In this document: piece by piece, positions 1 through 64,000 of the stretch
Numbering within the stretch: the first letter of the stretch is position 1
Layout: every line of letters begins with the position of its first letter
Program-made: the position numbers and the translations under genes
The notes under the pieces: model-generated
The model's input: only the letters and a program-made list of their open reading frames with translations
Databases searched by the model: none
Told to the model about the DNA's origin: nothing
DNA from: an uncultured Granulosicoccus sp.
GTDB lineage: Bacteria; Pseudomonadota; Gammaproteobacteria; Granulosicoccales; Granulosicoccaceae
NCBI GenBank assembly: GCA_937991945.1
Contig: CALKLO010000025.1
Span: 1-64,000 of the forward strand
Length of the DNA stretch: 64,000 nt
Direction of reading: 5' to 3'

Positions 1-927
1 ACGCGCCCTGTCACGCAAGCACTCATCAATGATCGATTAAAAGCGGTGGGCAGTGGCACAGCACTCGCTTCGGTGAGTGTCGTACCTTTATCCGGCGGCA
101 TTCTTACTGATGTTTTAGTCAGCTCAGGCAATTCAGTCACCAGCGGCGATGTCCTTGCAACACTGGACAATGAATCAGAACTGATCGCTCGGGATCGCGC
201 AGCCCGTACTGCCGCAGATGCCGCAACCGATGCTGCACGCCTGACTCAACTGCTGCGTTCTAACACCACAACTGAAGTCGAGTTGGATCGTGCTAAGGCT
301 GCTCTTGCTGATGCAGATCTAGCGCTTAGAGAGGCCCAATTAACGTTTGAACGCAGAACGGTCACAGCGCCCATCTCAGGCATTGTCGGTTTAGTCCCAG
401 TCGACAAAGGCAACTACGTCACGACACAAACTGAGCTAGCAACCATCGACGACCGCTCAACCATTATTGTTGAATTCTGGATCCCCGAAAGCTTTGCCAA
501 TCAAGTGTCAATTGATCAACCTGTTGAAGCCATTGCACTGGCCAATCCTAGCAAAAAGTATCAAGGGGTGATCAGTGGCATCGGTAGTCGTATAGAAACC
601 GACAGCCGCACACTGCCTATGCAAGCCCGCTTGGATAATCAATCTGATTCTCTACGTCCCGGCATGTCATTCGAGCTACAACTGCGCTTTGGTGGACAAG
701 AGTACCCAGCCGTTAATCCTCTGGCTATTCAATGGGACTCTAAAGGCTCGTATATCTGGCGCATCGTAGACAAAAAGGCCGAACGCGTGTCCGTCACCAT
801 CATTCAACGAAACCCAGAGTCTGTACTTGTCGATGCAGATTTGGCGCAAGGCGACGCCATAGTCATTGAAGGACTACTCTCCTTAAGACCCGGTGCAACT
901 GTGCGTACTGCAGGTGGTAAACCATGA
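1..927 (+). CDS. RND efflux periplasmic adaptor subunit (HlyD/MFP family), 5' partial
   Basis: This is the membrane-fusion (adaptor) protein that links an inner-membrane RND pump to an outer-membrane channel. The frame is open from base 1 and the protein already looks in mid-domain (AVGSGTALASVSVVP), so the ORF-track start (GTG at 46) is unlikely to be real and the signal peptide lies upstream of the window. Visible parts are a split biotinyl-lipoyl-like domain (GGILTDVLVSSGNSVTSGD, then APISGIVGLVPVDKGNYV), an alpha-helical hairpin between them rich in Ala/Asp, a beta-barrel region and a C-terminal membrane-proximal domain. Its stop overlaps the start of the permease by 4 bases (ATGA), which indicates translational coupling. 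Substrate cannot be read from sequence. Confidence 0.9.
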   Translation, partial: TRPVTQALINDRLKAVGSGTALASVSVVPLSGGILTDVLVSSGNSVTSGDVLATLDNESELIARDRAARTAADAATDAARLTQLLRSNTTTEVELDRAKAALADADLALREAQLTFERRTVTAPISGIVGLVPVDKGNYVTTQTELATIDDRSTIIVEFWIPESFANQVSIDQPVEAIALANPSKKYQGVISGIGSRIETDSRTLPMQARLDNQSDSLRPGMSFELQLRFGGQEYPAVNPLAIQWDSKGSYIWRIVDKKAERVSVTIIQRNPESVLVDADLAQGDAIVIEGLLSLRPGATVRTAGGKP

Positions 928-3900
928 GTGAACCTAACGCAACTATTGATACTTCGCCACTGGCCGCCAGTGAAGGCATAACCGCTATATTCGTACGTCG
1001 CCCTGTGCTGGCGCTCGTACTTAGTCTTCTAATAATTGTTGCAGGCTTTGCCGCGTTAACCGGCATTGAAATTCGTGAGTTACCGGCGGTAGACAGTCCC
1101 ATCATCACGGTCACTACCACCTATAGCGGTGCAGCACCTGAAACCATAGACAGAGAAGTCACAGCCATTATTGAATCGGCTGCGGGTCGAGTACCCGGTG
1201 TTAAATCTATTTCTTCGTCATCCTCCTTTGGTCGAAGCCGTGTCACCGTCGATTTCCGCGAATCAGTAAACTTAGACTTTGCAGCCTCTGATATGCGCGA
1301 TGCGATATCTCGGGTATCCCGCGATTTACCTGATGATGTGGACGACCCAACTATTGTCAAAGCTGATAGCGATGCGCAACCCGTACTAAGGCTGGCCATC
1401 ACTCATCCCACCATGAGTGCTGAGGAGATGACCTTAGTCGTCGAAAATCAGGTCTTAGACAATTTCACCGCCATCAATGGCGTTGCCGATGTGCAGGTAT
1501 ACGGCGATCGCGAACAGATATTTCGTATTGATGTCGACCAAACGAAACTAGCTAGTCGCGGATTAAGCATTGCGGATTTATCGGCTGCCTTGTCAAACGC
1601 CGCCTTCGATACACCGGCGGGTTCGCTATCCAGCGACACTCAAAACTTATCGGTTAGAGCCAGTGCCACCGTTGCATCGGCTGTCGAATTTCAAGAACTA
1701 CTCATTAACGATAGAACGCGAATTGGCGATGTTGCCTCGGTAACACTCGGTGCGGACACCGGCGCCACGGCACTCAGAGCTAATGGACAAACCGGTATTG
1801 GATTGGGCGTGCTGAAACAGGCCGGATCCAACACACTAGATATTTCAGATGCGGTACACGATGCAGCAGATATCTTACGCCCCACTCTGCCACCTGGCAT
1901 GGATATTCAAGTCACAAGCGATGATGCTGTTTTTATTAATGGCTCTATTAAGGAAGTGCTTTTTTCCCTGGCCTTAGCAATCACAATTGTTATTTCCATA
2001 ATCTTCATCTTCCTTCTAAATTGGCGAGCCACACTCATTCCAGCTATCACCATGCCCGTTGCACTCATAGGCACGGTTGCAGGTATTTGGCTGGCCGGTT
2101 TTTCTATTAACATTTTGACCTTACTGGCCCTACTGTTGGCCACAGGCATGGTGGTGGACGATGCCATCGTTGTACTTGAAAATATTGTTAATAGACGCAA
2201 CGCCGGTATGGGTTCACGTGCAGCAGCGGTATTGGGTACTCGACAAGTTTTCTTTGCCGTTGTCACAACGACTGCCGTACTAGCAGCGGTGTTTGTTCCC
2301 TTGTCTTTTTTACCGGGCAAGGCTGGCGGATTGTTCCGCGAGTTCGGTTATGTCTTGGCCATTGCCGTCACGATCTCATCCATCGTAGCGTTGTCGCTGT
2401 GCCCTATGCTGGCCTCCAAGGTACTGGAAAACTCACAAACTGTTGTACCAGCCGCGCAAGCGAAAGGTATCGCAGGCATCGTCAGGCGATTTGGCCATAG
2501 GCTTGCCAGACTCTATACACGCATTCTTCGCGTGTGCTTGAATTTCCCGTTGGTCGTTGTTGCTATTGCACTGTGCATTGCCGCTGTAGCGTGGCAGACA
2601 CTATCAACCATTCCTGAAGAACTGCTACCGCGAGAAGATCGCTCGGTTGCCCTACTTAGAGTGTCAGCACCGCAAGGGGTAAGCTTGGCCTACACCACTT
2701 CGCAGCTACAGAAAATTGAAGATCTCATTCAACCTTTTGTCGACAACGGCGAGGCGAAGAATGTGTTCTCTATCTCGGGTCGAGGCGGCAGTACCAATGG
2801 TGGGTTCATGGTCATCACCTTGAAACCTTGGGAAGATCGCGCACGTAGCCAGGCCGAGATTGTTGGAGAACTCAACCGAGGTTTATCCAGTGTTCCTGGC
2901 GTGCGGGCATTTGCTATTCAACCTAATAGCTTAGGTATTCGTGGAGCAGGTTCAGGTTTATCCGTTGCCATTGCAGGCAACAGCTACGAAGAACTGGCCA
3001 AACGTGGAGACCAACTGGTTGCAGAATTAGAGCAAGACTCGCGCTTTGGTCGAGTCAACTTAAGCTATGAGACTAGCCAGGCTCAGTTAAGTATTAGCAT
3101 TAACCGAGAGCGTGCTGCAGATCTGGACATCGAGATTGATGGGCTAGCGGCGGCTATGCAATCTGTTCTAGATGGAAGAACGCTCGGTGATGTATTCATC
3201 GATGATAGAGCTGTGGCTGTAAAATTAGTATCCAGCACACAGCCCATTAACGACCCTACCGATTTGGCGAACCTGTTCTTGAAAACAGGTGACGGCAGAA
3301 TCGTACCGATGTCGTCTATTGCAACGCTTACCGAAACCTCTATAGCCCCTTCTTTACCACGTGAAGAACGTTTCAGAGCCGTCACCATTACAGCCAGCCT
3401 ATCGGATGAGCTATCACTGCGAGAGGGTCTTAACGAATTCGAACGTTTAGCGGGTTCTATCCTTGATGCTGACATGCGACTCATCCCGTTAGCAGAAGCT
3501 GCCACGTTGAACGAGACATCCAATGGTTTGGCACTCACGTTTGGCTTTGCCGTCATCATTGTTTTTCTAGTGCTTGCTGCGCAATTCGAGAGTTTCCTCA
3601 GTAGCTTAATTATTATGTTTACTGTGCCTTTTGGTTTGGCCAGTGCGGTTTTTGCACTGTACTTCTCTGGCACTAGCCTTAACATTTATAGCCAAATTGG
3701 ATTAGTGCTGCTTGTCGGCATCATGGCTAAAAATGGAATACTGATAGTCGAGTTTGCTAACCAGCTACGCGATGAGGGGCTCAGTGTTAAAGAGGCGGCA
3801 TTGGAAGCAGCAACTCGCCGCGTCAGACCCGTCACCATGACCATGTTCTCAACCGTACTCGGTGGCGTGCCGTTGGTATTAGCCTCCGGTGCAGGTGCTG

Positions 3901-4070
3901 AGGCTCGTATAGCCTTAGGTTGGGTTATTGTCGGTGGCTTAGGTATTGCCACTGTTTTCACATTGTTTCTAACACCGGTTGCCTATCGATTGCTTGCAGG
4001 GTTTTCAGCGCCCAAAGCCATCAGCGACAAACGCCTGACCGAAGAACTACAACAAGCGGCAACCCAGTAA
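924..4070 (+). CDS. RND family multidrug/solute efflux permease (AcrB/MexB-type, HAE1-like)
   Basis: This is an inner-membrane proton-driven pump of 1048 residues, the normal size for the AcrB class. TM1 is near residues 28-50 (RRPVLALVLSLLIIVAGF). The porter domain follows with 'SGAAPETIDREVTAIIE'. The TM4 proton-relay motif GMVVDDAIVVLENI is near residue 410 and keeps both aspartates. The TM10 lysine is present in GIMAKNGILIVEF (about residue 935). The protein has the internal two-fold repeat typical of RND pumps. It is co-transcribed with the upstream adaptor, and no outer-membrane factor follows directly; the tolC-like gene at 53338 is a candidate partner. Drug or solute specificity is not predictable here. 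Confidence 0.95.
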   Translation: MSEPNATIDTSPLAASEGITAIFVRRPVLALVLSLLIIVAGFAALTGIEIRELPAVDSPIITVTTTYSGAAPETIDREVTAIIESAAGRVPGVKSISSSSSFGRSRVTVDFRESVNLDFAASDMRDAISRVSRDLPDDVDDPTIVKADSDAQPVLRLAITHPTMSAEEMTLVVENQVLDNFTAINGVADVQVYGDREQIFRIDVDQTKLASRGLSIADLSAALSNAAFDTPAGSLSSDTQNLSVRASATVASAVEFQELLINDRTRIGDVASVTLGADTGATALRANGQTGIGLGVLKQAGSNTLDISDAVHDAADILRPTLPPGMDIQVTSDDAVFINGSIKEVLFSLALAITIVISIIFIFLLNWRATLIPAITMPVALIGTVAGIWLAGFSINILTLLALLLATGMVVDDAIVVLENIVNRRNAGMGSRAAAVLGTRQVFFAVVTTTAVLAAVFVPLSFLPGKAGGLFREFGYVLAIAVTISSIVALSLCPMLASKVLENSQTVVPAAQAKGIAGIVRRFGHRLARLYTRILRVCLNFPLVVVAIALCIAAVAWQTLSTIPEELLPREDRSVALLRVSAPQGVSLAYTTSQLQKIEDLIQPFVDNGEAKNVFSISGRGGSTNGGFMVITLKPWEDRARSQAEIVGELNRGLSSVPGVRAFAIQPNSLGIRGAGSGLSVAIAGNSYEELAKRGDQLVAELEQDSRFGRVNLSYETSQAQLSISINRERAADLDIEIDGLAAAMQSVLDGRTLGDVFIDDRAVAVKLVSSTQPINDPTDLANLFLKTGDGRIVPMSSIATLTETSIAPSLPREERFRAVTITASLSDELSLREGLNEFERLAGSILDADMRLIPLAEAATLNETSNGLALTFGFAVIIVFLVLAAQFESFLSSLIIMFTVPFGLASAVFALYFSGTSLNIYSQIGLVLLVGIMAKNGILIVEFANQLRDEGLSVKEAALEAATRRVRPVTMTMFSTVLGGVPLVLASGAGAEARIALGWVIVGGLGIATVFTLFLTPVAYRLLAGFSAPKAISDKRLTEELQQAATQ

Positions 4071-4074
4071 CCCT

Positions 4075-5127
4075 ATGGATTCAGTTTCCCAGATAGTGCT
4101 GGGTGCCTCAGTTGCACACTTAACGCTTGGTTCTCGACTGGGGCGTCCAGCATTAGTCTTGGGTGCGGTGCTTGGCACCCTGCCCGACCTAGACGTTCTT
4201 ATACCGTACGCCGGTGCTATAGAAAACTTCACTTATCATCGCGGTTTCAGCCATTCACTTTTGGTGCTGTCGCTTATCAGCTTGCCCATCGCTTGGCTTT
4301 GCCAACGCCTTATGCGCAGCAAGCCAATAAGTCTTTCACGCTGGTGGTTAGCTTGTTGGCTAGTCTTGGTCACTCATCCGTTGCTCGACGGTTTTACGAT
4401 ATACGGCACTCAGCTTTTATGGCCACTGACAGTCACACCCACAGCCTGGGGTTCAGTGTTTATCATCGACCCCCTATACACACTACCGTTGATTGTCGGT
4501 GTGGCTCTTGCGTATCGACGAAGCTATGCGGGTGCTAAGCCTTATGTCATTGCAGGCTTAGCCTTAAGCTCTGCCTATTTACTTTGGACCCTCGTTGCTC
4601 AGCACACAATTCGTGAACGTGTTGTACAACAACTCAAAGCTAACGATATGGATGCACAAGAGGTGTTAATTGCACCCTTTCCTTTCGCATTGCTTTGGAG
4701 GGTCGTTGTCGTCAACGACTCGCAGTACAAAGAAGGCTTCAGTTCGTTGCTGGATGACAGCGACGACATCGTATTAGATAGCTATAGCCACGGCAAACAG
4801 GAATGTGTGACTTGGCTGGATCACTGGCCAATCGCGCGTCTGGATTGGTTCACCAGTGGCGTATACGCACTGAGTGTTCAGGATAATCAGCTTGTTGCCT
4901 CAGACTTGCGTATGGGCGTCGAAGACGATTATGTTTTTGAATTTGAAATTGCGGATTGGGTCGACGGACGTTGGCAAGCCATAAACACTCGCCTACGCCC
5001 AGTCGATATTGATGCGGCTAGAATGACACTACTGTTTCATCGAATATACGATCAACACGTAGACCTATCACCGATATCAGCGGTTATCAGGCAGGTCCCC
5101 CCTACCTGTGAACCGGTAAATTCCTAG
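4075..5127 (+). CDS. YdjM-like inner-membrane metal-dependent hydrolase family protein
   Basis: A 350-residue membrane protein of the YdjM/DUF457 family. Diagnostic pieces are 'GTLPDLDVLIPY', 'YHRGFSHSLLVLSLISLPIAW' and 'THPLLDGFTIYGTQLLWPL'; their conserved Asp and His residues are the presumed metal ligands of the family. Several hydrophobic segments lie in the first 190 residues. The remaining ~160 residues form a soluble C-terminal extension absent from short YdjM proteins. It begins 4 bases after the RND permease stop, so it probably shares that transcript. It converges on the next gene with the two stop codons sharing one CTAG. The biochemical reaction of this family is not firmly known. 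Confidence 0.8.
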   Translation: MDSVSQIVLGASVAHLTLGSRLGRPALVLGAVLGTLPDLDVLIPYAGAIENFTYHRGFSHSLLVLSLISLPIAWLCQRLMRSKPISLSRWWLACWLVLVTHPLLDGFTIYGTQLLWPLTVTPTAWGSVFIIDPLYTLPLIVGVALAYRRSYAGAKPYVIAGLALSSAYLLWTLVAQHTIRERVVQQLKANDMDAQEVLIAPFPFALLWRVVVVNDSQYKEGFSSLLDDSDDIVLDSYSHGKQECVTWLDHWPIARLDWFTSGVYALSVQDNQLVASDLRMGVEDDYVFEFEIADWVDGRWQAINTRLRPVDIDAARMTLLFHRIYDQHVDLSPISAVIRQVPPTCEPVNS

Positions 5128-6680
5128 CGCGATACTCGACGTGTTCGGCGAATACCGAACACGAGTGATAGCAATATCATTGACCAACCTGCCATAGCAC
5201 CCGACGAGCTAGTTTTCATAGCACCTGCTTCAAAGATGACCGTACTGGCAACAGAATCACCGTTTTGATTGGCCGCATCTGCTTCATAACTGATTGAGTA
5301 CATACCTTCAGCTGACGGAGTAACGCCCAACGCCAACTCAAGGGGCTCGTCGACAGCCACGGAGGCAAACGTACACTGCAGCTCGCTCACACCAATGCAT
5401 TCGCTCGGAACGGTGCTCAGAGTTAGACCGCCAGGAATACTCACATTCACTTCAACATCGGTGGCATCCGCTAGACCCGTATTGGAGATAGTGGCAACGA
5501 TGAGTGTCTCACTACCGTTGTTCCACGTAAGCTCTGTGTCGTTTAACTGAAGGTTCAATAAACTAAGCGTACCGATGTCCACCACATCGACCATCACAGT
5601 AGACTCATCGTTAGTTTGGTCGTCATCGACACTACTGGTGCTGATGGCCATTGGAATCGTTAGGGATCCTGCTTGCAACGGTGTCAGTATGAATTCGTAA
5701 GAGCGTTCGTCCTCAGGACCAGTAGGCCCCACATTACCTAACGAGCAGACAATGGCCTCGTCTTGAACTTGGCAACCATCAGGAAGAGACGTGGCTTCCC
5801 ACTGTGTTCCAATGCCTGCATCAAGGTTGATTTCAACGTCAGCCGCTGTGTCATACCCATCGGTGTTTTCTACGAGCAGCGTTAGGCTGATTGAACTATC
5901 GATGTCTATGGCAGTAGAGTCAACTGTTGCACTCATCGCCATATCAACAACATCGTCAATATTCTCCAGGCTGCCTGAAACACACGATATATCGTCCTCA
6001 CCCGATGGGCTACAAATACGCGTGTTGTCCGATAAATCTTTGATGAGCATGATGCGATCAGCCTCAAAACCGTCTTCACGCGCACTGATCATGAAGCGAT
6101 GCTCACCAGGTTCATCAACAGTTATCCAAATAGTTTTCTTCGCACCGCACGGTCCAACTCCACCGGAATCTCGCTGACGCCCTGACCACTGCCACCCTGT
6201 ACCTGCCGTACAAAATTGCATGCGAGCACCACTTTGTGGCCACTCATCATTGAGACCCACATGAATACCATTGTCTTCGGTACCGGTTGAGTAGCCGCGT
6301 ATGTGCACGTAATACCGACCGGCTTCTGGAAATGTCATGGGGTAGACAGCTTGCGGGCCCGCACCTGGTGTATCCCAATAGGCGGTCGGTGGTCCAAATT
6401 CATCATCATGAGTTACACGAATATCGGGTAATAACTCAATGTACGCGCCACCCGCCGCACCGTCAGAGTGGTTTCCGTCAGGGTCGTTTTCCTGAGTGCC
6501 GGTCTGCGCATCCATTAGAACCCAGCGCTCACCTCGGGACTCATCGTCCTCCGCTTCCACCACCAGCGCTATGTAGTCGTCTGTCGTTCGGGTATCCGCT
6601 GATAATGTTGACACGAGTGCTAAGTGGAAAAACACACCCCAGGCGACTAACGTCTTTAATTTGGTTATTGGCAGAACCAT
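5124..6680 (-). CDS. Secreted beta-sandwich protein with C-terminal CTERM-type sorting tail
   Basis: Unrecognised at gene level. I start it at ATG 6680 (the track used TTG 6683); a GGAG lies upstream. A signal peptide is visible (KLKTLVAWGVFFHLALVSTLSA). Residues ~30-220 resemble a carbohydrate-binding-like domain that starts with 'EAEDDESRGERW' and is rich in aromatic residues and Asp. Two DUF11/CARDB-like beta-sandwich repeats follow (about 235-365 and 370-480), with regularly placed cysteines (CQVQDEAIVCSLGNV; CIGVSELQCTFASV). The end is a short Ser/Gly linker, a hydrophobic helix and a basic tail (AGWSMILLSLVFGIRRTRR), the layout of GlyGly-CTERM/rhombosortase-type surface signals. Inferred role: cell-surface or secreted binding protein. 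Confidence 0.7.
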   Translation of the reverse strand: MVLPITKLKTLVAWGVFFHLALVSTLSADTRTTDDYIALVVEAEDDESRGERWVLMDAQTGTQENDPDGNHSDGAAGGAYIELLPDIRVTHDDEFGPPTAYWDTPGAGPQAVYPMTFPEAGRYYVHIRGYSTGTEDNGIHVGLNDEWPQSGARMQFCTAGTGWQWSGRQRDSGGVGPCGAKKTIWITVDEPGEHRFMISAREDGFEADRIMLIKDLSDNTRICSPSGEDDISCVSGSLENIDDVVDMAMSATVDSTAIDIDSSISLTLLVENTDGYDTAADVEINLDAGIGTQWEATSLPDGCQVQDEAIVCSLGNVGPTGPEDERSYEFILTPLQAGSLTIPMAISTSSVDDDQTNDESTVMVDVVDIGTLSLLNLQLNDTELTWNNGSETLIVATISNTGLADATDVEVNVSIPGGLTLSTVPSECIGVSELQCTFASVAVDEPLELALGVTPSAEGMYSISYEADAANQNGDSVASTVIFEAGAMKTSSSGAMAGWSMILLSLVFGIRRTRRVSR

Positions 6681-6713
6681 CAACTACAACTCCACAGTGA
6701 AACAGCGCGAAAA

Positions 6714-6749
6714 ATATCGGTATAGTTCAGGGATATCGGCAGTTATCGG
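6714..6749 (-). promoter_or_regulatory. Three TATCGG direct repeats upstream of the CTERM protein gene
   Basis: The plus strand reads ATATCGG at 6714-6720, ATATCGG at 6733-6739 and TTATCGG at 6743-6749; a further GTATCGG lies at 6828-6834. On the gene strand these are CCGATA repeats 34-69 bases before the start codon. Repeated hexamers at this place often mark an activator or response-regulator site, but no regulator is identified, so this is only a candidate. Confidence 0.25.
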
Positions 6750-6853
6750 GGTTTTAAGAGTCGACCGGTTCTTAGTTTCATTGCTAAATACACGGAAATA
6801 GCACTCAACAAATAACGTATCGGTGTTACTTCACTAAAGCCTAAGCCACAAGA

Positions 6854-7876
6854 CTAGCGGGTATAACGCTGGGTGAGCAGTACGGCCATAACTAAGCGTA
6901 AGCGGTACGCTAAATCTTTACGAATAAAGTTGGATGTCAGCAGGAAACGCAAACTACTAAAGCGTGATTGCTTAAACCGCAAATACTCTTTAAACGCCTC
7001 TATGGAGCGTCGTTGCTCTAACGATAACGCAGGAAATTGATCAGAGTTGTCTGTTAAATACTCTAGGGTTTTCAATCTAGAGTCCTCTTTAAAGGGCAGT
7101 TTAAAATTACGCTTAACGAGCTTGTTCCAATTCGAATTAGCTATAAATGCGCTTATGCCCCGCCCCATCGATGCGGCTGTATTGCTCGCATTACTCCCAT
7201 GCAGCCGATAATTCACTAACGACAAATCTAACTTTGCACGATGCCCAAACAATTCAGCGAGTATCGCAATCCAATAATCATGAACATGCAATGCGTCTGG
7301 AAAAGGCAAACACAGTTCAGCCATTGCACGGTTCATAAGTATGGTGTTTCCCATAACACCGTTCTCACCCAAGATAACCGGTAACGATTTCTCTTCTGCA
7401 ATGCGATACCGCCGATAAGCCAAAAAGGATCCATGCATAAGCTGCCCTTGTGCGTCGACTATATTGAGATCGGAATGCACCAACAGTGGTACATCACGAC
7501 CATGCACCAACTCCAGCGCTGCCATTGAACTCATACCACAGGCAATTCTACTTCTATCCCACACATCGTCTTGGTCGGATAGCGCAAAGTAGTTTTCGTC
7601 GGAGTCCATCGCACTACTCAGGCAGTGCTCAAAATTCCTAACAAAGCCTGTGTTTTGTTTATTGACATTGATTGTGTCGATGTCTGCTCTGAGCAAGCCC
7701 GAAATTCTCTCAATGGTGTCATCACTAGACACATCGTCGCAAAGACGAATGGACACGGGGTGTACTTGCGCCAGGAGGGATTCTACTTGTGCCTCCACAT
7801 ACTCAGCGCCGTTATACGTGCACAGCACTACGGCTACACGAGTATCAACAGGATGGGTAGGCAAGGATTTGGACAT
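6854..7876 (-). CDS. Family 2 glycosyltransferase (GT-A fold, rhamnosyltransferase-like)
   Basis: A cytoplasmic enzyme of 340 residues that transfers a sugar from a nucleotide-sugar donor during surface-polysaccharide synthesis. It opens with the GT2 signature 'VAVVLCTYNGAEYVEAQVESL', then 'DDVSSDDT' and the metal-binding region 'ALSDQDDVWDRSRI', and it keeps the 'VHDYWIAIL' acceptor-side motif. This layout is shared with dTDP-rhamnosyltransferase-like GT2 enzymes; donor and acceptor are not determinable. It is divergent from the WbsX-like gene at 8048 with a 171-base shared upstream region, and together they form a small polysaccharide-modification locus. No other cell-surface sugar genes lie next to them. 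Confidence 0.88.
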   Translation of the reverse strand: MSKSLPTHPVDTRVAVVLCTYNGAEYVEAQVESLLAQVHPVSIRLCDDVSSDDTIERISGLLRADIDTINVNKQNTGFVRNFEHCLSSAMDSDENYFALSDQDDVWDRSRIACGMSSMAALELVHGRDVPLLVHSDLNIVDAQGQLMHGSFLAYRRYRIAEEKSLPVILGENGVMGNTILMNRAMAELCLPFPDALHVHDYWIAILAELFGHRAKLDLSLVNYRLHGSNASNTAASMGRGISAFIANSNWNKLVKRNFKLPFKEDSRLKTLEYLTDNSDQFPALSLEQRRSIEAFKEYLRFKQSRFSSLRFLLTSNFIRKDLAYRLRLVMAVLLTQRYTR

Positions 7877-8047
7877 GTAACAGGGTCAGCAATTTGAAGG
7901 CCAGCTTGGATAAGCAAAACACGTGGCCCACTCCTTGCACCAAGTAACCCCAGCAGTAGGTCCAACACCGTGTTTGATACCAAACATGCACTTCCGGTAT
8001 TCATACAACATATTTTATTCCAACATGCGAAAAAATTATAGCGGGTC

Positions 8048-10534
8048 ATGATGCGTTCTCAACGGCTAAACGCTACTCAGCTTGGTGGCACTAATAAATC
8101 TGCGACATCAAAGCGCAAAAAGCTGAGCAGCTGGGTTAAACAGATAGCCAGCGATCAGACTAGCGCTAACAAACTCCGTAAGTTCTCCCATGCCCTTTTG
8201 CCCGAGCAAGATGAGCCGCTGACACCTGCGGATCATGCCAACAGTATTCGCTACTTTGCCAACCCGGGTCCTGGCTTTGAGAATCGAGCTACACCGTCCT
8301 CCCCTCCCACTCAAAAAGCGGCAAAGGCCGTTGCCTTCTATCTTCCGCAATTTCATGCATTTGAAGAAAACGATGCGTGGTGGGGTGATGGATTCACCGA
8401 ATGGCGCAATGTTTCACGCGGCACACCGCGGTACCAGGGACATTACCAACCCCGTATACCTCGTGACTTAGGTTTCTATGACCTAACCAACGTCAATACA
8501 CTCAAGGCACAAGCTGCACTTGCACGCTCTGCCGGTATCGATACATTCTGTTTTTACTACTACTGGTTCAACGGCCGTCGCCTTATGGATAAGCCGCTGG
8601 ATTTATTCGTCGAAAACGATATTGATCAAGATTTTTGCATCATGTGGGCTAACGAAAATTGGACCCGCACATGGGACGGTCGGGAAAACGATGTTCTGAT
8701 TGCTCAGGACTATGCGTTGGAGGATGAAGACGACTTTGTGTCAGACACAGCCAAATACATGGCGCACCCACGTTACATGCGCGTTGATGGTCGGCCGATG
8801 TTCATTTTATACCGCGCCTCGCTAGTGCCCGACACACTTAATACGATCAATCGCTGGCGCAAAAAGTGGACTAATACGCTGGGAATTGAACCGCTCATTT
8901 ACATGGTCCAAAGTTTTAACGATCGTGACCCAACACAGTACGGCTGCGATGGCGCTCTAGAATTTCCACCGCATAAAGTCTCCAAAGATATTAAGCGCAG
9001 AAATAAAGAAAGCACTATTTTCGACCCAAACTATACCGGTCAAATTCGCGCCTATCGTGATGTTGTTGCCAAGTCCTTGAACGAACCTGCACCCGACTAC
9101 CCGTTGATTAAAACGGTATCACCGTCGTGGGACAATGATGCTCGCCGAGAAGGTAGCGGTGTGACGTTCCAAGGGTCCACCCCAGCGGCTTATGGTCATT
9201 GGCTATCGGGTGCTATTAAATACGCACAAGAAAATCCGGTTGGCGAAGAGCCATTGGTGTTTATCAATGCATGGAACGAGTGGGCAGAGGCCGCTTATTT
9301 AGAGCCTGATGTTCACTACGGACACGCGTACCTAAACACGACGTATCGAATTCTGACCGAATCTGCCAACGATAATTTACTCAACACATCCCGTGACTTG
9401 TTACTCATCGGCCACGACGCACACCCGAACGGTGCTCAAATGCTCTTGCTGGCATTAGCTAAACACTTTAAAAACAAGCTGGGTATGAACGTCGAGATTT
9501 TACTTAAATCCGGTGGAGCCTTGTTATCAGAATATCAAGCGGTGGCGCCGACAACATTGCTCTACGACATTAAGGGTGATGAGCTTACTGCTTGGTTTGA
9601 AAACACACAATGCCGTCATGCCATTTTCAACACCAGTGTCACCGGTGATTTACTGTGGGCCGCCAAGGATGCACATATACAATGCCTATCATTGGTTCAT
9701 GAACTGCCCGCCCTAATTAATGAATTTGGCTTGCGCCCGCATATCAGCGCTATTGCCAAACAAGCGGATCACATTATATTCCCCTCCTCTCCCGTGCAAC
9801 GTGGCTTTGAATCGTTTCAGCCAACCACTAAAAGCCGTGTATCGCTACGCGCACAGGGCTTGTACAAAAGCATTGTCATGAACGCTGCCGATAGGCAAAT
9901 GGTTAGAGAACAACTGGGTTTAGAAACCAGAGATTCGTTAGTGCTTAACGTGGGATACGCTGATCACCGAAAAGGGTTCGACACTTTCGCCTCTTGTGCC
10001 CTACGACTGCATAAGAGCCATCCAGAATTACATTTTTGTTGGGTAGGCAAGCGCTCAAAACAGATGAGTCGGTGGTTGAAGACTCATGTGGGTAGAAAAC
10101 TGAAAAATCATTTGCACCTAATCGATTTTACGCATGACATATCTCGCTGGTACGCAGCGGCTGACTGCTTGTACCTGAGCTCGCGAGAGGACCCCTTTCC
10201 AAGCGTTGCACTAGAGGCCATGAGCTTGGGAATACCGGTTGTCGTTCATAGCGGCGCAACCGGATACAATAACGAACTACTCAGTCTTATGGAAACAGCG
10301 CCACCGAATAATGAGTCAAAGATTGACGACGCTATTCTCAGAGCTCTTCACACGGACTCCAAAGAAAAAAGATTATCAAGAGCGTTATTCATTGAACAGC
10401 ATTATCAGATTGATGACTATGGCCAATGCCTCTTGGAGTGCTTAGGCCTGAATGCGACCTCACAAACACTGGACGCACAAACAACAGACTTTTTTGTTGG
10501 CGACCCGCAGATTCAGGCTGACATTTGTCTATGA
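8048..10534 (+). CDS. WbsX-like (GH99-like) domain fused to a GT4-type glycosyltransferase
   Basis: An 828-residue two-domain protein. Residues ~95-440 are a Glyco_tran_WbsX domain: 'AVAFYLPQFHAFEENDAWWG', 'GFTEWRNVSRGTPRYQGHYQP', 'FCFYYYWFNGRRLMDKPL', 'MWANENWTRTWDG' and 'FINAWNEWAEAAYLEPD'. Residues ~450-800 are a GT-B glycosyltransferase: 'HPNGAQMLLLALA' in the first Rossmann half, then 'VLNVGYADHRKGFDTF' and the nucleotide-sugar site 'SREDPFPSVALEAMSLGIPVV'. The first ~90 residues are basic and low in complexity. ATG 8048 is followed at once by a second ATG. Family knowledge links WbsX domains to O-antigen and capsule clusters. The fusion suggests one polypeptide that both modifies and extends a surface glycan (inference). 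Confidence 0.85.
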   Translation: MMRSQRLNATQLGGTNKSATSKRKKLSSWVKQIASDQTSANKLRKFSHALLPEQDEPLTPADHANSIRYFANPGPGFENRATPSSPPTQKAAKAVAFYLPQFHAFEENDAWWGDGFTEWRNVSRGTPRYQGHYQPRIPRDLGFYDLTNVNTLKAQAALARSAGIDTFCFYYYWFNGRRLMDKPLDLFVENDIDQDFCIMWANENWTRTWDGRENDVLIAQDYALEDEDDFVSDTAKYMAHPRYMRVDGRPMFILYRASLVPDTLNTINRWRKKWTNTLGIEPLIYMVQSFNDRDPTQYGCDGALEFPPHKVSKDIKRRNKESTIFDPNYTGQIRAYRDVVAKSLNEPAPDYPLIKTVSPSWDNDARREGSGVTFQGSTPAAYGHWLSGAIKYAQENPVGEEPLVFINAWNEWAEAAYLEPDVHYGHAYLNTTYRILTESANDNLLNTSRDLLLIGHDAHPNGAQMLLLALAKHFKNKLGMNVEILLKSGGALLSEYQAVAPTTLLYDIKGDELTAWFENTQCRHAIFNTSVTGDLLWAAKDAHIQCLSLVHELPALINEFGLRPHISAIAKQADHIIFPSSPVQRGFESFQPTTKSRVSLRAQGLYKSIVMNAADRQMVREQLGLETRDSLVLNVGYADHRKGFDTFASCALRLHKSHPELHFCWVGKRSKQMSRWLKTHVGRKLKNHLHLIDFTHDISRWYAAADCLYLSSREDPFPSVALEAMSLGIPVVVHSGATGYNNELLSLMETAPPNNESKIDDAILRALHTDSKEKRLSRALFIEQHYQIDDYGQCLLECLGLNATSQTLDAQTTDFFVGDPQIQADICL

Positions 10535-10541
10535 GTCTGTA

Positions 10542-10573
10542 AACTAAACAGTCTTCACTAGACATGTTTAGTT
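10542..10573 (+). terminator. Hairpin between the WbsX-fusion gene and the SDR gene
   Basis: The stem AACTAAACA/TGTTTAGTT (9 pairs) continues inward as GTCT/AGAC with one bulged A and a 5-base loop. It begins 8 bases after the upstream stop and ends 3 bases before the next ATG. No uridine run follows, so it is either a weak terminator or a structure that masks the SDR gene's initiation region. Confidence 0.4.
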
Positions 10574-10576
10574 CAC

Positions 10577-11407
10577 ATGACCCAGCGCACCATTTTAATC
10601 ACTGGCTGTTCCTCCGGTATAGGATTAGATGCCGCGCACACCCTAGCGCAACGAGGCTGGCGCGTTCTCGCTACATGCAGACAAGAAAAAGACTGCGAAA
10701 TATTGCGAGCAGAAGGACTAGAGTCTTTTGTATTGAACTACGAAAACACTGAGAGCGTTCAAGCAGGTGCCGCACAAGCATTGAGGCTTTCCGGTGGGAA
10801 AATCGACGCCTTGTTCAACAATGGCGCTTACGCTATCCCAGGCCTTGTTGAAGATTTACCTCGTAATGCATTACGAGCAATTTTTGACACTAACGTGTTC
10901 GGTCAATTTGAATTAATTAATCTGTTGCTGCCTGCTATGCGACAACAGGGGCATGGCCGCATTGTTAATTGTTCGTCTGTATTGGGATTTGCAGCGCAGC
11001 CGTTTCGAGGTGCCTACAACGCAACAAAGTTTGCCATGGAAGGTCTCAGTGACACACTCCGACTGGAACTTCACGACTCACCCATCGATGTGATTTTGAT
11101 TGAGCCGGGCCCTATCGACACAATGATTCGACAGAACTCAATTGAGCCGTTTGAGCGATGGGTCAACTGGAAAACATCGGCTCAACGCGAACGCTATGAA
11201 AGTGTTTTGCGCCCTCGCCTGTACACACCATCAAAAAAGAAAGATCGGTTTGAGCTTCCCTGTAGCGCTGTAACAAAAAAGTTAATACATGCGCTTGAGA
11301 GTGATCGCCCCAGACCACGCTACTTTGTCACAACCCCAACCTACTTAGCCGGTTTTTTCAAACGCCTATTAAGCACTCGTTTGTTTGACAAAGTATTACT
11401 GCGGTAG
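10577..11407 (+). CDS. SDR family oxidoreductase (YbbO-like)
   Basis: A 276-residue classical short-chain dehydrogenase. The NAD(P) site is 'TILITGCSSGIGLDAAHTL' at the N-terminus, with an Arg after the second beta strand (ATCRQEKD) that favours NADP. 'NNGAYAIPG' matches the NNAG region. The catalytic serine lies in 'IVNCSSVLGF', and the YxxxK pair is in 'GAYNATKFAMEG'. After 'VILIEPGPIDT' it carries a longer C-terminal region (YTPSKKKDRFELPCSAV) typical of the YbbO/retinol-dehydrogenase-like branch. Substrate unknown. It follows the glycosyltransferase fusion by 42 bases, with a strong hairpin in between, so co-expression is uncertain. Confidence 0.9.
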   Translation: MTQRTILITGCSSGIGLDAAHTLAQRGWRVLATCRQEKDCEILRAEGLESFVLNYENTESVQAGAAQALRLSGGKIDALFNNGAYAIPGLVEDLPRNALRAIFDTNVFGQFELINLLLPAMRQQGHGRIVNCSSVLGFAAQPFRGAYNATKFAMEGLSDTLRLELHDSPIDVILIEPGPIDTMIRQNSIEPFERWVNWKTSAQRERYESVLRPRLYTPSKKKDRFELPCSAVTKKLIHALESDRPRPRYFVTTPTYLAGFFKRLLSTRLFDKVLLR

Positions 11408-11450
11408 TGGTTGGTTTGATAAGGTTGAAAACAATCTGATCTGGTGCAAC

Positions 11451-12323
11451 TTAAGTTTGACTGAGTTGAATTTGTCTTTCTCTAAACCAGATAAACAACC
11501 CACTAGATACAATCACAATGGTTCCCAACAGCGTTGACTGACTAGGCGGTTGGCCAAACACCACCCAGCTTAAAATGGTGATGTAGATGACTTGTGAATA
11601 TACCGTTGGTGCTAACACTGACGCCTCTGCAAATTGATGTGCACGTGTCAGAAATGAATGCCCAATCATTCCCAGACTTCCGATAAGGCACAATAAAAAC
11701 CACGTATGCCAATTCTCAGGCCATTGCCAGACGAAAAAAGCAAAGGGACTCAGCAATAGCGTGGCAATGCCTGCGACATAAAATTGCACGGTGGAGTTTT
11801 GATCGACACCTGCAATGACTCGGCTCATTACAAAATAGCCGCTTGCACACAACATAGCGCCGATCGCTATGAACACATGTGGATCAAAACTTTCGCTCCA
11901 AGGTTGCACGATAATAAGCACCCCAAGGAAGCCCACTAACACGGCCAGTAGCCGTTTGAGCCCTACCTTCTCACCCAAAATAGGAATACTCAAAAGACAT
12001 ACCGTGAGTGGAGCTACAAAAAATATGGCCACCGTTGTCGTCAATGGCAAATACTTCAAGGCGGTGAAATTGAACGCGGTAGAGCACAGCAAGAACAGCG
12101 CGCGCAACGTCTGTAAACCCGGCCTGTTGGACCTGGCAATGCTAAGACCTTGCCGTGGCACATAAACGACAAGCGTACAGAGAAAGTGCACAAAGTAGCG
12201 CAGCCACACCACTTGCATGACAGGCACCGCGGCACCCACTAGCCACTTTGCTGTGGTGTCCATGACCGCAAAGCATAAAAATGCCAGCAGCATGAGTGAG
12301 TAACCAAGGGTAAGTGAAGACAC
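11451..12323 (-). CDS. DMT superfamily transporter (EamA family)
   Basis: A 290-residue inner-membrane carrier with about ten predicted helices arranged as two EamA repeats. The first half includes 'YSLMLLAFLCFAVMDTTAKWLVGA' and 'FVAPLTVCLLSIPILGEKVGLKRLLAVLVGFLGVLIIV'; the second ends 'SQVIYITILSWVVFGQPPSQSTLLGTIVIVSSGLFIW'. The conserved 'GEKV...R' and 'P' positions of EamA proteins are present. Start is GTG 12323 with no clear ribosome site; an in-frame ATG ten codons on is possible. It lies 59 bases downstream of an MFS gene on the same strand. Substrate is not predictable; relatives export amino acids, purines or S-adenosylmethionine. Confidence 0.85.
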   Translation of the reverse strand: MSSLTLGYSLMLLAFLCFAVMDTTAKWLVGAAVPVMQVVWLRYFVHFLCTLVVYVPRQGLSIARSNRPGLQTLRALFLLCSTAFNFTALKYLPLTTTVAIFFVAPLTVCLLSIPILGEKVGLKRLLAVLVGFLGVLIIVQPWSESFDPHVFIAIGAMLCASGYFVMSRVIAGVDQNSTVQFYVAGIATLLLSPFAFFVWQWPENWHTWFLLCLIGSLGMIGHSFLTRAHQFAEASVLAPTVYSQVIYITILSWVVFGQPPSQSTLLGTIVIVSSGLFIWFRERQIQLSQT

Positions 12324-12382
12324 GATAGTTTAGCGTGGGGGTCTGCTGATAAAAGTGAGCTTAATATTGAAGGACAGCGGCA

Positions 12383-13570
12383 CTATAAACGGCGAGGTAA
12401 ATAACTGGTAGAGAGCGCTGAAGAAAAGTGCATCGCCGCTAGAACAAAAAAGAATACATGAAATGGAAACACAACGAGCACGGCACTGACCAACAGCGGA
12501 GTTAACAACTCCGATGCTTCCCGCCACGTAGAGAACACCGTCGTCATAGCCACCCGCTCTCGTGCTTTGACGCTACGCATGAACGGTATGTTGCCCAACA
12601 CATCCAGCAAAACGCCGCCAAAGGCACCCGTCACCCAAAAGACCACCGCCCACGGTGTTGGCTCACCCAGCATCCCCAATGCAACCAGACTCAAGCCAGT
12701 GAGGCTCAAACCGACATAGATGACGCGCCGAGTGCCAAAACGTTGTGATGCTCGGCCAATAGTGGGGCTAAAAAATAGCAGCCCTGACACACTGGACAGT
12801 AGAACCCCTGCAGACCAAACCGGTAGACCAGACTCAATCAGATAGATGGGACCGTACACAAACAAGGTGACCCAAAAACAAGACCGGCTCAGAGTAATGC
12901 CGTAGGCAATCCTCAGTCGCTTCTGCCCGGAATATCGCTTAATGGCGTGCCACGGATTCTTTGCTTGAGATTGGGCTCGCGCCACCACCTTATTGTCACC
13001 TAAACGTAGCTTCCAAAAAAAGCCCAGCATGATTGAAGCGGCAATCATGGACAGCAGGAACGGTACATCCGCCATACCATTTTCGACCAACCACGAGCCT
13101 GCAAAAGGTCCAATGAACCATGCCGCACCGGTGTACTGCATGCGTCTGGACTCGTTAAGCGTCAGTTCTTTCTTGCCAATGTAGTCCATGATGTATAGGG
13201 ACATACACACCGTATAAATGGAGGCCGCCGCGGATCTAAGGCCAATTCCCAACGGTAGAAGAATGGTGGAGCGCGTATATAAAAAAGCGGCTGCGACAAC
13301 GACAATGCAGGCACCGAGCGTGACCAACCAGCGACGCTGAATCAAACGCTCCAACGTGCCTAGGTTAAGAGTGATGCATAAGGTGAGAACTCCTGCCATT
13401 AAATAGGCTAAGGCCACGTTCTCTTTGCTGCCCAATGTTTCTAGAGCAACTAACGGCAAAATACTGACAAGTACCGATCGCGAGAAACCCTCAATACCCG
13501 ACATGCGCGCCAGATTAAGGCTGGTATTTCCGGAAAGCTGGTTAAGTGCTACGGGACGACGATGGAACAT
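12383..13570 (-). CDS. MFS transporter
   Basis: A 395-residue major-facilitator protein with about twelve hydrophobic segments. It is recognisable from overall layout, from 'SPTIGRASQRFGTRRVIYVGL' (the loop 8-9 counterpart of the G-x-x-x-D-R/K-x-G-R-R motif) and from the long central cytoplasmic loop rich in Lys/Arg (VVARAQSQAKNPWHAIKRY). ATG 13570 is preceded by TAGGAATT, an acceptable ribosome site. A 21-base palindrome lies just upstream in the leader, which suggests repression by an unlinked or nearby regulator. The following DMT gene is probably on the same transcript. Substrate unknown. Confidence 0.82.
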   Translation of the reverse strand: MFHRRPVALNQLSGNTSLNLARMSGIEGFSRSVLVSILPLVALETLGSKENVALAYLMAGVLTLCITLNLGTLERLIQRRWLVTLGACIVVVAAAFLYTRSTILLPLGIGLRSAAASIYTVCMSLYIMDYIGKKELTLNESRRMQYTGAAWFIGPFAGSWLVENGMADVPFLLSMIAASIMLGFFWKLRLGDNKVVARAQSQAKNPWHAIKRYSGQKRLRIAYGITLSRSCFWVTLFVYGPIYLIESGLPVWSAGVLLSSVSGLLFFSPTIGRASQRFGTRRVIYVGLSLTGLSLVALGMLGEPTPWAVVFWVTGAFGGVLLDVLGNIPFMRSVKARERVAMTTVFSTWREASELLTPLLVSAVLVVFPFHVFFFVLAAMHFSSALSTSYLPRRL

Positions 13571-13585
13571 GGTAATAATTCCTAA

Positions 13586-13606
13586 ACATGTTCTGGCAGA
13601 ACACGT
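13586..13606 (-). promoter_or_regulatory. 21-base palindromic operator candidate in the MFS leader
   Basis: The sequence ACATGTTCTGGCAGAACACGT is an inverted repeat of 10 bases on each side of a single central G, with one mismatch (ACATGTTCTG against ACGTGTTCTG). It ends 15 bases before the MFS start codon, just upstream of its ribosome site. A palindrome of this size and place fits a dimeric repressor site; no regulator gene is adjacent. Confidence 0.4.
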
Positions 13607-13802
13607 CTAAATTCAGTCTTTAACAACAGACAGGCAAAAAACCCGATACCTCTTCATATAGCAGGCATTTAGGATCTGCTGCAAGAGAAAACTCAGAAAA
13701 CGACACCTAGCGTTAACTATTTTCAAAAGTCAGTTCGACGACTTGCCAGAACGTTTAGCCTGTTAGACACTAAGCGCTTGAGTCGCAGCCTGGGGTACTT
13801 GG

Positions 13803-14477
13803 ATGTTTTCTAAAAAGACAATAACGTTTTTGAAGGAGCTCGAGAAAAATAATAATAGAGATTGGTTTAATACCAACAAATACCGCTACGAAGATGACGT
13901 TCGAACACCCGCGCTGCAATTCATTGAATCAATGAGCCCAGCGTTACAACGCGTCTCTCCCTATTTCAATGCTACACCCAAGAAAGTGGGTGGGTCCCTA
14001 ATGCGAGTTTATCGAGACACGCGCTTCGGCACAGACAAAACACCGTACAAAACCAACATCGGAATCCATTTCAGGCATGTACGTGCCAAAGATGTTCACG
14101 CGCCTGGTTTCTATGTGCATATTGAACCAAATGAGGTATTTTTTGGCGCTGGCATCTGGCGCCCTGAAAGCAGTTCGTTAAAAGGCATACGAACGCTCAT
14201 TGATGAGCACCCTAAAGAATGGTTAAGCATCAAGAAGAAACTCTTCGCCCGCACCGATTTCACACTAGAAGGCGACTCGCTAAAACGAGCGCCGAAAGGC
14301 TTTGACCCTGAACACGCGCTCATAGACGATTTGAAACGCAAGGATTTCATCGCCGTTCATCCATTGGGCGTTAAGACCATCACAGAAGCCGATTTTCCCA
14401 AGCACATTGCAAAACTTATGAAGGCATCGGCGCCATTGATGCAGTTCCTTTGTACAGCTGACGATCTGATGTTTTGA
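13803..14477 (+). CDS. DUF2461 family protein (COG5587/TIGR02453)
   Basis: A 224-residue cytosolic protein recognisable as the DUF2461 family from 'TITFLKELEKNNNRDWFNTNK' at the N-terminus, 'VYRDTRFGTDKTPYKTNIG' in the middle and 'GFYVHIEPNEVFFGAGIWRPES' after it. These are the family's strongest conserved blocks. Length matches the family. Biochemical function is unknown, so none is assigned. It is a single gene: divergent from the MFS gene upstream and followed by a 225-base gap before the next gene. Confidence 0.88.
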   Translation: MFSKKTITFLKELEKNNNRDWFNTNKYRYEDDVRTPALQFIESMSPALQRVSPYFNATPKKVGGSLMRVYRDTRFGTDKTPYKTNIGIHFRHVRAKDVHAPGFYVHIEPNEVFFGAGIWRPESSSLKGIRTLIDEHPKEWLSIKKKLFARTDFTLEGDSLKRAPKGFDPEHALIDDLKRKDFIAVHPLGVKTITEADFPKHIAKLMKASAPLMQFLCTADDLMF

Positions 14478-14702
14478 TCGGTGGTAAGTTCCGTGTGGTT
14501 TTGACAAGACGCTTCAATACGATCCAGTCTTCCGCCCATTTGAACCCCCCATTTTGATAAGATACCCCCACCTATTTGCTACACTGCGATAAGGTGCAGT
14601 TGCCCCGCAATATCTTAATTACAGGAAGTTGACAGACGTAGTGAATCGCATGCCCCATCAGCCTTTCACTACAACGTCACAGGTATAAGGACAATCATTC
14701 TT

Positions 14703-16070
14703 ATGAGTCTTATCAGATCAGGCTTCGCTGTGATCCTGTTACACATTGCAGTCGTTGCTGACGTGGCTGCGGACGAGTCAGACCCCTGCTCTATCAGCAC
14801 CACAATTTCCGGCACTCTGGGCGACGCTCGCAGTCTCTTTCGTTCGGTCTGCTCAACGCATACAGTCAAAGATTGCGACCCTATCAAGGGTGGTGGTTGG
14901 CAATGCTCATCAAACATTATTGGTGCTGGTGCCGCAGCAAGCAGCACCGCCAGACGCCAAACTGACACCTCAACAGTCGAACCCGCTGTAAAACCTGCGG
15001 CTAAAACAATCACTCCCGTAGCTGAACCGACTAACCAATTGGAACAATGCTACGCCGTGGGTACGACGCTGGACGACACCCATGTTGAATTTGCTCAGCA
15101 ATGCGCTACTTTCCAGCGCCATAGTTGCAACCCAATTGGCGAAAACCGATGGGTTTGCAGTTCAGCTGAAATCACTCAACCAGAGCCCGATGACGCGTCA
15201 GAGCCTGACATAATCACAACGGTGACTCCCAGTACCGTCGTTGATCCTAACGCCGACATCACCTCTGCTGAGGTTGATTCACCTGTTAGCGACTCTTTTG
15301 AACAGACCACTATTCCAAACACAACCAAGGTGGGTCGTTTAGATACAAACGACCTGCTGGTACTGCACTACGACCACTGCCCCGATCGTGACGACGGCCA
15401 TGCGATACCCGCCGATAAGTCTGTTACTGAAAAATACGGTATCAACAACGTACTAGTGGTTAACGGAACCTGCGGAAATAGTATTCGGGATAGGTTCAAC
15501 AGCGCGAGCAATGCTGTCGTCAAGGCCTCATGGGGGGACCAATACCTCGATGCACACGCTCAATACGCGACATCCGTCCAAACAGCCGTCACTCGCTGGG
15601 CTAGCACGCTGTCTAATGGCGCCAGTGTCTGGGTCTCTGAAGGTGGACAGTCAGATTTTACTGCTGATGTAGTGCGCAACATCGAATCACAGTTTTCGAA
15701 CCTGAGCCTTACCGATATTCATGTTGTTCAACACAGCACAGGCAGCACCGGTTACAACGAAAAATTTACCGATAGCGCTAACCTCGCCTATTTGAAAAGC
15801 AAAATAAGCTACCGGGTGATCGACAACGGTAATGTTGGCGGAAACGGCACGGCAGATCTAAAACAGCAGTCTAATTACTTTCTTGTCTCCGCTCGTTCGA
15901 GTCGATTTGGCACTGAGTGGGGCGCAGCTTTTGCCTACCTACAACCCGATTGCAGCGAGCCGAGTGAAAATTGCAAACTGGATTTCAGCGATACGGTTGC
16001 GGTTCTGTACATCGTCGATGACACGAGAACAAACAGTGTTAATGACTTTGCCAATAACTATCTGAATTAA
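14703..16070 (+). CDS. Exported protein with two four-cysteine modules; not recognised
   Basis: I do not recognise this 455-residue protein. An N-terminal signal peptide is visible (SGFAVILLHIAVVADVAA). Two copies of a ~40-residue module follow: Cys29/50/58/68 and Cys116/134/142/152. Both have the spacing C-x(17-20)-C-x7-C-x9-C and end in 'W-x-C-S-S' (DPIKGGGWQCSS; NPIGENRWVCSS). The linker is rich in Ala, Pro, Thr and acidic residues. The C-terminal ~240 residues form a mixed alpha/beta domain that begins 'LLVLHYDHCPDRDDGHAI', whose clustered Asp residues recall the metal loop of nucleoside hydrolases; this resemblance is weak. The frame is clean, and TTGACA at 14629 is a possible -35 without a clear -10. 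Confidence 0.6.
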   Translation: MSLIRSGFAVILLHIAVVADVAADESDPCSISTTISGTLGDARSLFRSVCSTHTVKDCDPIKGGGWQCSSNIIGAGAAASSTARRQTDTSTVEPAVKPAAKTITPVAEPTNQLEQCYAVGTTLDDTHVEFAQQCATFQRHSCNPIGENRWVCSSAEITQPEPDDASEPDIITTVTPSTVVDPNADITSAEVDSPVSDSFEQTTIPNTTKVGRLDTNDLLVLHYDHCPDRDDGHAIPADKSVTEKYGINNVLVVNGTCGNSIRDRFNSASNAVVKASWGDQYLDAHAQYATSVQTAVTRWASTLSNGASVWVSEGGQSDFTADVVRNIESQFSNLSLTDIHVVQHSTGSTGYNEKFTDSANLAYLKSKISYRVIDNGNVGGNGTADLKQQSNYFLVSARSSRFGTEWGAAFAYLQPDCSEPSENCKLDFSDTVAVLYIVDDTRTNSVNDFANNYLN

Positions 16071-16109
16071 TCCGGCTCTCAGAGCTTGTTGGACATATAG
16101 TGCCTTGTT

Positions 16110-16514
16110 ATGAGTCTACACCCCAAGATTGAAGCGGATACCCTCCCAGTCTGCACCACAGAATTTTCCCACGTTCGCTTGATGAACGATAGCCGCTGGC
16201 CTTGGTTCATTCTGGTTCCTAAACAAGCAGACGTTGAGGAATTGCACGACCTGACACACACGCAGCGAGCCGGATTTATGGCCGACGTGAATCAAGTCAG
16301 CCGCGTGGTTCATGTCACAACCCGCTGCCAGAGCGTCAACGTTGCTATGCTGGGCAATGTCGTACCCCAGCTTCATTGCCATGTTGTTGCAAGGGACCCA
16401 GGGGATGCGAATTGGCCGGCTCCGATCTGGGGCTTCGAGACAGTATTACCCTATGGCGAAACGCCGGATTCTGTACAAAATTTGATCACCTGCGTTGAAA
16501 AGTCGTTTTTTTGA
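16110..16514 (+). CDS. HIT domain protein
   Basis: A 134-residue histidine-triad nucleotide-binding protein, usually a nucleotide hydrolase or transferase acting on dinucleoside polyphosphates or nucleotide conjugates. The key segment is 'GNVVPQLHCHVVARDPGDAN', where the first triad position is Gln and the two following His are kept; this Q-x-H-x-H form belongs to a common proteobacterial HIT subfamily that also carries the 'WPAPIWGFE' tail seen here. 'PWFILVPKQADVEELHDL' is the usual substrate-side strand. It follows the Cys-module gene by 39 bases on the same strand; whether they share a transcript is unclear. The physiological substrate is unknown. Confidence 0.9.
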   Translation: MSLHPKIEADTLPVCTTEFSHVRLMNDSRWPWFILVPKQADVEELHDLTHTQRAGFMADVNQVSRVVHVTTRCQSVNVAMLGNVVPQLHCHVVARDPGDANWPAPIWGFETVLPYGETPDSVQNLITCVEKSFF

Positions 16515-16684
16515 CTCAGCGCACAGTAAAGCTGTAATTACTGACTATCTTTATTTAGCAGGGACACCTAACACGGGCTTTTTACCGCATTGGGGTCCAC
16601 ACGGTAACAGCTGGATTGCTGCGACTACCCATCAACCTTAGTAAACTGTAAGCTTGCAGACACTACTTTATTACTAGCCAACAG

Positions 16685-17302
16685 ATGAGCGCTCCACAAC
16701 TAGATGTGTCATTAGCTAACCGGCTTCTGGACACCATTGCAGCCGATGTTTTGCCCATGACTGAGCAATCAGTTGAATTGGGCAACAAGATCTTTGGTGC
16801 GGCCCTTTTAAAAAAGTCGGATCACAGCACCTACCTTGCTGAGACCAACAACGAAATTGAGAGCCCTCTGCATCACGGCGAAATGCATTTGCTCAAACGG
16901 TATTTCGAAATGCCTGCTGATCAGCGCTTAGCACCCACTGAACTTTTGTTCTTAACGACGCACGAACCTTGCAGTTTGTGTTTATCAGCAATTACATGGA
17001 GTGGGTTCGACAACTTTTATTACTTTTTCAGTCACGAAGATTCTCGCGATGAGTTTGAGATTCCTCACGATCTTAAGATACTAAAAGAAGTGTTCGATGT
17101 AGATCCTGGGCAGTACCGTCGCTCTAACGCTTTCTGGGATGCACACGGAATTCAAACTTGGTTTCACGAATGTAAAAATTCGCTCCCTGAAGACACTCGC
17201 AACGAACTGCATGAGAAAATTCAAGCTATAAAGAACCGATACACAACCGTTTCCGATCACTATCAATCTGGCAAGTCTGACAACCAGATACCACTCAATT
17301 AG
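16685..17302 (+). CDS. Cytidine/deoxycytidylate deaminase-family zinc enzyme
   Basis: A 205-residue protein with the two zinc motifs of the cytidine deaminase superfamily: H-G-E in 'SPLHHGEMHLLKRYF' (His ligand plus catalytic Glu) and P-C-x-x-C in 'THEPCSLCLSAITWSGFDNF'. The C-terminal ~70 residues are mostly helical and charged and go beyond the core deaminase fold. The nucleobase or nucleotide substrate is not evident: the motifs fit cytosine, guanine or dCMP deaminases, and it is not a tRNA adenosine deaminase by length or context. It stands alone between two intergenic gaps. Confidence 0.82.
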   Translation: MSAPQLDVSLANRLLDTIAADVLPMTEQSVELGNKIFGAALLKKSDHSTYLAETNNEIESPLHHGEMHLLKRYFEMPADQRLAPTELLFLTTHEPCSLCLSAITWSGFDNFYYFFSHEDSRDEFEIPHDLKILKEVFDVDPGQYRRSNAFWDAHGIQTWFHECKNSLPEDTRNELHEKIQAIKNRYTTVSDHYQSGKSDNQIPLN

Positions 17303-17467
17303 AACCTTATCTTGTGAAACCAACCACGGCCCAAGTTAGACCAGCAACAACGCTAGCGCAAAACTGCGTTATGTTGCTTGCCGTGTGCGCCAACGTGGTT
17401 TTGCTCGTTAGCACGCTCAACAACAGCCAAAGATCAGTTCAGGCTTTGGGCACTGGGTCTAACTGAC

Positions 17468-18130
17468 GTGGCTATTACACACTTACAGACGCGAACGCGA
17501 ACGCATAGGCTCGCAGCCCTTGTCATAGCCCTACTAGCGCCAGGCTTGGTTCAAGCGGACGAGACCAGCATTACTGTTGCCGATGCACCTCTAGACGCAG
17601 CCTTTTATGCGGATGGCTCTTGCCTACTGACCATCGACGCACTGGTTCAATCAGGCAAAACCATCATTGATGCAAACGTCGATGATGCGGGTTCGCGAAT
17701 GCTTATTCATTGCGACACGCTGCAAGGTAGAAGACTGACATTGTTAGCCCGAGGCGATGCACTGAATGTGGCTCAGCGCGTGCCGCTACTCGCACGTACT
17801 CAAATTGAAGAAGGTGAATTCGGCATGATTGCTTGGTTGACCCGAAGCGGCGCCCACTACACTGACGATAGTGCGCCAAGGCGTTATGTTGTCGCTGGCA
17901 ACGTGCTGTTAAGAAAGTCTCCGCCAGTGGATGTTGCTGGGTACGCTTTGCACACAGAGCGGCAGTCTTTTGCACAACTGACCGGTCTGTTAGAGCCGAT
18001 CATCAAAAATGACAGCCAGCTGCGTGTTGAACCTCTGCCAGTGGAGTCTGATGATGTATCACCGAACAGCATCGTAAAAACCCCGACACCTGCGGCTAAG
18101 AAACTCAAACCTTTGCCTATCACTGAGTAG
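17468..18130 (+). CDS. Exported hypothetical protein
   Basis: Not recognised. I prefer GTG 17468 over the track's TTG 17378, because the new N-terminus is a good signal peptide (RLAALVIALLAPGLVQA followed by DE). The 90 bases upstream add an unlikely Trp/Cys-rich extension. The mature part (~190 residues) is predicted to be mainly beta-strand with two Cys (SCLLTID; LIHCDTL) that could pair, then an alternating basic/hydrophobic stretch (RRYVVAGNVLLRKSP) and a Pro/Lys-rich tail (TPTPAAKKLKPLP). It converges on the fadN-like gene with a hairpin between them. No function is proposed. Confidence 0.55.
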   Translation: MAITHLQTRTRTHRLAALVIALLAPGLVQADETSITVADAPLDAAFYADGSCLLTIDALVQSGKTIIDANVDDAGSRMLIHCDTLQGRRLTLLARGDALNVAQRVPLLARTQIEEGEFGMIAWLTRSGAHYTDDSAPRRYVVAGNVLLRKSPPVDVAGYALHTERQSFAQLTGLLEPIIKNDSQLRVEPLPVESDDVSPNSIVKTPTPAAKKLKPLPITE

Positions 18131-18132
18131 TC

Positions 18133-18157
18133 AGCGCCGCACGTGTTGTACGGCGCT
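18133..18157. terminator. Hairpin between convergent genes
   Basis: AGCGCCG and CGGCGCT form a perfect 7-pair GC-rich stem with an 11-base loop, placed 2 bases after the plus-strand stop and 42 bases from the stop of the minus-strand gene. It could end transcripts from both sides, though there is no T-run on either strand. Confidence 0.4.
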
Positions 18158-18199
18158 CAGCTGGTTTGCTCAGCCAATAGCAGCCCCCTAAAAGCCAGC

Positions 18200-20500
18200 T
18201 TAATTTCTAACCACACCGCCTTCGTGCAACAAGCCATTAATGCGCGCACGCGTTTCGGGGGTTTTAGCCAATCGAACGAATGCATCTCGCTCTCTTTTGA
18301 ATAGGTCCTGCTCGCTTGCAGCTTGCTCTACACCGTCGTCACTACAGATGATGGAAGCGATATGCATAGCCACCGTTTTATCATGTGGATAAAAATCGCC
18401 CTTAGCGACACCCTCGTCCATAAACGCCGACATGCGTTGCAATATGTCTCCCCCTGCCAGAGTAAATTCAGGCACGGTTTTAACGACATAGTTATCGCTT
18501 AGCGCTGTCAATTCCTGTATTGAACGAGCATACAAACGATCTCGATTCATGACTTCCACATCGTGACCAGGCTTGTAATAATGTAATCGTTCAGCTGTTT
18601 TCGGCGATGATGCTGTCGCACCATAGCCAAGTTTCATCCATGCATTCCAAGCGGCCGTATTCCAATCACCGGTTGCTTCAAAGTAACGCAGGTAAGTTTC
18701 CTTAACACCGCCACCACCGGGCACAAGACCAACAGCACTTTCAACCAACCCTACGACGGAGTTACTGTGCATGACCAAGCGATCGCAGTGCAGCAGCACT
18801 TCAAAACCACCCCCTAACGAGAGACCCGATGGCGCACCGACAACTGGTGCATTCGTATATTTCAGCGCAGCAACGGCTTGTTGAAAACGCGCTAAGAATT
18901 GATCAATACCGTTCCAATCTTGAGCATCTATTAATGCCAAGAATGCATTTAGATCTACGCCTGCAGAGTAATGCTGAGAATCATTGTGAACCAAAATTCC
19001 TTTGCCAGGATCCTGCGCCGCTTTTAAAACCATTTGCATGGATTCATCAGTCAGCGCGTTTGCCTTGGAATGGAACTCTATTAATCTAAAGTCGTCCTCA
19101 ATGACATAAACACTCGCCGCACGATTACTATACAAAGGCGTTAACGTTTGACGAGTCAAATGAAAGCGGACAACCCCTTCAGGCAAGGCTACCGGCTGAT
19201 TGCTTCCGTCTGCATGCTGCACGTTAAGCACGCCATTAGCTGCGGAATAAAATACTTGATTACGTTGCAAGGCCACTGGCACGTCAGCGCCCGTTGCACT
19301 AAGCAACTGCGCGACGGTGTCAGCACCCAAGGCATCAATCATTTCGAAAGGGCCGCGCAACCAGTTGAAGCCTAACTTCATGGCATCATCAATATCTTGA
19401 GCAGAGTCGGTAACTTCACCCAATAGGCTTGCGGCATAACCCAATACTCGCCCTAAAACGTTTTGACAAAATTGTGCTTCTAGATCATCACCTTTAACCA
19501 ATTCGGTTAACGGCTCAAGTTGATCAGCGGTTCGTTGTGCCGCCACTAAGGCCCGTTGAGGTAAGGCCTCATTAGCGGCCTTGTACTCACCGCTGTGTAG
19601 TTGACGGGCTAATCGCTGCCCCTCATTACTTTGCTTATAGAAACCACCCTTGCCTTTGTTGCCCGTAAAGCCTGCCGCAACCATAGCGTTGATAATGTCG
19701 CTCTCTGCACCTACCGCATGGAACGCATCGTTAGGCGGCAGAATGCTACGTAGGGATCTCACTACGTCAGACATAAGATCGATACCAATGAGATCGTATA
19801 AACCGAACACACCGGTTTTAGGGATACCCATTGGACGACCCATGAGCGCATCAGCCGCTTCGATAGGTAATTTCAGTTTCAGTGCTTCGTCAATACCCAC
19901 TTGCAAGGCAAACACACCAACACGGTTGCCTAAGAATCCCGGCGTATCGTTGCAACTCACCACGCCCTTGCCCAACTCACGATCGTTAAAATCGGCTAAC
20001 TGATGCATAACATCGTCACGCGTGTCTTGGCCGCGTACTAATTCCAGTAACCGCATATAGCGCACCGGATTAAAGTAATGCGTGATAGCAAAACGCTGCT
20101 TGAAACTATCAGGCATAGTTTCTACCAGCAGGCTAATGGGGATGGTCGATGTGTTTGACGTCACGATGCAGTTGTCAGGTACCACATCATTGAGTCGCTG
20201 ATAAAGATCACGCTTAATATCTAGACGCTCAACGATAGCCTCAACAACCCAATCTGCATCGGCTAGCTTGTCGAAGTCGTCGCGAATATTGCCAACGGTG
20301 ATCAGTGCGGCCGCACTCTTGTGCATAAGCGCCGGAGGGTCTGAATGCAGGAGTCGTTTGACCGCAGCATCGCCCACTGAATTGGCAGATTCCTCACCGG
20401 GTAAATCGAGTAGCAACACAGGATGACCTGCATTGGCGATTTGCCCTGCAATACCAGCACCCATGGTGCCCGACCCGATAACAGCGATACGCTTAAACAT
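18200..20500 (-). CDS. 3-hydroxyacyl-CoA dehydrogenase/enoyl-CoA hydratase fusion (FadN-like)
   Basis: A 766-residue beta-oxidation multienzyme with the dehydrogenase first. 'IAVIGSGTMGAGIAGQIANAG' at residues 4-25 is the NAD-binding motif, followed by 'VTSNTSTIPISLLVE' and 'ITHYFNPVRYMRLLELV' of the HAD domain. The hydratase/isomerase domain lies at about 470-650, with oxyanion-hole strands 'APVVGAPSGLSLGGGFEVLL' and 'GLVPGGGGVKETYLRYF'. This order is the reverse of E. coli FadB and matches B. subtilis FadN. It starts 29 bases after the DmdA-like stop on the same strand, so the pair is probably an operon. The hydratase could act in methylmercaptopropionate degradation (inference) or in ordinary fatty-acid oxidation. 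Confidence 0.9.
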   Translation of the reverse strand: MFKRIAVIGSGTMGAGIAGQIANAGHPVLLLDLPGEESANSVGDAAVKRLLHSDPPALMHKSAAALITVGNIRDDFDKLADADWVVEAIVERLDIKRDLYQRLNDVVPDNCIVTSNTSTIPISLLVETMPDSFKQRFAITHYFNPVRYMRLLELVRGQDTRDDVMHQLADFNDRELGKGVVSCNDTPGFLGNRVGVFALQVGIDEALKLKLPIEAADALMGRPMGIPKTGVFGLYDLIGIDLMSDVVRSLRSILPPNDAFHAVGAESDIINAMVAAGFTGNKGKGGFYKQSNEGQRLARQLHSGEYKAANEALPQRALVAAQRTADQLEPLTELVKGDDLEAQFCQNVLGRVLGYAASLLGEVTDSAQDIDDAMKLGFNWLRGPFEMIDALGADTVAQLLSATGADVPVALQRNQVFYSAANGVLNVQHADGSNQPVALPEGVVRFHLTRQTLTPLYSNRAASVYVIEDDFRLIEFHSKANALTDESMQMVLKAAQDPGKGILVHNDSQHYSAGVDLNAFLALIDAQDWNGIDQFLARFQQAVAALKYTNAPVVGAPSGLSLGGGFEVLLHCDRLVMHSNSVVGLVESAVGLVPGGGGVKETYLRYFEATGDWNTAAWNAWMKLGYGATASSPKTAERLHYYKPGHDVEVMNRDRLYARSIQELTALSDNYVVKTVPEFTLAGGDILQRMSAFMDEGVAKGDFYPHDKTVAMHIASIICSDDGVEQAASEQDLFKRERDAFVRLAKTPETRARINGLLHEGGVVRN

Positions 20501-20529
20501 GGTGCTTAATGCCTTTGGAGTTGCAGCAA

Positions 20530-21696
20530 TTATACCGCTGCTTTTACACCCAACTGCTCAAAGTTGAACGGTACTGAACAGATTTGCGCAGTAACTTGGG
20601 TTCCGTCAGCCAACAACACGTTGCAGTGTGTCTCTGAAGCCAGTGGCTCTTCAAGAATTGCCGTTGCAATTTGCACCTTGTAACGAGGCGACCAGCACTG
20701 CGAACCTAGGCAATGCGTCAAATCAAGCTGCCGTGGAATAGCTTCTGACACTTCACTTCCAAATGGTTGCTCTGCTAACGGCGTTGGCGCATCAGAAACG
20801 GGTAGTACCAGCCCAACCACCTTCCGGGCTATACCTCGTTGCGCCTCTGCACGCAGCGCTGCGTGCGAAAGTGAATCAATGTCTTGGTCTAGTGAGATAA
20901 ACCCGCCTAAGCCTGACTCTAGAACCGTGTGCCGACCATCCATGTCGTTGCCGTAGGACAACAAACCATTTTCCAATCGTTCGATAAGGTTCGGGCAACC
21001 CGCACGCACGTCCAAATCACGGCCTAGTTCGAATAGCTCGTCATATAGAGCCTGACCTTTGGCGATATCGTCGACGTAGACTTCAAAGCCACCCTGCTTG
21101 CTCCAGCCCGAACGCGCAACGATAAAAGAATGTCCGCGATAGTCCATCCGTTGGTAACGGAAAAAACGAATATCTTTGACGGCGTCTCCAAAGACTCTCG
21201 CCATCAGAGTTTCTGCTAACGGTCCTTGAATGGCGAGAGGCCATACATCTGGCTCGTCAACTTGGACATCCAGCTTTGCCCCCCTAGCCAATCCCTTTGC
21301 CCACAAAATCACGTCAGAATCTGCCACGGATAACCACCAGTGGTCGTCAGCAAGACGAATCCCAACAGGATCGTTTACCAGTTTTCCGTGTTCATCGGCC
21401 AAAGGTAGGTAAATACAGCGATCGTTAGCGACGCCCGAGACGGCTCTGGGTGTCATCCATTGTACGAGTTCGGTGGCGTCAGGGCCCTTAATACTAACTT
21501 GGCGTTCAACACCGACGTCCCACACCTGAACGGCACTACACAGATGCCAGTAGTCACTCTCAAGCGACTCGAATTCTGTTGCCAACAACATGTGGTTATA
21601 GACCGTAAACGCCTTCGCGCCATTAGCCACAGCACGTGACATAAAAGGGGATTTGCGTAAACGCCTGGATACTGCCAGATAAGGTGATTGCGTCAT
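20530..21696 (-). CDS. dmdA: DMSP demethylase-like GcvT-family protein (DmdA-like)
   Basis: A 388-residue tetrahydrofolate-dependent methyltransferase of the glycine-cleavage T-protein fold. The N-terminal two-thirds match DmdA as I know it: 'SRRLRKSPFMSRAVANGAKA', 'TVYNHMLLATEFESLESDYW', 'VQVWDVGVERQVSIKGPDA', 'MTPRAVSGVANDRCIYLPLA', 'RSGWSKQGGFEVYV' and 'AGCPNLIERLENGLLSYGND'. DmdA moves a methyl group from dimethylsulfoniopropionate to tetrahydrofolate, leaving methylmercaptopropionate. The last ~110 residues are divergent ('SQCWSPRYKVQIATAILEEP' where DmdA has a more regular end), so a DmdA paralogue acting on another methyl donor remains possible. It is the first gene of a probable pair with the FadN-like enzyme. 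Confidence 0.78.
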   Translation of the reverse strand: MTQSPYLAVSRRLRKSPFMSRAVANGAKAFTVYNHMLLATEFESLESDYWHLCSAVQVWDVGVERQVSIKGPDATELVQWMTPRAVSGVANDRCIYLPLADEHGKLVNDPVGIRLADDHWWLSVADSDVILWAKGLARGAKLDVQVDEPDVWPLAIQGPLAETLMARVFGDAVKDIRFFRYQRMDYRGHSFIVARSGWSKQGGFEVYVDDIAKGQALYDELFELGRDLDVRAGCPNLIERLENGLLSYGNDMDGRHTVLESGLGGFISLDQDIDSLSHAALRAEAQRGIARKVVGLVLPVSDAPTPLAEQPFGSEVSEAIPRQLDLTHCLGSQCWSPRYKVQIATAILEEPLASETHCNVLLADGTQVTAQICSVPFNFEQLGVKAAV

Positions 21697-21768
21697 GATC
21701 TCGAACCGCGTAGGTGAAGCGGCTGCGATAGTAGCCCGAAGCGCAGGCTCTCAGCTGTTCTAAAAACG

Positions 21769-22590
21769 TCAGTCGATGACGCTTTCGACTCTTACACCCA
21801 TTTGTGGGAACGGAATCTCAATACCGGCCTCATCAAAGCCCTGTTTTATGCGTTCGTGCAGATCAAAATGCAACGGCCAATAATCAGCTGATGCCACCCA
21901 CGGCCTGACCGCAATATTGATTGATGAATCTGCCAACGCTAATACGCCAATTTGCACCGGTTTATAAGCCTCCAAAACACGTACATCACTCTCGACAATG
22001 TCTCTGAGTAATTGCTTAACCTGACTCAGATCGCTGGAATACGCCACGCAAATAACCATATCTAATCGACGGGATGACGACGTCGAATAATTCACGATAG
22101 CGCTGCCCATAATGATCGAATTTGGGACCGTGATAGTTCGACGATCGGGCGTGACCAATGTTGTGCTGAACACCGTGATTTTATCAACGCTACCTGAGAC
22201 CCCACCCGCTTCGATGTAATCGCCGACTTTACAAGGACGAAACGACACCAACAAAACCCCAGAGGCAAAATTAGATAGCGAGCCTTGTAATGCGAGGCCA
22301 ATGGCCAAACCAGCAGCACCAATAACCGCAATAAACTGAGCAGTGGGAATTCCCAGCTGCGCCAGTGCCGCAATGCTAACGAGCAATAGCAGCAGCATGT
22401 ACATTATGTTGGAGACAAATCCGCCGACGGTAGGGTCAATGGAGCGCTGAGTCATCACAGCGCCTGCCACATTTACCAGCCTACGGGCAATCCATTTACC
22501 GATAAAAAATATAGCGGCGGCGGCGAGAACTTTGAATCCGTACTCAAGCGCTATCGTTGGCCAATCTTCTAGGTATTGAAGCCAATTCAT
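21769..22590 (-). CDS. mscS: MscS family mechanosensitive channel
   Basis: A 273-residue inner-membrane channel that releases solutes on hypo-osmotic shock. There are three N-terminal helices, the last being the pore-lining TM3 with alternating Gly/Ala ('IGAAGLAIGLALQGSLSNFASG'). The beta domain follows with 'CKVGDYIEAGGVSGSVDKITVFSTTL' and 'PNSIIMGSAIVNYS', all canonical for MscS. The C-terminal alpha/beta region ends at the usual place. GGAG is present ~10 bases before ATG 22590. The Lrp-type regulator gene lies 26 bases upstream on the same strand. A channel is a natural partner for an organism that accumulates compatible solutes such as DMSP (inference). Confidence 0.93.
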   Translation of the reverse strand: MNWLQYLEDWPTIALEYGFKVLAAAAIFFIGKWIARRLVNVAGAVMTQRSIDPTVGGFVSNIMYMLLLLLVSIAALAQLGIPTAQFIAVIGAAGLAIGLALQGSLSNFASGVLLVSFRPCKVGDYIEAGGVSGSVDKITVFSTTLVTPDRRTITVPNSIIMGSAIVNYSTSSSRRLDMVICVAYSSDLSQVKQLLRDIVESDVRVLEAYKPVQIGVLALADSSINIAVRPWVASADYWPLHFDLHERIKQGFDEAGIEIPFPQMGVRVESVID

Positions 22591-22616
22591 CGGTACATCA
22601 CTCCAAGCGTGAGGGT

Positions 22617-23054
22617 TTAATCCACTACCGTACTCATGGCCACAAACGTAGATGTATGGGCAACATGGGGTAATGCAGACAGTTTCTCCCCTAATACTAG
22701 TCTAAATGCGTTGATGTCAGATGTTCGTATTTTCACCAAGTAGTCGAACGGCCCCGCGATAAGATGCATTTGCTCAATTTCAGGTATTTTGCGAGCAGCA
22801 TCATTGAAGGCCTCAAGAGCGCTGAGCTTGGTATCCGTGAGTTTCATTTCAACGAATGCGATATGACCGAGACCGAGCTTTTCGCTATCGACGATGGCTC
22901 GGTAGCCTAGTATGTAACCGTCAGACTCGAGTCTTTTTACCCTTGCAGCACACGGAGTTTTAGTTAAACCTACTCGTGAAGCTAATTCGGTGAGCGTGAT
23001 ACGGCCATCAGTTTGTAAGATGGCAATGATAGAACGGTCGAACTGATCGAGCAT
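22617..23054 (-). CDS. Lrp/AsnC family transcriptional regulator
   Basis: A 145-residue DNA-binding regulator. The N-terminal winged helix ('LDQFDRSIIAILQTDGRITLTELASRVGLTKTPCAARVKRLESDGYI') is followed by an Lrp-type ligand-binding domain ('FVEMKLTDTKLSALEAFNDAA', 'AGPFDYLVKIRTSDINAFR'). Start ATG 23054 has a strong AAGGAG six bases upstream. The 'TKTPC..RVKRLE' recognition helix is close to Lrp/BkdR-type proteins, which usually respond to amino acids. It is divergent from psuK, with an 89-base shared upstream region, and is followed by mscS; either could be a target, and autoregulation is usual for the family. Confidence 0.92.
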   Translation of the reverse strand: MLDQFDRSIIAILQTDGRITLTELASRVGLTKTPCAARVKRLESDGYILGYRAIVDSEKLGLGHIAFVEMKLTDTKLSALEAFNDAARKIPEIEQMHLIAGPFDYLVKIRTSDINAFRLVLGEKLSALPHVAHTSTFVAMSTVVD

Positions 23055-23143
23055 ACGGCTACTCCTTTATCCACAGCTCCTCTAGCATACCCGTCTGAAG
23101 GTAAACTATAGCGAGACACTCGTTACAACTCGACCAATGGACT

Positions 23144-24079
23144 ATGAAACCCGTCTCAGCCAACGCAAAACGCCTATTAATTGCCGGAGCCACACACATA
23201 GATGATGTTGCTAGAGCACAAACGCCATTAATAAAGCACGCGTCAAACGTCGTCAGTTGGACTCAACACATTGGTGGAGTTGCGGCAAACGCTGCATGTT
23301 CAGCAGCTAGAGCCTTAACCCCCGCCCACAATGCCAACATCGAATTTTTAGCAGCGGTTGGCGATGACGCGATTGCCTCTCAATTAGTCAGCACACTGGA
23401 GACGTCGGGTATCACGACACGCTTCAAACGTTTTGCGAACACACCCACTGGCCGTTACAGCGCTGTCATGGGACACGACGGAGAGCTTTTTATAGGTCTT
23501 TCAGATGTCTCACTGGCAGAACGCCTCGAGCACACCGCGGTTGAGGAACTGAGCAGCTGGGACAACGCAACTGCTATTTTGCTAGACGCAAACCTCTCAC
23601 AAGAGTGCCTGACAGGCATCGCTCTGCAGGCAAAACAAGCGTGTGTCTTAATAGCAGCGATGAGCGTCTCACCTGTTAAGACCCAACGTTTAGTGGTTAG
23701 CGCACCGCACATCGATCTGTTGTTCTGCAACCGTCGAGAAGCTCACGCCATGATCCCTCATGCCACAGAGGGTGCAAGCCTTATAAGTTTGGCTGACGGG
23801 CTAAGTCATCTTGGTTTTTCTCGTTTTGTACTCACCGACGGACAAGCTCCTGTCATGGTTCAGGACGGTGCTATTCGAGAGCAACTCAGCGTGAAGCACA
23901 TAGACTGTACACATCATGTAAACGGTGCAGGCGATGCCCTAGCTGGCGCAACGTTTGCGGCCTGGGCAACCGGTACGAACTTGGTGGAATCGGTACAGAT
24001 GTTTGGGCTCAAAGCATCGAACCAAGTCGTGACCGGTGAATACCTCCCCGCACGCATCGGCAATCCCGCCACTCGCTGA
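23144..24079 (+). CDS. psuK: PfkB family carbohydrate kinase, probable pseudouridine kinase
   Basis: A 311-residue ribokinase-family enzyme. The N-terminal substrate region is 'TQHIGGVAANAACSAARAL', and the ATP-site signature with its catalytic Asp is 'HHVNGAGDALAGATFAAWATG'. Assignment to pseudouridine kinase rests on the next gene, psuG, which starts 32 bases later: PsuK makes pseudouridine 5'-phosphate and PsuG splits it to uracil and ribose 5-phosphate. On its own the sequence says only PfkB family. It is transcribed away from the Lrp regulator. No pseudouridine transporter is adjacent. Confidence 0.85.
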   Translation: MKPVSANAKRLLIAGATHIDDVARAQTPLIKHASNVVSWTQHIGGVAANAACSAARALTPAHNANIEFLAAVGDDAIASQLVSTLETSGITTRFKRFANTPTGRYSAVMGHDGELFIGLSDVSLAERLEHTAVEELSSWDNATAILLDANLSQECLTGIALQAKQACVLIAAMSVSPVKTQRLVVSAPHIDLLFCNRREAHAMIPHATEGASLISLADGLSHLGFSRFVLTDGQAPVMVQDGAIREQLSVKHIDCTHHVNGAGDALAGATFAAWATGTNLVESVQMFGLKASNQVVTGEYLPARIGNPATR

Positions 24080-24111
24080 TCGTGTGTAAAATTGAATCCA
24101 TCAAGACTTAG

Positions 24112-25026
24112 ATGAACACTATGAATAAGACGGTTTTACAGATAAGCCCAGAAGTGCAAAGCGCCTTAGAAGAAGGACGTGGCGTGGTCGCTCTTGAAAG
24201 CACCATCATCACGCATGGTATGCCCTACCCGCAAAACCGCGACACCGCCCAACAGGTGGAACAAGCGGTACGTGATGCAGGTGCGGTACCCGCAACCATC
24301 GCCGTACTCGATGGTCAAATTACAGTGGGCTTGAGTGCTGAACAGCTTGAATCCCTATCCACTACTAAGTCGGCAATGAAACTGTCTCGTGCTGATCTTG
24401 CTATGGCTGTATCAAAACGCGCAATGGGATCCACAACCGTGGCTGCAACCATGATCGCCGCCGACTTAGCGGGCATTCGCGTATTTGCCACGGGTGGTAT
24501 TGGTGGCGTACATCAAGGCGCCGAGGACAGCTTTGATATTTCAGCCGACTTACACGAACTCTCACGCACGAAAGTAACGGTGATTTGTGCCGGTGCGAAA
24601 GCCATTCTTGATTTACCGAAAACCCTAGAAGTTCTAGAAACGCTAGGCGTACCGGTATTGACCTATCAACAAGATGACCTGCCGGCTTTTTGGTCTCGTG
24701 ATAGCGGCATAGATTCGCCATTAAGAGTCGATACCGTGAACGACATTGTCGAATTCATGCAGGCCCGCGATGCACTCAACATTGATGGCGGCGTTTTAAT
24801 CGCTAACCCCGTACCTGCGACTCATGAAATTCCACGCCATGAAATGGCGACCTTCATTGAACAAGCGATTCAAGAATCTCAACAAGCAGGCATCAAAGGC
24901 AAGTCTGTTACACCGTGGTTGCTGGGACGAATTGTAGAACTCAGTGACGGTAAGAGCCTGATATGCAATCAGGCGCTTATAACCAACAATGCTCGGTTAG
25001 CGGGTGAACTAGCCTGTTCGTTATAA
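24112..25026 (+). CDS. psuG: Pseudouridine-5'-phosphate glycosidase
   Basis: A 304-residue enzyme that reversibly cleaves the C-C glycosidic bond of pseudouridine 5'-phosphate. The family is unmistakable: 'GRGVVALESTIITHGMPYPQN', 'GAVPATIAVLDGQITVGLS', 'RAMGSTTVAATMIAADLAGI', 'VFATGGIGGVHQGAEDSFDIS', 'VTVICAGAKAILDLPKTLEVLETLGVPV' and the C-terminal 'GKSVTPWLLGRI'. The lysine and aspartates used in catalysis by PsuG lie in these blocks. ATG 24112 is followed three codons later by another ATG. Its last 6 bases overlap the stop region of the convergent TrpD-like gene. It forms an operon with psuK for reuse of modified RNA nucleosides. Confidence 0.95.
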   Translation: MNTMNKTVLQISPEVQSALEEGRGVVALESTIITHGMPYPQNRDTAQQVEQAVRDAGAVPATIAVLDGQITVGLSAEQLESLSTTKSAMKLSRADLAMAVSKRAMGSTTVAATMIAADLAGIRVFATGGIGGVHQGAEDSFDISADLHELSRTKVTVICAGAKAILDLPKTLEVLETLGVPVLTYQQDDLPAFWSRDSGIDSPLRVDTVNDIVEFMQARDALNIDGGVLIANPVPATHEIPRHEMATFIEQAIQESQQAGIKGKSVTPWLLGRIVELSDGKSLICNQALITNNARLAGELACSL

Positions 25027-26130
25027 TAACGCCTTATTAAAATGCTGCAGTGCGGCACCGCTATCGATAGCGTGTCGCACCGTATCAGCAGCCGCCTCTA
25101 AGGTGTCATTGACCCCTCGGGCAAGCAAGATGACAGCACCCGCATAAACCAATGAATCGCGGGTGTATCCAGCCTCGCCTGCCAAAGCTTGTAAGCCCTG
25201 CTCTGATGCATAGCTGGCTAATTCGCCTGCAAACGGATTCTCAGGTGCTTTAACAGATCGAACCGTATCGTTTCGCAGGCTCGTAGGCAACGGCACTGCA
25301 CGTTCGGTACGTTCAATGCCCACCATGGACGGCTCGATATCTACTTGCGTCAGACTGACACCGTCATCACTGGTGAAAAAGCGGGCGGCCTGCGTTAGCG
25401 ACGGCACAACTCCACCTTCCACACCTCTGACCATGATAGAGCTTGCGTAACCGCCTTCAGCAGCCAACGCAGCATAGACCGGCGGATACGGCTTATGAAC
25501 AAAACCTGTAATCAGATGAGATGCCACTGTGGGTTGAATAGCATTAGCTGCCACTTCAATGGTAGTTAGGCAGGGCCGCTTTACAATACGCGTGCGCAAG
25601 TCCACCAGATTGGCAAGCTTGGGCGCGAGCACATCTTGAGAGACGTAAGACCAACCTTGCTCATCGTCCTCCAAGGCTTGGGCGACATCGCTCATGCTCT
25701 GAGGAAGGCGATAACCTGAGGCCTGTAAGACGCGCTGATGGGTTGCGCCAAACTTTGGTCCCATGGAGGCCAATCCATGCGTTAAAACACGCAAGCCGCA
25801 CGCAGCAAGCACAGCCGGTAGAAAAGGCGCGGCAGGTGTTCCCCTTAGGTAGCCATCGTAGGGGTCAACGATGGTCAGTAAGTGCTCTACCTGAACTGGT
25901 TGTGGAGACAGACCGCTATTGATGGCCGCAAGAATGCCTGCTAGCTCATCATCGGTTTCACGCTTCATTCGCAGAGCGATCAAAAAGATGCCTGCTTGCA
26001 CTTCATCGGCACGCCCATCAAGAATTATTTGCATAGCGCGGGTGGCATCCTCGCGCGTCAAATCCTTACTTAATGTGGGACCAGTGGCAATGCGCTGAAG
26101 CACATCGCGCATAAATTCTTCGTCTGTCAT
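25021..26130 (-). CDS. Anthranilate phosphoribosyltransferase-family protein (TrpD2/YbiB-like)
   Basis: A 369-residue protein with the nucleoside phosphorylase-III/TrpD fold. The helical N-terminus is recognisable ('LTREDATRAMQIILDGRADEVQAGIFLIALRMKRET', 'LAGILAAI'). The PRPP loop that reads G-T-G-G-D in TrpD is replaced here by 'DPYDGYLRGTPAAPFLPAVLA', and the later K-H-G-N motif is not visible ('THGLASMGPKFGATHQRVL' stands in that area). A tryptophan-pathway role is therefore unlikely; relatives such as YbiB bind nucleic acids. It is divergent from cysG with 63 bases between start codons, an arrangement that suggests a shared regulatory region rather than a trp operon. Confidence 0.75.
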   Translation of the reverse strand: MTDEEFMRDVLQRIATGPTLSKDLTREDATRAMQIILDGRADEVQAGIFLIALRMKRETDDELAGILAAINSGLSPQPVQVEHLLTIVDPYDGYLRGTPAAPFLPAVLAACGLRVLTHGLASMGPKFGATHQRVLQASGYRLPQSMSDVAQALEDDEQGWSYVSQDVLAPKLANLVDLRTRIVKRPCLTTIEVAANAIQPTVASHLITGFVHKPYPPVYAALAAEGGYASSIMVRGVEGGVVPSLTQAARFFTSDDGVSLTQVDIEPSMVGIERTERAVPLPTSLRNDTVRSVKAPENPFAGELASYASEQGLQALAGEAGYTRDSLVYAGAVILLARGVNDTLEAAADTVRHAIDSGAALQHFNKALL

Positions 26131-26193
26131 AAGCTATAGCTATCTGGGCAGTAAACGCTGTCATGTTTGCCCTCCCATAGTAACGGAACACCC

Positions 26194-27618
26194 ATGATTC
26201 TCGGACAAAAGCTTACACAGAGAAAGCGATCACACCGTTTTCCCGCTTTTTTGGACCTACAGGACAAAACGGTTGTACTGATTGGTGGTGGCGACAGAGC
26301 GGCTAGCAAAGCGGGTCGCCTTGTTGCTGGCGGTGCCAAGCTGACTGTTATTGCAGAAAATCTCTGCCAAGCGTTTGCCCCCTTAGCTAACGATGAATCG
26401 TTGAAGCACGAGCCGCGCACCTCTAACAGTGATGACTTCAATAACGTGGCATTGGTAGTCGTTGCCACTGAAGACTCAGATCAAAATACAGTTATAGCGA
26501 AACAGGCTCACGCAGCTGGTGCTTGGGTCAATGTTGCCAATCAACCTGATATGAGCAGTTTTCTTATTCCGTCACTTATCGATCGTTCCCCGTTGCTTGT
26601 GGCTATTTCAAGCGGTGCGACCTCCCCTGTTCTGGCTCGACTACTGACTTCGCGCATAGATGCTTTTCTACCGCACACCTATAGCGACTTAGGTAAATTG
26701 GCAGACACCTATCGAGAGAAGATAAAACAGCACGTGGGTGATTGGCGGCAACGCCGACGCTTCTGGGAGAAACTGCTCAACGGGCGGGTGGGTGAACTTA
26801 TACTCCAAGGACGAATAGACTCGGCTGAGCAAGCAATGGAGAACGCCATCCAGGAGCACGATCAGCATTCACTCAGCGGCGAAGTATATTTAGTTGGAGC
26901 AGGCCCAGGCGATCCAGATCTATTAAGTTTTCGAGCGCTACGACTGATGCAGCAATGCGACATCGTTTTATTCGACCGGTTAGTATCAGAGCCGATCATG
27001 CGCTTGGTTAATTCAGATGCTGAACGGGTTTATGTGGGCAAACGACGCAACGAGCATGCTGTTCCTCAAGAGTCTATAAACGGCTTACTAGTCACCTATG
27101 CAAAGCAAGGAAAACGCGTACTACGTTTGAAAGGCGGTGACCCCTTTATCTTTGGACGTGGTGGCGAAGAAATAGAAACACTGGCAGAGCAAGGTGTCTC
27201 ATTTCAGGTGGTACCGGGAATTACCGCTGCGGCAGGTTGTGCCAGCTACGCAGGCATTCCATTAACGCACCGTGATCACGCGCAAGCCTGTTTGTTTGTG
27301 ACTGGGCATTTGAAAGACGGCTCCGTTGATCTGGACTGGCCAGCATTGGCCCGCCCTCATCAAACCGTTGTTATTTATATGGGCTTAATGGGACTACCCG
27401 TTATATGCCAAAAACTCATTGAGCACGGCTTAGCTGAAGAGCACCCTATTGCCCTGATTGCCGAAGGCACTCGACAAAGCCAACAAGTGCTAACTGCTAC
27501 GTTAGGCACACTACCTGAGCTTGTTAACTCACACATTATTAAGCCCCCAACGCTAATCATTGTGGGAGACGTTGTGACGCTTCGAGAAAAACTGGCTTGG
27601 TTTGAAACACGCTCTTAA
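26194..27618 (+). CDS. cysG: Siroheme synthase (uroporphyrinogen methyltransferase/precorrin-2 dehydrogenase/ferrochelatase)
   Basis: A trifunctional enzyme of about 474 residues. I use ATG 26194; the track's TTG 26167 adds nine residues without homology. The N-terminal NAD-dependent dehydrogenase/ferrochelatase half has 'TVVLIGGGDRAASKAGRLVAGGA' and 'VVVATEDSD'. The C-terminal SAM uroporphyrinogen-III methyltransferase has 'GEVYLVGAGPGDPDLLSFRALR', 'VLRLKGGDPFIFGRGGEE' and 'VPGITAAAGCASYAGIPLTHR'. Siroheme serves sulfite and nitrite reductases. The nearby operon at 30747-37088 also carries a SirB chelatase, so the organism may have two ways to load metal into sirohydrochlorin. A short hairpin follows the stop. 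Confidence 0.95.
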   Translation: MILGQKLTQRKRSHRFPAFLDLQDKTVVLIGGGDRAASKAGRLVAGGAKLTVIAENLCQAFAPLANDESLKHEPRTSNSDDFNNVALVVVATEDSDQNTVIAKQAHAAGAWVNVANQPDMSSFLIPSLIDRSPLLVAISSGATSPVLARLLTSRIDAFLPHTYSDLGKLADTYREKIKQHVGDWRQRRRFWEKLLNGRVGELILQGRIDSAEQAMENAIQEHDQHSLSGEVYLVGAGPGDPDLLSFRALRLMQQCDIVLFDRLVSEPIMRLVNSDAERVYVGKRRNEHAVPQESINGLLVTYAKQGKRVLRLKGGDPFIFGRGGEEIETLAEQGVSFQVVPGITAAAGCASYAGIPLTHRDHAQACLFVTGHLKDGSVDLDWPALARPHQTVVIYMGLMGLPVICQKLIEHGLAEEHPIALIAEGTRQSQQVLTATLGTLPELVNSHIIKPPTLIIVGDVVTLREKLAWFETRS

Positions 27619-27625
27619 TGCTTAT

Positions 27626-27643
27626 TGAGCTTTGTTTAGCTCA
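27626..27643 (+). terminator. Short hairpin after cysG
   Basis: TGAGCT and AGCTCA pair perfectly (6 pairs) around the loop TTGTTT, 8 bases after the cysG stop. There is no following T-run; it may be a weak terminator or an RNA-processing element before the Rieske gene. Confidence 0.28.
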
Positions 27644-27673
27644 CTCGCGATGCACGTTATTTAAATACCCATT

Positions 27674-27979
27674 ATGCAAACTCATAAGCTCATTCAACTA
27701 GATGCATTAAAACCTAACGTGCCGCAACGATTTGATGTGGATGGCAAAGGGATTTTACTGTGTCGTGTGCAAGACTCTGTGCACGCCGTACAAGATATGT
27801 GCACCCATGAGGATGTATCACTCTCACTTGGCGTGCTGTGTGAACACCGATTGCGGTGCCCACTACACGGTAGTGAATTTGATATACGCACCGGCCAGGT
27901 GCTTGATGAGCCTGCTGATGAAAACCTAAAAACCTACGACGTCAGCATTGAAAACGGTTGGGTTTTGCTGGACGTATAA
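27674..27979 (+). CDS. Rieske-type [2Fe-2S] ferredoxin
   Basis: A 101-residue soluble Rieske domain protein. The iron-sulfur ligands are C-x-H in 'DMCTHEDVSLSLG' and C-x-x-H in 'LRCPLHGSEFDIRTGQV', with the correct ~18-residue spacing between them, followed by the usual beta-rich end. It resembles ferredoxin components of dioxygenases and the small NirD subunit of assimilatory nitrite reductase. Its position 55 bases after cysG suggests electron transfer linked to siroheme enzymes, but no nirB or oxygenase lies in the window, so its partner is unknown. Confidence 0.9.
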   Translation: MQTHKLIQLDALKPNVPQRFDVDGKGILLCRVQDSVHAVQDMCTHEDVSLSLGVLCEHRLRCPLHGSEFDIRTGQVLDEPADENLKTYDVSIENGWVLLDV

Positions 27980-27983
27980 GCCC

Positions 27984-28013
27984 ACTGTCTCAGCGAAAAA
28001 TCGCTGACACAGT
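27984..28013. terminator. Strong bidirectional hairpin between Rieske and fadB-like genes
   Basis: ACTGTCTCAGCGA pairs with TCGCTGACACAGT around an AAAA loop: 13 positions with one C-C mismatch. It starts 5 bases after the Rieske stop and ends 5 bases before the stop of the convergent gene, the typical place of a shared terminator. No long T-run is present on either side. Confidence 0.55.
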
Positions 28014-28017
28014 CGTA

Positions 28018-30138
28018 CTACCGAGGGTTAATACTACTAAAGCCCCGACCTTCGGCAACAAGCCTTTGCAGTAGAGGTGCTGGCTGCCAGAAGAAATCAT
28101 CTTGCTCCGCAAACAACTCAATATCTTTGAGCACTTTCGCTAATCCGATATCATCAGCGGTGTGCATCGGACCGCCACGCCATCTAGGAAAACCATAGCC
28201 GTATAGCAACACCACATCGACATCCAGAGGACGAGTCGCTATCCCCTCTTCAACCACTCTTGCTGCCTCGTTAATCATGGCAGCCATATAACGGCGAACA
28301 ATTTCCTCATCGCTAAATAAACGAGGAGTAATACCCGCTTCTACTCGAGCCTGCACAACGATGGCTTCCACGGCGGGGTCTTCGATACCGCGACGACTAC
28401 CTTTCGGATATAAGTAATACCCAGAACCCGTTTTTTGACCTAAACGCCCGAGGTTGTAAAGATCATCGGCAAAGATAGGATGACGTTCCCGAGGGTGCGA
28501 GAGAGGTGCTCGGCGTTCACGCGTAGCAAACCCGATATCCAAACCAGCAAGGTCAGATACCGCGTAGGGCCCCATAGCAAAACCATAAGCTGTCAGCGCT
28601 TTATCTATTTGATACGGGCTTGCACCATCAAGCACCATGTGATCAGCAGCAGAACGATAGTGGGTCAAAATACGGTTACCAATAAAGCCATCGCACACGC
28701 CGGCTTTTACCGCCGTTTTACCCAAACGCTTTGCGAGCGCAAATGCAGTAGCTACCAACTCTGGCCGAGTTTGTTTCGCCACGACCACTTCCAGCAATTT
28801 CATGATGTGAGCTGGCGAGAAGAAATGCAGACCCAGAACCGATTCAGGTCTATTGGTAAAAGCCGCTATTTCGTCGATATCTAAGTAGGACGTGTTACTG
28901 GCCAATATCGCTGTTGGCTTTGCGATCGCATCCAGCGCTTCAAATACATTGCGCTTGACCTCCATGCTTTCGAACACCGCCTCTATGATGAGATCGGCCT
29001 CCGCTAAGCTGCGGTAGTCGGTTTGCGTTACCAACTGCGTGGTCATTATCGTGTCCCGTTTTGAGGCGGTCAGTTTGCCGCGCTTTACAGCTCCAGCTAG
29101 ATTGCCTGCGATAGTTTCCCGAGCTTTTTGTAAGGCTTCATCATTGCGCTCTATGAGCGTGACATGAAAACCACTTAACAAAGCACTCGTGGCAATACCT
29201 GCCCCCATCGTGCCGCCACCCACAACGCCTATCGTCGATACGGGCAATGGATGCACACCAGCAAGTTCTGGCAAACCAGCCACTTTACGCTCTGCAAAAA
29301 ACGCGTGTATCAGACCAGCTCGCTGAGGTGTGTCCATTAACTCGTTGAATAGACGTCGCTCCTGCTGAACACCTTTTTTAAAATCAAGGTGAGTACTAAG
29401 CTGGACAGCTTCGAGTGCTTTCAGCGCTGCAACTTCGCCTTTGGCGGATATCGTTAGTTTGGTTCGCCACTCACCCATTTCTTGCTCAGTGGTGGTCGGT
29501 GAAGCGCGTTCACTTGTGCGTCTGATCAAGGAGTCTTGCGTGTGGCTATCGCTAAAATCGCCGTTTAATATTTCGTGGGCAAATTCGACACCTGCCTTAG
29601 CCATATCGGCATTGGAGACTACTTTATCGATTAGACCCGTACGCAGCGCATCATCAGACAACACTGATTGGCCGGACGTGATCATAGTAAGCGCTGTCGG
29701 TACACCAACCAGTCGCGGCAAACGTTGCGTACCTGTGGCACCTGGAATTAGTCCAAGCTTAACTTCGGGCATACCCAATTGAGTGCCTTTACACGCAACT
29801 CGGTAATGCGCGCCCATGGCCACTTCCAAACCACCCCCTAAGGCAGCACCGTGTATCGCTGCAACAACGGGCTTATCGCATGCCTCTACTCTGTTGATGA
29901 CATCAGGCAAGCTCGGCGCTAACGTAGGCAACCCAAATTCAGCAATATCAGCACCGCCAAGAAACAAGCGTCCGTCACCTATCAGCACAGCAATACGCGC
30001 ATTGTCATCTCTATCGAAGCGCGCTATGCACGTGTGCAATCCCTCTCGAACCGCTTGAGATAATGCATTGACAGGTGGGTTACTGACAGTAATGAGGGCA
30101 ATACCCTGTTGGCACTCGTAAGTTACCGGATCGCTCAA
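28018..30138 (-). CDS. Enoyl-CoA hydratase/3-hydroxyacyl-CoA dehydrogenase multienzyme (FadB/FadJ-like)
   Basis: A 706-residue beta-oxidation enzyme in the classical FadB order. The hydratase/isomerase comes first ('VVAAIHGAALGGGLEVAMGAHYR', 'PEVKLGLIPGATGTQRLPRLVG'), then the NAD-binding dehydrogenase at ~295-475 ('IGVVGGGTMGAGIATSALLSG', 'ASNTSYLDIDEIA', 'GLHFFSPAHIMKLLEVV') and two C-terminal HAD domains ('NRILTHYRSAADHM', 'YGYGFPRWRGGPMHTAD'). The start is TTG 30138: an AAGGAG sits eight bases upstream, no ATG is near, and the protein begins naturally there (SDPVTYECQQGIALITV). No thiolase (fadA) is adjacent. It is distinct in domain order from the FadN-like enzyme at 18200, so the two probably act on different acyl-CoAs. 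Confidence 0.94.
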   Translation of the reverse strand: MSDPVTYECQQGIALITVSNPPVNALSQAVREGLHTCIARFDRDDNARIAVLIGDGRLFLGGADIAEFGLPTLAPSLPDVINRVEACDKPVVAAIHGAALGGGLEVAMGAHYRVACKGTQLGMPEVKLGLIPGATGTQRLPRLVGVPTALTMITSGQSVLSDDALRTGLIDKVVSNADMAKAGVEFAHEILNGDFSDSHTQDSLIRRTSERASPTTTEQEMGEWRTKLTISAKGEVAALKALEAVQLSTHLDFKKGVQQERRLFNELMDTPQRAGLIHAFFAERKVAGLPELAGVHPLPVSTIGVVGGGTMGAGIATSALLSGFHVTLIERNDEALQKARETIAGNLAGAVKRGKLTASKRDTIMTTQLVTQTDYRSLAEADLIIEAVFESMEVKRNVFEALDAIAKPTAILASNTSYLDIDEIAAFTNRPESVLGLHFFSPAHIMKLLEVVVAKQTRPELVATAFALAKRLGKTAVKAGVCDGFIGNRILTHYRSAADHMVLDGASPYQIDKALTAYGFAMGPYAVSDLAGLDIGFATRERRAPLSHPRERHPIFADDLYNLGRLGQKTGSGYYLYPKGSRRGIEDPAVEAIVVQARVEAGITPRLFSDEEIVRRYMAAMINEAARVVEEGIATRPLDVDVVLLYGYGFPRWRGGPMHTADDIGLAKVLKDIELFAEQDDFFWQPAPLLQRLVAEGRGFSSINPR

Positions 30139-30244
30139 GAATTAATCTCCTTTTGTATAGGCATAACAGGGGTGCCTGTGCACAATAAAACCCCCGCGCA
30201 CAGTATCAGATATAACAGGAGGAGCGCTTACGAGTACACAATGT

Positions 30245-30652
30245 TTAACCTATTGATGTATCCCAAAAACTGGCTTCGATTTTGTTTCCATCAGGATCAA
30301 TAATGAAGCCGCCGTAATAGGGCTCGCCATATATTGGACGAGGGCCAGGCGCGCCATCATCAACACCACCAGCCGCTAACGATGCGGCGTGGAATTCATG
30401 CACAGCCGCTTTAGAACTAGCAAAAAATCCAATATGTACACCGTTGCCCACACTCGCCTTTTCATCGTCATGCGGCAGTGCAATCCAAAATTCTGGATAC
30501 ATTTTTCCATAGGCTACAGCGATGCCCTCTATCACTTCTAACTTCTTGATGCCCAAAGGCGCCAATGCGGCATCGTAAAACTTAACAGCCCGATCAAGAT
30601 TATTGGTGCCCAACGATACGTGCGACAAAATACTGGGATTGTCTTCAGACAT
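30245..30652 (-). CDS. VOC family (glyoxalase/bleomycin-resistance-like) protein
   Basis: A protein of about 135 residues with one vicinal-oxygen-chelate fold: 'ILSHVSLGTNNLDRAVKFYDAALAPLG' at the N-terminus, 'GNGVHIGFFASSKAAVHEFHAASLAAGG' in the middle and 'YYGGFIIDPDGNKIEASFW' at the end, with the His and Glu metal ligands in the usual places. ATG 30652 is chosen over the track's TTG 30670 because AGGAG lies five bases before it. Related proteins are often annotated as lactoylglutathione lyase-like, but substrate cannot be inferred. It lies between ptrB and the fadB-like gene on the same strand, and the two palindromes upstream of it may control it. Confidence 0.88.
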   Translation of the reverse strand: MSEDNPSILSHVSLGTNNLDRAVKFYDAALAPLGIKKLEVIEGIAVAYGKMYPEFWIALPHDDEKASVGNGVHIGFFASSKAAVHEFHAASLAAGGVDDGAPGPRPIYGEPYYGGFIIDPDGNKIEASFWDTSIG

Positions 30653-30707
30653 ACATACTCCTAGTTGCAAGATAGAGGTCGGTTTATGAGCTAGACGATT
30701 TTTCGAT

Positions 30708-30744
30708 TGTACGAACGCTCGTACACACTATGCAAACATTGCAT
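30708..30744 (-). promoter_or_regulatory. Two adjacent palindromes between ptrB and the VOC gene
   Basis: TGTACGAACGCTCGTACA (30708-30725) has a perfect 7-base arm on each side and one mismatch over nine; ATGCAAACATTGCAT (30730-30744) has perfect 6-base arms around ACA. They lie 2-38 bases past the ptrB stop and 56-92 bases upstream of the VOC start. The first has the size and symmetry of a TetR-type operator. Alternatively the pair ends the long upstream operon. Confidence 0.4.
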
Positions 30745-30746
30745 GC

Positions 30747-32831
30747 TTACGTTGAGACAGGTAGTTTGAGTACTTTGATAGCGAATGCCTGCTCTACAGC
30801 AACATCGGCAAGGCTCGCATAACGACCTGTTTCTCCGAAATGACCTGAATGCATGTTGGTCTTTAGCAGCAATAGCTGCTCATCAGTTCGCAGGTGGCGA
30901 TGCTTAGCGACCCACTTCGCAGGTTCCCAGTAGGTCACCCGAGGATCAGACACCCCAGCTGTCACAAACATTGGTGGGTATTGACGGGGCTGTACATTGT
31001 CGTAGGGCGAATAGCTCACGATGTCCTTGAACGCCTGCTCACTCTCTATGGGGTTTCCCCACTGCGACCACTCACCGGGAGTTAGCGGTAGGCTATCGTC
31101 AAGCATGGTGTTTAGGACATCAACAAACGGGACATCAGCAATCGCTGCACCCCATAAATCACTATCGCGGTTTAAGGCTGCGCCTACTAATAATCCTCCA
31201 GCAGAGCCACCTGCAATGACAATATTGCCGCGAGCAGTAAAGTGTTGGGCGACTAAGTATTCACCCACAGCAATTAGGTCATCAACGCTTTTAGGTTTTC
31301 CACCGAAGCGTGCCGCCTCATACCAAGCGCGCCCTTTCTCCTGCCCACCACGCACATGGGCAATCGCATAGATAAACCCGCGATCAACAAGCGATAGTCG
31401 GTTAGTGCCAAAATCAGCAGGCGTTGATGAGCCGTAAGCGCCATAGCCCGTCAGCCAACAGGGAGCCGAACCATCCAGCGGTGTATCTTTGTGATACAGC
31501 ATAGTGATAGGTACCAATTCGCCATCACTGGACTCGACGTAGCGTCGCGCAACAACGTAATCGCAAGCGTTGTGACCACTCGGGATAAGATCTTCTTTGA
31601 GTAGTGCTCTCTCACCTGAAACCATAGAATAACTAAAGGTTTGAGAAGGCGTCGCCGGTGACTCATAACCAAAGTGAAAGGTTGTTTCTGAATACTCAAG
31701 TAATGGTTCTAAACTTAACGCAAAGGCCTCTTCCGTAAAATCGATGCGCTGTACTGCCTGCGAATCGTTAGCTTGAAAACAAATACGTGGCAGCGCCTGC
31801 TCGCGCTCCATCCACATCACCCAACCTTCATAGGCGTAGTGATCAAGTACCATGCGACCCGCTTGATAGGGCAACCAGTCTACCCAATGCTTGCGAGAAG
31901 GCGTATCGCACGGGGTTTGCATAATTTTAAAATCCAACGCATTGTCAGCGTTGGTTCTAATCAAAAATCGATCGCCTTGGTGCTCAACACTGTATTCAAT
32001 ATCGTCAGCGCGAGGTTCGACAATACGTAGCTCTCCGGTCAGGTCATCGGTTGAAAGCATCCATACTTCACTTTGATCATTGGTATCCGTTGAAATAAAA
32101 ACGTACTTACCTGACAAGCTCGTCCACACCGAACAATAGAATCGTGCATCGTCTTCTTCAAAGATTAAGACATCTGTTGCCGAATCAGAACCTAACTCAT
32201 GGCGATACACCTGGCTGGGTCTGTGATCCTCATTTAACCTTGTATAAAATAAATACTGAGCATCTCCCCACGCTAGTGATTCAACGTTAGAAATTTCGTC
32301 CTCGTCTTTACCTGTTGCTACATTACGAATAAATGCCGTGTAGCGTTCTGCACCCGTGACATCAGCACTCCAAGCAAGGTGTGTATGGCTAGGACTGTAC
32401 TCGACATCACCGGGATCAAAATAATCACGGCCATCAGCTTCAATATTAAAGTTGATAAGCAAACTTGCACTCGTTTCACTAAATGATGCATCGCGTGGGT
32501 AGCGCCAGTAACTTGAATGCTCATCATCGCCCTGGTATCGCGCAACGTAACTCCATGGGCCGTCGTTATCTGGCAAAGAGATATCGTCAGCTTGAATGCG
32601 ACCTTTCATCTCCTCAAGCAGTGTTTTTTGTAGAGACTGCGTGTCGGCCATGGCCGCGTTGCACCATGCGTTCTCACTATCTAAGTAAGCCTTTATATCA
32701 GTAGGTAGTAATGACGGATCATCTACACAGGCCAGCCAGTTTTCAGCTTTAAGCCATGCGTAATCGTCATGGATAGAAATACCATGTACGTGTTGATGAA
32801 CCGGGATACGTTTCGCGATAGGTGGTTTCAT
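30747..32831 (-). CDS. ptrB: Oligopeptidase B (S9A prolyl oligopeptidase family)
   Basis: A 694-residue serine peptidase that cleaves short peptides after basic residues in the cytosol. The N-terminal ~400 residues form the beta-propeller. The C-terminal alpha/beta-hydrolase has the nucleophile Ser in 'IVIAGGSAGGLLVGAALNRD', the Asp in 'VTAGVSDPRVTYWEPAKWVA' and the His in 'TNMHSGHFGETGR'. 'LTGYGAYGSSTPADFGTNRL' and 'AHVRGGQEKGRAWYEAARFG' are hallmark S9A blocks. ATG 32831 overlaps the stop of the DsrK-like gene by 4 bases, making it the last member of the overlapping operon that begins with the HisD-like gene. A functional link to sulfur redox is not obvious. Confidence 0.94.
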   Translation of the reverse strand: MKPPIAKRIPVHQHVHGISIHDDYAWLKAENWLACVDDPSLLPTDIKAYLDSENAWCNAAMADTQSLQKTLLEEMKGRIQADDISLPDNDGPWSYVARYQGDDEHSSYWRYPRDASFSETSASLLINFNIEADGRDYFDPGDVEYSPSHTHLAWSADVTGAERYTAFIRNVATGKDEDEISNVESLAWGDAQYLFYTRLNEDHRPSQVYRHELGSDSATDVLIFEEDDARFYCSVWTSLSGKYVFISTDTNDQSEVWMLSTDDLTGELRIVEPRADDIEYSVEHQGDRFLIRTNADNALDFKIMQTPCDTPSRKHWVDWLPYQAGRMVLDHYAYEGWVMWMEREQALPRICFQANDSQAVQRIDFTEEAFALSLEPLLEYSETTFHFGYESPATPSQTFSYSMVSGERALLKEDLIPSGHNACDYVVARRYVESSDGELVPITMLYHKDTPLDGSAPCWLTGYGAYGSSTPADFGTNRLSLVDRGFIYAIAHVRGGQEKGRAWYEAARFGGKPKSVDDLIAVGEYLVAQHFTARGNIVIAGGSAGGLLVGAALNRDSDLWGAAIADVPFVDVLNTMLDDSLPLTPGEWSQWGNPIESEQAFKDIVSYSPYDNVQPRQYPPMFVTAGVSDPRVTYWEPAKWVAKHRHLRTDEQLLLLKTNMHSGHFGETGRYASLADVAVEQAFAIKVLKLPVST

Positions 32832-34330
32832 GTAAGAACCAGTGCGTCGCCTACCAGATGATGCAAACTGGTGACTTGCACGTCAGAGAGATTATGATGC
32901 GGTAAGACCGATGTCAGCTGTGTTTTACAAATGGCACAGATAGCCACAAGGTGAGTCACTTGGTCGGATGAAACAACGGCTTGTAATGCTTGCGCGCGAG
33001 GTAGGGCACCTTTGATGCGAACATCCATTAAGTCATCGGTAAGAAGGCCTCCCCCGCCACCACAACAAAAGGTAGCTTGCCCGGTAGTGTCCGCACTCAT
33101 ATCAACAAGCTTAGGGACACTAGCTGCGAGCAGTGCACGGGGTATCTTAAATTGCCCGCCATCAATATCGCCCATACCGGCACCACGAGCAACATTGCAT
33201 GAGTCGTGGTAAGTCACAACCACGTCAGCATTACGACTTGGGTCTAGTTGAATAATACCTTGCGTAAGCAGTTGGTGAGTCACCTCGCAAATATGTTCTG
33301 CTCGCGGATGCTCTGGTGATAAAAATTCCATTGGCCCGACGAGCGTATCGAGGAAACTGTAAGCAACGCGCCAAGCATGCCCACATTCACCAATCACAAT
33401 TCGCTTAACACCTAAGCCCATCGCTGCATGGCGAATGCGCAAAGCAATATCGCGCATGTGATCATGCTGCCCAGTAAACAAAGCAAAGTTTGCAGCCTCA
33501 GATGCCTCAGAGCTAAACGTCCATCGGATACCTGCCTGATGCAACACTTTTGCATAGCCAATCAACCCGTCGACATGCGGCTCAGCAAAAAAATCGGCAG
33601 ACGGTGTTACCACCAACATATCAGCGCCTTCATCGTCTAAAGGCAAACGAACCGCCACGCCTGTGTCCTCTAGAATGTCTTCTTCCAAACTTTGAAGTAC
33701 ATCGGCCAATGCTCGCGGCTTCATGCCTAAGTTGTTACCAATACTGTGAACTTTACCTATGATTTCTTGGGAGTACTGCTGGCCCAAACCAATGCTGGCT
33801 AGCACTTCCCTGCCCGCCATGGTGACCTCAGAGGTATCAATGCCCTTTGGGCAAAACACCGTACAGCGACGACACTCTGAGCATTGATGGAAATAGGTAT
33901 ACCAGTCTTGCAGTAATGATTTGTCTAAATTGCGTGCACCCACTAGCCACGGAAATAATCGTCCTGCCCACGTAAAGTAGCGTCGGTACACTGAGCGCAG
34001 CAGATCTTGTCTTGCCACCGGCATATTCTTCGGATCATGTGTGCCTAAAAAGTAATGACACTTGTCGGTGCACGCCCCACATTTTGTGCAGGTATCCATG
34101 AATACGCGCAGCCCACGTCGCGCCTTAAGCAATTGCCCTAAGCGCGCTATGGCCTTGTCATGCCAGTCATCGACTAAGGTGCCCGGCAGCCCTAGAGATT
34201 CTTGTATGTCAGCAGTCGCTTTTGCCGTTTGACTCGCAGCGCTGGCACCTTCCTGAATCAAGGGTATGACTCGATAGCGCCCCACCACTTGCGGGGTATC
34301 AACTACCGTGTTGTCGTTAGACAGCTTCAT
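32828..34330 (-). CDS. DsrK/HdrD-like iron-sulfur oxidoreductase
   Basis: A 500-residue soluble or membrane-attached electron-transfer subunit. Two [4Fe-4S] ferredoxin motifs are visible, 'CTKCGACTDKC' and 'CSECRRCTVFCPKG'. The C-terminal CCG domain holds 'YHDSCNVARG', 'FCCGGGGGLLTDD' and 'VAICAICKTQL', the ligand set for the noncubane-type cluster of HdrB/HdrD/DsrK, with spacings a little longer than the textbook range (43 and 40 residues by my count). In DsrMKJOP the DsrK subunit exchanges electrons with DsrC. Here DsrM-like and DsrC genes lie directly upstream with 4- and 35-base overlaps, so the same role is likely. There is no dsrJOP in the window. Confidence 0.85.
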   Translation of the reverse strand: MKLSNDNTVVDTPQVVGRYRVIPLIQEGASAASQTAKATADIQESLGLPGTLVDDWHDKAIARLGQLLKARRGLRVFMDTCTKCGACTDKCHYFLGTHDPKNMPVARQDLLRSVYRRYFTWAGRLFPWLVGARNLDKSLLQDWYTYFHQCSECRRCTVFCPKGIDTSEVTMAGREVLASIGLGQQYSQEIIGKVHSIGNNLGMKPRALADVLQSLEEDILEDTGVAVRLPLDDEGADMLVVTPSADFFAEPHVDGLIGYAKVLHQAGIRWTFSSEASEAANFALFTGQHDHMRDIALRIRHAAMGLGVKRIVIGECGHAWRVAYSFLDTLVGPMEFLSPEHPRAEHICEVTHQLLTQGIIQLDPSRNADVVVTYHDSCNVARGAGMGDIDGGQFKIPRALLAASVPKLVDMSADTTGQATFCCGGGGGLLTDDLMDVRIKGALPRAQALQAVVSSDQVTHLVAICAICKTQLTSVLPHHNLSDVQVTSLHHLVGDALVLT

Positions 34331-35064
34331 TGAGAAGGTTTGCCCTTAGAAGATGATCTAGCCGATGTATCACGCTCGTTAAGCGTTGGGCTAAATACGA
34401 TACCCACACCGTGCAACAATTTACTAATAGGAAAAACGAAAAACAGCAGCAGCACTAACACGAGATGAACGACTAACACCACACCATCGGGCAAAGCTTG
34501 CCATTGCAGTGTTAACGCGCCACGTAAAAACTCACCAACACCGAATGTGTCTACTGGCCACAAACGCTTTAACGCGACCCCAGACAAACCAATACTGATG
34601 AGCAGTAGCAAGTGCAAGTAATCGCTTGGTGTGGATATATAGCGATAGCGATCAACCACGATGCGTCTGATAAGCAACACGCACAACCCTAGCAACATAG
34701 CCAGTGCCGCCCAGCCACTCCACACAATAAAAGGCAGTAAACTTGAAGGGATGCTAGCGAAAAAAAATCGCACATGCATAATCAACACGAACAACAAGCC
34801 ATAGTGAAAAAACACACTGGCAAGCCAGGTGACTCTATTGGCTTTGGCCAAGGCGCGAAATAATACAATCTCTGCCAGCAAGCGAACCACAACACCATAG
34901 CGCGTGCGCGGTGCAGGCGTTAACGGTATGGGCAAAGGTGATGGTGTACTGGCCCATTGATACAACTTGAAACACGTTCCTAGTAGTGCCCACGCCACAA
35001 TGACGGTTAACGCAAGCCCTAACAGGAGATCAAACACAGCCAGTCGGTTTAGGTAGCCCTGCAT
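34327..35064 (-). CDS. DsrM/NarI-like membrane cytochrome b subunit
   Basis: A 245-residue integral membrane protein with about five helices. Histidines suitable for heme b sit in 'VFFHYGLLFVLIMHVRFFF', 'DYLHLLLLISIGLSG', 'VVHLVLVLLLFFVFPISKLLHG' and nearby. The NarI-type (nitrate reductase gamma) fold and its neighbour DsrK-like protein point to a DsrM-like quinone-reactive subunit rather than a nitrate reductase part: no narGHJ is present. ATG 35064 lies 35 bases inside the end of the DsrC gene, and the stop overlaps the DsrK-like start, so the three are translationally linked. The C-terminal tail is charged and cytoplasmic. Confidence 0.82.
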   Translation of the reverse strand: MQGYLNRLAVFDLLLGLALTVIVAWALLGTCFKLYQWASTPSPLPIPLTPAPRTRYGVVVRLLAEIVLFRALAKANRVTWLASVFFHYGLLFVLIMHVRFFFASIPSSLLPFIVWSGWAALAMLLGLCVLLIRRIVVDRYRYISTPSDYLHLLLLISIGLSGVALKRLWPVDTFGVGEFLRGALTLQWQALPDGVVLVVHLVLVLLLFFVFPISKLLHGVGIVFSPTLNERDTSARSSSKGKPSQ

Positions 35065-35356
35065 ATCGACACGCCTGCTTGGCTGGGCCTCGAGGAAACA
35101 GTTCGTATAGATACTTACTGTTGCCTTTTTCTTGGCCGTAGCGCTTGCCTATTTGCTTGGTCAATATGCGAATGGCAGGTGCTATCTCGTAATTTTCGTA
35201 ATATTCTTGTAAAAACGATATCACTTCCCAGTGCGCATCATCGAGGACAATGTCATCGGCAACAGCCAGCTCCAACGCTAGCTCGCGTGTCCAGTCACCC
35301 CTATTTTTTAGGTAACCCTCGTGATCCGTATCTACCGAGTCGATCAATGCGCTCAT
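35030..35356 (-). CDS. dsrC: DsrC/TusE family sulfur-carrier protein with both C-terminal cysteines
   Basis: A 108-residue small sulfur-relay protein. The core shows 'EGYLKNRGDWTRELALELA', 'DDAHWEVISFLQEYYENYEIAPAIRILTKQIGKRYG' and 'LYELFPRGPAKQACRYAGLPKPTGCV'. The last segment carries two cysteines with ten residues between them, the second penultimate. Family knowledge: true DsrC has both (CysB and CysA) and can form a disulfide or trisulfide in sulfite/sulfur chemistry, whereas TusE keeps only the penultimate one. This copy is therefore redox-type DsrC, consistent with the DsrM- and DsrK-like genes that follow. Its sulfur donor or acceptor enzyme is not in the window. Confidence 0.92.
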   Translation of the reverse strand: MSALIDSVDTDHEGYLKNRGDWTRELALELAVADDIVLDDAHWEVISFLQEYYENYEIAPAIRILTKQIGKRYGQEKGNSKYLYELFPRGPAKQACRYAGLPKPTGCV

Positions 35357-35370
35357 AGCTTGTGCTTTTT

Positions 35371-35730
35371 TTAATTGGCGAGCTTGAGGAGTACGTCGAC
35401 CAATTCGTCAGAGGTACCCAAGTAGTCAGTAATACGTATATCCATGTCTGGATACTGCACTTGCTTGATAGCGACTTGCTCTGGAATGTCGTCAGCGACA
35501 TGGGTTCCACGGGCAAGAAAATAAGGCACTACGCTTACGCTTGTGGCACCTTTTTGTATACATTTTTCAATACCGTCAGGAATATAGGGCTCACATAATT
35601 CCAGAAAAGCATGCTCAACAATGGGGACATCCGCAGATGCCTTAGCTGCCAAACGCTCAGTGAGCCGGCCAATTTCAAGGTTCGATTCAGCCCGTCGGCT
35701 ACCGTGGGCTACTAACAAAATAGATTTCAT
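35371..35730 (-). CDS. sirB: Sirohydrochlorin chelatase, small CbiX/SirB type
   Basis: A 119-residue class II chelatase that inserts iron (siroheme) or cobalt (cobamide) into sirohydrochlorin. The N-terminal active-site strand is 'ILLVAHGSRRAESNLEIGRL' with the conserved His, followed by 'VEHAFLELCEPYIPDGIEKCI' and 'VSVVPYFLARGTHVADDIPEQV', which carries the second His. Length fits a single-domain CbiX-short/SirB. The ATG overlaps the stop of the HisD-like gene by 4 bases, and dsrC follows after 14 bases. Because the organism also has cysG at 26194, this enzyme may supply siroheme specifically when the operon is expressed; a cobalamin role is less likely without cob/cbi neighbours. Confidence 0.92.
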   Translation of the reverse strand: MKSILLVAHGSRRAESNLEIGRLTERLAAKASADVPIVEHAFLELCEPYIPDGIEKCIQKGATSVSVVPYFLARGTHVADDIPEQVAIKQVQYPDMDIRITDYLGTSDELVDVLLKLAN

Positions 35731-37088
35731 ACTGCGTCTCCTTTTTTCATTCGCGCTACGGCTTCATCACGCAGTTCAGAGACTGCATTTGCATGGCCGT
35801 CGAAACCTTCATACGTAGCAAAACGATGTGTGTGCGGCGCCATTTCTGAATAACCAGACGCTGTCATGTGTCCGACAGAGCAAGTCTTCATAAAATCGTG
35901 CACACCCAACGGGGAGTGAGTTCGTGCCGCACCTGATGTCGGTAACACGCAGTTGGGCCCCATCATGTAGTTGGCAATAGAGCCTGCCGCATGTTCACCG
36001 AGTAAAATTTCACTCGCATTACGGATATGCGCTAGATGCTCATACGGTGTTTTTGACAACACTTGGCAATGCTCAGGTGCGTAGTCGTTGATGAAGGCGT
36101 AGGCAGCTTCAGGGCTATCCGCTAAAACAATGCCACCACGTTGACCGCTCAACACGGTGGACGAGTACCCTGCCAGCTTTTCATTTTGTTGATCCCAGTA
36201 ATCTGGGATAGCTTTGCGAACCGCCTCCGCGATGTCGCGGCTCCAGGTCACCAAGAATGAACTGCTGTCTGGACCGTGTTCCGACTCAATAGTCATATCT
36301 AAGGCGGCGATTAACGGGTTGGCCGTTTCATCGGCAAGAATGATGGTTTCACTGGGACCCGCTGGCAGACCTGGGTCTATTCGACCAACCAGTTTGCGTT
36401 TTGCCGCGACCAGCCAAGGGTTGCCTGGGCCGACAATTTTAAAGCACCGTGGCACGGTCGCGGTGCCGTAAGCCACAGCCGCCACTGCTTGCGCACCACC
36501 TGCTTTGAAAACGCGCTCGACCCCGGCAAGCCTTGCTGCAACCAACGTGGCAGGGTCGACGTCACCATCAGCTCCCGGTGGGGTCAAAATAATGGGCTCT
36601 GGCACCCCTGCAACCGATGCAGGAATAGCCGTCATTAGTGTTACTGAAGGGAACGAGCCTTTGCCGCGTGGTGAATAGCATGCAACGGAATCTATTGGCG
36701 TTGCGCGCTCGCCCACCAAAACACCTGGCCGGATTTCTTTCATCCACATTTCAGGCGGCAACTGAGCTTCGTGGAAACGACGAATATTGTCGGCTGAATA
36801 TTCTAAGGTTTCGATCATGGCCCGATCAACCTTATCAAACGCCTTGTCTATGTCCTGCCGGGTTGCCGCGATGGCATCAGCGGTTAAGGACTTAGCGCCA
36901 TCAAACTCTCGAGCAAATCGAGCTAGCGCTTCATCGCCTTCTGCGCGAACTGCCGCAATGATGGGTTCAACGCCTGCCAGAAAAGTGTCTAGGTCATCTT
37001 CGGCACGGCTTAATAGCTGCTCGTACTCATGATCCGCGAGTTTGGATAATTCGTGAAGGGCAACCTCAGGGTATTGACGATTCGACAT
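35727..37088 (-). CDS. Histidinol dehydrogenase-family protein, divergent paralogue
   Basis: A 453-residue NAD-dependent alcohol dehydrogenase of the HisD fold. The track start is 82 codons too early; ATG 37088 gives the natural N-terminus (SNRQYPEVALHELSKLA). Family blocks include 'PIDSVACYSPRGKGSFPSVTLMTAIPASVAGV', 'AVAYGTATVPRCFKIVGPGN' and 'GPSETIILADE', and the catalytic Glu-His pair is kept in 'INDYAPEHCQVLS'. Compared with E. coli HisD zinc ligands (Gln259, His262, Asp360, His419), the first reads Glu ('IESEHGPDSS') and the third Asn ('SIANYMMGP'). With no his genes nearby, histidine synthesis is unlikely. HpsN-type sulfopropanediol dehydrogenase is one possible relative. It is the first gene of the sirB-dsrC operon. 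Confidence 0.82.
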   Translation of the reverse strand: MSNRQYPEVALHELSKLADHEYEQLLSRAEDDLDTFLAGVEPIIAAVRAEGDEALARFAREFDGAKSLTADAIAATRQDIDKAFDKVDRAMIETLEYSADNIRRFHEAQLPPEMWMKEIRPGVLVGERATPIDSVACYSPRGKGSFPSVTLMTAIPASVAGVPEPIILTPPGADGDVDPATLVAARLAGVERVFKAGGAQAVAAVAYGTATVPRCFKIVGPGNPWLVAAKRKLVGRIDPGLPAGPSETIILADETANPLIAALDMTIESEHGPDSSSFLVTWSRDIAEAVRKAIPDYWDQQNEKLAGYSSTVLSGQRGGIVLADSPEAAYAFINDYAPEHCQVLSKTPYEHLAHIRNASEILLGEHAAGSIANYMMGPNCVLPTSGAARTHSPLGVHDFMKTCSVGHMTASGYSEMAPHTHRFATYEGFDGHANAVSELRDEAVARMKKGDAV

Positions 37089-37182
37089 AGCTAACCATTT
37101 AATGATGAAAACCGGGGGCTGTTTACACATAGCCCTAGAATCTGTGCGGTCTAACCCTCGCCGCTGACAGAATCGAGCCTCA

Positions 37183-37188
37183 AGTATA
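37183..37188 (-). promoter_or_regulatory. Possible -10 box for the HisD-like operon
   Basis: On the minus strand TATACT lies about 95 bases before ATG 37088, inside the 261-base region shared with the divergent FAD-oxidase gene. No good -35 is seen at the right distance, so use of an activator or an alternative promoter is possible. Confidence 0.25.
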
Positions 37189-37349
37189 CCTTTTCGTGCA
37201 CTTGCCCCCCAGCAAAGCCAACCATTGCTGCAACAAAGCTCTGTCGCCAAATTTTCACAGCAAATCAGCGTGCTAACATCGAGACACACAGTCAACTCAA
37301 TCGGTTCTTTAGCCGATAACAGACTTACGAACACTTAATCAGGTCCAAC

Positions 37350-38669
37350 GTGCAAAACTCTTCACAATCAGCCGCGGCCCAGCCCGGCTCAGTCCAGCAT
37401 ACCGATAGCTACTACGCGGCCTCCGCAAACAGCGCTCCAGAGCGCGAATCGCTGAAAGAGTCCATAGAAGCCGATGTTTGCGTGATTGGTGGCGGTTTTA
37501 GCGGCTTATCAGCAGCACTGCACCTTAGCGCGCAAGGTCGCCATGTGACGCTGCTAGAGGGAGCCCGAATTGGCTGGGGCGCATCTGGCCGAAATGGTGG
37601 CCAGCTGATCCACGGACTCAATGCCAGCTTAGAGACCGTAGGCAAGCGCTACGGACAAGAAGCCGCCAATTTTATTGGCAGCCTGGTTCAAGAAGGCGCC
37701 GGCGTCATTCGCCAGTTTGTACAAGAACACAATATAGAGTGCGACATTAAACAGCGCAGCATTTTCGCAGCCTTCAATGCTCGTCAAATACGCGACTTAG
37801 AACAAAAGCAAATTTTGTGGCGAAAGCACGGCATGGACGACCATGAAATGCTCGATAAAAATAGCATTCGAGATCACATCGGCTCTGATGCGTATTTAGG
37901 TGGCATGTTGGATCATTCCGGCGGGCATATTCACCCGCTCAATTTAGCGCTTGGCGAGGCAGCAGCCTTAGAAAAGCTGGGCGGAAAAATTTATGAACAA
38001 TCGCGCGTCACTCGGGTTGACTCTATAGAAACCAAACCGGTTGTCATCACTGACACTGGCGAGGTTCGTTGTAAAACGTTGGTAGTGTGTGGCAACGCGT
38101 ATCTAGGCAAGAGCATTCCCATGCTCGAACCGCGGGTTATGCCCGTGTCCACCCAAGTTATGGCAACCGAACCTCTATCCGATGAACTAGCCAATTCCCT
38201 GTTACCCAGTGATAGCTCCGTGGAGGATGTTCGCTACATTCTTGACTACTATCGCCTGTCTGCCGACAAGCGCATGTTGTGGGGCGGTGGCACGGTTTAC
38301 GGGGGTAGTGAGCCTTCAGATATCATCGCTAAACTGCGACCCAATATGGAAAAGATATTCCCCGAGTTGCAAGGGGTAGAAATATCTCATGCGTGGAGCG
38401 GCAATTTTGCATTAACGTTTACGCGTGTGCCGTTGCTAGGCAAGCTGGGGCCCGACTCCTACTACGCTATGGGCTACAGTGGACATGGCGTGACTGGCAC
38501 CCATTTATTCGGCAAGTTGCTTGCAGAAGCGGTAGGTGGCGACAGTTCTCGTTTTGATCGATTTGCAGCGCTTCCTTGGTACCCTTTTCCAGGTGGCCAA
38601 CGATTCAGAGCGCCCTACTCCACCGTTGGTTCTTGGTGGTATGGCCTACGGGACACTCTTGGAGTATAG
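37350..38669 (+). CDS. FAD-dependent amine oxidoreductase, PuuB-like (first copy)
   Basis: A 439-residue DAO-family flavoenzyme. The FAD-binding Rossmann motif is 'ADVCVIGGGFSGLSAALHL', followed by 'RIGWGASGRNGGQLIHG', the signature of gamma-glutamylputrescine oxidase-like proteins. 'LDHSGGHIHPLNLALGEAAALEKLG' and 'YSGHGVTGTHLFGKLLAEAV' are also conserved. GTG 37350 is preceded by AGGT. It begins a plus-strand operon with an amidotransferase (3 bases later), a glutamine-synthetase homologue and a second copy of the oxidase. The likely reaction is oxidation of a gamma-glutamylated amine to aldehyde, with H2O2 and ammonia released. The exact amine is unknown. Confidence 0.88.
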   Translation: MQNSSQSAAAQPGSVQHTDSYYAASANSAPERESLKESIEADVCVIGGGFSGLSAALHLSAQGRHVTLLEGARIGWGASGRNGGQLIHGLNASLETVGKRYGQEAANFIGSLVQEGAGVIRQFVQEHNIECDIKQRSIFAAFNARQIRDLEQKQILWRKHGMDDHEMLDKNSIRDHIGSDAYLGGMLDHSGGHIHPLNLALGEAAALEKLGGKIYEQSRVTRVDSIETKPVVITDTGEVRCKTLVVCGNAYLGKSIPMLEPRVMPVSTQVMATEPLSDELANSLLPSDSSVEDVRYILDYYRLSADKRMLWGGGTVYGGSEPSDIIAKLRPNMEKIFPELQGVEISHAWSGNFALTFTRVPLLGKLGPDSYYAMGYSGHGVTGTHLFGKLLAEAVGGDSSRFDRFAALPWYPFPGGQRFRAPYSTVGSWWYGLRDTLGV

Positions 38670-38672
38670 ATA

Positions 38673-39410
38673 GTGACTACAACTACATCACCCTCGCGAG
38701 TACGTCTTGGTGTCCTGCAAGCAGGTCGTGTACCCGAAGAGATGTCCGGCGAGCATGCGGACTACGATCAATTGTTTGTCAACCTGTTAGGCGAAAACGA
38801 ATTTGATTACCATCATTGGGCAGTGCTTGATGGCGACCTCCCCGACAGCATTGACGATGCAGATGCATGGTTAATAACCGGATCTCGATTCGGCGCTTAT
38901 GAAGACCATGATTGGATTCCACCCTTGGAGGATTTTATTCGCGATGTTTATGCATCAGACAAACCCATGGTAGGTATCTGTTTTGGTCATCAAATTATTG
39001 CTCAGGCGCTGGGTGGCAAAGTAGAAAAATTCAATGGTGGTTGGTCCGTTGGTCGTGTGGAATACTCGCTCGATAAAAACGTCTTTGGCGAACACAGTGC
39101 CGATGCCGCGAATCAAACGGCACTCCTTGCTTTCCACCAAGATCAAGTTGTGCAAGCTCCTGAAGAGGCGACAACCGTGGGCAGTACTGATTTTTGCAAA
39201 CACGCCGCCCTGCTCTACGGAAATCGTATGCTGACCATCCAGCCGCACCCAGAATTTTATTCGGAGTTCATTGGCGGACTACTGGTGGCCCGTCGCGATT
39301 TATTACCCAGCGATGTTAGAGACACCGCAGCTGCCACTTTGCATGACACTATTGTGCGCGAACCCATCGCGGCAACACTGCGCAACTTCCTAAAGCGGGA
39401 AAGCGCCTAG
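38673..39410 (+). CDS. Class I glutamine amidotransferase-like hydrolase
   Basis: A 245-residue GATase1 domain protein. The nucleophile elbow is 'MVGICFGHQIIAQALGGKVE' and the His-Glu pair lies in 'LTIQPHPEFYSEF', so the triad is complete. It resembles the stand-alone YfeJ-like branch more than PuuD (which has a different fold signature), but the context suggests hydrolysis of a gamma-glutamyl amide made by the neighbouring synthetase, the step that PuuD performs in E. coli. GTG 38673 has a GGAG eight bases upstream and lies 3 bases after the oxidase stop. Inference: it recovers glutamate at the end of the pathway. Confidence 0.85.
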   Translation: MTTTTSPSRVRLGVLQAGRVPEEMSGEHADYDQLFVNLLGENEFDYHHWAVLDGDLPDSIDDADAWLITGSRFGAYEDHDWIPPLEDFIRDVYASDKPMVGICFGHQIIAQALGGKVEKFNGGWSVGRVEYSLDKNVFGEHSADAANQTALLAFHQDQVVQAPEEATTVGSTDFCKHAALLYGNRMLTIQPHPEFYSEFIGGLLVARRDLLPSDVRDTAAATLHDTIVREPIAATLRNFLKRESA

Positions 39411-39457
39411 ACTTACAACACCCATAACTTAACGCTAACTAGCTGTGCGAAAAAACT

Positions 39458-40828
39458 ATGAGTACTAACTCGAAGTGGATGGAGCAACTTCCGGAAGCCT
39501 TTCATACCTGGCTAGACGGTCGACGAGTTGATGATGTGGAGTGTGTCGTTGCCGACCTTGCAGGCACGTCGCGTGGCAAAGCCATGCCGGCGAGAAAGTT
39601 TGCCCGTGCCGATGCTATGTATCTGCCCACCTCTATTTTCTATCAAACCATAACGGGTGAGTACGTTGACCTTGAAGACATGGAAGATCAATGGACTGAA
39701 TCTGATTTAGTCTTAACGCCTGATTTTTCTGCAGCAACTGCTGTTCCATGGTCGGACGATGTGACACTGCAAGTGGTTCACGACATCCACAATCAAGATG
39801 GCAGCCCAGTAGGTGTGGCGCCACGAAACGTACTCAAACGCGTTGTAAACGAATACTTAAAGGAAGGTTGGCGCCCCGTGGTTGCCCCTGAGTTGGAGTT
39901 CTATTTAACTAAACCGAATATCGACCCTAACCTGCCTGTCGAGCCACCTATCGGTCGTACCGGCAGACAAGGCATTGCCAAGCAAGCCTATTCTATGAGT
40001 GCCGTGGAAGAGTACGGGCCAGTCATTGACGATATCTATGACTTTGCCGAAGCTCAAGGGTTTGAAATAGACACCATCATTCAGGAAGGTGGCGCTGGCC
40101 AAATTGAAATCAACTTGCAACACGGTGACCCGATACATTTGGCGGACCAAGTCTTTTTTTACAAGAGACTCATTCGCGAAGCAGCGCTGCGCAACAACTG
40201 CTTTGCAACCTTCATGGCCAAGCCAATGGAAGAACAGCCTGGCAGTGCAATGCACATTCATCAAAGTGTCATTCGCACCTCAGATGGTAAGAATTTATTC
40301 AACACTGACGAAGACAAACCAACCGAACTTTTCTACGGTTTTCTGGCAGGTCAACAAGCACTAACTCCAGACATCCTGTGCATTTTGGCTCCCTATGTGA
40401 ATTCCTACCGACGATTCCGTCGCGATGACTCAGCACCTATCAACCTCGAATGGGGTTTTGATAACAGAACTACAGGCATTCGCGTGCCGTTGTCGAGCCC
40501 TGAAAGTCGTCGTGTCGAAAATCGCGTTGTGGGTATGGACGTTAATCCGTATCTTGCTATTGCAGCTAGCTTGGCCTGTGGACTCATCGGTATGCGTAAC
40601 AAGATGAAACCACGCGATGAAGTCAAGAGTGACGCCTACTCCCTACCGCATGATCTGCCTATTGACCTACCTAGGGCGTTAGATTTATTTAACGAGAGCC
40701 CTGAACTCAACGAACTATTGGGTAACGACTTTTGCAAACTCTATAGCGCCGTTAAACGCCAGGAATCAGATGCGTTTCTACAAGTCATCAGCCCTTGGGA
40801 ACGAGAACACTTACTGTTAAACGTGTAG
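39458..40828 (+). CDS. puuA: Glutamine synthetase-family gamma-glutamylamine synthetase (PuuA-like)
   Basis: A 456-residue GS-fold ligase that joins glutamate to an amine using ATP. The N-terminal beta-grasp ('DDVECVVADLAGTSRGKAMPA') precedes the catalytic domain with 'VVAPELEFYLTK', 'QEGGAGQIEINLQHGDP', 'AKPMEEQPGSAMHIHQSVI', 'INLEWGFDNRTTGIRVPLS' and 'ENRVVGMDVNPYLAIAASLA'. The absence of the adenylylation-site region of GlnA and the flanking FAD oxidases favour gamma-glutamylputrescine synthetase or a close relative such as a monoamine or ethanolamine ligase. It sits between the amidotransferase and the second oxidase. No puuC aldehyde dehydrogenase or GABA transaminase is in the window. 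Confidence 0.88.
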   Translation: MSTNSKWMEQLPEAFHTWLDGRRVDDVECVVADLAGTSRGKAMPARKFARADAMYLPTSIFYQTITGEYVDLEDMEDQWTESDLVLTPDFSAATAVPWSDDVTLQVVHDIHNQDGSPVGVAPRNVLKRVVNEYLKEGWRPVVAPELEFYLTKPNIDPNLPVEPPIGRTGRQGIAKQAYSMSAVEEYGPVIDDIYDFAEAQGFEIDTIIQEGGAGQIEINLQHGDPIHLADQVFFYKRLIREAALRNNCFATFMAKPMEEQPGSAMHIHQSVIRTSDGKNLFNTDEDKPTELFYGFLAGQQALTPDILCILAPYVNSYRRFRRDDSAPINLEWGFDNRTTGIRVPLSSPESRRVENRVVGMDVNPYLAIAASLACGLIGMRNKMKPRDEVKSDAYSLPHDLPIDLPRALDLFNESPELNELLGNDFCKLYSAVKRQESDAFLQVISPWEREHLLLNV

Positions 40829-40853
40829 GAAAGGCGACTTAACGATTGTTCAC

Positions 40854-42158
40854 ATGAAGCTACTACACGCTAACGATAAACACGGACAACACGCCTCCTC
40901 TTGGTATGAGGCGACCTGCCCTACGCCAAGTCGCGCCTCTTTGGGAAGGAACGTCACCCATGATGTTTGTGTCATTGGTGCAGGCTTCACCGGACTATCA
41001 GCGGCCTTACATGTAGCCGGTGGTGGCAAGTCAGTAGCCGTAGTAGATGCTCATCGTGTGGGATGGGGAGCATCGGGGCGCAACGGTGGGCAACTAGGCA
41101 GTGGGTTCAACCAAAACCAGCAAGAACTAGAAGCCGCTTTGGGAGCGAACAAAGCAAGACAACTGTGGAAAATTTGTGAAGACGCCAAGCAACTGGTGCA
41201 TACACTTTGTCAGCAACATCACATAGACATTGAATACAAGTCTGGCATCGTAAGCGCCCAACACAAAGCTAAGTTTGTTTCAGCAGCTCATGACTATTGC
41301 CAGTTCATGAACAAGCAATACCACTATGACGAGCTAGAAGCACTCAGCCGTGATGCACTCAATGAACGTGTGCGCAGTGACGATTATTTTGGTGGCGCAA
41401 TCGATCATGGGGCCGGGCATATCCACCCGTTAAAATTAGCCACGGGGATGGCAGCCGCTGCTGAAAAAGCCGGCGCGCATATCTACGAGAAAAGCGAAGT
41501 CATTAGAATAGATGCGCTAACAGGCTCAAACGGCTATCGTGTGGTAACAACACAAGGCAGTGTCTTGTGTGAAAAAATCGTGTTGGCAACCAATGGCTAC
41601 TTGGATGATTTAAAGCCTGTCGTTAACCATTGGATTATGCCTATCAACAACTTCATTGTTGTCACAGAACCGTTGGGAGATCTAGCAGCCGAACTCCTAC
41701 CCGGTGACGATGCCGTTGCTGACTCCAGATTTGTCGTTAATTATTATCGTCGTGTTGATAATGATCGGTTGCTATTTGGCGGCGGTGAAAATTATTCCTA
41801 TCGCTTCCCACAATCTATTGACGGCATCGTTAGAAAAGCTATGCTGGGCGTTTTCCCAGAACTCGCTAACACCGCTATTGACTACTCGTGGGGGGGCACA
41901 CTTGCAATTACACGTAGCAGATTACCATACGCAAATACACTCTCCGAAGGCTTCTACACAGCCGGAGGATTTTCCGGGCACGGCGTCGCGTTAGCCGGGT
42001 TGTATGGCCAAGCAATAGCGCAACATATCGAGGGTGATACTGAGCGTTTCGACTTACTGAGCAGCCTACCGACCAAACCTTTTCCAGGTGGAAAATCATC
42101 GCGACCCGCACTCTTGGCCTTAGCTATGACCGGCTACTCTTGGCTAGACAAATTATAG
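40854..42158 (+). CDS. puuB: FAD-dependent amine oxidoreductase, PuuB-like (second copy)
   Basis: A 434-residue flavoenzyme homologous to the one at 37350 along its full length ('HDVCVIGAGFTGLSAALHVAG', 'HRVGWGASGRNGGQLGSGFNQNQ', 'IDHGAGHIHPLKLATGMAAAAEKAG', 'GFSGHGVALAGLYGQAIAQH'). Because it directly follows the puuA-like gene (25 bases) it is the better candidate for the gamma-glutamylputrescine oxidase. The two copies differ in many positions, including the substrate side, so they probably handle different amines. It ends the operon; a 128-base gap follows before the LysM gene. Confidence 0.88.
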   Translation: MKLLHANDKHGQHASSWYEATCPTPSRASLGRNVTHDVCVIGAGFTGLSAALHVAGGGKSVAVVDAHRVGWGASGRNGGQLGSGFNQNQQELEAALGANKARQLWKICEDAKQLVHTLCQQHHIDIEYKSGIVSAQHKAKFVSAAHDYCQFMNKQYHYDELEALSRDALNERVRSDDYFGGAIDHGAGHIHPLKLATGMAAAAEKAGAHIYEKSEVIRIDALTGSNGYRVVTTQGSVLCEKIVLATNGYLDDLKPVVNHWIMPINNFIVVTEPLGDLAAELLPGDDAVADSRFVVNYYRRVDNDRLLFGGGENYSYRFPQSIDGIVRKAMLGVFPELANTAIDYSWGGTLAITRSRLPYANTLSEGFYTAGGFSGHGVALAGLYGQAIAQHIEGDTERFDLLSSLPTKPFPGGKSSRPALLALAMTGYSWLDKL

Positions 42159-42286
42159 CCAAGCTCCAAAATCGCCCTCCCCTAGCCCGAAGAGCTGCAA
42201 TTTAAAGCGGGAATATTACCCATTTGGCGTTTAATTCCCAATGTTTTGTGACAGGCTCCCCCAAACCTGCTCCACTAAGGGCTAAA

Positions 42287-42823
42287 ATGCCGGATGGATG
42301 TACTCTTACGGAAAAGCCAGTGATTGCAAAAACTGATCTCTTTATACTCGTCGTCTCAGCCTCGCTACTTGCTACCGGCATTTTCCGCTGGCAAAGCAAT
42401 ATGTCTGCGATGGCGGCTAATTCTTCACAAGCTCGAACCAACAGCGCAACCGTGCCTGTCAGCGCACCTAACCGAACAGCAGTCGTCAGCGTTATAGCCG
42501 ACAACAGCAACTCAGCTATAAGCACTATTACCTCGGTTACCAGCGTTCAAACATCGGGAAGCGTTAATAACTCTTCCGCTGGGCAAGTCGTTGTTAGGTC
42601 GTCCAACTCGCAATCGAACACAGTTGTTCCTATTGTCGTCACTGATCCTCCGGTAGACACCCGCCCCCTATACGGATCTTACATTGTGGTCTCTGGTGAC
42701 TACTTATCCAAAATCGCGCAAAACTACGGCACAACAGTCAGAGCTTTGCAGGAAATTAATGGCATCAACGGTACGTTGATTGATGTAGGCCAGCTCATTC
42801 AATACCCACTCCCGGCAAACTAA
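42287..42823 (+). CDS. LysM domain protein with N-terminal membrane anchor
   Basis: A protein of 178 residues from ATG 42287, which has AAGG seven bases upstream (the track start was TTG 42224). One hydrophobic segment near the N-terminus ('TDLFILVVSASLLATGIF') anchors it to the inner membrane, with the rest in the periplasm. A Ser/Thr/Asn/Val-rich low-complexity linker of ~90 residues leads to a single C-terminal LysM domain ('YIVVSGDYLSKIAQNYGTTVRALQEINGINGTLIDVGQLIQYP'), which binds peptidoglycan. No catalytic domain is present, so it is a binding or scaffold protein of unknown purpose. The next gene, an SDR, starts 16 bases later. Confidence 0.82.
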   Translation: MPDGCTLTEKPVIAKTDLFILVVSASLLATGIFRWQSNMSAMAANSSQARTNSATVPVSAPNRTAVVSVIADNSNSAISTITSVTSVQTSGSVNNSSAGQVVVRSSNSQSNTVVPIVVTDPPVDTRPLYGSYIVVSGDYLSKIAQNYGTTVRALQEINGINGTLIDVGQLIQYPLPAN

Positions 42824-42838
42824 ACACAGACTCCCTCC

Positions 42839-43591
42839 ATGACAGCATTGGCATTCGGTAAGCTTTTCGCTGGAAAAACCGTGGTTATTACGGGCGCGGG
42901 CAATGGTATCGGTAGAGCCGCTGCCATGGCCTATCACCAAGCGGGGGCCACGGTCATTGCCCACTTAGGCAGAAGTCACGCCTACTGGGCCGATATACCC
43001 GATGACATCATTGCTTGGACGGGTGACTTTACCGTCCCTGCAGAGCAAACCGCTTTTATCAATTTTGTACACTCAGTCACCCAACATGTTGACGTCTTAG
43101 TCAACAACGCAGGCACCATGTTTGGACGCTTTCCGGCGGACACCATCACTGACGAGCAATACGACAATATTGTTGAGCTAAACCAGCACGCTGTAGTAAA
43201 AATCACACGCGGCCTTTTACCGTTGCTAAAGCGTACGTCATGCGCGGCTATCGTCAACACCGTATCTATCTCGGCCTCCACCGGCGGTAGTCCCGGATCA
43301 TCTATCTACTCTGCCAGCAAAGCGTTTATAAGCACCTACTCCAAGGGGCTTGCTCGTGAGCTTGCACCAGATGGTATCCGAGTTAATGCAGTGTCCCCAG
43401 GTGTCATCAACACTGACTTTCACAGTCGCTACTCTAGCGCCGAAAAGCTGGAAGCCACTCGACAACAAATTCCCTTACAACGACTTGGCACCGCTGAAGA
43501 CTGCGCACCGACGTTTCTATTTTTATCATCAGTGGAGTTGTCTGGTTACATCACAGGCCAGGTTATTGAGATAAACGGCGGACAGCGTTAG
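42839..43591 (+). CDS. SDR family oxidoreductase (3-oxoacyl-ACP reductase-like)
   Basis: A 250-residue classical SDR. The cofactor motif is 'TVVITGAGNGIGRAAAMAY', then 'VLVNNAGTMFGRFP', the serine in 'AIVNTVSISASTGG', YxxxK in 'SSIYSASKAFISTYS', and the family C-terminus 'YITGQVIEINGGQR'. It resembles FabG-type reductases but its neighbours (a LysM protein and a convergent Bcr-like transporter) give no pathway, so a specific substrate is not assigned. It is 16 bases downstream of the LysM gene and may be co-transcribed. Confidence 0.9.
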   Translation: MTALAFGKLFAGKTVVITGAGNGIGRAAAMAYHQAGATVIAHLGRSHAYWADIPDDIIAWTGDFTVPAEQTAFINFVHSVTQHVDVLVNNAGTMFGRFPADTITDEQYDNIVELNQHAVVKITRGLLPLLKRTSCAAIVNTVSISASTGGSPGSSIYSASKAFISTYSKGLARELAPDGIRVNAVSPGVINTDFHSRYSSAEKLEATRQQIPLQRLGTAEDCAPTFLFLSSVELSGYITGQVIEINGGQR

Positions 43592-43619
43592 ATCTCGGCT
43601 TCACCCATTCTGAACTCTG

Positions 43620-44825
43620 CTAGCGTTTGATGTTTATGACGTTTTGTTTAATACAAAACCAAAAACCGACAAAGGTAATAGCGCCAGAACAGGTAATGAG
43701 TACAAGCATCCAGGCATCCCCAGACGGTAATAAATAACCCGACAGTAGGGTGAGTAAAACACCAAATGCCGTTTGTGCACTGCCTGCAAGTCCCGATGCG
43801 GAGGCCGCATAACTTGGCCGAATACTCATGGCTAAGCTAAACATACTAGGCAGCGACATACCATTACTAAACGCCAAAATAAGCATCGGCAGAAACAAGC
43901 CTATCGGATGACTTGATGAGCGCAGGACCCAAAAAAGAACGATGCCCAAAACAAACGGGGCTAAACCCCATAGGATCATTCGGTGTACGCCGAGTTTTTC
44001 GGACAACCGACCTGCCGTGAAGTTGCCGGATAAGTAACCAATAGCAACCATTGAAAACCACACACCGTAAGACGATGCGCTCATACCCCTACTTTCTATA
44101 GCAACGTAGGGAGCGCCTGATAAAAACGCGTAGTAAACACCGACCGAGCCGGTTTGCATTAACGCACATGCTAGAAAGCCTGGGTCTTTCAACAAGACGG
44201 CTGATGCGCTTAGAAAAGAGGTTTTAGCCGGTTTAGTTTGCTGCGAGTTTTCTGGGCGTAAACCTGCCATTGTTTCGTATTGAAATTTGTAGGCTGCAAG
44301 CACCAACACACAACCCAGCACAGCCAAACCACTGTACATATACCGCCACGTGTAGGTATCAGTAATCCACCCACCAACGGCTGGACCAAACAGTGGAGCC
44401 ACCATCATGGCCGTTGTCATGTAACCGATCATGCTGGCAGCTTTGTCTTGAGAGTAGATATCTCTAACAATGGTGCGCGGTAAAAACACACACGCCGCCA
44501 CACCGACACCTTGCACAAAACGCCCAAGCAACAGCCACTCAATAGAGCTTGCTAAGGCACAAATAACACTGCCCAACACAAAGATGGACAGGTTAATTAA
44601 CATGATGGGACGACGACCATATTGATCGGCCAGAGGTCCCATAATCAGTTGCGATAATAGGTTCGCAAACAAAAATACCGTGAGCACCAACTGAGCCGTC
44701 TCGAAGTCCGTCGACAACTCGAGCATGACAACGCCTGTGGCTGGAAGCACGCCATTGAGCGCCATAGGGCCAATCGCTGAGATGGCAATCAACAGCAGCA
44801 ACAAAGGCAGGCCTAATTTATTCAA
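43620..44825 (-). CDS. MFS drug-resistance transporter, Bcr/CflA family
   Basis: A 401-residue twelve-helix transporter. Typical Bcr/CflA blocks are 'FLFANLLSQLIMGPLADQYGRRPIMLI' (the A motif), 'GRFVQGVGVAACVFLPRTIVRDIY' and 'FGPAVGGWITDTYTWRYMY'. The start is TTG 44825 with a weak ribosome site. It is the last gene of a minus-strand trio with the CoA-lyase (7-base gap) and the BenE-like symporter. This grouping suggests export or exchange of an organic or aromatic acid, but relatives mostly export antibiotics such as bicyclomycin or chloramphenicol. Confidence 0.88.
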   Translation of the reverse strand: MNKLGLPLLLLLIAISAIGPMALNGVLPATGVVMLELSTDFETAQLVLTVFLFANLLSQLIMGPLADQYGRRPIMLINLSIFVLGSVICALASSIEWLLLGRFVQGVGVAACVFLPRTIVRDIYSQDKAASMIGYMTTAMMVAPLFGPAVGGWITDTYTWRYMYSGLAVLGCVLVLAAYKFQYETMAGLRPENSQQTKPAKTSFLSASAVLLKDPGFLACALMQTGSVGVYYAFLSGAPYVAIESRGMSASSYGVWFSMVAIGYLSGNFTAGRLSEKLGVHRMILWGLAPFVLGIVLFWVLRSSSHPIGLFLPMLILAFSNGMSLPSMFSLAMSIRPSYAASASGLAGSAQTAFGVLLTLLSGYLLPSGDAWMLVLITCSGAITFVGFWFCIKQNVINIKR

Positions 44826-44832
44826 AGTGCTT

Positions 44833-45711
44833 CTAAACCCGATGGGTCATGCGAGTATGTCGACTTAACAATTGTTCCGCCATCTGCAAGTGCAGGCGCT
44901 CGACCATCTTGCCGTTTATCTTAAGTACGCCCACTCCTTGGTTTTCACTCAGGGAAAAGGCATCGACGATGGCTTTAGCCTCTAAGATTGCATCGTTTGA
45001 CGCAGAATAGTGTTCATTGGCGGCTGCTATCTGCACGGGGTGTATCAAGGTTTTACCGTGCATACCCATCGCAGCACCCTGCTGGCACTCCTGTAAAAAA
45101 CCAGACGAATCAGCAAAGTCGTTGTAGACACCATCAAACATGGCCAATGAATGTGCGTGTGCGACGGCTAGCAATTGCATTATCCAAGGAACAAGGTAAG
45201 TCCGATCAGAGCTCACTCGCATATTCGCACTGCGCGCAAGATCATTGTTACCCAAAATAAAGGCCGTTAAGCGAGCTCCGGAGTGTGCGGCTATATCCTG
45301 CGCATTAAGCAGTGCCTGCACGGATTCCATCATGGCCCAAATTTGAATATGCTCCGCCCCTGGCATGCTGTCTAACGCGGTGCTCAGCTTAAGAACATCC
45401 TGCAATGAATCCGCTTTTGGCAAAACAACAGCCTGTGGCAATGCGTTAGCAACAGCGGCCAAGTCAGCTTCATACCACGGTGTGTCGGCGGCGTTTATTC
45501 TCAATGCCTTTACACGGTATCCGTAATCAACATCTGTGAACGTTGATACAGCCTTAGCGCGAGCACTGGCCTTGTCTTCAGGGCCGACTGAATCTTCCAG
45601 ATCTACAATGATGGCATCAGCGGCCAGACTGGGACCTTTATCTAAAGCGCGTTGATTGCTGGCAGGCATATACAGAATAGAACGACAGTCTTTAGCCGAG
45701 AATTTATTCAT
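44833..45711 (-). CDS. CitE/HpcH-type CoA ester lyase
   Basis: A 292-residue TIM-barrel protein from ATG 45711 (the track's TTG 45747 overlaps the upstream gene and lacks homology). The N-terminus 'CRSILYMPASNQRALDKGPSLAADAIIVDLEDSVGPEDKASAR' carries the Mg-site Glu/Asp typical of CitE-like lyases. 'VLPKADSL', 'IWAMMESVQALLNAQDIAA', 'AFILGNNDLARSANMR' and 'MHGKTLIHPVQIAAANEHYS' complete the family. Such enzymes cleave malyl-CoA, citramalyl-CoA or citryl-CoA type thioesters. The specific substrate is not evident. It lies 7 bases downstream of the BenE-like symporter gene, so uptake of an organic acid followed by thioester cleavage is a plausible unit. Confidence 0.87.
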   Translation of the reverse strand: MNKFSAKDCRSILYMPASNQRALDKGPSLAADAIIVDLEDSVGPEDKASARAKAVSTFTDVDYGYRVKALRINAADTPWYEADLAAVANALPQAVVLPKADSLQDVLKLSTALDSMPGAEHIQIWAMMESVQALLNAQDIAAHSGARLTAFILGNNDLARSANMRVSSDRTYLVPWIMQLLAVAHAHSLAMFDGVYNDFADSSGFLQECQQGAAMGMHGKTLIHPVQIAAANEHYSASNDAILEAKAIVDAFSLSENQGVGVLKINGKMVERLHLQMAEQLLSRHTRMTHRV

Positions 45712-45718
45712 TAAGCAT

Positions 45719-46948
45719 CTACTTTTTATGACGTCTTGATTGAGCAAAGAAATACATCAGACCACCCACTAACAATCCCCAAAAGGCTCCACCGACGCCC
45801 ATAAATGCCAAACCAGAACCTGCAAACAAAAAGGTTATTGCTGCGGACTCTCTTTGATCAACATCGGACAATGCCGCATAGATAGCGGCGGAAAACGAAC
45901 CCAACAGTGCCAGCCCTGCAATGGCCTCTATGAGTATGCTCGGCACCAAAGTAATCAGTAAAACTGCAACACCTGCCGTGAGGCCGAGTATTAAATAAGC
46001 GATGCCAGCAACCACTGCAGCCCAATAGCGTCTAGCAGGGTTTTCATGGGCATCTGGGCTGCACATCATGGCGGCAGTGATAGCAGCTAGATTAATACCA
46101 TGCGCTCCAAAGGGTGCCGTTAAAAGCGAAAACACCCCAGTATTCATAATCAGTGGACCCGCTTTAGGGTTAAACCCTGAGGCGCGAAGTACAGCAACAC
46201 CTGGAACGTTTTGTGACGCCATGGTGACGACAAACAATGGAATGCCAATACTGATGAGCGCTTGTGGTTCAAACACCGGCTGTATCCAGATGATGTGAGG
46301 TATCAAGCTGGCTTTAAACTGCTCGCCAAAATCAGCAGGAACTCCCAAGGTCCAAATCACAATAGGCACCAACACTAACAACGCGGCAGGAACCGCAAAG
46401 TATCGATTGATTCGCCCGACTAACCACCACGTCAATATGAGAGGCGCAGCCAACCAAGCATCAGCAGCCAGGGCATGAATGGGCGCCATACACAGGCTTA
46501 ACAAAACCCCCGCCAACATCGCGTTAGCAAGACTTGTGGGAATTGCTTCTATTAACCGACCTAGAGGCCTAAACCAACCCGCAATAATCAGCAACAAAGA
46601 GCTGACAATAAACGCACCGACCGCTTCATTGACACTATTAAGGGTGTTGGCTGATACAACGAGCAACGCTGCACCGGGTGTGGACCAAGCAACGCCGATA
46701 GGCATACGGTACTTCAGGGCTAATAAAATGCCTGAGACGCCCATACCAATGGTCAGTACGATCAAACCTGAAGTGGCTTCCGCCTCATTGGCGCCAGCAG
46801 CTCGCAGTCCTTGCAAAATAACAGCAAATGAACTGGTGAATCCGACAATAGCGGCCAACAGACCGGTACCGATAGCTTGCGGCGATAGATCGTGGATTCT
46901 TGGCGTATGAGTGGCTGTTTTTTCAGCCTCGGCAGGTGGGTCTATCAA
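45719..46948 (-). CDS. BenE family benzoate/H+ symporter-like transporter
   Basis: A 409-residue inner-membrane protein with about twelve helices. It matches BenE by 'AIGTGLLAAIVGFTSSFAVILQGLRAAGA', 'SGILLALKYRMPIGVAWSTPGAALL', 'VTMASQNVPGVAVLRASGFNP' and 'LTAPFGAHGINLAAITAAMMCSPDAH'. BenE imports benzoate by proton symport, but no benzoate-degradation gene is present here, so the cargo may be another weak acid. TTG 46948 is the only start near the N-terminus and has no clear ribosome site. It heads the operon with the CoA lyase and the Bcr-type gene, and is divergent from purD. Confidence 0.87.
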   Translation of the reverse strand: MIDPPAEAEKTATHTPRIHDLSPQAIGTGLLAAIVGFTSSFAVILQGLRAAGANEAEATSGLIVLTIGMGVSGILLALKYRMPIGVAWSTPGAALLVVSANTLNSVNEAVGAFIVSSLLLIIAGWFRPLGRLIEAIPTSLANAMLAGVLLSLCMAPIHALAADAWLAAPLILTWWLVGRINRYFAVPAALLVLVPIVIWTLGVPADFGEQFKASLIPHIIWIQPVFEPQALISIGIPLFVVTMASQNVPGVAVLRASGFNPKAGPLIMNTGVFSLLTAPFGAHGINLAAITAAMMCSPDAHENPARRYWAAVVAGIAYLILGLTAGVAVLLITLVPSILIEAIAGLALLGSFSAAIYAALSDVDQRESAAITFLFAGSGLAFMGVGGAFWGLLVGGLMYFFAQSRRHKK

Positions 46949-47056
46949 AATAAAAAGCCTGAATTAGGTTCAGTGACCGCAACTGCATAGTTAGTGAAGT
47001 TCGGTACAGGTAGAATAACTCTTTTACAGTCCAAACTGATACAGAACCAACTGACT

Positions 47057-48331
47057 ATGCATCTGTTATTAATCGGTAGTGGTGGGCGTGAACACGCAAT
47101 GGCGTGGAAACTAGCCCAGTCCGAAAAAGTGACCCGCGTGAGCGTTGCACCAGGCAATCCTGGCATGCAGCTCGAGAATAAAGTCGAATGCCTTGCCATC
47201 GACTCTATGGATACCGAGGCACTGCTGCGTTTCGCGCAAACCCAAGACGTTCATCTCACTATCGTGGGACCAGAGGCCCCTTTGGTGGCCGGTATTGTCG
47301 ACACATTCACCGATAACGGTTTACGCATTTTCGGCCCGCGGGCTGCACCTGCGCAACTAGAAGGCAGTAAAGCGTTTGCCAAAGATTTTATGGCAAAGCA
47401 CAACATCCCGACGGCTTCTTACGCCACGTTCAATACCGTTGAACCCGCCATAGCCTTCATTGAAGAACACGGCGCGCCCATTGTCATCAAAGCTGACGGA
47501 TTAGCCGCTGGCAAAGGCGTAGTTGTCGCACTGAGTGTTGATGAGGCCTGTGATGCGGTTAAGTCCATGCTTGATGGACAGTTTGGCGATGCCTCAGCAA
47601 GCGTTGTTATCGAGCAATTCTTAGACGGTGAAGAAGCCAGCTTTATAGCCGTTGTGTCTGGCCGGGAATGCATACCGTTGGCCACCAGCCAAGATCACAA
47701 GGCCCGTGATGAAGGCGACAAAGGTCCGAATACCGGTGGCATGGGCGCCTACTCTCCGGCGCCAGTCGTAACCGACTCTGTGCATAACCATGTGGTTGCC
47801 GACATCTTGCAACCCACTATCGATGCATTGGCTGATGACGGCATGCCGTTTACAGGCTTTTTGTATGTCGGGTTAATGATTAACGACAAGGGGCAAGCTC
47901 GTGTTGTTGAATACAATGTACGTTTGGGTGACCCTGAAACTCAGCCACTCATGATGCGTATGGACAGTGAGCTGTTGGATCTACTGGATCATGCTGTTAA
48001 CAGCACCTTACCGGCAGCAAAGGTCAAATGGCACCCGGGTAGTGCAATCGGAGTTGTATTAGCCGCAGGCGAGTATCCAGCCGGCAGTAGCAAAGGAAAA
48101 CCGATTACCGGAATTGACGACGCCGATGCATTGGGATGCAAGGTGTTTCATGCAGGAACAATGCACGATGGGAATCAGCTTGTCACCGCTGGAGGCCGAG
48201 TTTTATGCGTAACGGCTGTTAGCGAATCGCTACAATCAGCGAAAACCTTGGCAGAGAAAGGTGCTGCGACTATTCACTGGGAAGGTTGCCGATATCGCTC
48301 GGACATCGGTTTTAAAGCTATTGATCGCTAG
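47057..48331 (+). CDS. purD: Phosphoribosylamine-glycine ligase (GAR synthetase)
   Basis: A 424-residue ATP-grasp enzyme for the second step of purine synthesis, joining glycine to phosphoribosylamine. I start at ATG 47057 because PurD begins 'MHLLLIGSGGREHAMAWKLA'; the track start (46994) adds 21 foreign residues. Other signatures are 'IVGPEAPLVAGIVDTF', 'SKAFAKDFMAKHNIPTASYATF', 'IVIKADGLAAGKGVVVA', 'ATSQDHKARDEGDKGPNTGGMGAYSPAP' and 'VVEYNVRLGDPETQPLMMRM'. It is monocistronic here: divergent from benE and convergent with rho, with a hairpin that includes its stop codon. purH is not adjacent, unlike in many gammaproteobacteria. Confidence 0.96.
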   Translation: MHLLLIGSGGREHAMAWKLAQSEKVTRVSVAPGNPGMQLENKVECLAIDSMDTEALLRFAQTQDVHLTIVGPEAPLVAGIVDTFTDNGLRIFGPRAAPAQLEGSKAFAKDFMAKHNIPTASYATFNTVEPAIAFIEEHGAPIVIKADGLAAGKGVVVALSVDEACDAVKSMLDGQFGDASASVVIEQFLDGEEASFIAVVSGRECIPLATSQDHKARDEGDKGPNTGGMGAYSPAPVVTDSVHNHVVADILQPTIDALADDGMPFTGFLYVGLMINDKGQARVVEYNVRLGDPETQPLMMRMDSELLDLLDHAVNSTLPAAKVKWHPGSAIGVVLAAGEYPAGSSKGKPITGIDDADALGCKVFHAGTMHDGNQLVTAGGRVLCVTAVSESLQSAKTLAEKGAATIHWEGCRYRSDIGFKAIDR

Positions 48332-48351
48332 CACCGAAAAAACAGGTGCTA
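48329..48351 (+). terminator. Hairpin at the end of purD
   Basis: TAGCACC and GGTGCTA form a perfect 7-pair stem around a 9-base A-rich loop; the purD stop TAG is the first part of the stem. No T-run follows, so this may be a weak or Rho-assisted terminator. Confidence 0.4.
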
Positions 48352-48387
48352 ACGAGCAATAAATCTAGAGCTCTTACTTAAAGGGCT

Positions 48388-49644
48388 TTAGCGCTTCATT
48401 GAATCGAAGAATTCGTTATTAGTCTTCGTTTGCTGCAAACGACCTAACAAGAATTCAACCGCTTCGATTTCATCCATGGAGTGAATGAATTTTCGAAGTA
48501 TCCAGGTCTTTTGTAGCTCTTCAGGATCCATCATCAGTTCTTCACGGCGTGTGCCAGAACGGTTGATGTTGATCGCTGGGAAAACACGCTTTTCAGCGAT
48601 GCGACGATCGAGGTGCAATTCCATGTTGCCAGTACCTTTGAATTCCTCATAGATAACTTCATCCATTTTGGAACCGGTATCGACAAGGGCCGTTGCGATG
48701 ATAGTTAAGCTACCGCCCTCTTCTACATTTCGTGCAGCACCGAAGAATCGCTTAGGACGATGTAATGCATTAGCGTCAACACCACCGGTCAGTACTTTGC
48801 CCGATGAAGGCACAACGGTGTTGTAGGCTCTAGCCAGACGCGTGATGGAATCAAGCAAGATGACAACATCTTTCTTGTGCTCAACCAAACGCTTAGCTTT
48901 TTCTATAACCATCTCAGCCACTTGAACGTGCCGAGCTGCTGGCTCATCAAAGGTACTGGAAATGACATCGCCTTGAACCATGCGTTGCATTTCGGTGACC
49001 TCTTCCGGCCGCTCGTCAATAAGCAGCACGATGAGATGTGATTCTGGAGAATTCGCCGCAATACTTTGTGCGATATTTTGCAGCATCAATGTCTTACCCG
49101 CTTTCGGCGGTGACACGATGAGCCCACGTTGTCCTTTGCCAATCGGTGCAGCAAAGTCAATTATGCGGGCTGTGATGTCCTCCGTACTGCCATTGCCTCG
49201 CTCCATCGTGAAGCGCTCATTGGCATGAAGTGGCGTCAGGTTTTCAAACAAAACCTTATGCTTTGCTTCCTCAGGCGGACTGAAATTGATTTCGTCGACC
49301 TTGAGTAGAGCAAAGTACCGCTCACCCTCTTTGGGCGGACGTATTTTGCCGAACACCGAGTCTCCAGTACGCAGCGCAAAGCGCCGTACCTGACTGGGTG
49401 AAACGTAGATGTCATCCGGCCCTGCTAAGTAGGAGCTGTCAGAGGAGCGAAGGAAGCCAAAGCCATCTTGGAGTATTTCGAGTACTCCTCCGCCGGTGAT
49501 ATCTTCACCTTTGCGGGATTGCGCTTTCAGGATCGAAAAGATCATATCCTGTTTGCGCTGCCTGGCAACACTTTCAACCCCTATCGACGTAGCAAGCTCG
49601 ATGAGTTCAGTTGGATTTTTTTTCTTGAGATCGGTCAGGTTCAT
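48388..49644 (-). CDS. rho: Transcription termination factor Rho
   Basis: A 418-residue hexameric RNA-dependent ATPase/translocase. It begins '[20 protein letters not shown]', the usual Rho start, then the N-terminal RNA-binding OB domain ('[37 protein letters not shown]'). The P-loop is '[20 protein letters not shown]', Walker B is '[16 protein letters not shown]', and the secondary RNA site loops follow ('[27 protein letters not shown]'). The end '[19 protein letters not shown]' is canonical. It lies downstream of trxA on the same strand, as in E. coli, after a 330-base leader without a convincing leader peptide; Rho autoregulation through such a leader is known in E. coli. Confidence 0.98.
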
Positions 49645-49974
49645 ACACGTAGTGCGTGAGAAGGCGATAGACGCCGGAATCGGGGGATGGCTACAAAAAA
49701 GTAGCGGATCAGTATGGAATTGAGAATTTGGTCAGTGGAGCTTGAGTTACGTGGCGCGCGCTTGAGAGGTAGCGGGCTGCATGACGTTATGTGTTGAACT
49801 TAGCATGAATGAAAACGCTGAGTCCAGAAAATTTACATCATTGATGCGATTCAAAGCAAAATATCGACCAGAAAGGGGCACTAGTAAAGGCCTACAAGCA
49901 GTTAAATGCTGAATATACATAAGCTGTGAGAGGTATATCACTTCTCACAGCTACGTTCGAGCGGCTGCTAAGCC
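49645..49974 (-). other. 330-base gap between trxA and rho (rho leader)
   Basis: No convincing gene was found. A 64-codon frame on the minus strand (49747-49941) lacks resemblance to E. coli RhoL and has no clear ribosome site. The gap holds the trxA hairpin at 49922-49952 and a smaller hairpin (GCTAC-A6-GTAGC, near 49690-49705) whose RNA on the rho strand has a U-rich loop about 45-60 bases before the rho start. It probably contains the rho promoter and leader, but I could not pick a confident promoter. Confidence 0.5.
49922..49952 (-). terminator. Hairpin downstream of trxA
   Basis: AGCTGTGAGA and TCTCACAGCT form a perfect 10-pair stem with an 11-base loop, 22 bases after the trxA stop on the minus strand. 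The following RNA is AU-rich (UUAUGUAUAUU) rather than a pure U-run. It is the strongest perfect stem seen in the window. Confidence 0.55.
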
Positions 49975-50301
49975 TTACGCGTTTTCATCCAAAAATTCAG
50001 TCAGTTGGGCTTTGTTAAGGCCACCGATCTTGGTGCTTTCTACACTTCCATTCTTAAAAAGCATTAATGTTGGGATGCTACGAATGCCGTACTTAGGCGG
50101 CGTGTTGGGATTCTCGTCTATATTCATCTTAACGATTTTTACTTTTCCAACGTACGAAGGGGCGACATCTTCTAGTACAGGTGTGATTGCTTTACACGGT
50201 CCGCACCACTCTGCCCAGTAGTCCACTAGCACAGGCACATCTGAATTAAGAACTTCTTCTTCGAAGGTCGCATCCGTAATAGGAGTAATATGGTCGCTCA
50301 T
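49975..50301 (-). CDS. trxA: Thioredoxin
   Basis: A 108-residue cytosolic dithiol reductant, full length for TrxA. The redox site 'DYWAEWCGPCKAITPVLEDVA' contains the canonical WCGPC. The cis-Pro loop 'YGIRSIPTLMLFKNGSV' and the C-terminal helix 'GGLNKAQLTEFLDENA' are standard. ATG 50301 is preceded by GAGG. The gene is upstream of rho and divergent from the rhlB-like helicase gene, reproducing the conserved trxA/rho/rhlB neighbourhood of gammaproteobacteria. Confidence 0.98.
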   Translation of the reverse strand: MSDHITPITDATFEEEVLNSDVPVLVDYWAEWCGPCKAITPVLEDVAPSYVGKVKIVKMNIDENPNTPPKYGIRSIPTLMLFKNGSVESTKIGGLNKAQLTEFLDENA

Positions 50302-50600
50302 CTGAACCTCAGTGTTTATCGTTTAAGCCACTAGTGCTGGAAATACAACATTAGGGGCTGTGAGTAATTTTCGCTTATCTATAACGTTTTACGGTATGTA
50401 CTGACAACGCTCTAATCAAGCGTACGAGCAAGAAAAGACAGTAACGTTCATTTAATCGCTGCAAAAACCACCGAAAAGGTGGCCGAGTGGTCGATTTAAC
50501 TAACCAGTCCTAACAAAACCGGTGAACTAACACGACTTGTACCGCAAACAACGAGCCCGTAAAGGGCCTCTACTTTATCAGATCGCATGGCCCAGATTGC
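50302..50600. other. 299-base divergent intergenic region between trxA and the rhlB-like gene
   Basis: Contains the proposed trxA promoter at 50378-50407. It also holds the small hairpins CCACC-GAAAA-GGTGG (50468-50482) and GCCC-GTAAA-GGGC (50555-50567), and a stretch near 50481 that resembles a tRNA D-arm but has no other tRNA parts. No gene seen. Confidence 0.5.
50378..50407 (-). promoter_or_regulatory. Candidate sigma-70 promoter for trxA
   Basis: On the minus strand TTGTCA (-35, at 50402-50407) and TATAGA (-10, at 50378-50383) are separated by 18 bases. Transcription would start near 50371, giving a leader of about 70 bases before the trxA ATG. Confidence 0.5.
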
Positions 50601-52082
50601 ATGACTAATACACCCAAAGACGAAACATCCGACTCTTCTGCCAAGAATGCGGTTGCGACAACCTTTCGCGAACTGAATCTTCCAGAACCCTTGCTCAAAG
50701 CAACGGATGAACTGGGCTTTAGCAACTGCACAGAAATCCAAGGCCTCTCACTTCCCGTCATTGCACGAGGCAGTGACATAGCCGCACAGGCACAAACCGG
50801 AACCGGCAAAACGGCCGCTTTTTTGTTAGGTAGCTTTGCCCGCCTGCTCAATCACGAACCTTCAGAACGCCGCAAGGATCAACCTCGCATGTTGGTCATT
50901 GCACCCACCCGCGAACTGGCCATGCAAATAAAGAAAGATGCGGACTCGCTGGGCAAGTACACCGATTTGAAATGCTCGGTGGTTTATGGCGGTATCGATT
51001 ATGACAAACAACGAAAGGAACTCGCTGCTGGCGTCGATGTGCTTATCGGCACCCCAGGGCGGCTGATCGACTACTTCAAGCAAAAAGTGTTTGATTTACA
51101 AAAACTAGAAATCTGCGTGCTGGACGAAGCCGATCGCATGTTCGACCTAGGCTTCATCGCAGATATCCGATTTTTACTTCGACGCATGCCTCCTCCTGGA
51201 GAGCGTCGCAGCATGTTGTTTTCCGCCACCTTGTCGCATCGAGTCATGGAATTGGCGTACGAGCACATGGATAACCCTGAGCCCATCAAAACAGAAACCA
51301 CAGGCGTTACGGCTGAAGGTGTCAGTCAATCGTTATATCAACCCGCCAGTGATGAAAAAATCCCTCTGTTGTTAGGCCTGCTGGGAACCCTAAAGCCGCC
51401 TAGAGCCATTGTTTTCGTCAATACAAAGCGTGCAGCGGAAAAAATTGAAGGGTTTTTACTCGGCAACGATGTTGCCTGCGGAACACTCTCAGGCGATGTT
51501 CGCCAAAGTAAACGACAACGCATCCTTGCAGACTTTACGGCTGGAAACCTGCCTGTGCTCATTGCAACCGATGTCGCTGCCCGCGGTCTACACATTGATG
51601 ATGTGACCCATGTATTCAACTACGACCTTCCGCAACAAGCCGAAGATTATGTTCACCGTATTGGTCGAACTGCTCGTGCTGGAACCCAAGGTGTTGCAGT
51701 GAGTTTTGCTTGCGAAAATTACTCGTTTTCACTGCCTGAAATTCAGCAATACATCGGTCAAAGTATTCCGCTAGAAATGATTACGGACGAACTACTCGTT
51801 ACGCCTAAGCCGGCAAAACGCGTAGAGCGTGACCGCGCTAGCAGCGGACCTCCGGGTAAGAACCCTCGCGGATCAAACCGTAACCGGCCTAAACCGTCAC
51901 CTAAAAGTTCGAACCCATCGCCAAAGCCTGCATCAAGTGACAGCGCAGCTGCTAGCGATGCGCCAAAACCTAAGAAACGCAGACGCCGCAGCAAGCCTGC
52001 GGGTGATGGTGGTGAGAATGCGTCAAATAACAATCAAACGACTGACAATTCTTCCAATAACAAACCGAAACCTACTGAATAA
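50601..52082 (+). CDS. rhlB: DEAD-box ATP-dependent RNA helicase, RhlB-like
   Basis: A 493-residue helicase. The Q motif is 'LGFSNCTEIQGLSLPVIARG', motif I 'AAQAQTGTGKTAAFLL', Ia 'VIAPTRELAMQIKKDA', II 'VLDEADRMFDLGF' and III 'LFSATLSHRVME'. The second RecA domain ends in 'DYVHRIGRTARAGTQGVAVSF'. The last ~100 residues are a disordered basic tail rich in Pro, Ser, Asn and Lys/Arg (KPKKRRRRSKPAGDG) that probably binds RNA or protein. Position opposite trxA-rho supports RhlB, the degradosome helicase, over RhlE or SrmB. No strong ribosome site precedes ATG 50601. Confidence 0.9.
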   Translation: MTNTPKDETSDSSAKNAVATTFRELNLPEPLLKATDELGFSNCTEIQGLSLPVIARGSDIAAQAQTGTGKTAAFLLGSFARLLNHEPSERRKDQPRMLVIAPTRELAMQIKKDADSLGKYTDLKCSVVYGGIDYDKQRKELAAGVDVLIGTPGRLIDYFKQKVFDLQKLEICVLDEADRMFDLGFIADIRFLLRRMPPPGERRSMLFSATLSHRVMELAYEHMDNPEPIKTETTGVTAEGVSQSLYQPASDEKIPLLLGLLGTLKPPRAIVFVNTKRAAEKIEGFLLGNDVACGTLSGDVRQSKRQRILADFTAGNLPVLIATDVAARGLHIDDVTHVFNYDLPQQAEDYVHRIGRTARAGTQGVAVSFACENYSFSLPEIQQYIGQSIPLEMITDELLVTPKPAKRVERDRASSGPPGKNPRGSNRNRPKPSPKSSNPSPKPASSDSAAASDAPKPKKRRRRSKPAGDGGENASNNNQTTDNSSNNKPKPTE

Positions 52083-52151
52083 GCGGTAATTTCGTCATTA
52101 TTGTGGCCTTTGCAGGCAAAAGCAGTAGACTGATCTTAGCGGCAACACCTT

Positions 52152-52170
52152 CTGCCATCGCCAATGGCAG
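52152..52170 (+). terminator. Hairpin between the rhlB-like and csp genes
   Basis: CTGCCAT and ATGGCAG form a 7-pair perfect stem with the loop CGCCA, 69 bases past the helicase stop. A TTTTT run lies about 12 bases later. It is either a helicase terminator or part of the csp leader. Confidence 0.35.
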
Positions 52171-52218
52171 GCATATGCGCATTTTTGTTGCAGCATGGTT
52201 CATTGACGAGGTCAGAAA

Positions 52219-52422
52219 ATGTCTACAGGTACAGTTAAGTGGTTTAACGAAGCAAAAGGATTTGGCTTCTTGGCTCAGGACAACGGCGGTGCAGATGTAT
52301 TCGTGCACTTCTCGGCAATAAAGTCAGAAGGCTTTAAGACTCTCAATGAAGGTCAGAAAGTGACTTTCGACGTTGAAGATGGCGCAAAAGGCCCGCAGGC
52401 AACTAGCGTCGTTCCTGAATAA
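52219..52422 (+). CDS. Cold-shock domain protein (CspA family)
   Basis: A 67-residue single cold-shock domain that binds single-stranded RNA/DNA and melts RNA structure. RNP1 is '[12 protein letters not shown]' and RNP2 'DVFVHFSAI'; the start '[17 protein letters not shown]' and the end '[10 protein letters not shown]' are typical. A GAGG ribosome site is eight bases before the ATG. Several Csp paralogues normally exist in gammaproteobacteria and the sequence does not say whether this one is cold induced. A short helicase-to-csp distance (136 bases) with a hairpin suggests separate transcription. Confidence 0.96.
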
Positions 52423-52439
52423 ACCTCTTCAGGCGGCAG

Positions 52440-52468
52440 GGTTCGGCAATAGCGAACCTATTCCGAAC
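52440..52468 (+). terminator. Competing hairpins after csp
   Basis: GGTTCG (52440-52445) can pair with CGAACC (52453-52458), while the overlapping GTTCGG (52441-52446) can pair with CCGAAC (52463-52468). The two are mutually exclusive. They begin 17 bases after the csp stop; no T-run follows. Confidence 0.3.
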
Positions 52469-52587
52469 TAACCCTACATCTAACTTTCTAGCAGGCGAGC
52501 ACTCTTAGCTTAGAGCCTCGATTGCTTTATTTGGATAAAAATACAGCTGTGTTACGACTTGTAACTGCTGTAGGTGGCTCCTTGGCC

Positions 52588-52593
52588 TATAAT
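52588..52593 (+). promoter_or_regulatory. Consensus -10 box upstream of the PCMT-like gene
   Basis: A perfect TATAAT lies 74 bases before ATG 52667. The hexamer 17 bases upstream (CTGCTG) is a poor -35. Transcription starting near 52600 would exclude the ORF-track start at 52574 and supports ATG 52667. Confidence 0.4.
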
Positions 52594-52666
52594 TCGCTGT
52601 GTAACCAACGATAAGTTGATAGCAGCGACTCCTTATCTTAACCATACAAATTTGTCGGTAGCTCAA

Positions 52667-53329
52667 ATGGATTTACAACAAGCCCGTAGTAACATGATCG
52701 AGCAGCAGGTACGCCCTTGGGACGTACTAGATCAGCGTGTTCTTGATGTACTTGCAGAGATTCCAAGAGAAGCGTTTGTTGACGAACAGCATCGCGGCGT
52801 TGCCTACAGTGATTTCCCCCTGCCTATTGGCCATGGGCAGCATATGCTTAAGCCGACCGTTGAAGGCCGCTTACTACAAGCCCTGCTTCTCGAAGTCACC
52901 GATTCTGTTTTGGAAATTGGCACCGGCAGCGGTTTTATAACGGCCTGTCTTGCACGGCTATCAGCTCAGGTTGAAAGCATTGAAATCATCCCAGCCCTTG
53001 CTGAAGCCGCTGCAGCTCGAATTTCGGCGCGCGGTATCAGCAATGTCACGGTACTGCAACAAGACGCTACTGCCTCTTGGGATGCCAAAGACGGGTATGA
53101 CGCCATTGCATTTTCAGGTGCGGTGCCATCCATACCTGACTATTACAAGAACAAACTGAACGTGGGTGGTCGCCTTTTTGCTTTTATTGGCGAAAGTACA
53201 CAACCTGCGATGGAAGCTGTGCTCATCACACGTATAAGAGACACTGAATGGAGTCGCGAGAGCTTGTTCGAGACTTCAGTAGACCCATTAATCAACTTCG
53301 ATTCCGAATCACCTAGCTTCGTATTCTGA
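52667..53329 (+). CDS. Protein-L-isoaspartate O-methyltransferase-like protein
   Basis: A 220-residue SAM-dependent methyltransferase. ATG 52667 gives the family start 'MDLQQARSNMIEQQVRPWDV'. 'VLDVLAEIPREAFVDEQHRG' and 'YSDFPLPIGHGQHMLKPTVEGRLLQAL' follow, then SAM motif I 'VLEIGTGSGFITACLARLSA'. PCMT repairs isoaspartyl residues in aged proteins. In this short branch, found next to tolC in many gammaproteobacteria, the usual substrate-site residues are partly altered, so true repair activity is not certain. The tolC gene starts 8 bases after its stop, so the two are likely co-transcribed. Confidence 0.85.
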   Translation: MDLQQARSNMIEQQVRPWDVLDQRVLDVLAEIPREAFVDEQHRGVAYSDFPLPIGHGQHMLKPTVEGRLLQALLLEVTDSVLEIGTGSGFITACLARLSAQVESIEIIPALAEAAAARISARGISNVTVLQQDATASWDAKDGYDAIAFSGAVPSIPDYYKNKLNVGGRLFAFIGESTQPAMEAVLITRIRDTEWSRESLFETSVDPLINFDSESPSFVF

Positions 53330-53337
53330 CAATCATT

Positions 53338-54684
53338 ATGGAAAAAACATCGGTAACTTCTTTTCCAACCGCTCGATTTCATCGGCTTAGCATTTGTGCA
53401 GCGGTGGTAGCCAGTTCGCTACTCATAGGCAATACACACGCCGCAGATTTACGAGAAGTATACGAACAGGCTAAGACCTACGACGCCGAATATCGTCGGG
53501 CTAAATTTGATCAAGACGCCGCTATAGAGCGGGTGCCATTGGCTAAATCTGCCTTCAAGCCACAACTCACCTTTGGCGCTGAAGCTGGAATCGTTTCTCA
53601 AAGCAACGACGGCGATGGTTCTTATCAAGACACAGCCTTAAGCCTTTCGCTGTCTCAATCGATTTATAACCGCTCTGACAAGAAACTCATTGATCAAGCG
53701 AAAATTGGTGTTCTGCAAGCAGACGCGCAGTATGCGGCTATCGGGCAAACGCTTATTTTGCGCGTGGCTACCGCCTACTTCGATGTTCTGCGAGCACAAG
53801 CGACTCTGGAGTTTAGCCAATCTGAGCTCCAAGCCATCAGCCGACAAAAAGAACAAGCAGAAAGACGATTTGACGTCGGGCTTGTTCCCATCACAGACGT
53901 ACGGTCTGCTCAGGCACAATTCGACTTAGCGACGGCTCAGGAAATTGCAGCGTCTAACCAGTTATCTACTGCTCGTGAAGCACTGCTGCTAATCAGTGGT
54001 TTAAATACTAATAACTTGGCAACGCTTGCTAGCGACTTACCGCTGACGCCCCCACAGCCTGCCGACATCGACCAATGGGTCAAAATAGCTAAAGAACAAA
54101 ACCTAGAATTGGTTATTGCACGGCTTGCATCAGAAAGCAGCAATACACAAATCGATATTGAACGAGCTAACAAAAGGCCCACTCTCGATTTAGTGGGCAC
54201 GGCTGCAACCACGACTACCGGTCAACTGGGACGCAATGACGTAGACCGCGGCGAGATATCACTGCAGTTTAGTCTTCCCATTCTCACTGGCGGGCGTGTT
54301 AGTGCTTTGGTAGCGCAGGCACGAGCGCAAGCACAAGCGGCCTCTGAAGATTTAATTGCACAGGAACGTGCGACTACCCAACAAACCCGCGACGGTTACC
54401 GCGGTGTCGAAGCGTCAATTAGTCTGGCCAATGCGCTTCGTCAGGCACTGGTATCGACGCAAAAATCTGCCGAAGCCACTGAAGCGGGTTTTCGAGCGGG
54501 TACGCGCACCTCTGTAGAAGTATTGCAAGCCTTACGTGACACATACAGCGCTCGCTCCGACTATGCAGGCGCCCGTTACGATTACATTATTAACTCTCTG
54601 AATTTGAAAGCTGCATCCGGTACATTAAGCGAAGACGATATTTTCGGTATCAATCGTTTTCTGGTTACCGAAGAAACTAACTAA
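53338..54684 (+). CDS. tolC: TolC family outer-membrane channel protein
   Basis: A 448-residue outer-membrane factor for type I secretion and RND/ABC efflux. The signal peptide 'RLSICAAVVASSLLIGNTHA' is followed by 'ADLREVYEQAKTYDAEYRRA', a classical TolC N-terminus. Two repeats of long coiled helices follow ('LRAQATLEFSQSELQAISRQKEQAERRFDVGLVPITDVRSAQAQFDLA' and 'LRQALVSTQKSAEATEAGFRAGTRTSVEVLQALRDTYSARSDYAGARYDYIINSLNLKAASG'), separated by beta-barrel strands. It lies between the PCMT-like gene and the lipid A acyltransferase gene. It can serve the RND pair at the window start. Confidence 0.94.
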   Translation: MEKTSVTSFPTARFHRLSICAAVVASSLLIGNTHAADLREVYEQAKTYDAEYRRAKFDQDAAIERVPLAKSAFKPQLTFGAEAGIVSQSNDGDGSYQDTALSLSLSQSIYNRSDKKLIDQAKIGVLQADAQYAAIGQTLILRVATAYFDVLRAQATLEFSQSELQAISRQKEQAERRFDVGLVPITDVRSAQAQFDLATAQEIAASNQLSTAREALLLISGLNTNNLATLASDLPLTPPQPADIDQWVKIAKEQNLELVIARLASESSNTQIDIERANKRPTLDLVGTAATTTTGQLGRNDVDRGEISLQFSLPILTGGRVSALVAQARAQAQAASEDLIAQERATTQQTRDGYRGVEASISLANALRQALVSTQKSAEATEAGFRAGTRTSVEVLQALRDTYSARSDYAGARYDYIINSLNLKAASGTLSEDDIFGINRFLVTEETN

Positions 54685-54702
54685 TAAACTGTGTATTGAT
54701 GG

Positions 54703-55656
54703 TTGGTGCAACAACAGCCCGCAAATAAACCGACCCAGCCCGTTGCTAGCAAATTTCGCTGGCAAAGCTACGTAGCCCCTAGGTTTTGGCCAACCTGGCT
54801 GGGGTTCGGTTTTTTCTATTTAATGACCCGCCTGCCCTTCCCTCTTGTGATGAAAGTGGGGCGCGGCATGGGTGCGCTCATGTATCGCTTGCTAGCGAGC
54901 CGAAGACGCATCACTCAAATCAATATAAAACTCGCCTTCCCTGATTATTCACAAACTGAATGCGATTCACTAGCTCGCTCAGCCTTTGCTCATTTGGGCA
55001 TGGCTACCGCAGAAACTGCATGGATTTGGTTTCGACAAGTAGATGGTATTAGCGATGTGAAATTCGTGGGTGCGGAGCACGTTGACAACGCTCTAGCTGC
55101 CGGCAAAGGCGTCATTTTGCTGCAAGCTCATTTCACCGTGCTCGAACTGTGTGGTGCACTGGTGGGCGGTCGCTGGCCTGTGTCAGCCGTATACGATCCG
55201 CCAAAAAACCCTCTGTTTGCAGACTATTTGTACGCGCAACGCTCAAGGCATTTAAGCGGTCTTATCGACAATCGTGGTATCCGCGAAATGGTTCGCTGCC
55301 TACGACGAGGAGAAATGGTCTGGTACTCCCCCGATCAAAGCGTATCGACCAATCACGGCGGCATTGTGACTCGCTACTTTGATCAGCCTGCGTTAACCAC
55401 TAGCGGTACTGCCAGAATATTAAAAATGACCGGGGCAACCATTATCCCCTTTGTGCCAACACGCTCTGACGACGGTACTCGCTATACGCTCTCCTTTGGA
55501 GAGCCACTAAAGCTCGATAGCACTGACCCACTTGAGGCTACGCAACAAGTGAACGACCTCCTAGAGGCTCAGGTACGCACTCAACCCGAACAATACCTGT
55601 GGGCACACAAACGCTTTAAACAGCCCTCTGCTGACCATGCCAACCCGTATAGGTAG
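54703..55656 (+). CDS. lpxL: Lipid A biosynthesis acyltransferase (LpxL/HtrB family)
   Basis: A 317-residue inner-membrane enzyme that adds a secondary acyl chain to Kdo2-lipid IVA. One N-terminal membrane segment ('WPTWLGFGFFYLMTRLPFPLV') precedes the acyltransferase domain. The catalytic H-x4-E motif is in 'GVILLQAHFTVLELCGALVGG'. 'YSPDQSVSTNHGGIVTRYFDQPALTTSGTARILKMTGATIIPF' is the family's second half. The start codon is uncertain (TTG 54703 or GTG 54706; no clear ribosome site). It overlaps the waaA gene by 20 bases, which fits coupled synthesis of the Kdo-lipid A core. Confidence 0.9.
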   Translation: MVQQQPANKPTQPVASKFRWQSYVAPRFWPTWLGFGFFYLMTRLPFPLVMKVGRGMGALMYRLLASRRRITQINIKLAFPDYSQTECDSLARSAFAHLGMATAETAWIWFRQVDGISDVKFVGAEHVDNALAAGKGVILLQAHFTVLELCGALVGGRWPVSAVYDPPKNPLFADYLYAQRSRHLSGLIDNRGIREMVRCLRRGEMVWYSPDQSVSTNHGGIVTRYFDQPALTTSGTARILKMTGATIIPFVPTRSDDGTRYTLSFGEPLKLDSTDPLEATQQVNDLLEAQVRTQPEQYLWAHKRFKQPSADHANPYR

Positions 55657-56896
55657 CATCGCGCCCCCACCTGGGCTGTATCGATTCCTAATTCGGTTAG
55701 TCAGCCCTGTTCTCTTAGGTTATACGGTTTGGCGATCGTACAAAGATGGTGGCACTCGATACTTCCGTGAGCGCCTCGGTCTCTATAGCCAGCAAGCAAC
55801 GAACAAAACTAACCCTCAGCGACTATGGGTACATGCCGCATCGGTAGGTGAAGTAATTACCGTGCTACCTCTGGTTGAATCATGGCTTGCGCGCAGCGCA
55901 GGCGACGTGCTGTTCACCACCGGTACGCCAACAGGTGCCGCTGTACTTGCACAACACAATTTAACCGGCGTGCAACATCAGTATTTACCCATTGATTTCC
56001 CCGGGGCCTGCCAACGTTTTATTCAGCGTGCGCAAATAAGCCAAGCATGGATAGTTGAAACTGAAATTTGGCCTTGGTTGTATTCAACTTGCGCACAGCA
56101 TGGTGTATCGCTAAGTATCATCAATGGGCGTTTATCGAATAAAACCAGTAAACAAGCCGATGGGGTATTAGCCAGTAGTTATCGACAGGCTTTGAGCCCT
56201 GTGCGAATTTTGGCGCGATCTAACGACGACAAAGAACGATTTATACGCTTAGGTGCCAATCCGGACAATGTAGAGGTAGCTGGAGACCTGAAGTATTCCA
56301 GCAACACTGACACCACGAAAACACACAGCATTATTGAGCGTCCTTATGTTCTGGCCGCATCAACACACGCCGATGAAGAAACACAAATTGCCATTGCTTG
56401 GATGCAAGCTAAATGCAACGACACACTGCTAGTGATCGCGCCACGCCACCCTGAGCGAGGCCCAGCAATTTACGAGCAATTAAATAAACATGGGTATTCA
56501 GTATTACTGCGCAGCAGCAATGAATCGCCCTTACCCAGCCATGATATTTACATTGCCGATACATTGGGTGAGCTGGCTGTTTTGTACCAGTATGCTAAAG
56601 GTGCTTTTGTTGGCGGCTCACTGATAGAGCGAGGCGGACACAACATTATGGAACCTGCCCGCGTAGCTTGCCCCACTATTGTTGGGCAGCATACGTTCAA
56701 CTTTGACGTTATGGTCTTGCGTATGCAAAACGCCAATGCGCTAACCGTTGCAAAAACAGCAATCGACATTGCTGGATTTTTTGTTAGAGCCAGCAAGAAT
56801 GATGATGAGCTTGCAGCGATGGCTATGAATGCAAAAAACATCAGCGACGCTGACACACAACACGCATTGGACATTTATCAGGGCTTACTGTTTTAA
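55637..56896 (+). CDS. waaA: 3-deoxy-D-manno-octulosonic acid transferase (Kdo transferase)
   Basis: A 419-residue GT-B enzyme (also KdtA) that puts Kdo on lipid IVA at the inner membrane. The N-terminal segment 'GLYRFLIRLVSPVLLGYTVW' is the membrane-associated part. 'ERLGLYS' and 'LWVHAASVGEVITVLPLVESWL' contain the catalytic-site Glu and the known H-A-x-S-V-G-E motif, followed by 'LFTTGTPTGAAVL', 'YLPIDFPGACQRFIQR', 'AWIVETEIWPWLYSTCAQHG' and 'GGSLIERGGHNIMEPARVACPTIVGQHTFNF'. The ATG lies 20 bases inside the end of the lpxL gene. The Kdo kinase gene kdkA is convergent after a 39-base gap. Confidence 0.95.
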   Translation: MPTRIGSIAPPPGLYRFLIRLVSPVLLGYTVWRSYKDGGTRYFRERLGLYSQQATNKTNPQRLWVHAASVGEVITVLPLVESWLARSAGDVLFTTGTPTGAAVLAQHNLTGVQHQYLPIDFPGACQRFIQRAQISQAWIVETEIWPWLYSTCAQHGVSLSIINGRLSNKTSKQADGVLASSYRQALSPVRILARSNDDKERFIRLGANPDNVEVAGDLKYSSNTDTTKTHSIIERPYVLAASTHADEETQIAIAWMQAKCNDTLLVIAPRHPERGPAIYEQLNKHGYSVLLRSSNESPLPSHDIYIADTLGELAVLYQYAKGAFVGGSLIERGGHNIMEPARVACPTIVGQHTFNFDVMVLRMQNANALTVAKTAIDIAGFFVRASKNDDELAAMAMNAKNISDADTQHALDIYQGLLF

Positions 56897-56935
56897 CCCA
56901 ACCAATGAATGCTTGCTGACAAAAGCTGCCTTTAG

Positions 56936-57742
56936 TTAGTGTTGTGCCATGTCATTAGACAACTTCGTCGCCCAATTTTTTTCTAAGATCTGAAAGCCAT
57001 CTTTTAGCGTTTGCTGGAACGCATCTCCAGATTCAGCGCCTGCTTGCTTAGCAAGCTTGTCCAAAGAACGCTCTAGACGCTTGATATTTTGTTTGCACCA
57101 ACCGCTATCGAGACTGTTTGGCACGGTACGAAACCGAGCTCGGTCAAAGTCTATTAGCGAGACTAACCCCGACTCATCTATCATTATATTGTGCGCATTC
57201 AAATCCGCGTGAAAAACACCCTGCGCGTGGAATGTTGCAATACTCTGCCCTACCGCTGCCCACAGATTCTCTTCTAGGGAATCGCCTCTTTGCAGATGTT
57301 CTGCCATTGTTAGACCTGCCAACCGGTGAGTCACTAAACTGGCTTGGTAGCTGTACCCGTTAACTTCAACACGACACGCGTAGGGTATCGGTGCGGGTAA
57401 TTGCTTTTCTTTTAATAACGTTAAGAGCTCGTACTCACGTATTGCGCGTGTTCTGGATAGACCCGTGTAGCAGTAGCGTGCGGCGGTTATTTTTCTGATT
57501 AAACCGCCACGTCTGTAATGACGCAACACTAACGGTTGCTCATTCAACGTTAGGAAAAACGTATTGCCTCGACCCGCCCCTGCTAGGCCTGTAATTTTGC
57601 CTTGAGCTCGGAGTTTTTCTTCATCGAAAACGTCGACGTCGAAGCGCGGTGAACTGTCGCGAGCATAACGCCAGTAAACACCAGCTTTCGGGTCTACTTG
57701 GGTAATAGAACGCTTCAATGTTTTTTTCGCGCCCACCGACAA
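56936..57742 (-). CDS. kdkA: 3-deoxy-D-manno-octulosonic acid kinase
   Basis: A 268-residue lipopolysaccharide kinase of the InaA/KdkA family that phosphorylates Kdo in the core. The glycine-rich/ATP side shows 'LAGAGRGNTFFLTLNEQPLVLRHYRRGGL', and the catalytic loop is 'HAQGVFHADLNAHNIMIDESGLVSLIDFDRARF', with the H-x-D-x5-N and D-F-D residues intact. Its adjacency to waaA supports KdkA over other LPS kinases. The start is TTG 57742 with a weak ribosome site; no ATG is near. Confidence 0.9.
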   Translation of the reverse strand: MSVGAKKTLKRSITQVDPKAGVYWRYARDSSPRFDVDVFDEEKLRAQGKITGLAGAGRGNTFFLTLNEQPLVLRHYRRGGLIRKITAARYCYTGLSRTRAIREYELLTLLKEKQLPAPIPYACRVEVNGYSYQASLVTHRLAGLTMAEHLQRGDSLEENLWAAVGQSIATFHAQGVFHADLNAHNIMIDESGLVSLIDFDRARFRTVPNSLDSGWCKQNIKRLERSLDKLAKQAGAESGDAFQQTLKDGFQILEKNWATKLSNDMAQH

Positions 57743-57754
57743 ATCGACTCAGTT

Positions 57755-57958
57755 CTAAACCTTGCTGGAGGACTGCCCTTTAGCTTCCACTAGGCGATAC
57801 ACCGTACCGCAATATGAGCAAGTGGCTTCCGGTGAGTCGTCCAACGGTATGAATACGCGAGGGTGACTATTCCACAACGATGAATCAGGCGTTGGGCAGT
57901 GTAGAGGAAGCTCGTCTCGGGTGACTTCGACGAGAGACTGGGCATTCGGCTGTTGCAT
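57755..57958 (-). CDS. Small zf-CHCC zinc-finger domain protein
   Basis: A 67-residue protein with the zf-CHCC layout 'LPLHCPTPDSSLWNSHPRVFIPL' then 'ATCSYCGTVYRL': one Cys, one His and a C-x-x-C that together can bind a metal. ATG 57958 is used; the track's TTG two codons upstream is also possible. Homologues occur in mitochondrial complex I (NDUFS6) and as stand-alone bacterial proteins of unknown role. It lies 12 bases upstream of kdkA on the same strand and 82 bases downstream of glnE. Confidence 0.88.
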   Translation of the reverse strand: MQQPNAQSLVEVTRDELPLHCPTPDSSLWNSHPRVFIPLDDSPEATCSYCGTVYRLVEAKGQSSSKV

Positions 57959-58040
57959 GAGCAAGCGGACCTGTATAAACGTTTAGACGGGTGTAGTGTA
58001 CGTCAACCCACCCATCAATGATTGATTCGGGCGCTATCGG

Positions 58041-61013
58041 TTAAGTGCCACCCAGAATTCGTGATTTTATGTCTACAACCGTCTGCCTTAGGCGGTTTAA
58101 CTCCTCATCGAGAGGAACAATTGAGCTGGCCTCCTGCAATGCTTGTCGGTGCAAACGTTCGCGCAGTGCCAGGTAGCAATCTCGCAGTGCCTGCGCCTCC
58201 TCCACGGGCATCAGAGAATGGGCTTCTACCACGGTTAATATTCGAATATTGTCAGTGAATTCAAGCAAATCTCGGTGTTTGCCGGAATACGCCAGAACAA
58301 GAAACTGCACAATAAATTCGATATCGGCCACCCCGCCAGCATCTTGCTTAAGATTAAAGCGATCCTCCAACGGGTTGCCAAGCGCTGAGCGCATACGCTC
58401 ACGCATGCTCGCTACGGCTTCTCGCAGCTCCTCTTCAGAGCGCACCTGCGCTAACACGAGCGCACGAATATCCATAAAGCGTTGCTTTAACACGCCACTA
58501 CCAAACACCATGCGTGTACGAATCAAGGCTTGGTGTTCCCAAGTCCAGGCATCGCCTGTCTGATAATTGGCGAAGGCCTCGATACCCGTCACTAGGACGC
58601 CCGACGTGCCGTTAGGTCGCAGTCGTAAATCAATTTCATAGAGCATACCGGCGGGTGTCGTGGTGCCCATAAAATGAACAAACTTTTGCGCTAAGCGTGC
58701 ATAAAACATAGCGTTGTCAATTGGCTTTTCGCCATTGGTTTGTTGCTGCTCACCGGCGCTATCGTGAAGAAACACGAGATCTAGATCGGAAGAAAATCCC
58801 AATTCAAGCCCCCCTAACTTTCCGTAGGCAACCACGGCCACCGAACTAACGTGATGCTCCCCCTTTAATTGAAAACTTGGCTGACCGTGCTTTGCAACCA
58901 ACGGTGCTTGTGTGAGCTGAATAACCGCTTCAATTAACGATTCGGCCAACCAGCTTAGCTGATCACTGACTTGCATAAGCGTTAACGTGCCATCGAGCTG
59001 AGCACACGCAATTCTCATTTCTCGCCCTTGTCGATAATGCCGTAGCGTATCCATCTGTATGTCTAAATCGGCATCACGAATTCTATCGACCTGTGCTTGA
59101 GTTTGACTGGCGACATCGCCTGCACTGAGATAAAGCTCTGAGCTTGGACCCACTAACAATTCGTCGATAACCATGGGTTGGCGCAAAACAAAATTTGCCA
59201 ACCAACTACTTTGCGAAAACAAACGTACTAATCGGGCTAAGGCTTGAGGCTGATCGCTTAACACTTGCAAATACCCACTACGCCCAGCAACTGCACGCAC
59301 TAAGGAGACACAACGGTTCAACGTTAAAGCCGCATCCTTTGTGTCTATAGCTAGACACATAATGAGCGGTGTAATTTTGGTAACACGATCCTGACTCGCA
59401 ACGGTTAGGCGATGAAAAAATGCCCCTCGACTGATCGTGGCAATAACACTTAACAGCTCATCATTGCTTGAAAAACCGACCTCTTCAAGTGCCGCTTCAC
59501 GCGCTGTATCAACTGACTCCTCGTCCCCTAGCAAACTCCAAAGAGCTTGCATGGTGGCTAAACGTTGCTCTTGAGGCGAAGCAGTATCATTACTCGGCTC
59601 TACCGCAGCTTCAGTTGATTCCACTTCAAACAAACCTGCAAAGCTTTCACTAACAGCGCGTTGATGCACGTCCAGTTTGGCTCGAAAACTATCCCAATCA
59701 GACTCACCCAGCATGCTGATCAAACGCAATTGATCGGCCGTATCGCTGGGCAAACTATGCAGTTGTTCATCACGCATCATTTGAATGGCGTTTTCGACCT
59801 TGCGTAAATAAGCATAAGCACCGAGCAAAGCATCCACTTCCTCGGGCACTAACATGCCATCGAGTGATAATTGTTTGAGCACAGTAACGATAGAGCGCTT
59901 ACGTAAACGTTCATCTCGGCCACCGCGTACCAACTGAAAAGCTTGGCCTATAAATTCTACTTCGCGTATACCGCCTGAGCCCAGCTTAATGTTATCTACC
60001 ATGCCTTTTTGCTTAACAGATACCGCTATTTTTTTCTTTAACTCTCGCAGTGAATCAAACGCGCTGTAATCTAAATAACGGCGATAGACAAATGGGGTAA
60101 TCAATCCCATTAAGGCTTCAATATCGCTGGGGTCGCCTGTTATTGCTCGCGCCTTGATCATGGCATAGCGCTCCCATTCTCGAGCCTGCGTTAAATAGTA
60201 ATTTTCCAAGCCATCGAAGTTCATCACTAACGGGCCACTCTCACCAAAGGGGCGAAGGCGTGTGTCGACGCGATAGGCAAAGCCATCCAGAGTTGGGCTG
60301 TTAAGTAGGCGGGTTAACATTTGTACCGAACGTCTGAAGAATTCAGAGTTATCGGTCACATGCCGACCGGCTTTGTCACCTGCTGTTTTACCTGCCTCGG
60401 GCCACAAACAAATAAGGTCTATATCAGACGATACATTTAACTCATAACCGCCTAATTTCCCCATGCCTAAGACTATGAGGCGCTGCTCTTTGCCGTCTGC
60501 GTTGCTTGGCATGCCAAAGCGCTCTACCAATGAATCGTAGACCCATTGATCTGCAGCGATAACACAGGCATCTGCCAATACAGAAAGATCTTTGAGCGTT
60601 TCGTAGAGCTGCGCTGTTTGTGTAAGGTCGCGCCAAAGGATTCGAAACATTTGTCGGTGCCGAAACTTGCGTAAAACGCTTTGTCGAATACTTTCAATTG
60701 TGCCCTTATCAGGCGATACATCACTAAGCTCATCAAGCTCATGCTGCAATAATGCGTTGAGCTCTGCGACCCAATCAGCTGGCGCGTCTGATGCTCTAGA
60801 GGCATTCAACTCACCACTTTGGACAAGCTGCGCCAACGCGTCTGGATACTGCGCAACCACACGCATCAAATACGGGCTGACAGCACACAAGGGCCTTAAC
60901 CATGCGGCGATTAGGGGCTCTGCCAAAACATCAGCCGCTAAGCCTGCCTCCACCTCTGCAACCCGGTCGAGAAACACGGGAGTCAGTAAATCTATTGATA
61001 TGTCACATTGCAT
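58041..61013 (-). CDS. glnE: Glutamine synthetase adenylyltransferase/adenylyl-removing enzyme
   Basis: A bifunctional nitrogen regulator of 990 residues from ATG 61013 (the track used GTG 61046). It has two nucleotidyltransferase domains, each with the G/S-x-x-D-x-D site. The N-terminal adenylyl-removing half holds 'MGKLGGYELNVSSDIDLICLW' and 'DTRLRPFGESGPLVMNF'. The C-terminal adenylylating half holds 'YGKLGGLELGFSSDLDLVFLH', 'DLRLRPNGTSGVLVTGIEAF' and 'RFNLKQDAGGVADIEFIVQFLV'. GlnE adds or removes AMP on GlnA in response to PII. The divergent ABC ATPase gene starts 78 bases away. No glnA, glnB or ilvE neighbour is present. Confidence 0.96.
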   Translation of the reverse strand: MQCDISIDLLTPVFLDRVAEVEAGLAADVLAEPLIAAWLRPLCAVSPYLMRVVAQYPDALAQLVQSGELNASRASDAPADWVAELNALLQHELDELSDVSPDKGTIESIRQSVLRKFRHRQMFRILWRDLTQTAQLYETLKDLSVLADACVIAADQWVYDSLVERFGMPSNADGKEQRLIVLGMGKLGGYELNVSSDIDLICLWPEAGKTAGDKAGRHVTDNSEFFRRSVQMLTRLLNSPTLDGFAYRVDTRLRPFGESGPLVMNFDGLENYYLTQAREWERYAMIKARAITGDPSDIEALMGLITPFVYRRYLDYSAFDSLRELKKKIAVSVKQKGMVDNIKLGSGGIREVEFIGQAFQLVRGGRDERLRKRSIVTVLKQLSLDGMLVPEEVDALLGAYAYLRKVENAIQMMRDEQLHSLPSDTADQLRLISMLGESDWDSFRAKLDVHQRAVSESFAGLFEVESTEAAVEPSNDTASPQEQRLATMQALWSLLGDEESVDTAREAALEEVGFSSNDELLSVIATISRGAFFHRLTVASQDRVTKITPLIMCLAIDTKDAALTLNRCVSLVRAVAGRSGYLQVLSDQPQALARLVRLFSQSSWLANFVLRQPMVIDELLVGPSSELYLSAGDVASQTQAQVDRIRDADLDIQMDTLRHYRQGREMRIACAQLDGTLTLMQVSDQLSWLAESLIEAVIQLTQAPLVAKHGQPSFQLKGEHHVSSVAVVAYGKLGGLELGFSSDLDLVFLHDSAGEQQQTNGEKPIDNAMFYARLAQKFVHFMGTTTPAGMLYEIDLRLRPNGTSGVLVTGIEAFANYQTGDAWTWEHQALIRTRMVFGSGVLKQRFMDIRALVLAQVRSEEELREAVASMRERMRSALGNPLEDRFNLKQDAGGVADIEFIVQFLVLAYSGKHRDLLEFTDNIRILTVVEAHSLMPVEEAQALRDCYLALRERLHRQALQEASSIVPLDEELNRLRQTVVDIKSRILGGT

Positions 61014-61090
61014 GGAGGTTCTTTCACCTAAACAATCCGATTGCACTGAATCCTGCGCCCACTTTGGCAGGCATCGGGTATCATCGCTAC

Positions 61091-62158
61091 ATGAGTAACC
61101 AGCTTGAACTAGAACATATAAGCGTAGACCTTGATGGTACTCGCATCATCGACGATGTGTCATTTACCCTTGCGGCTGGCGATATCGGTTGCCTACTCGG
61201 ACCCAGTGGTTGTGGCAAGACGACATTGCTACGCGTTATCGGTGGATTTGAGCCGCCTTCACAAGGACAACTCAACATAGCTGGTAAGACCGTTGCCACG
61301 GCTTCTGAGCAAGCAAGCCCTGAAGAAAGACGCGTCGGTATGGTCTTTCAGGATTTAGCCCTGTTCCCTCACATGAGTGTGCGAAAAAACGTCGCCTTTG
61401 GCATCATCAACCAATCTAAAAAGGCCGTTGAAGAACGTGTTGACGAGCTACTGGATTTGGTCGGTATGCAACGGTACGCCGACAGCTATCCACATCAACT
61501 CTCAGGCGGACAACAGCAACGCGTCGCCTTGATTAGAGCTATGGCCCCACGGCCACCCGTGTTGCTGCTAGACGAACCCTTTAGTAGCCAAGATACAGAG
61601 CGCCGAGTGCAACTAGCACACGAAGTTCGCGAAATATTAAAGCGCGACGGCATTACTGCGGTGTTGGTTACACACGATCAATTTGAAGCCTTCGCCATTG
61701 CTGATCATATTGGCGTAGTTGCTCAAGGCAAATTACGACAGTGGGACAACGCCTATAACCTGTACCACACCCCAGCTGATCGCTTCGTCGCCGATTTCGT
61801 CGGTGAAGGCGTCTTTTTGTGTGGCAACACGCTAGAAGACAACGTTATCCAGACCGAGCTTGGCATCATTCACGGCGAGCTTACTGCCGATGTCCCCTCG
61901 GGCACATTGATTGAGCTTTTAGTCAGGCCCGATGATATTTTGCACGATGACAATAGCCCTAACAAAGCCACGGTTATAGCCCGTGATTTTCGTGGTGCTG
62001 ATCATCTCTACACACTGAAAATGCCTGGCAACACTCGTCTGCTCTGCCTAGCGCCTTCTCATCACAACCATGAAGTTGGCGAGCAATTTGGCATCCGCTT
62101 GCAGCTGGATCACCTAGTGGTGTTCGATAGAGAAAATGAGGACATGAGTACCCGGTAG
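61091..62158 (+). CDS. ABC transporter ATP-binding protein (FbpC/PotA-like), orphan
   Basis: A 355-residue ABC ATPase. ATG 61091 is used; the track extended 63 codons into the glnE promoter region. Walker A is 'GCLLGPSGCGKTTLLRVIGG', the Q-loop 'VFQDLALFPHMSVRKNVAFG', the signature 'LSGGQQQRVALIRAMAPRPP', Walker B 'VLLLDEPFSSQD' and the H-switch 'VLVTHDQFEAFAIADHIG'. The C-terminal ~110 residues form a TOBE-like regulatory domain ('LLVRPDDILHDDNS'). The layout matches iron(III), molybdate or polyamine importers. No permease or binding-protein gene is adjacent: the next genes run on the opposite strand. Confidence 0.9.
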   Translation: MSNQLELEHISVDLDGTRIIDDVSFTLAAGDIGCLLGPSGCGKTTLLRVIGGFEPPSQGQLNIAGKTVATASEQASPEERRVGMVFQDLALFPHMSVRKNVAFGIINQSKKAVEERVDELLDLVGMQRYADSYPHQLSGGQQQRVALIRAMAPRPPVLLLDEPFSSQDTERRVQLAHEVREILKRDGITAVLVTHDQFEAFAIADHIGVVAQGKLRQWDNAYNLYHTPADRFVADFVGEGVFLCGNTLEDNVIQTELGIIHGELTADVPSGTLIELLVRPDDILHDDNSPNKATVIARDFRGADHLYTLKMPGNTRLLCLAPSHHNHEVGEQFGIRLQLDHLVVFDRENEDMSTR

Positions 62159-62174
62159 TTGTTACCAACTGGGC

Positions 62175-63284
62175 CTAACGACTCAACTGATTGACGTGTT
62201 CGGCAATCGCTAAACACGATGTCAAACCCGGCGACTCAATTCCAAACAGGTTGATCAAGCCTGGAACACCATGGTCGCGCATCGATGTGATCATAAAGTC
62301 GTTATACGGCTCACCTTGCCACAAAAGTTTAGGCCTAATGCCTGAGTAATCGGGTGTTAAAGCGGCATCGGGCAGGCCTGGCCAGTATCGCCTAATGGCT
62401 TCATAAAATTTATCGGACCTACCCGGATCAACGGCATAGTTCTCGTGCTCTATCGCTTCAACGTCTGGGCCGAAGCGCGCCTGCCCTGCCAGATCAATCG
62501 TAATATGCACGCCTAAACCACCAGGTTCAGGCACCGGGTAAATCAAGCGCGAAAACGGCGCACGGCCTTGCAAACGAAAGTAATTGCCCTTGCTCAATAA
62601 CGGCTCTGGACAATGCGTTGAGGACAGCTCCGATAATGAAGATGCCAACTGACAAGCACCATGCCCTGCAGTATTGATTACCCACTGACTGGTTAGTGAC
62701 GCCGGCTCATCACCACCCGTCTCAATCTGGAAAAAACTACTGGACGCCACTCGTGATAATCGTCTAACGGGTGCTCGTAAAGCCAGCACAGCGCCATTAG
62801 CTTCTGCATCACCCAACAGTGAAACCATGAGCCCATGGCTGTCAATGATGCCCGTGGAGGGCGACAGCAAAGCAGCAACACACGCCAGTGAGGGTTCTAA
62901 TGCCTGCGCTTGGGCCTGCGTCAGGTAGTGTAAATCAGTGACTCCATTGGCCACGGCGCGTTTGCGAATATCAGCTAGCTCTCGGGCTTGCGCATCGTTG
63001 GTCGCAACAATTAATTTACCTGAGCGTTTATGTCCAATGTGTCGTCGCTGGCAATACGCATAGAGCGCCTTACGACCTTCTACACAAAACTGCGCTTTCA
63101 AACTACCGGCCGGGTAATAGATACCTGCATGAATGACTTCAGAATTTCGCGCACTTGTCATTGAACCGTAGCTGGATTCTTGCTCCAGAATGAGTACATC
63201 GCGTCCACTTTGTGCAAGCTTTGCGGCTATGGCTAGTCCCACTACGCCCGCCCCAATCACCACACATTCGCAATCAGCCATCAT
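62175..63284 (-). CDS. L-2-hydroxyglutarate oxidase-like FAD dehydrogenase (LhgO family)
   Basis: A 369-residue DAO-fold flavoenzyme. The FAD site is 'CECVVIGAGVVGLAIAAKLAQSG', followed by 'SSYGSMTSARNSEVIHAGIYYPAGSLKAQFCVEGR', a hallmark of the L-2-hydroxyglutarate dehydrogenase/oxidase group. 'PSTGIIDSHGLMVSLLGDAEANGA' and 'GNYFRLQGRAPFSRLIYPVPEPGGLGVHITIDLAGQARFGPDVE' also fit. The family oxidises L-2-hydroxyglutarate to 2-oxoglutarate, but related bacterial members use other 2-hydroxyacids. It is 12 bases downstream of the FkbM-like gene; the pairing seems incidental. Confidence 0.88.
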   Translation of the reverse strand: MMADCECVVIGAGVVGLAIAAKLAQSGRDVLILEQESSYGSMTSARNSEVIHAGIYYPAGSLKAQFCVEGRKALYAYCQRRHIGHKRSGKLIVATNDAQARELADIRKRAVANGVTDLHYLTQAQAQALEPSLACVAALLSPSTGIIDSHGLMVSLLGDAEANGAVLALRAPVRRLSRVASSSFFQIETGGDEPASLTSQWVINTAGHGACQLASSLSELSSTHCPEPLLSKGNYFRLQGRAPFSRLIYPVPEPGGLGVHITIDLAGQARFGPDVEAIEHENYAVDPGRSDKFYEAIRRYWPGLPDAALTPDYSGIRPKLLWQGEPYNDFMITSMRDHGVPGLINLFGIESPGLTSCLAIAEHVNQLSR

Positions 63285-63296
63285 AGGACGCTTGCT

Positions 63297-64000
63297 CTAC
63301 GGCTCTTTAGCCAACGCTAGGTAGTTGGTGGTACTGAAGAACTCATCTCGCTCACGGTATTTGTCGACCAAGGCAACGCCACCTGGCGTGATTCGGTATA
63401 ACGCGAAATTGCGTTCAGTAAAAAAGTACCAAAAATCTTGAAAGAAGGTCCGCGTATCGATGTTGCAACCACCGAACTCAAATTGCACAACCCGCGTGTT
63501 TGCTAGCGCCTCAACACTGCCATTTAAGGCATCCAGCTCATGACCTTCGATGTCTAATTTAAAGAGATCAATACGACGACTCCCTAAAGTTTCTTTCCAA
63601 TAGTCATCGAAAATACGCGTGGAAATGGTTTCGCTGACATCAAAATCATTGCCGCGATGATCTAGACGTCTGCGCGTCAAACTCCCCAGACCAGAACCCG
63701 GTTTATCAGAGTACAGCGTGGCCTCTGAGACGCTAGATGACAAAGCAAATGGCTGCACGGTGACCTGAGAATCGTCGCTAAAACGACCCATAAGTATGTC
63801 TATATTGGTCTTGGAAGGCTCAAACATATGAACCTCGGCACCCGGATGAACCGTGCGAATGGCCCCCGTGTAATTGCCGACATTGCCGCCTACATCGATG
63901 GCCAAGGTTATATCGGTATTGTTGCCCATGAGTGAGCCCGCAGCCCGCAACTCATGCTCAACGCTACCAGAACCCCAACCTTTACCCTGACGACGAGCCG
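63297..64000 (-). CDS. FkbM family methyltransferase, 5' partial
   Basis: A SAM-dependent methyltransferase whose start lies beyond the window. The minus-strand frame stays open past the track's TTG 63950 to the last base, adding '..GKGWGSGSVEHELRAAGSLMG' before the SAM motif 'LAIDVGGNVGNYTGAIRTVHPGAEVHMFEPSKTN'. 'RRIDLFKLDIEGHELDALNGSV' is the FkbM block, and 'VQFEFGGCNIDTRTFFQDFWYFFTERNFALYRITPGG' is typical of members found in polysaccharide or O-antigen loci. The likely reaction is O-methylation of a sugar; the acceptor is unknown. It is followed after 12 bases by the LhgO-like gene. Confidence 0.85.
   Translation of the reverse strand, partial: ARRQGKGWGSGSVEHELRAAGSLMGNNTDITLAIDVGGNVGNYTGAIRTVHPGAEVHMFEPSKTNIDILMGRFSDDSQVTVQPFALSSSVSEATLYSDKPGSGLGSLTRRRLDHRGNDFDVSETISTRIFDDYWKETLGSRRIDLFKLDIEGHELDALNGSVEALANTRVVQFEFGGCNIDTRTFFQDFWYFFTERNFALYRITPGGVALVDKYRERDEFFSTTNYLALAKEP

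Follow-up and report, generated by a model that had tools for sequence, protein, structure and literature searches.

Organisation of the operon

The window analysed here, a 64,000-nt stretch of DNA, belongs to a genome (97% complete) of Granulosicoccus, a marine bacterium associated with seaweeds. It carries six genes that lie head to tail on the minus strand in the order HisDL, CbiX/SirB, DsrC, DsrM, DsrK and PtrB, and whose neighbouring open reading frames overlap or sit at most 14 bases apart. All six reading frames named in the initial annotation were found, on the minus strand, with HisDL ending at 37085 instead of 37088, 3 bases away. HisDL (35727..37085, minus strand, 452 aa) is a divergent member of the histidinol-dehydrogenase family that matches TIGR00069 hisD with 427 bits (cut-off 244), a score that does not discriminate, as HpsN-like paralogues match this model just as strongly. 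It is followed by a small SirB/CbiX-like sirohydrochlorin chelatase (35371..35730, minus strand, 119 aa; CbiX PF01903 101 bits, the top NCBIfam models remaining below cut-off) and by DsrC (35030..35356, minus strand, 108 aa; TIGR03342 149 bits, cut-off 53.5), present as one copy and the sole DsrC/TusE protein of the genome. Its C-terminus, ...FPRGPAKQACRYAGLPKPTGCV, retains both redox cysteines, as had been claimed, namely the inner Cys96 (codon 35069..35071, minus strand) and the penultimate Cys107 (codon 35036..35038, minus strand).

The dsrC gene overlaps by 35 bases with the gene for a DsrM-like membrane haem b subunit (34327..35064, minus strand, 245 aa), which scores 109 bits on NF038037 (below the cut-off of 300) and only 24 bits on the NarI model of the nitrate reductase gamma subunit (cut-off 105.55). 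DsrK (32828..34330, minus strand, 500 aa; NF045796 525 bits, cut-off 400) has two 4Fe4S motifs and an HdrD-type CCG cysteine set, and the last gene of the run encodes PtrB (30747..32831, minus strand), an oligopeptidase B-like S9 peptidase with PF02897/PF00326 domains that reaches 455 bits on the oligopeptidase B model (below the cut-off of 1313). The siroheme synthase gene cysG (26167..27618, plus strand; NF007922 599 bits) converges on the operon from downstream, and a trio encoding an FAD oxidoreductase, a class I amidotransferase and a glutamine-synthetase-like ligase (37350..40828, plus strand) forms its divergent neighbours. A scan for promoters and terminators gave no signal exceeding the shuffled background.

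Absence of dsrAB from the genome

Genome-wide, PF01077 matched only one protein of the sulfite-reductase type (549-553 aa) and one of the NirB type (815 aa), a DsrA search of the whole genome was negative, and the DsrE/F and TusBCD family (PF02635) had no match in the genome. These searches rule out a dsrAB pair located elsewhere, and the lack of dsrAB and dsrEFH that the initial annotation had seen in the window thus extends to the entire genome. At the dsrCMK locus itself, neither dsrL nor dsrJOP was found, the latter as previously stated. Loss of dsrAB through assembly gaps could also be dismissed for the clade, as one relative with the same operon (G388) is a single contig of 7.8 Mb that has neither dsrAB nor DsrE-family genes, and G258 has a completeness score of 100%. 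Genuine SoxYZ is missing from the Granulosicoccus genome, which encodes only a fused PQQ-associated carrier, and Sox-derived sulfur is therefore ruled out as the source for DsrC here.

Conservation and repeated loss of dsrAB among relatives

The initial annotation had asked whether the gene order is conserved in relatives. It recurs across Granulosicoccus, the single-contig genome included, which excludes an order unconserved in relatives and makes a chance arrangement implausible. A dsrAB cluster was present in 14 relatives, and DsrK was found without dsrAB or clustered dsrEFH in about 24. The DsrK tree contains five changes of dsrAB state, three of them forced by supported branches, and the hypothesis that the form without DsrAB arose only once, as one clade, was rejected (AU p=0.024, with the caveat of long branches in this tree). 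As read from the DsrK tree, dsrAB has been lost several times in lineages of the Granulosicoccaceae. Such genomes are not common in the class, since nearly all genomes with a strong DsrK among about 370 Gammaproteobacteria also have DsrA. Outside the Granulosicoccaceae, DsrK occurred without DsrA in G067, G270, G186, G285, G284, G244 and G340; contig ends or gaps explain or probably explain the absent DsrA in the first three, and G244 and G340 are real candidates for a DsrAB-less dsrCMK.

The surroundings of these genes vary. Some loci without dsrAB adjoin genes for TsuA/Pmp-type sulfur transporters and a Blh-like sulfur dioxygenase, the latter being adjacent to dsrCMK in some relatives, and one type consists of a dsrEFHCMK run adjoining cysG. 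In G395 the order is HisDL-GGT-SirB-SoxY-SoxZ-DsrC-DsrM-DsrK, and in four dsrAB-bearing relatives HisDL(-SirB)-SoxYZ adjoins cysG with the dsr cluster at another site. In many relatives CysG is encoded close to dsrCMK or to the HisDL-SirB-SoxYZ locus, and PtrB is found 3' of dsrK in most loci of the same type as the Granulosicoccus operon. In the clade of this operon, dsrCMK would have been added to a pre-existing HisDL-SirB(-SoxYZ) locus close to cysG.

Neighbours that differ among lineages, repeated loss of dsrAB and a drifting, poorly conserved DsrM (55-69% identity inside the clade) might all be expected if dsrCMK were a decaying, functionless remnant of a lost pathway among chance neighbours. 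We regard this as very unlikely, given that the redox ligands are all invariant, with all 14 conserved cysteines of DsrK and the four invariant histidines of DsrM intact in 26/26 sequences from genomes without dsrAB, and given that dsrCMK stay together following separate losses of dsrAB. DsrC and DsrK are also strongly conserved and diverge slowly (dN 0.08-0.15); because dS was mostly saturated, dN alone was used and dN/dS ratios were dropped.

Residue 89 of DsrC

Both redox cysteines were present in all 25 DsrC sequences from genomes without dsrAB. The tyrosine of the FPYGPAKQAC stretch, in contrast, occurs in 26/26 sequences from dsrAB-bearing loci and in 0/25 from genomes without dsrAB, an association found in the present analysis and not a published criterion. 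The DsrC of the operon described here has Arg89 at this position (codon 35090..35092, minus strand). In an independent-pairs test of the tyrosine against dsrAB, the three supported pairs were all concordant (3/3), a number too small for significance. The retention of the pair after loss of the reductase, and the change of this residue in every sequence examined from reductase-less genomes, suggest that DsrC and its membrane partner probably do another job than serving a sulfite reductase.

One such job could be to carry sulfur for tRNA thiolation, as TusE does, or to act as a sulfur-responsive regulator, with DsrMK doing no more than resetting the thiols of DsrC. This would be in line with DsrC having no other DsrC/TusE protein beside it in the genome and with residue 89 being basic or polar in many sequences from DsrAB-less genomes. 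However, the genome lacks any TusBCD-family protein, both cysteines are retained and DsrC still adjoins dsrMK, and we therefore consider a TusE-like or regulatory role improbable.

HisDL and the sulfur module

According to the initial annotation, the HisD-like enzyme might feed electrons or a sulfonated substrate to the module. A coupled HisDL would oxidise a sulfonated alcohol, such as DHPS or a cysteinolate-like compound, and the Dsr module would handle the freed sulfur. In favour of this, HpsN, a relative of HisD, is a DHPS 3-dehydrogenase and acts in this way on DHPS (PMC11382572), and ABC transporters are encoded near more distant HisDL relatives (56-58%) and near the second copy present in large genomes. 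Cysteinolate was considered for its structural similarity to histidinol, and no support for it as a substrate was found in the literature. HisDL lacks the HpsN motif G-R-Y-A/S-H with its axial His and has RGKGSFPS in its place, whereas a different paralogue, on contig C123 of the same genome, has the motif (GRYSH). Throughout the subfamily, which includes relatives with as little as 47% identity, Glu stands in place of Gln and Asn in place of Asp at the metal-ligand positions, and HisDL also has Cys for the His of GPNHVLPT. Motif absence and altered metal ligands rule out HisDL being HpsN, which also scored lower than HisD in a PDB search with HisDL.

Moreover, HisDL is often apart from dsrCMK in relatives, and the FAD oxidoreductase/amidotransferase/ligase trio is conserved next to it even where dsrCMK sits elsewhere. 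HisDL was found only in genera without canonical hisD; as the two never coexist, its sequence and distribution suggest that HisDL may serve the organism as a substitute histidinol dehydrogenase. Together, the missing motif, the changed ligands, the distribution complementary to hisD and the frequent separation from dsrCMK speak against the proposed supply of electrons or substrate. Most probably, HisDL takes no part in the sulfur chemistry, and we attach little probability to its coupling with the Dsr module.

Proposed role and implications

Our data support the idea of the initial annotation that a membrane redox unit acts on DsrC although dsrAB is missing, and the module is conserved in relatives. 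We give roughly even chances to dsrC-dsrM-dsrK being a part of the oxidative (reverse) Dsr pathway that has been kept and put to new use, namely as a DsrC:quinone oxidoreductase by which sulfur-loaded DsrC is oxidised on behalf of a non-DsrAB enzyme; we infer both its substrate and its direction. The three genes would have persisted in several Granulosicoccaceae lineages after dsrABEFH was lost. The C-terminal cysteine of DsrC might take up sulfane sulfur or sulfide-derived sulfur, and DsrK, at its HdrD-type 4Fe4S site, would then oxidise the loaded protein to a trisulfide or disulfide. Electrons would travel via the pair of ferredoxin clusters and the haems of DsrM into the quinone pool and on to oxygen, a direction that assumes ubiquinone in an aerobe, and the sulfur would be handed to a non-DsrAB enzyme, for example a sulfur dioxygenase or a siroheme enzyme.

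Alternatively, the flow could be reductive, with quinol-driven DsrMK reducing a DsrC disulfide or trisulfide and thereby freeing sulfide or keeping DsrC reduced, perhaps together with an assimilatory sulfite reductase and siroheme from CysG and SirB. The proximity of cysG to dsrCMK in several separate contexts, the presence of SirB within the operon and the sulfite-reductase-type protein as the genome's sole siroheme sulfite-reductase candidate are consistent with this. Yet DsrK, which shares 59-65% identity with the proteins of sulfur oxidisers, is of the oxidative type. An assimilatory sulfite reductase works without DsrC, and in an aerobe ubiquinol has little power to reduce disulfides of this kind. 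We consider the reductive direction unlikely.

More broadly, and more tentatively than for the re-used oxidative part, we propose that DsrC and DsrMK could make up a free-standing, quinone-linked sulfur-carrier oxidase of aerobic bacteria that needs no dissimilatory sulfite reductase, that arose by repeated dsrAB loss, that bears the loss of the DsrC tyrosine as its signature and that gained a dedicated small S24-like partner protein in several lineages. DsrC and DsrMK are currently viewed as serving DsrAB, and dsr genes are widely taken as markers of sulfur energy metabolism. If the DsrAB-less module is recurrent, dsrC or dsrMK alone would be no marker of the Dsr sulfur energy pathway, and DsrC function would be separable from DsrAB; if true, the contacts between DsrC and DsrAB could be read from the residues that change upon dsrAB loss. 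Since Granulosicoccus dominates kelp surfaces, the finding bears on kelp sulfur ecology. DsrM resembles a nitrate-reductase gamma domain in its model scores and, for this reason, may also have been recorded as narI in kelp genomes already published.

Comparison with known systems

DsrC, DsrM and DsrK are homologous to, and in the same order as, their counterparts in the oxidative (reverse) Dsr pathway of the Allochromatium type, dsrABEFHCMKLJOPN, and share with it both DsrC cysteines, all DsrK cluster cysteines and the four DsrM histidines. Unlike that pathway, the Granulosicoccus genome has neither dsrAB nor dsrE-family genes, the locus has no dsrL or dsrJOP, the DsrC tyrosine is replaced and dsrCMK is joined to HisDL, SirB and PtrB. 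The suggestion of an undescribed module is thus fair for the combination of genes, but the single Dsr parts all derive from the oxidative pathway.

DsrMK also occurs without DsrJOP, as DsrMK-only complexes, in archaeal sulfite reducers and in some of their bacterial counterparts, and some bacterial DsrK come from assemblies without identified DsrAB (PMC10504309); those complexes are mostly of the reductive type with DsrAB present, whereas the Granulosicoccus set is of the oxidative type and derived by loss. A two-cysteine DsrC has likewise been reported from DsrAB-lacking Methylococcaceae, Marinobacter and Lawsonia (PMC3397948), whereas the DsrC described here is in an operon with DsrMK and conserved across a family. 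TusE has a single penultimate cysteine and TusBCD partners, while the DsrC described here has two cysteines and its genome no PF02635 match. Finally, HisDL shares a protein superfamily with HpsN (PMC11382572) but differs from it in the absent motif and altered metal-ligand positions, and from canonical HisD in having Glu, Asn and Cys for Gln, Asp and His.

Results

The six genes at 30747-37085 on the minus strand are arranged head to tail, overlapping at four junctions, with a sole gap of 14 bases between SirB and DsrC. Domain searches bore out the names that the initial annotation had given them, namely a HisD-family protein (HisDL), a small chelatase of the CbiX/SirB type, a DsrC with both C-terminal cysteines present, a DsrM-like haem b subunit, DsrK (525 bits, above the curated cut-off) and an oligopeptidase B-like peptidase (PtrB). 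The absence of dsrAB and dsrEFH, noted there for the window, extends to the genome (3.83 Mb, 97% complete), in which the search for DsrA was negative, no DsrE-family protein was found, and the NIR_SIR domain occurs in only two proteins, neither of them DsrAB: one of 549-553 aa of the assimilatory sulfite/nitrite-reductase type, adjoining a ferredoxin-NADP-reductase-like gene, and one of 815 aa of the NirB type. DsrC is present as a single copy, and the one protein resembling SoxZ is a PQQ-dehydrogenase-type fused carrier. The most similar loci bear the name Granulosicoccus.

The order HisDL-(SirB)-DsrC-DsrM-DsrK-PtrB, the conservation of which had been left to be checked, recurs across Granulosicoccus: it was found again by named search in Granulosicoccus genomes and one Granulosicoccaceae MAG, and also in further Granulosicoccus genomes, including a single-contig genome of 7.8 Mb, with SirB absent from some. 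Among 48 genomes of the order, some of them incomplete, so that single absences are less secure than the overall pattern, dsrAB and dsrE-family genes adjoin dsrK in 14, and about 24 carry DsrK without dsrAB. None of the latter has dsrEFH clustered with dsrK; weak DsrE-family matches in a few (G354, G403) are single distant paralogues.

Several settings of dsrCMK without dsrAB were found. The window's type, HisDL-SirB-dsrCMK-ptrB, is convergent with cysG. Genome G395 has the run HisDL-GGT-SirB-SoxY-SoxZ-DsrC-DsrM-DsrK, whereas in four relatives that carry dsrAB, HisDL(-SirB)-SoxYZ adjoins cysG and the full dsr cluster lies at another place. In the simplest history, an existing HisDL-SirB-SoxYZ locus would have gained dsrCMK and lost SoxYZ afterwards. 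Elsewhere, dsrCMK adjoins a DUF533 gene, TsuA/Pmp-type transporter genes, a Blh-like sulfur dioxygenase gene and a small S24-like gene, or adjoins cysG and the S24-like gene. A second gammaproteobacterial family has dsrEFHCMK convergent with cysG and the S24-like gene, DsrA being found in neither of two incomplete genomes (G244, G340; loci L250, L251, with Asp at the DsrC Tyr position discussed below). Across 168 scanned loci, the S24-like gene lies in 11, every one dsrCMK or dsrMK without dsrAB; it was not found in the remaining loci above 6 kb. These loci (L185-L190, L192-L194, L250, L251) span two families; the proteins, about 125-200 aa, share one conserved Cys and an SM..EF motif, and both of two tested matched PF00717. 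Separately, a 99% complete genome (G284; locus L245, 8806-10679) carries a solitary dsrK and, after it, a short DsrJ-like gene, dsrC, dsrM and DsrA not being found there, and a divergent TauD-like dioxygenase gene lies upstream of dsrA in most Granulosicoccaceae dsrAB clusters (e.g. loci L196, L198).

In a tree of 58 DsrK sequences, the presence of dsrAB requires 5 changes, 3 of them forced by well-supported branches, and constraining all DsrAB-less DsrK to one clade cost 83 log-likelihood units (AU p 0.024), in a tree with long branches and a bootstrap not fully settled. The Tyr of the DsrC stretch FPYGPAKQAC is present in 26/26 tested dsrAB-bearing loci and 0/25 DsrAB-less sequences (Arg, Lys, Gln, His, Asn or Asp instead), a pattern comprising three supported independent contrasts only, for which we claim no significance. 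Both DsrC cysteines are kept in all 25. Since the Tyr is also lost in G373, where dsrJOP is retained, and in the second family, where dsrEFH is, its presence is probably tied to DsrAB or DsrL and not to DsrEFH or DsrJOP. DsrAB-less sequences (26/26) retain the full set of 14 conserved DsrK cysteines and the four DsrM histidines, and with dS mostly saturated, dN values of 0.08-0.15 for DsrC and DsrK indicate that both genes are under purifying selection.

Discussion

A DsrC-DsrMK module independent of DsrAB is thus real and conserved, and has arisen repeatedly. Of the first interpretation, the redox unit acting on DsrC without dsrAB stands; short of biochemical evidence to the contrary, its proposal that the HisD-like enzyme feeds in electrons or a sulfonated substrate should be abandoned. 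HisDL, like two further paralogues in the genome, passes the generic hisD model, and its subfamily shares the changes of the Gln ligand to Glu and the Asp ligand to Asn, with a non-His at the GPNH position. The motif defining HpsN (PMC11382572) is absent from HisDL and present as GRYSH in a paralogue on contig C123 of this genome (locus L205, 3363-4661), a candidate DHPS dehydrogenase adjoining an SDR and a LacI-type regulator. The link of HisDL to Dsr is probably secondary, because the genes divergent from it (for an FAD oxidoreductase, an amidotransferase and a glutamine-synthetase-like ligase) stay beside it even where dsrCMK lies elsewhere. HisDL may instead be a replacement histidinol dehydrogenase, a reading for which we find the balance about level, with the altered active site as a reservation. 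It occurs in genera g1, g273 and g274 and canonical hisD (505-543 bits) in g275, g2 and g272, no genome having both, and the murA-hisG-aroG locus, followed by hisD in an inspected g275 example (L255), lacks it in six inspected genomes of HisDL-bearing genera (L260, L261, L262, L265, L266, L267; Granulosicoccus and g273); this distribution makes it a candidate for the role. Both genes are missing from G403 and G405, perhaps because these genomes are incomplete. In the large Granulosicoccus genomes G409, G388 and G410 (L182, L183, L220), a further HisDL copy (62-63% identity) adjoins ABC-transporter permease genes, which suggests a catabolic branch of the subfamily.

With the module's parts intact, ligands conserved and usual partners absent, DsrC would, by analogy with known families, serve as sulfur carrier, the HdrD-type cluster of DsrK would form or cleave a DsrC disulfide or trisulfide, and DsrM would pass electrons to or from quinone. 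The oxidative direction would be favoured, the host being an aerobe, and sulfane sulfur or sulfide is the likely input, as relatives' neighbour genes encode a sulfur transporter, a sulfur dioxygenase and SoxYZ. We hold this model as a whole with about as much doubt as belief.

In the study of kelp Granulosicoccus (PMC9238374), assimilatory sulfate reduction and sox are listed and narI is reported without narG, while the main text has no discussion of dsr genes. The module's DsrM matches the nitrate-reductase gamma domain (loci L040, L043, L046 in MAGs g3_MAG_00002, g1_MAG_00002, g4_MAG_00004), so that the kelp narI may be DsrM and the nitrate reduction inferred there doubtful. The open-licence literature searched held nothing on a histidinol dehydrogenase paired with DsrC. 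As to known Dsr systems, the inner DsrC cysteine has been described almost only alongside DsrAB, a few exceptions apart (PMC3397948), and DsrABCMK as the minimal set, with a small number of assemblies carrying DsrK but no DsrAB (PMC10504309).
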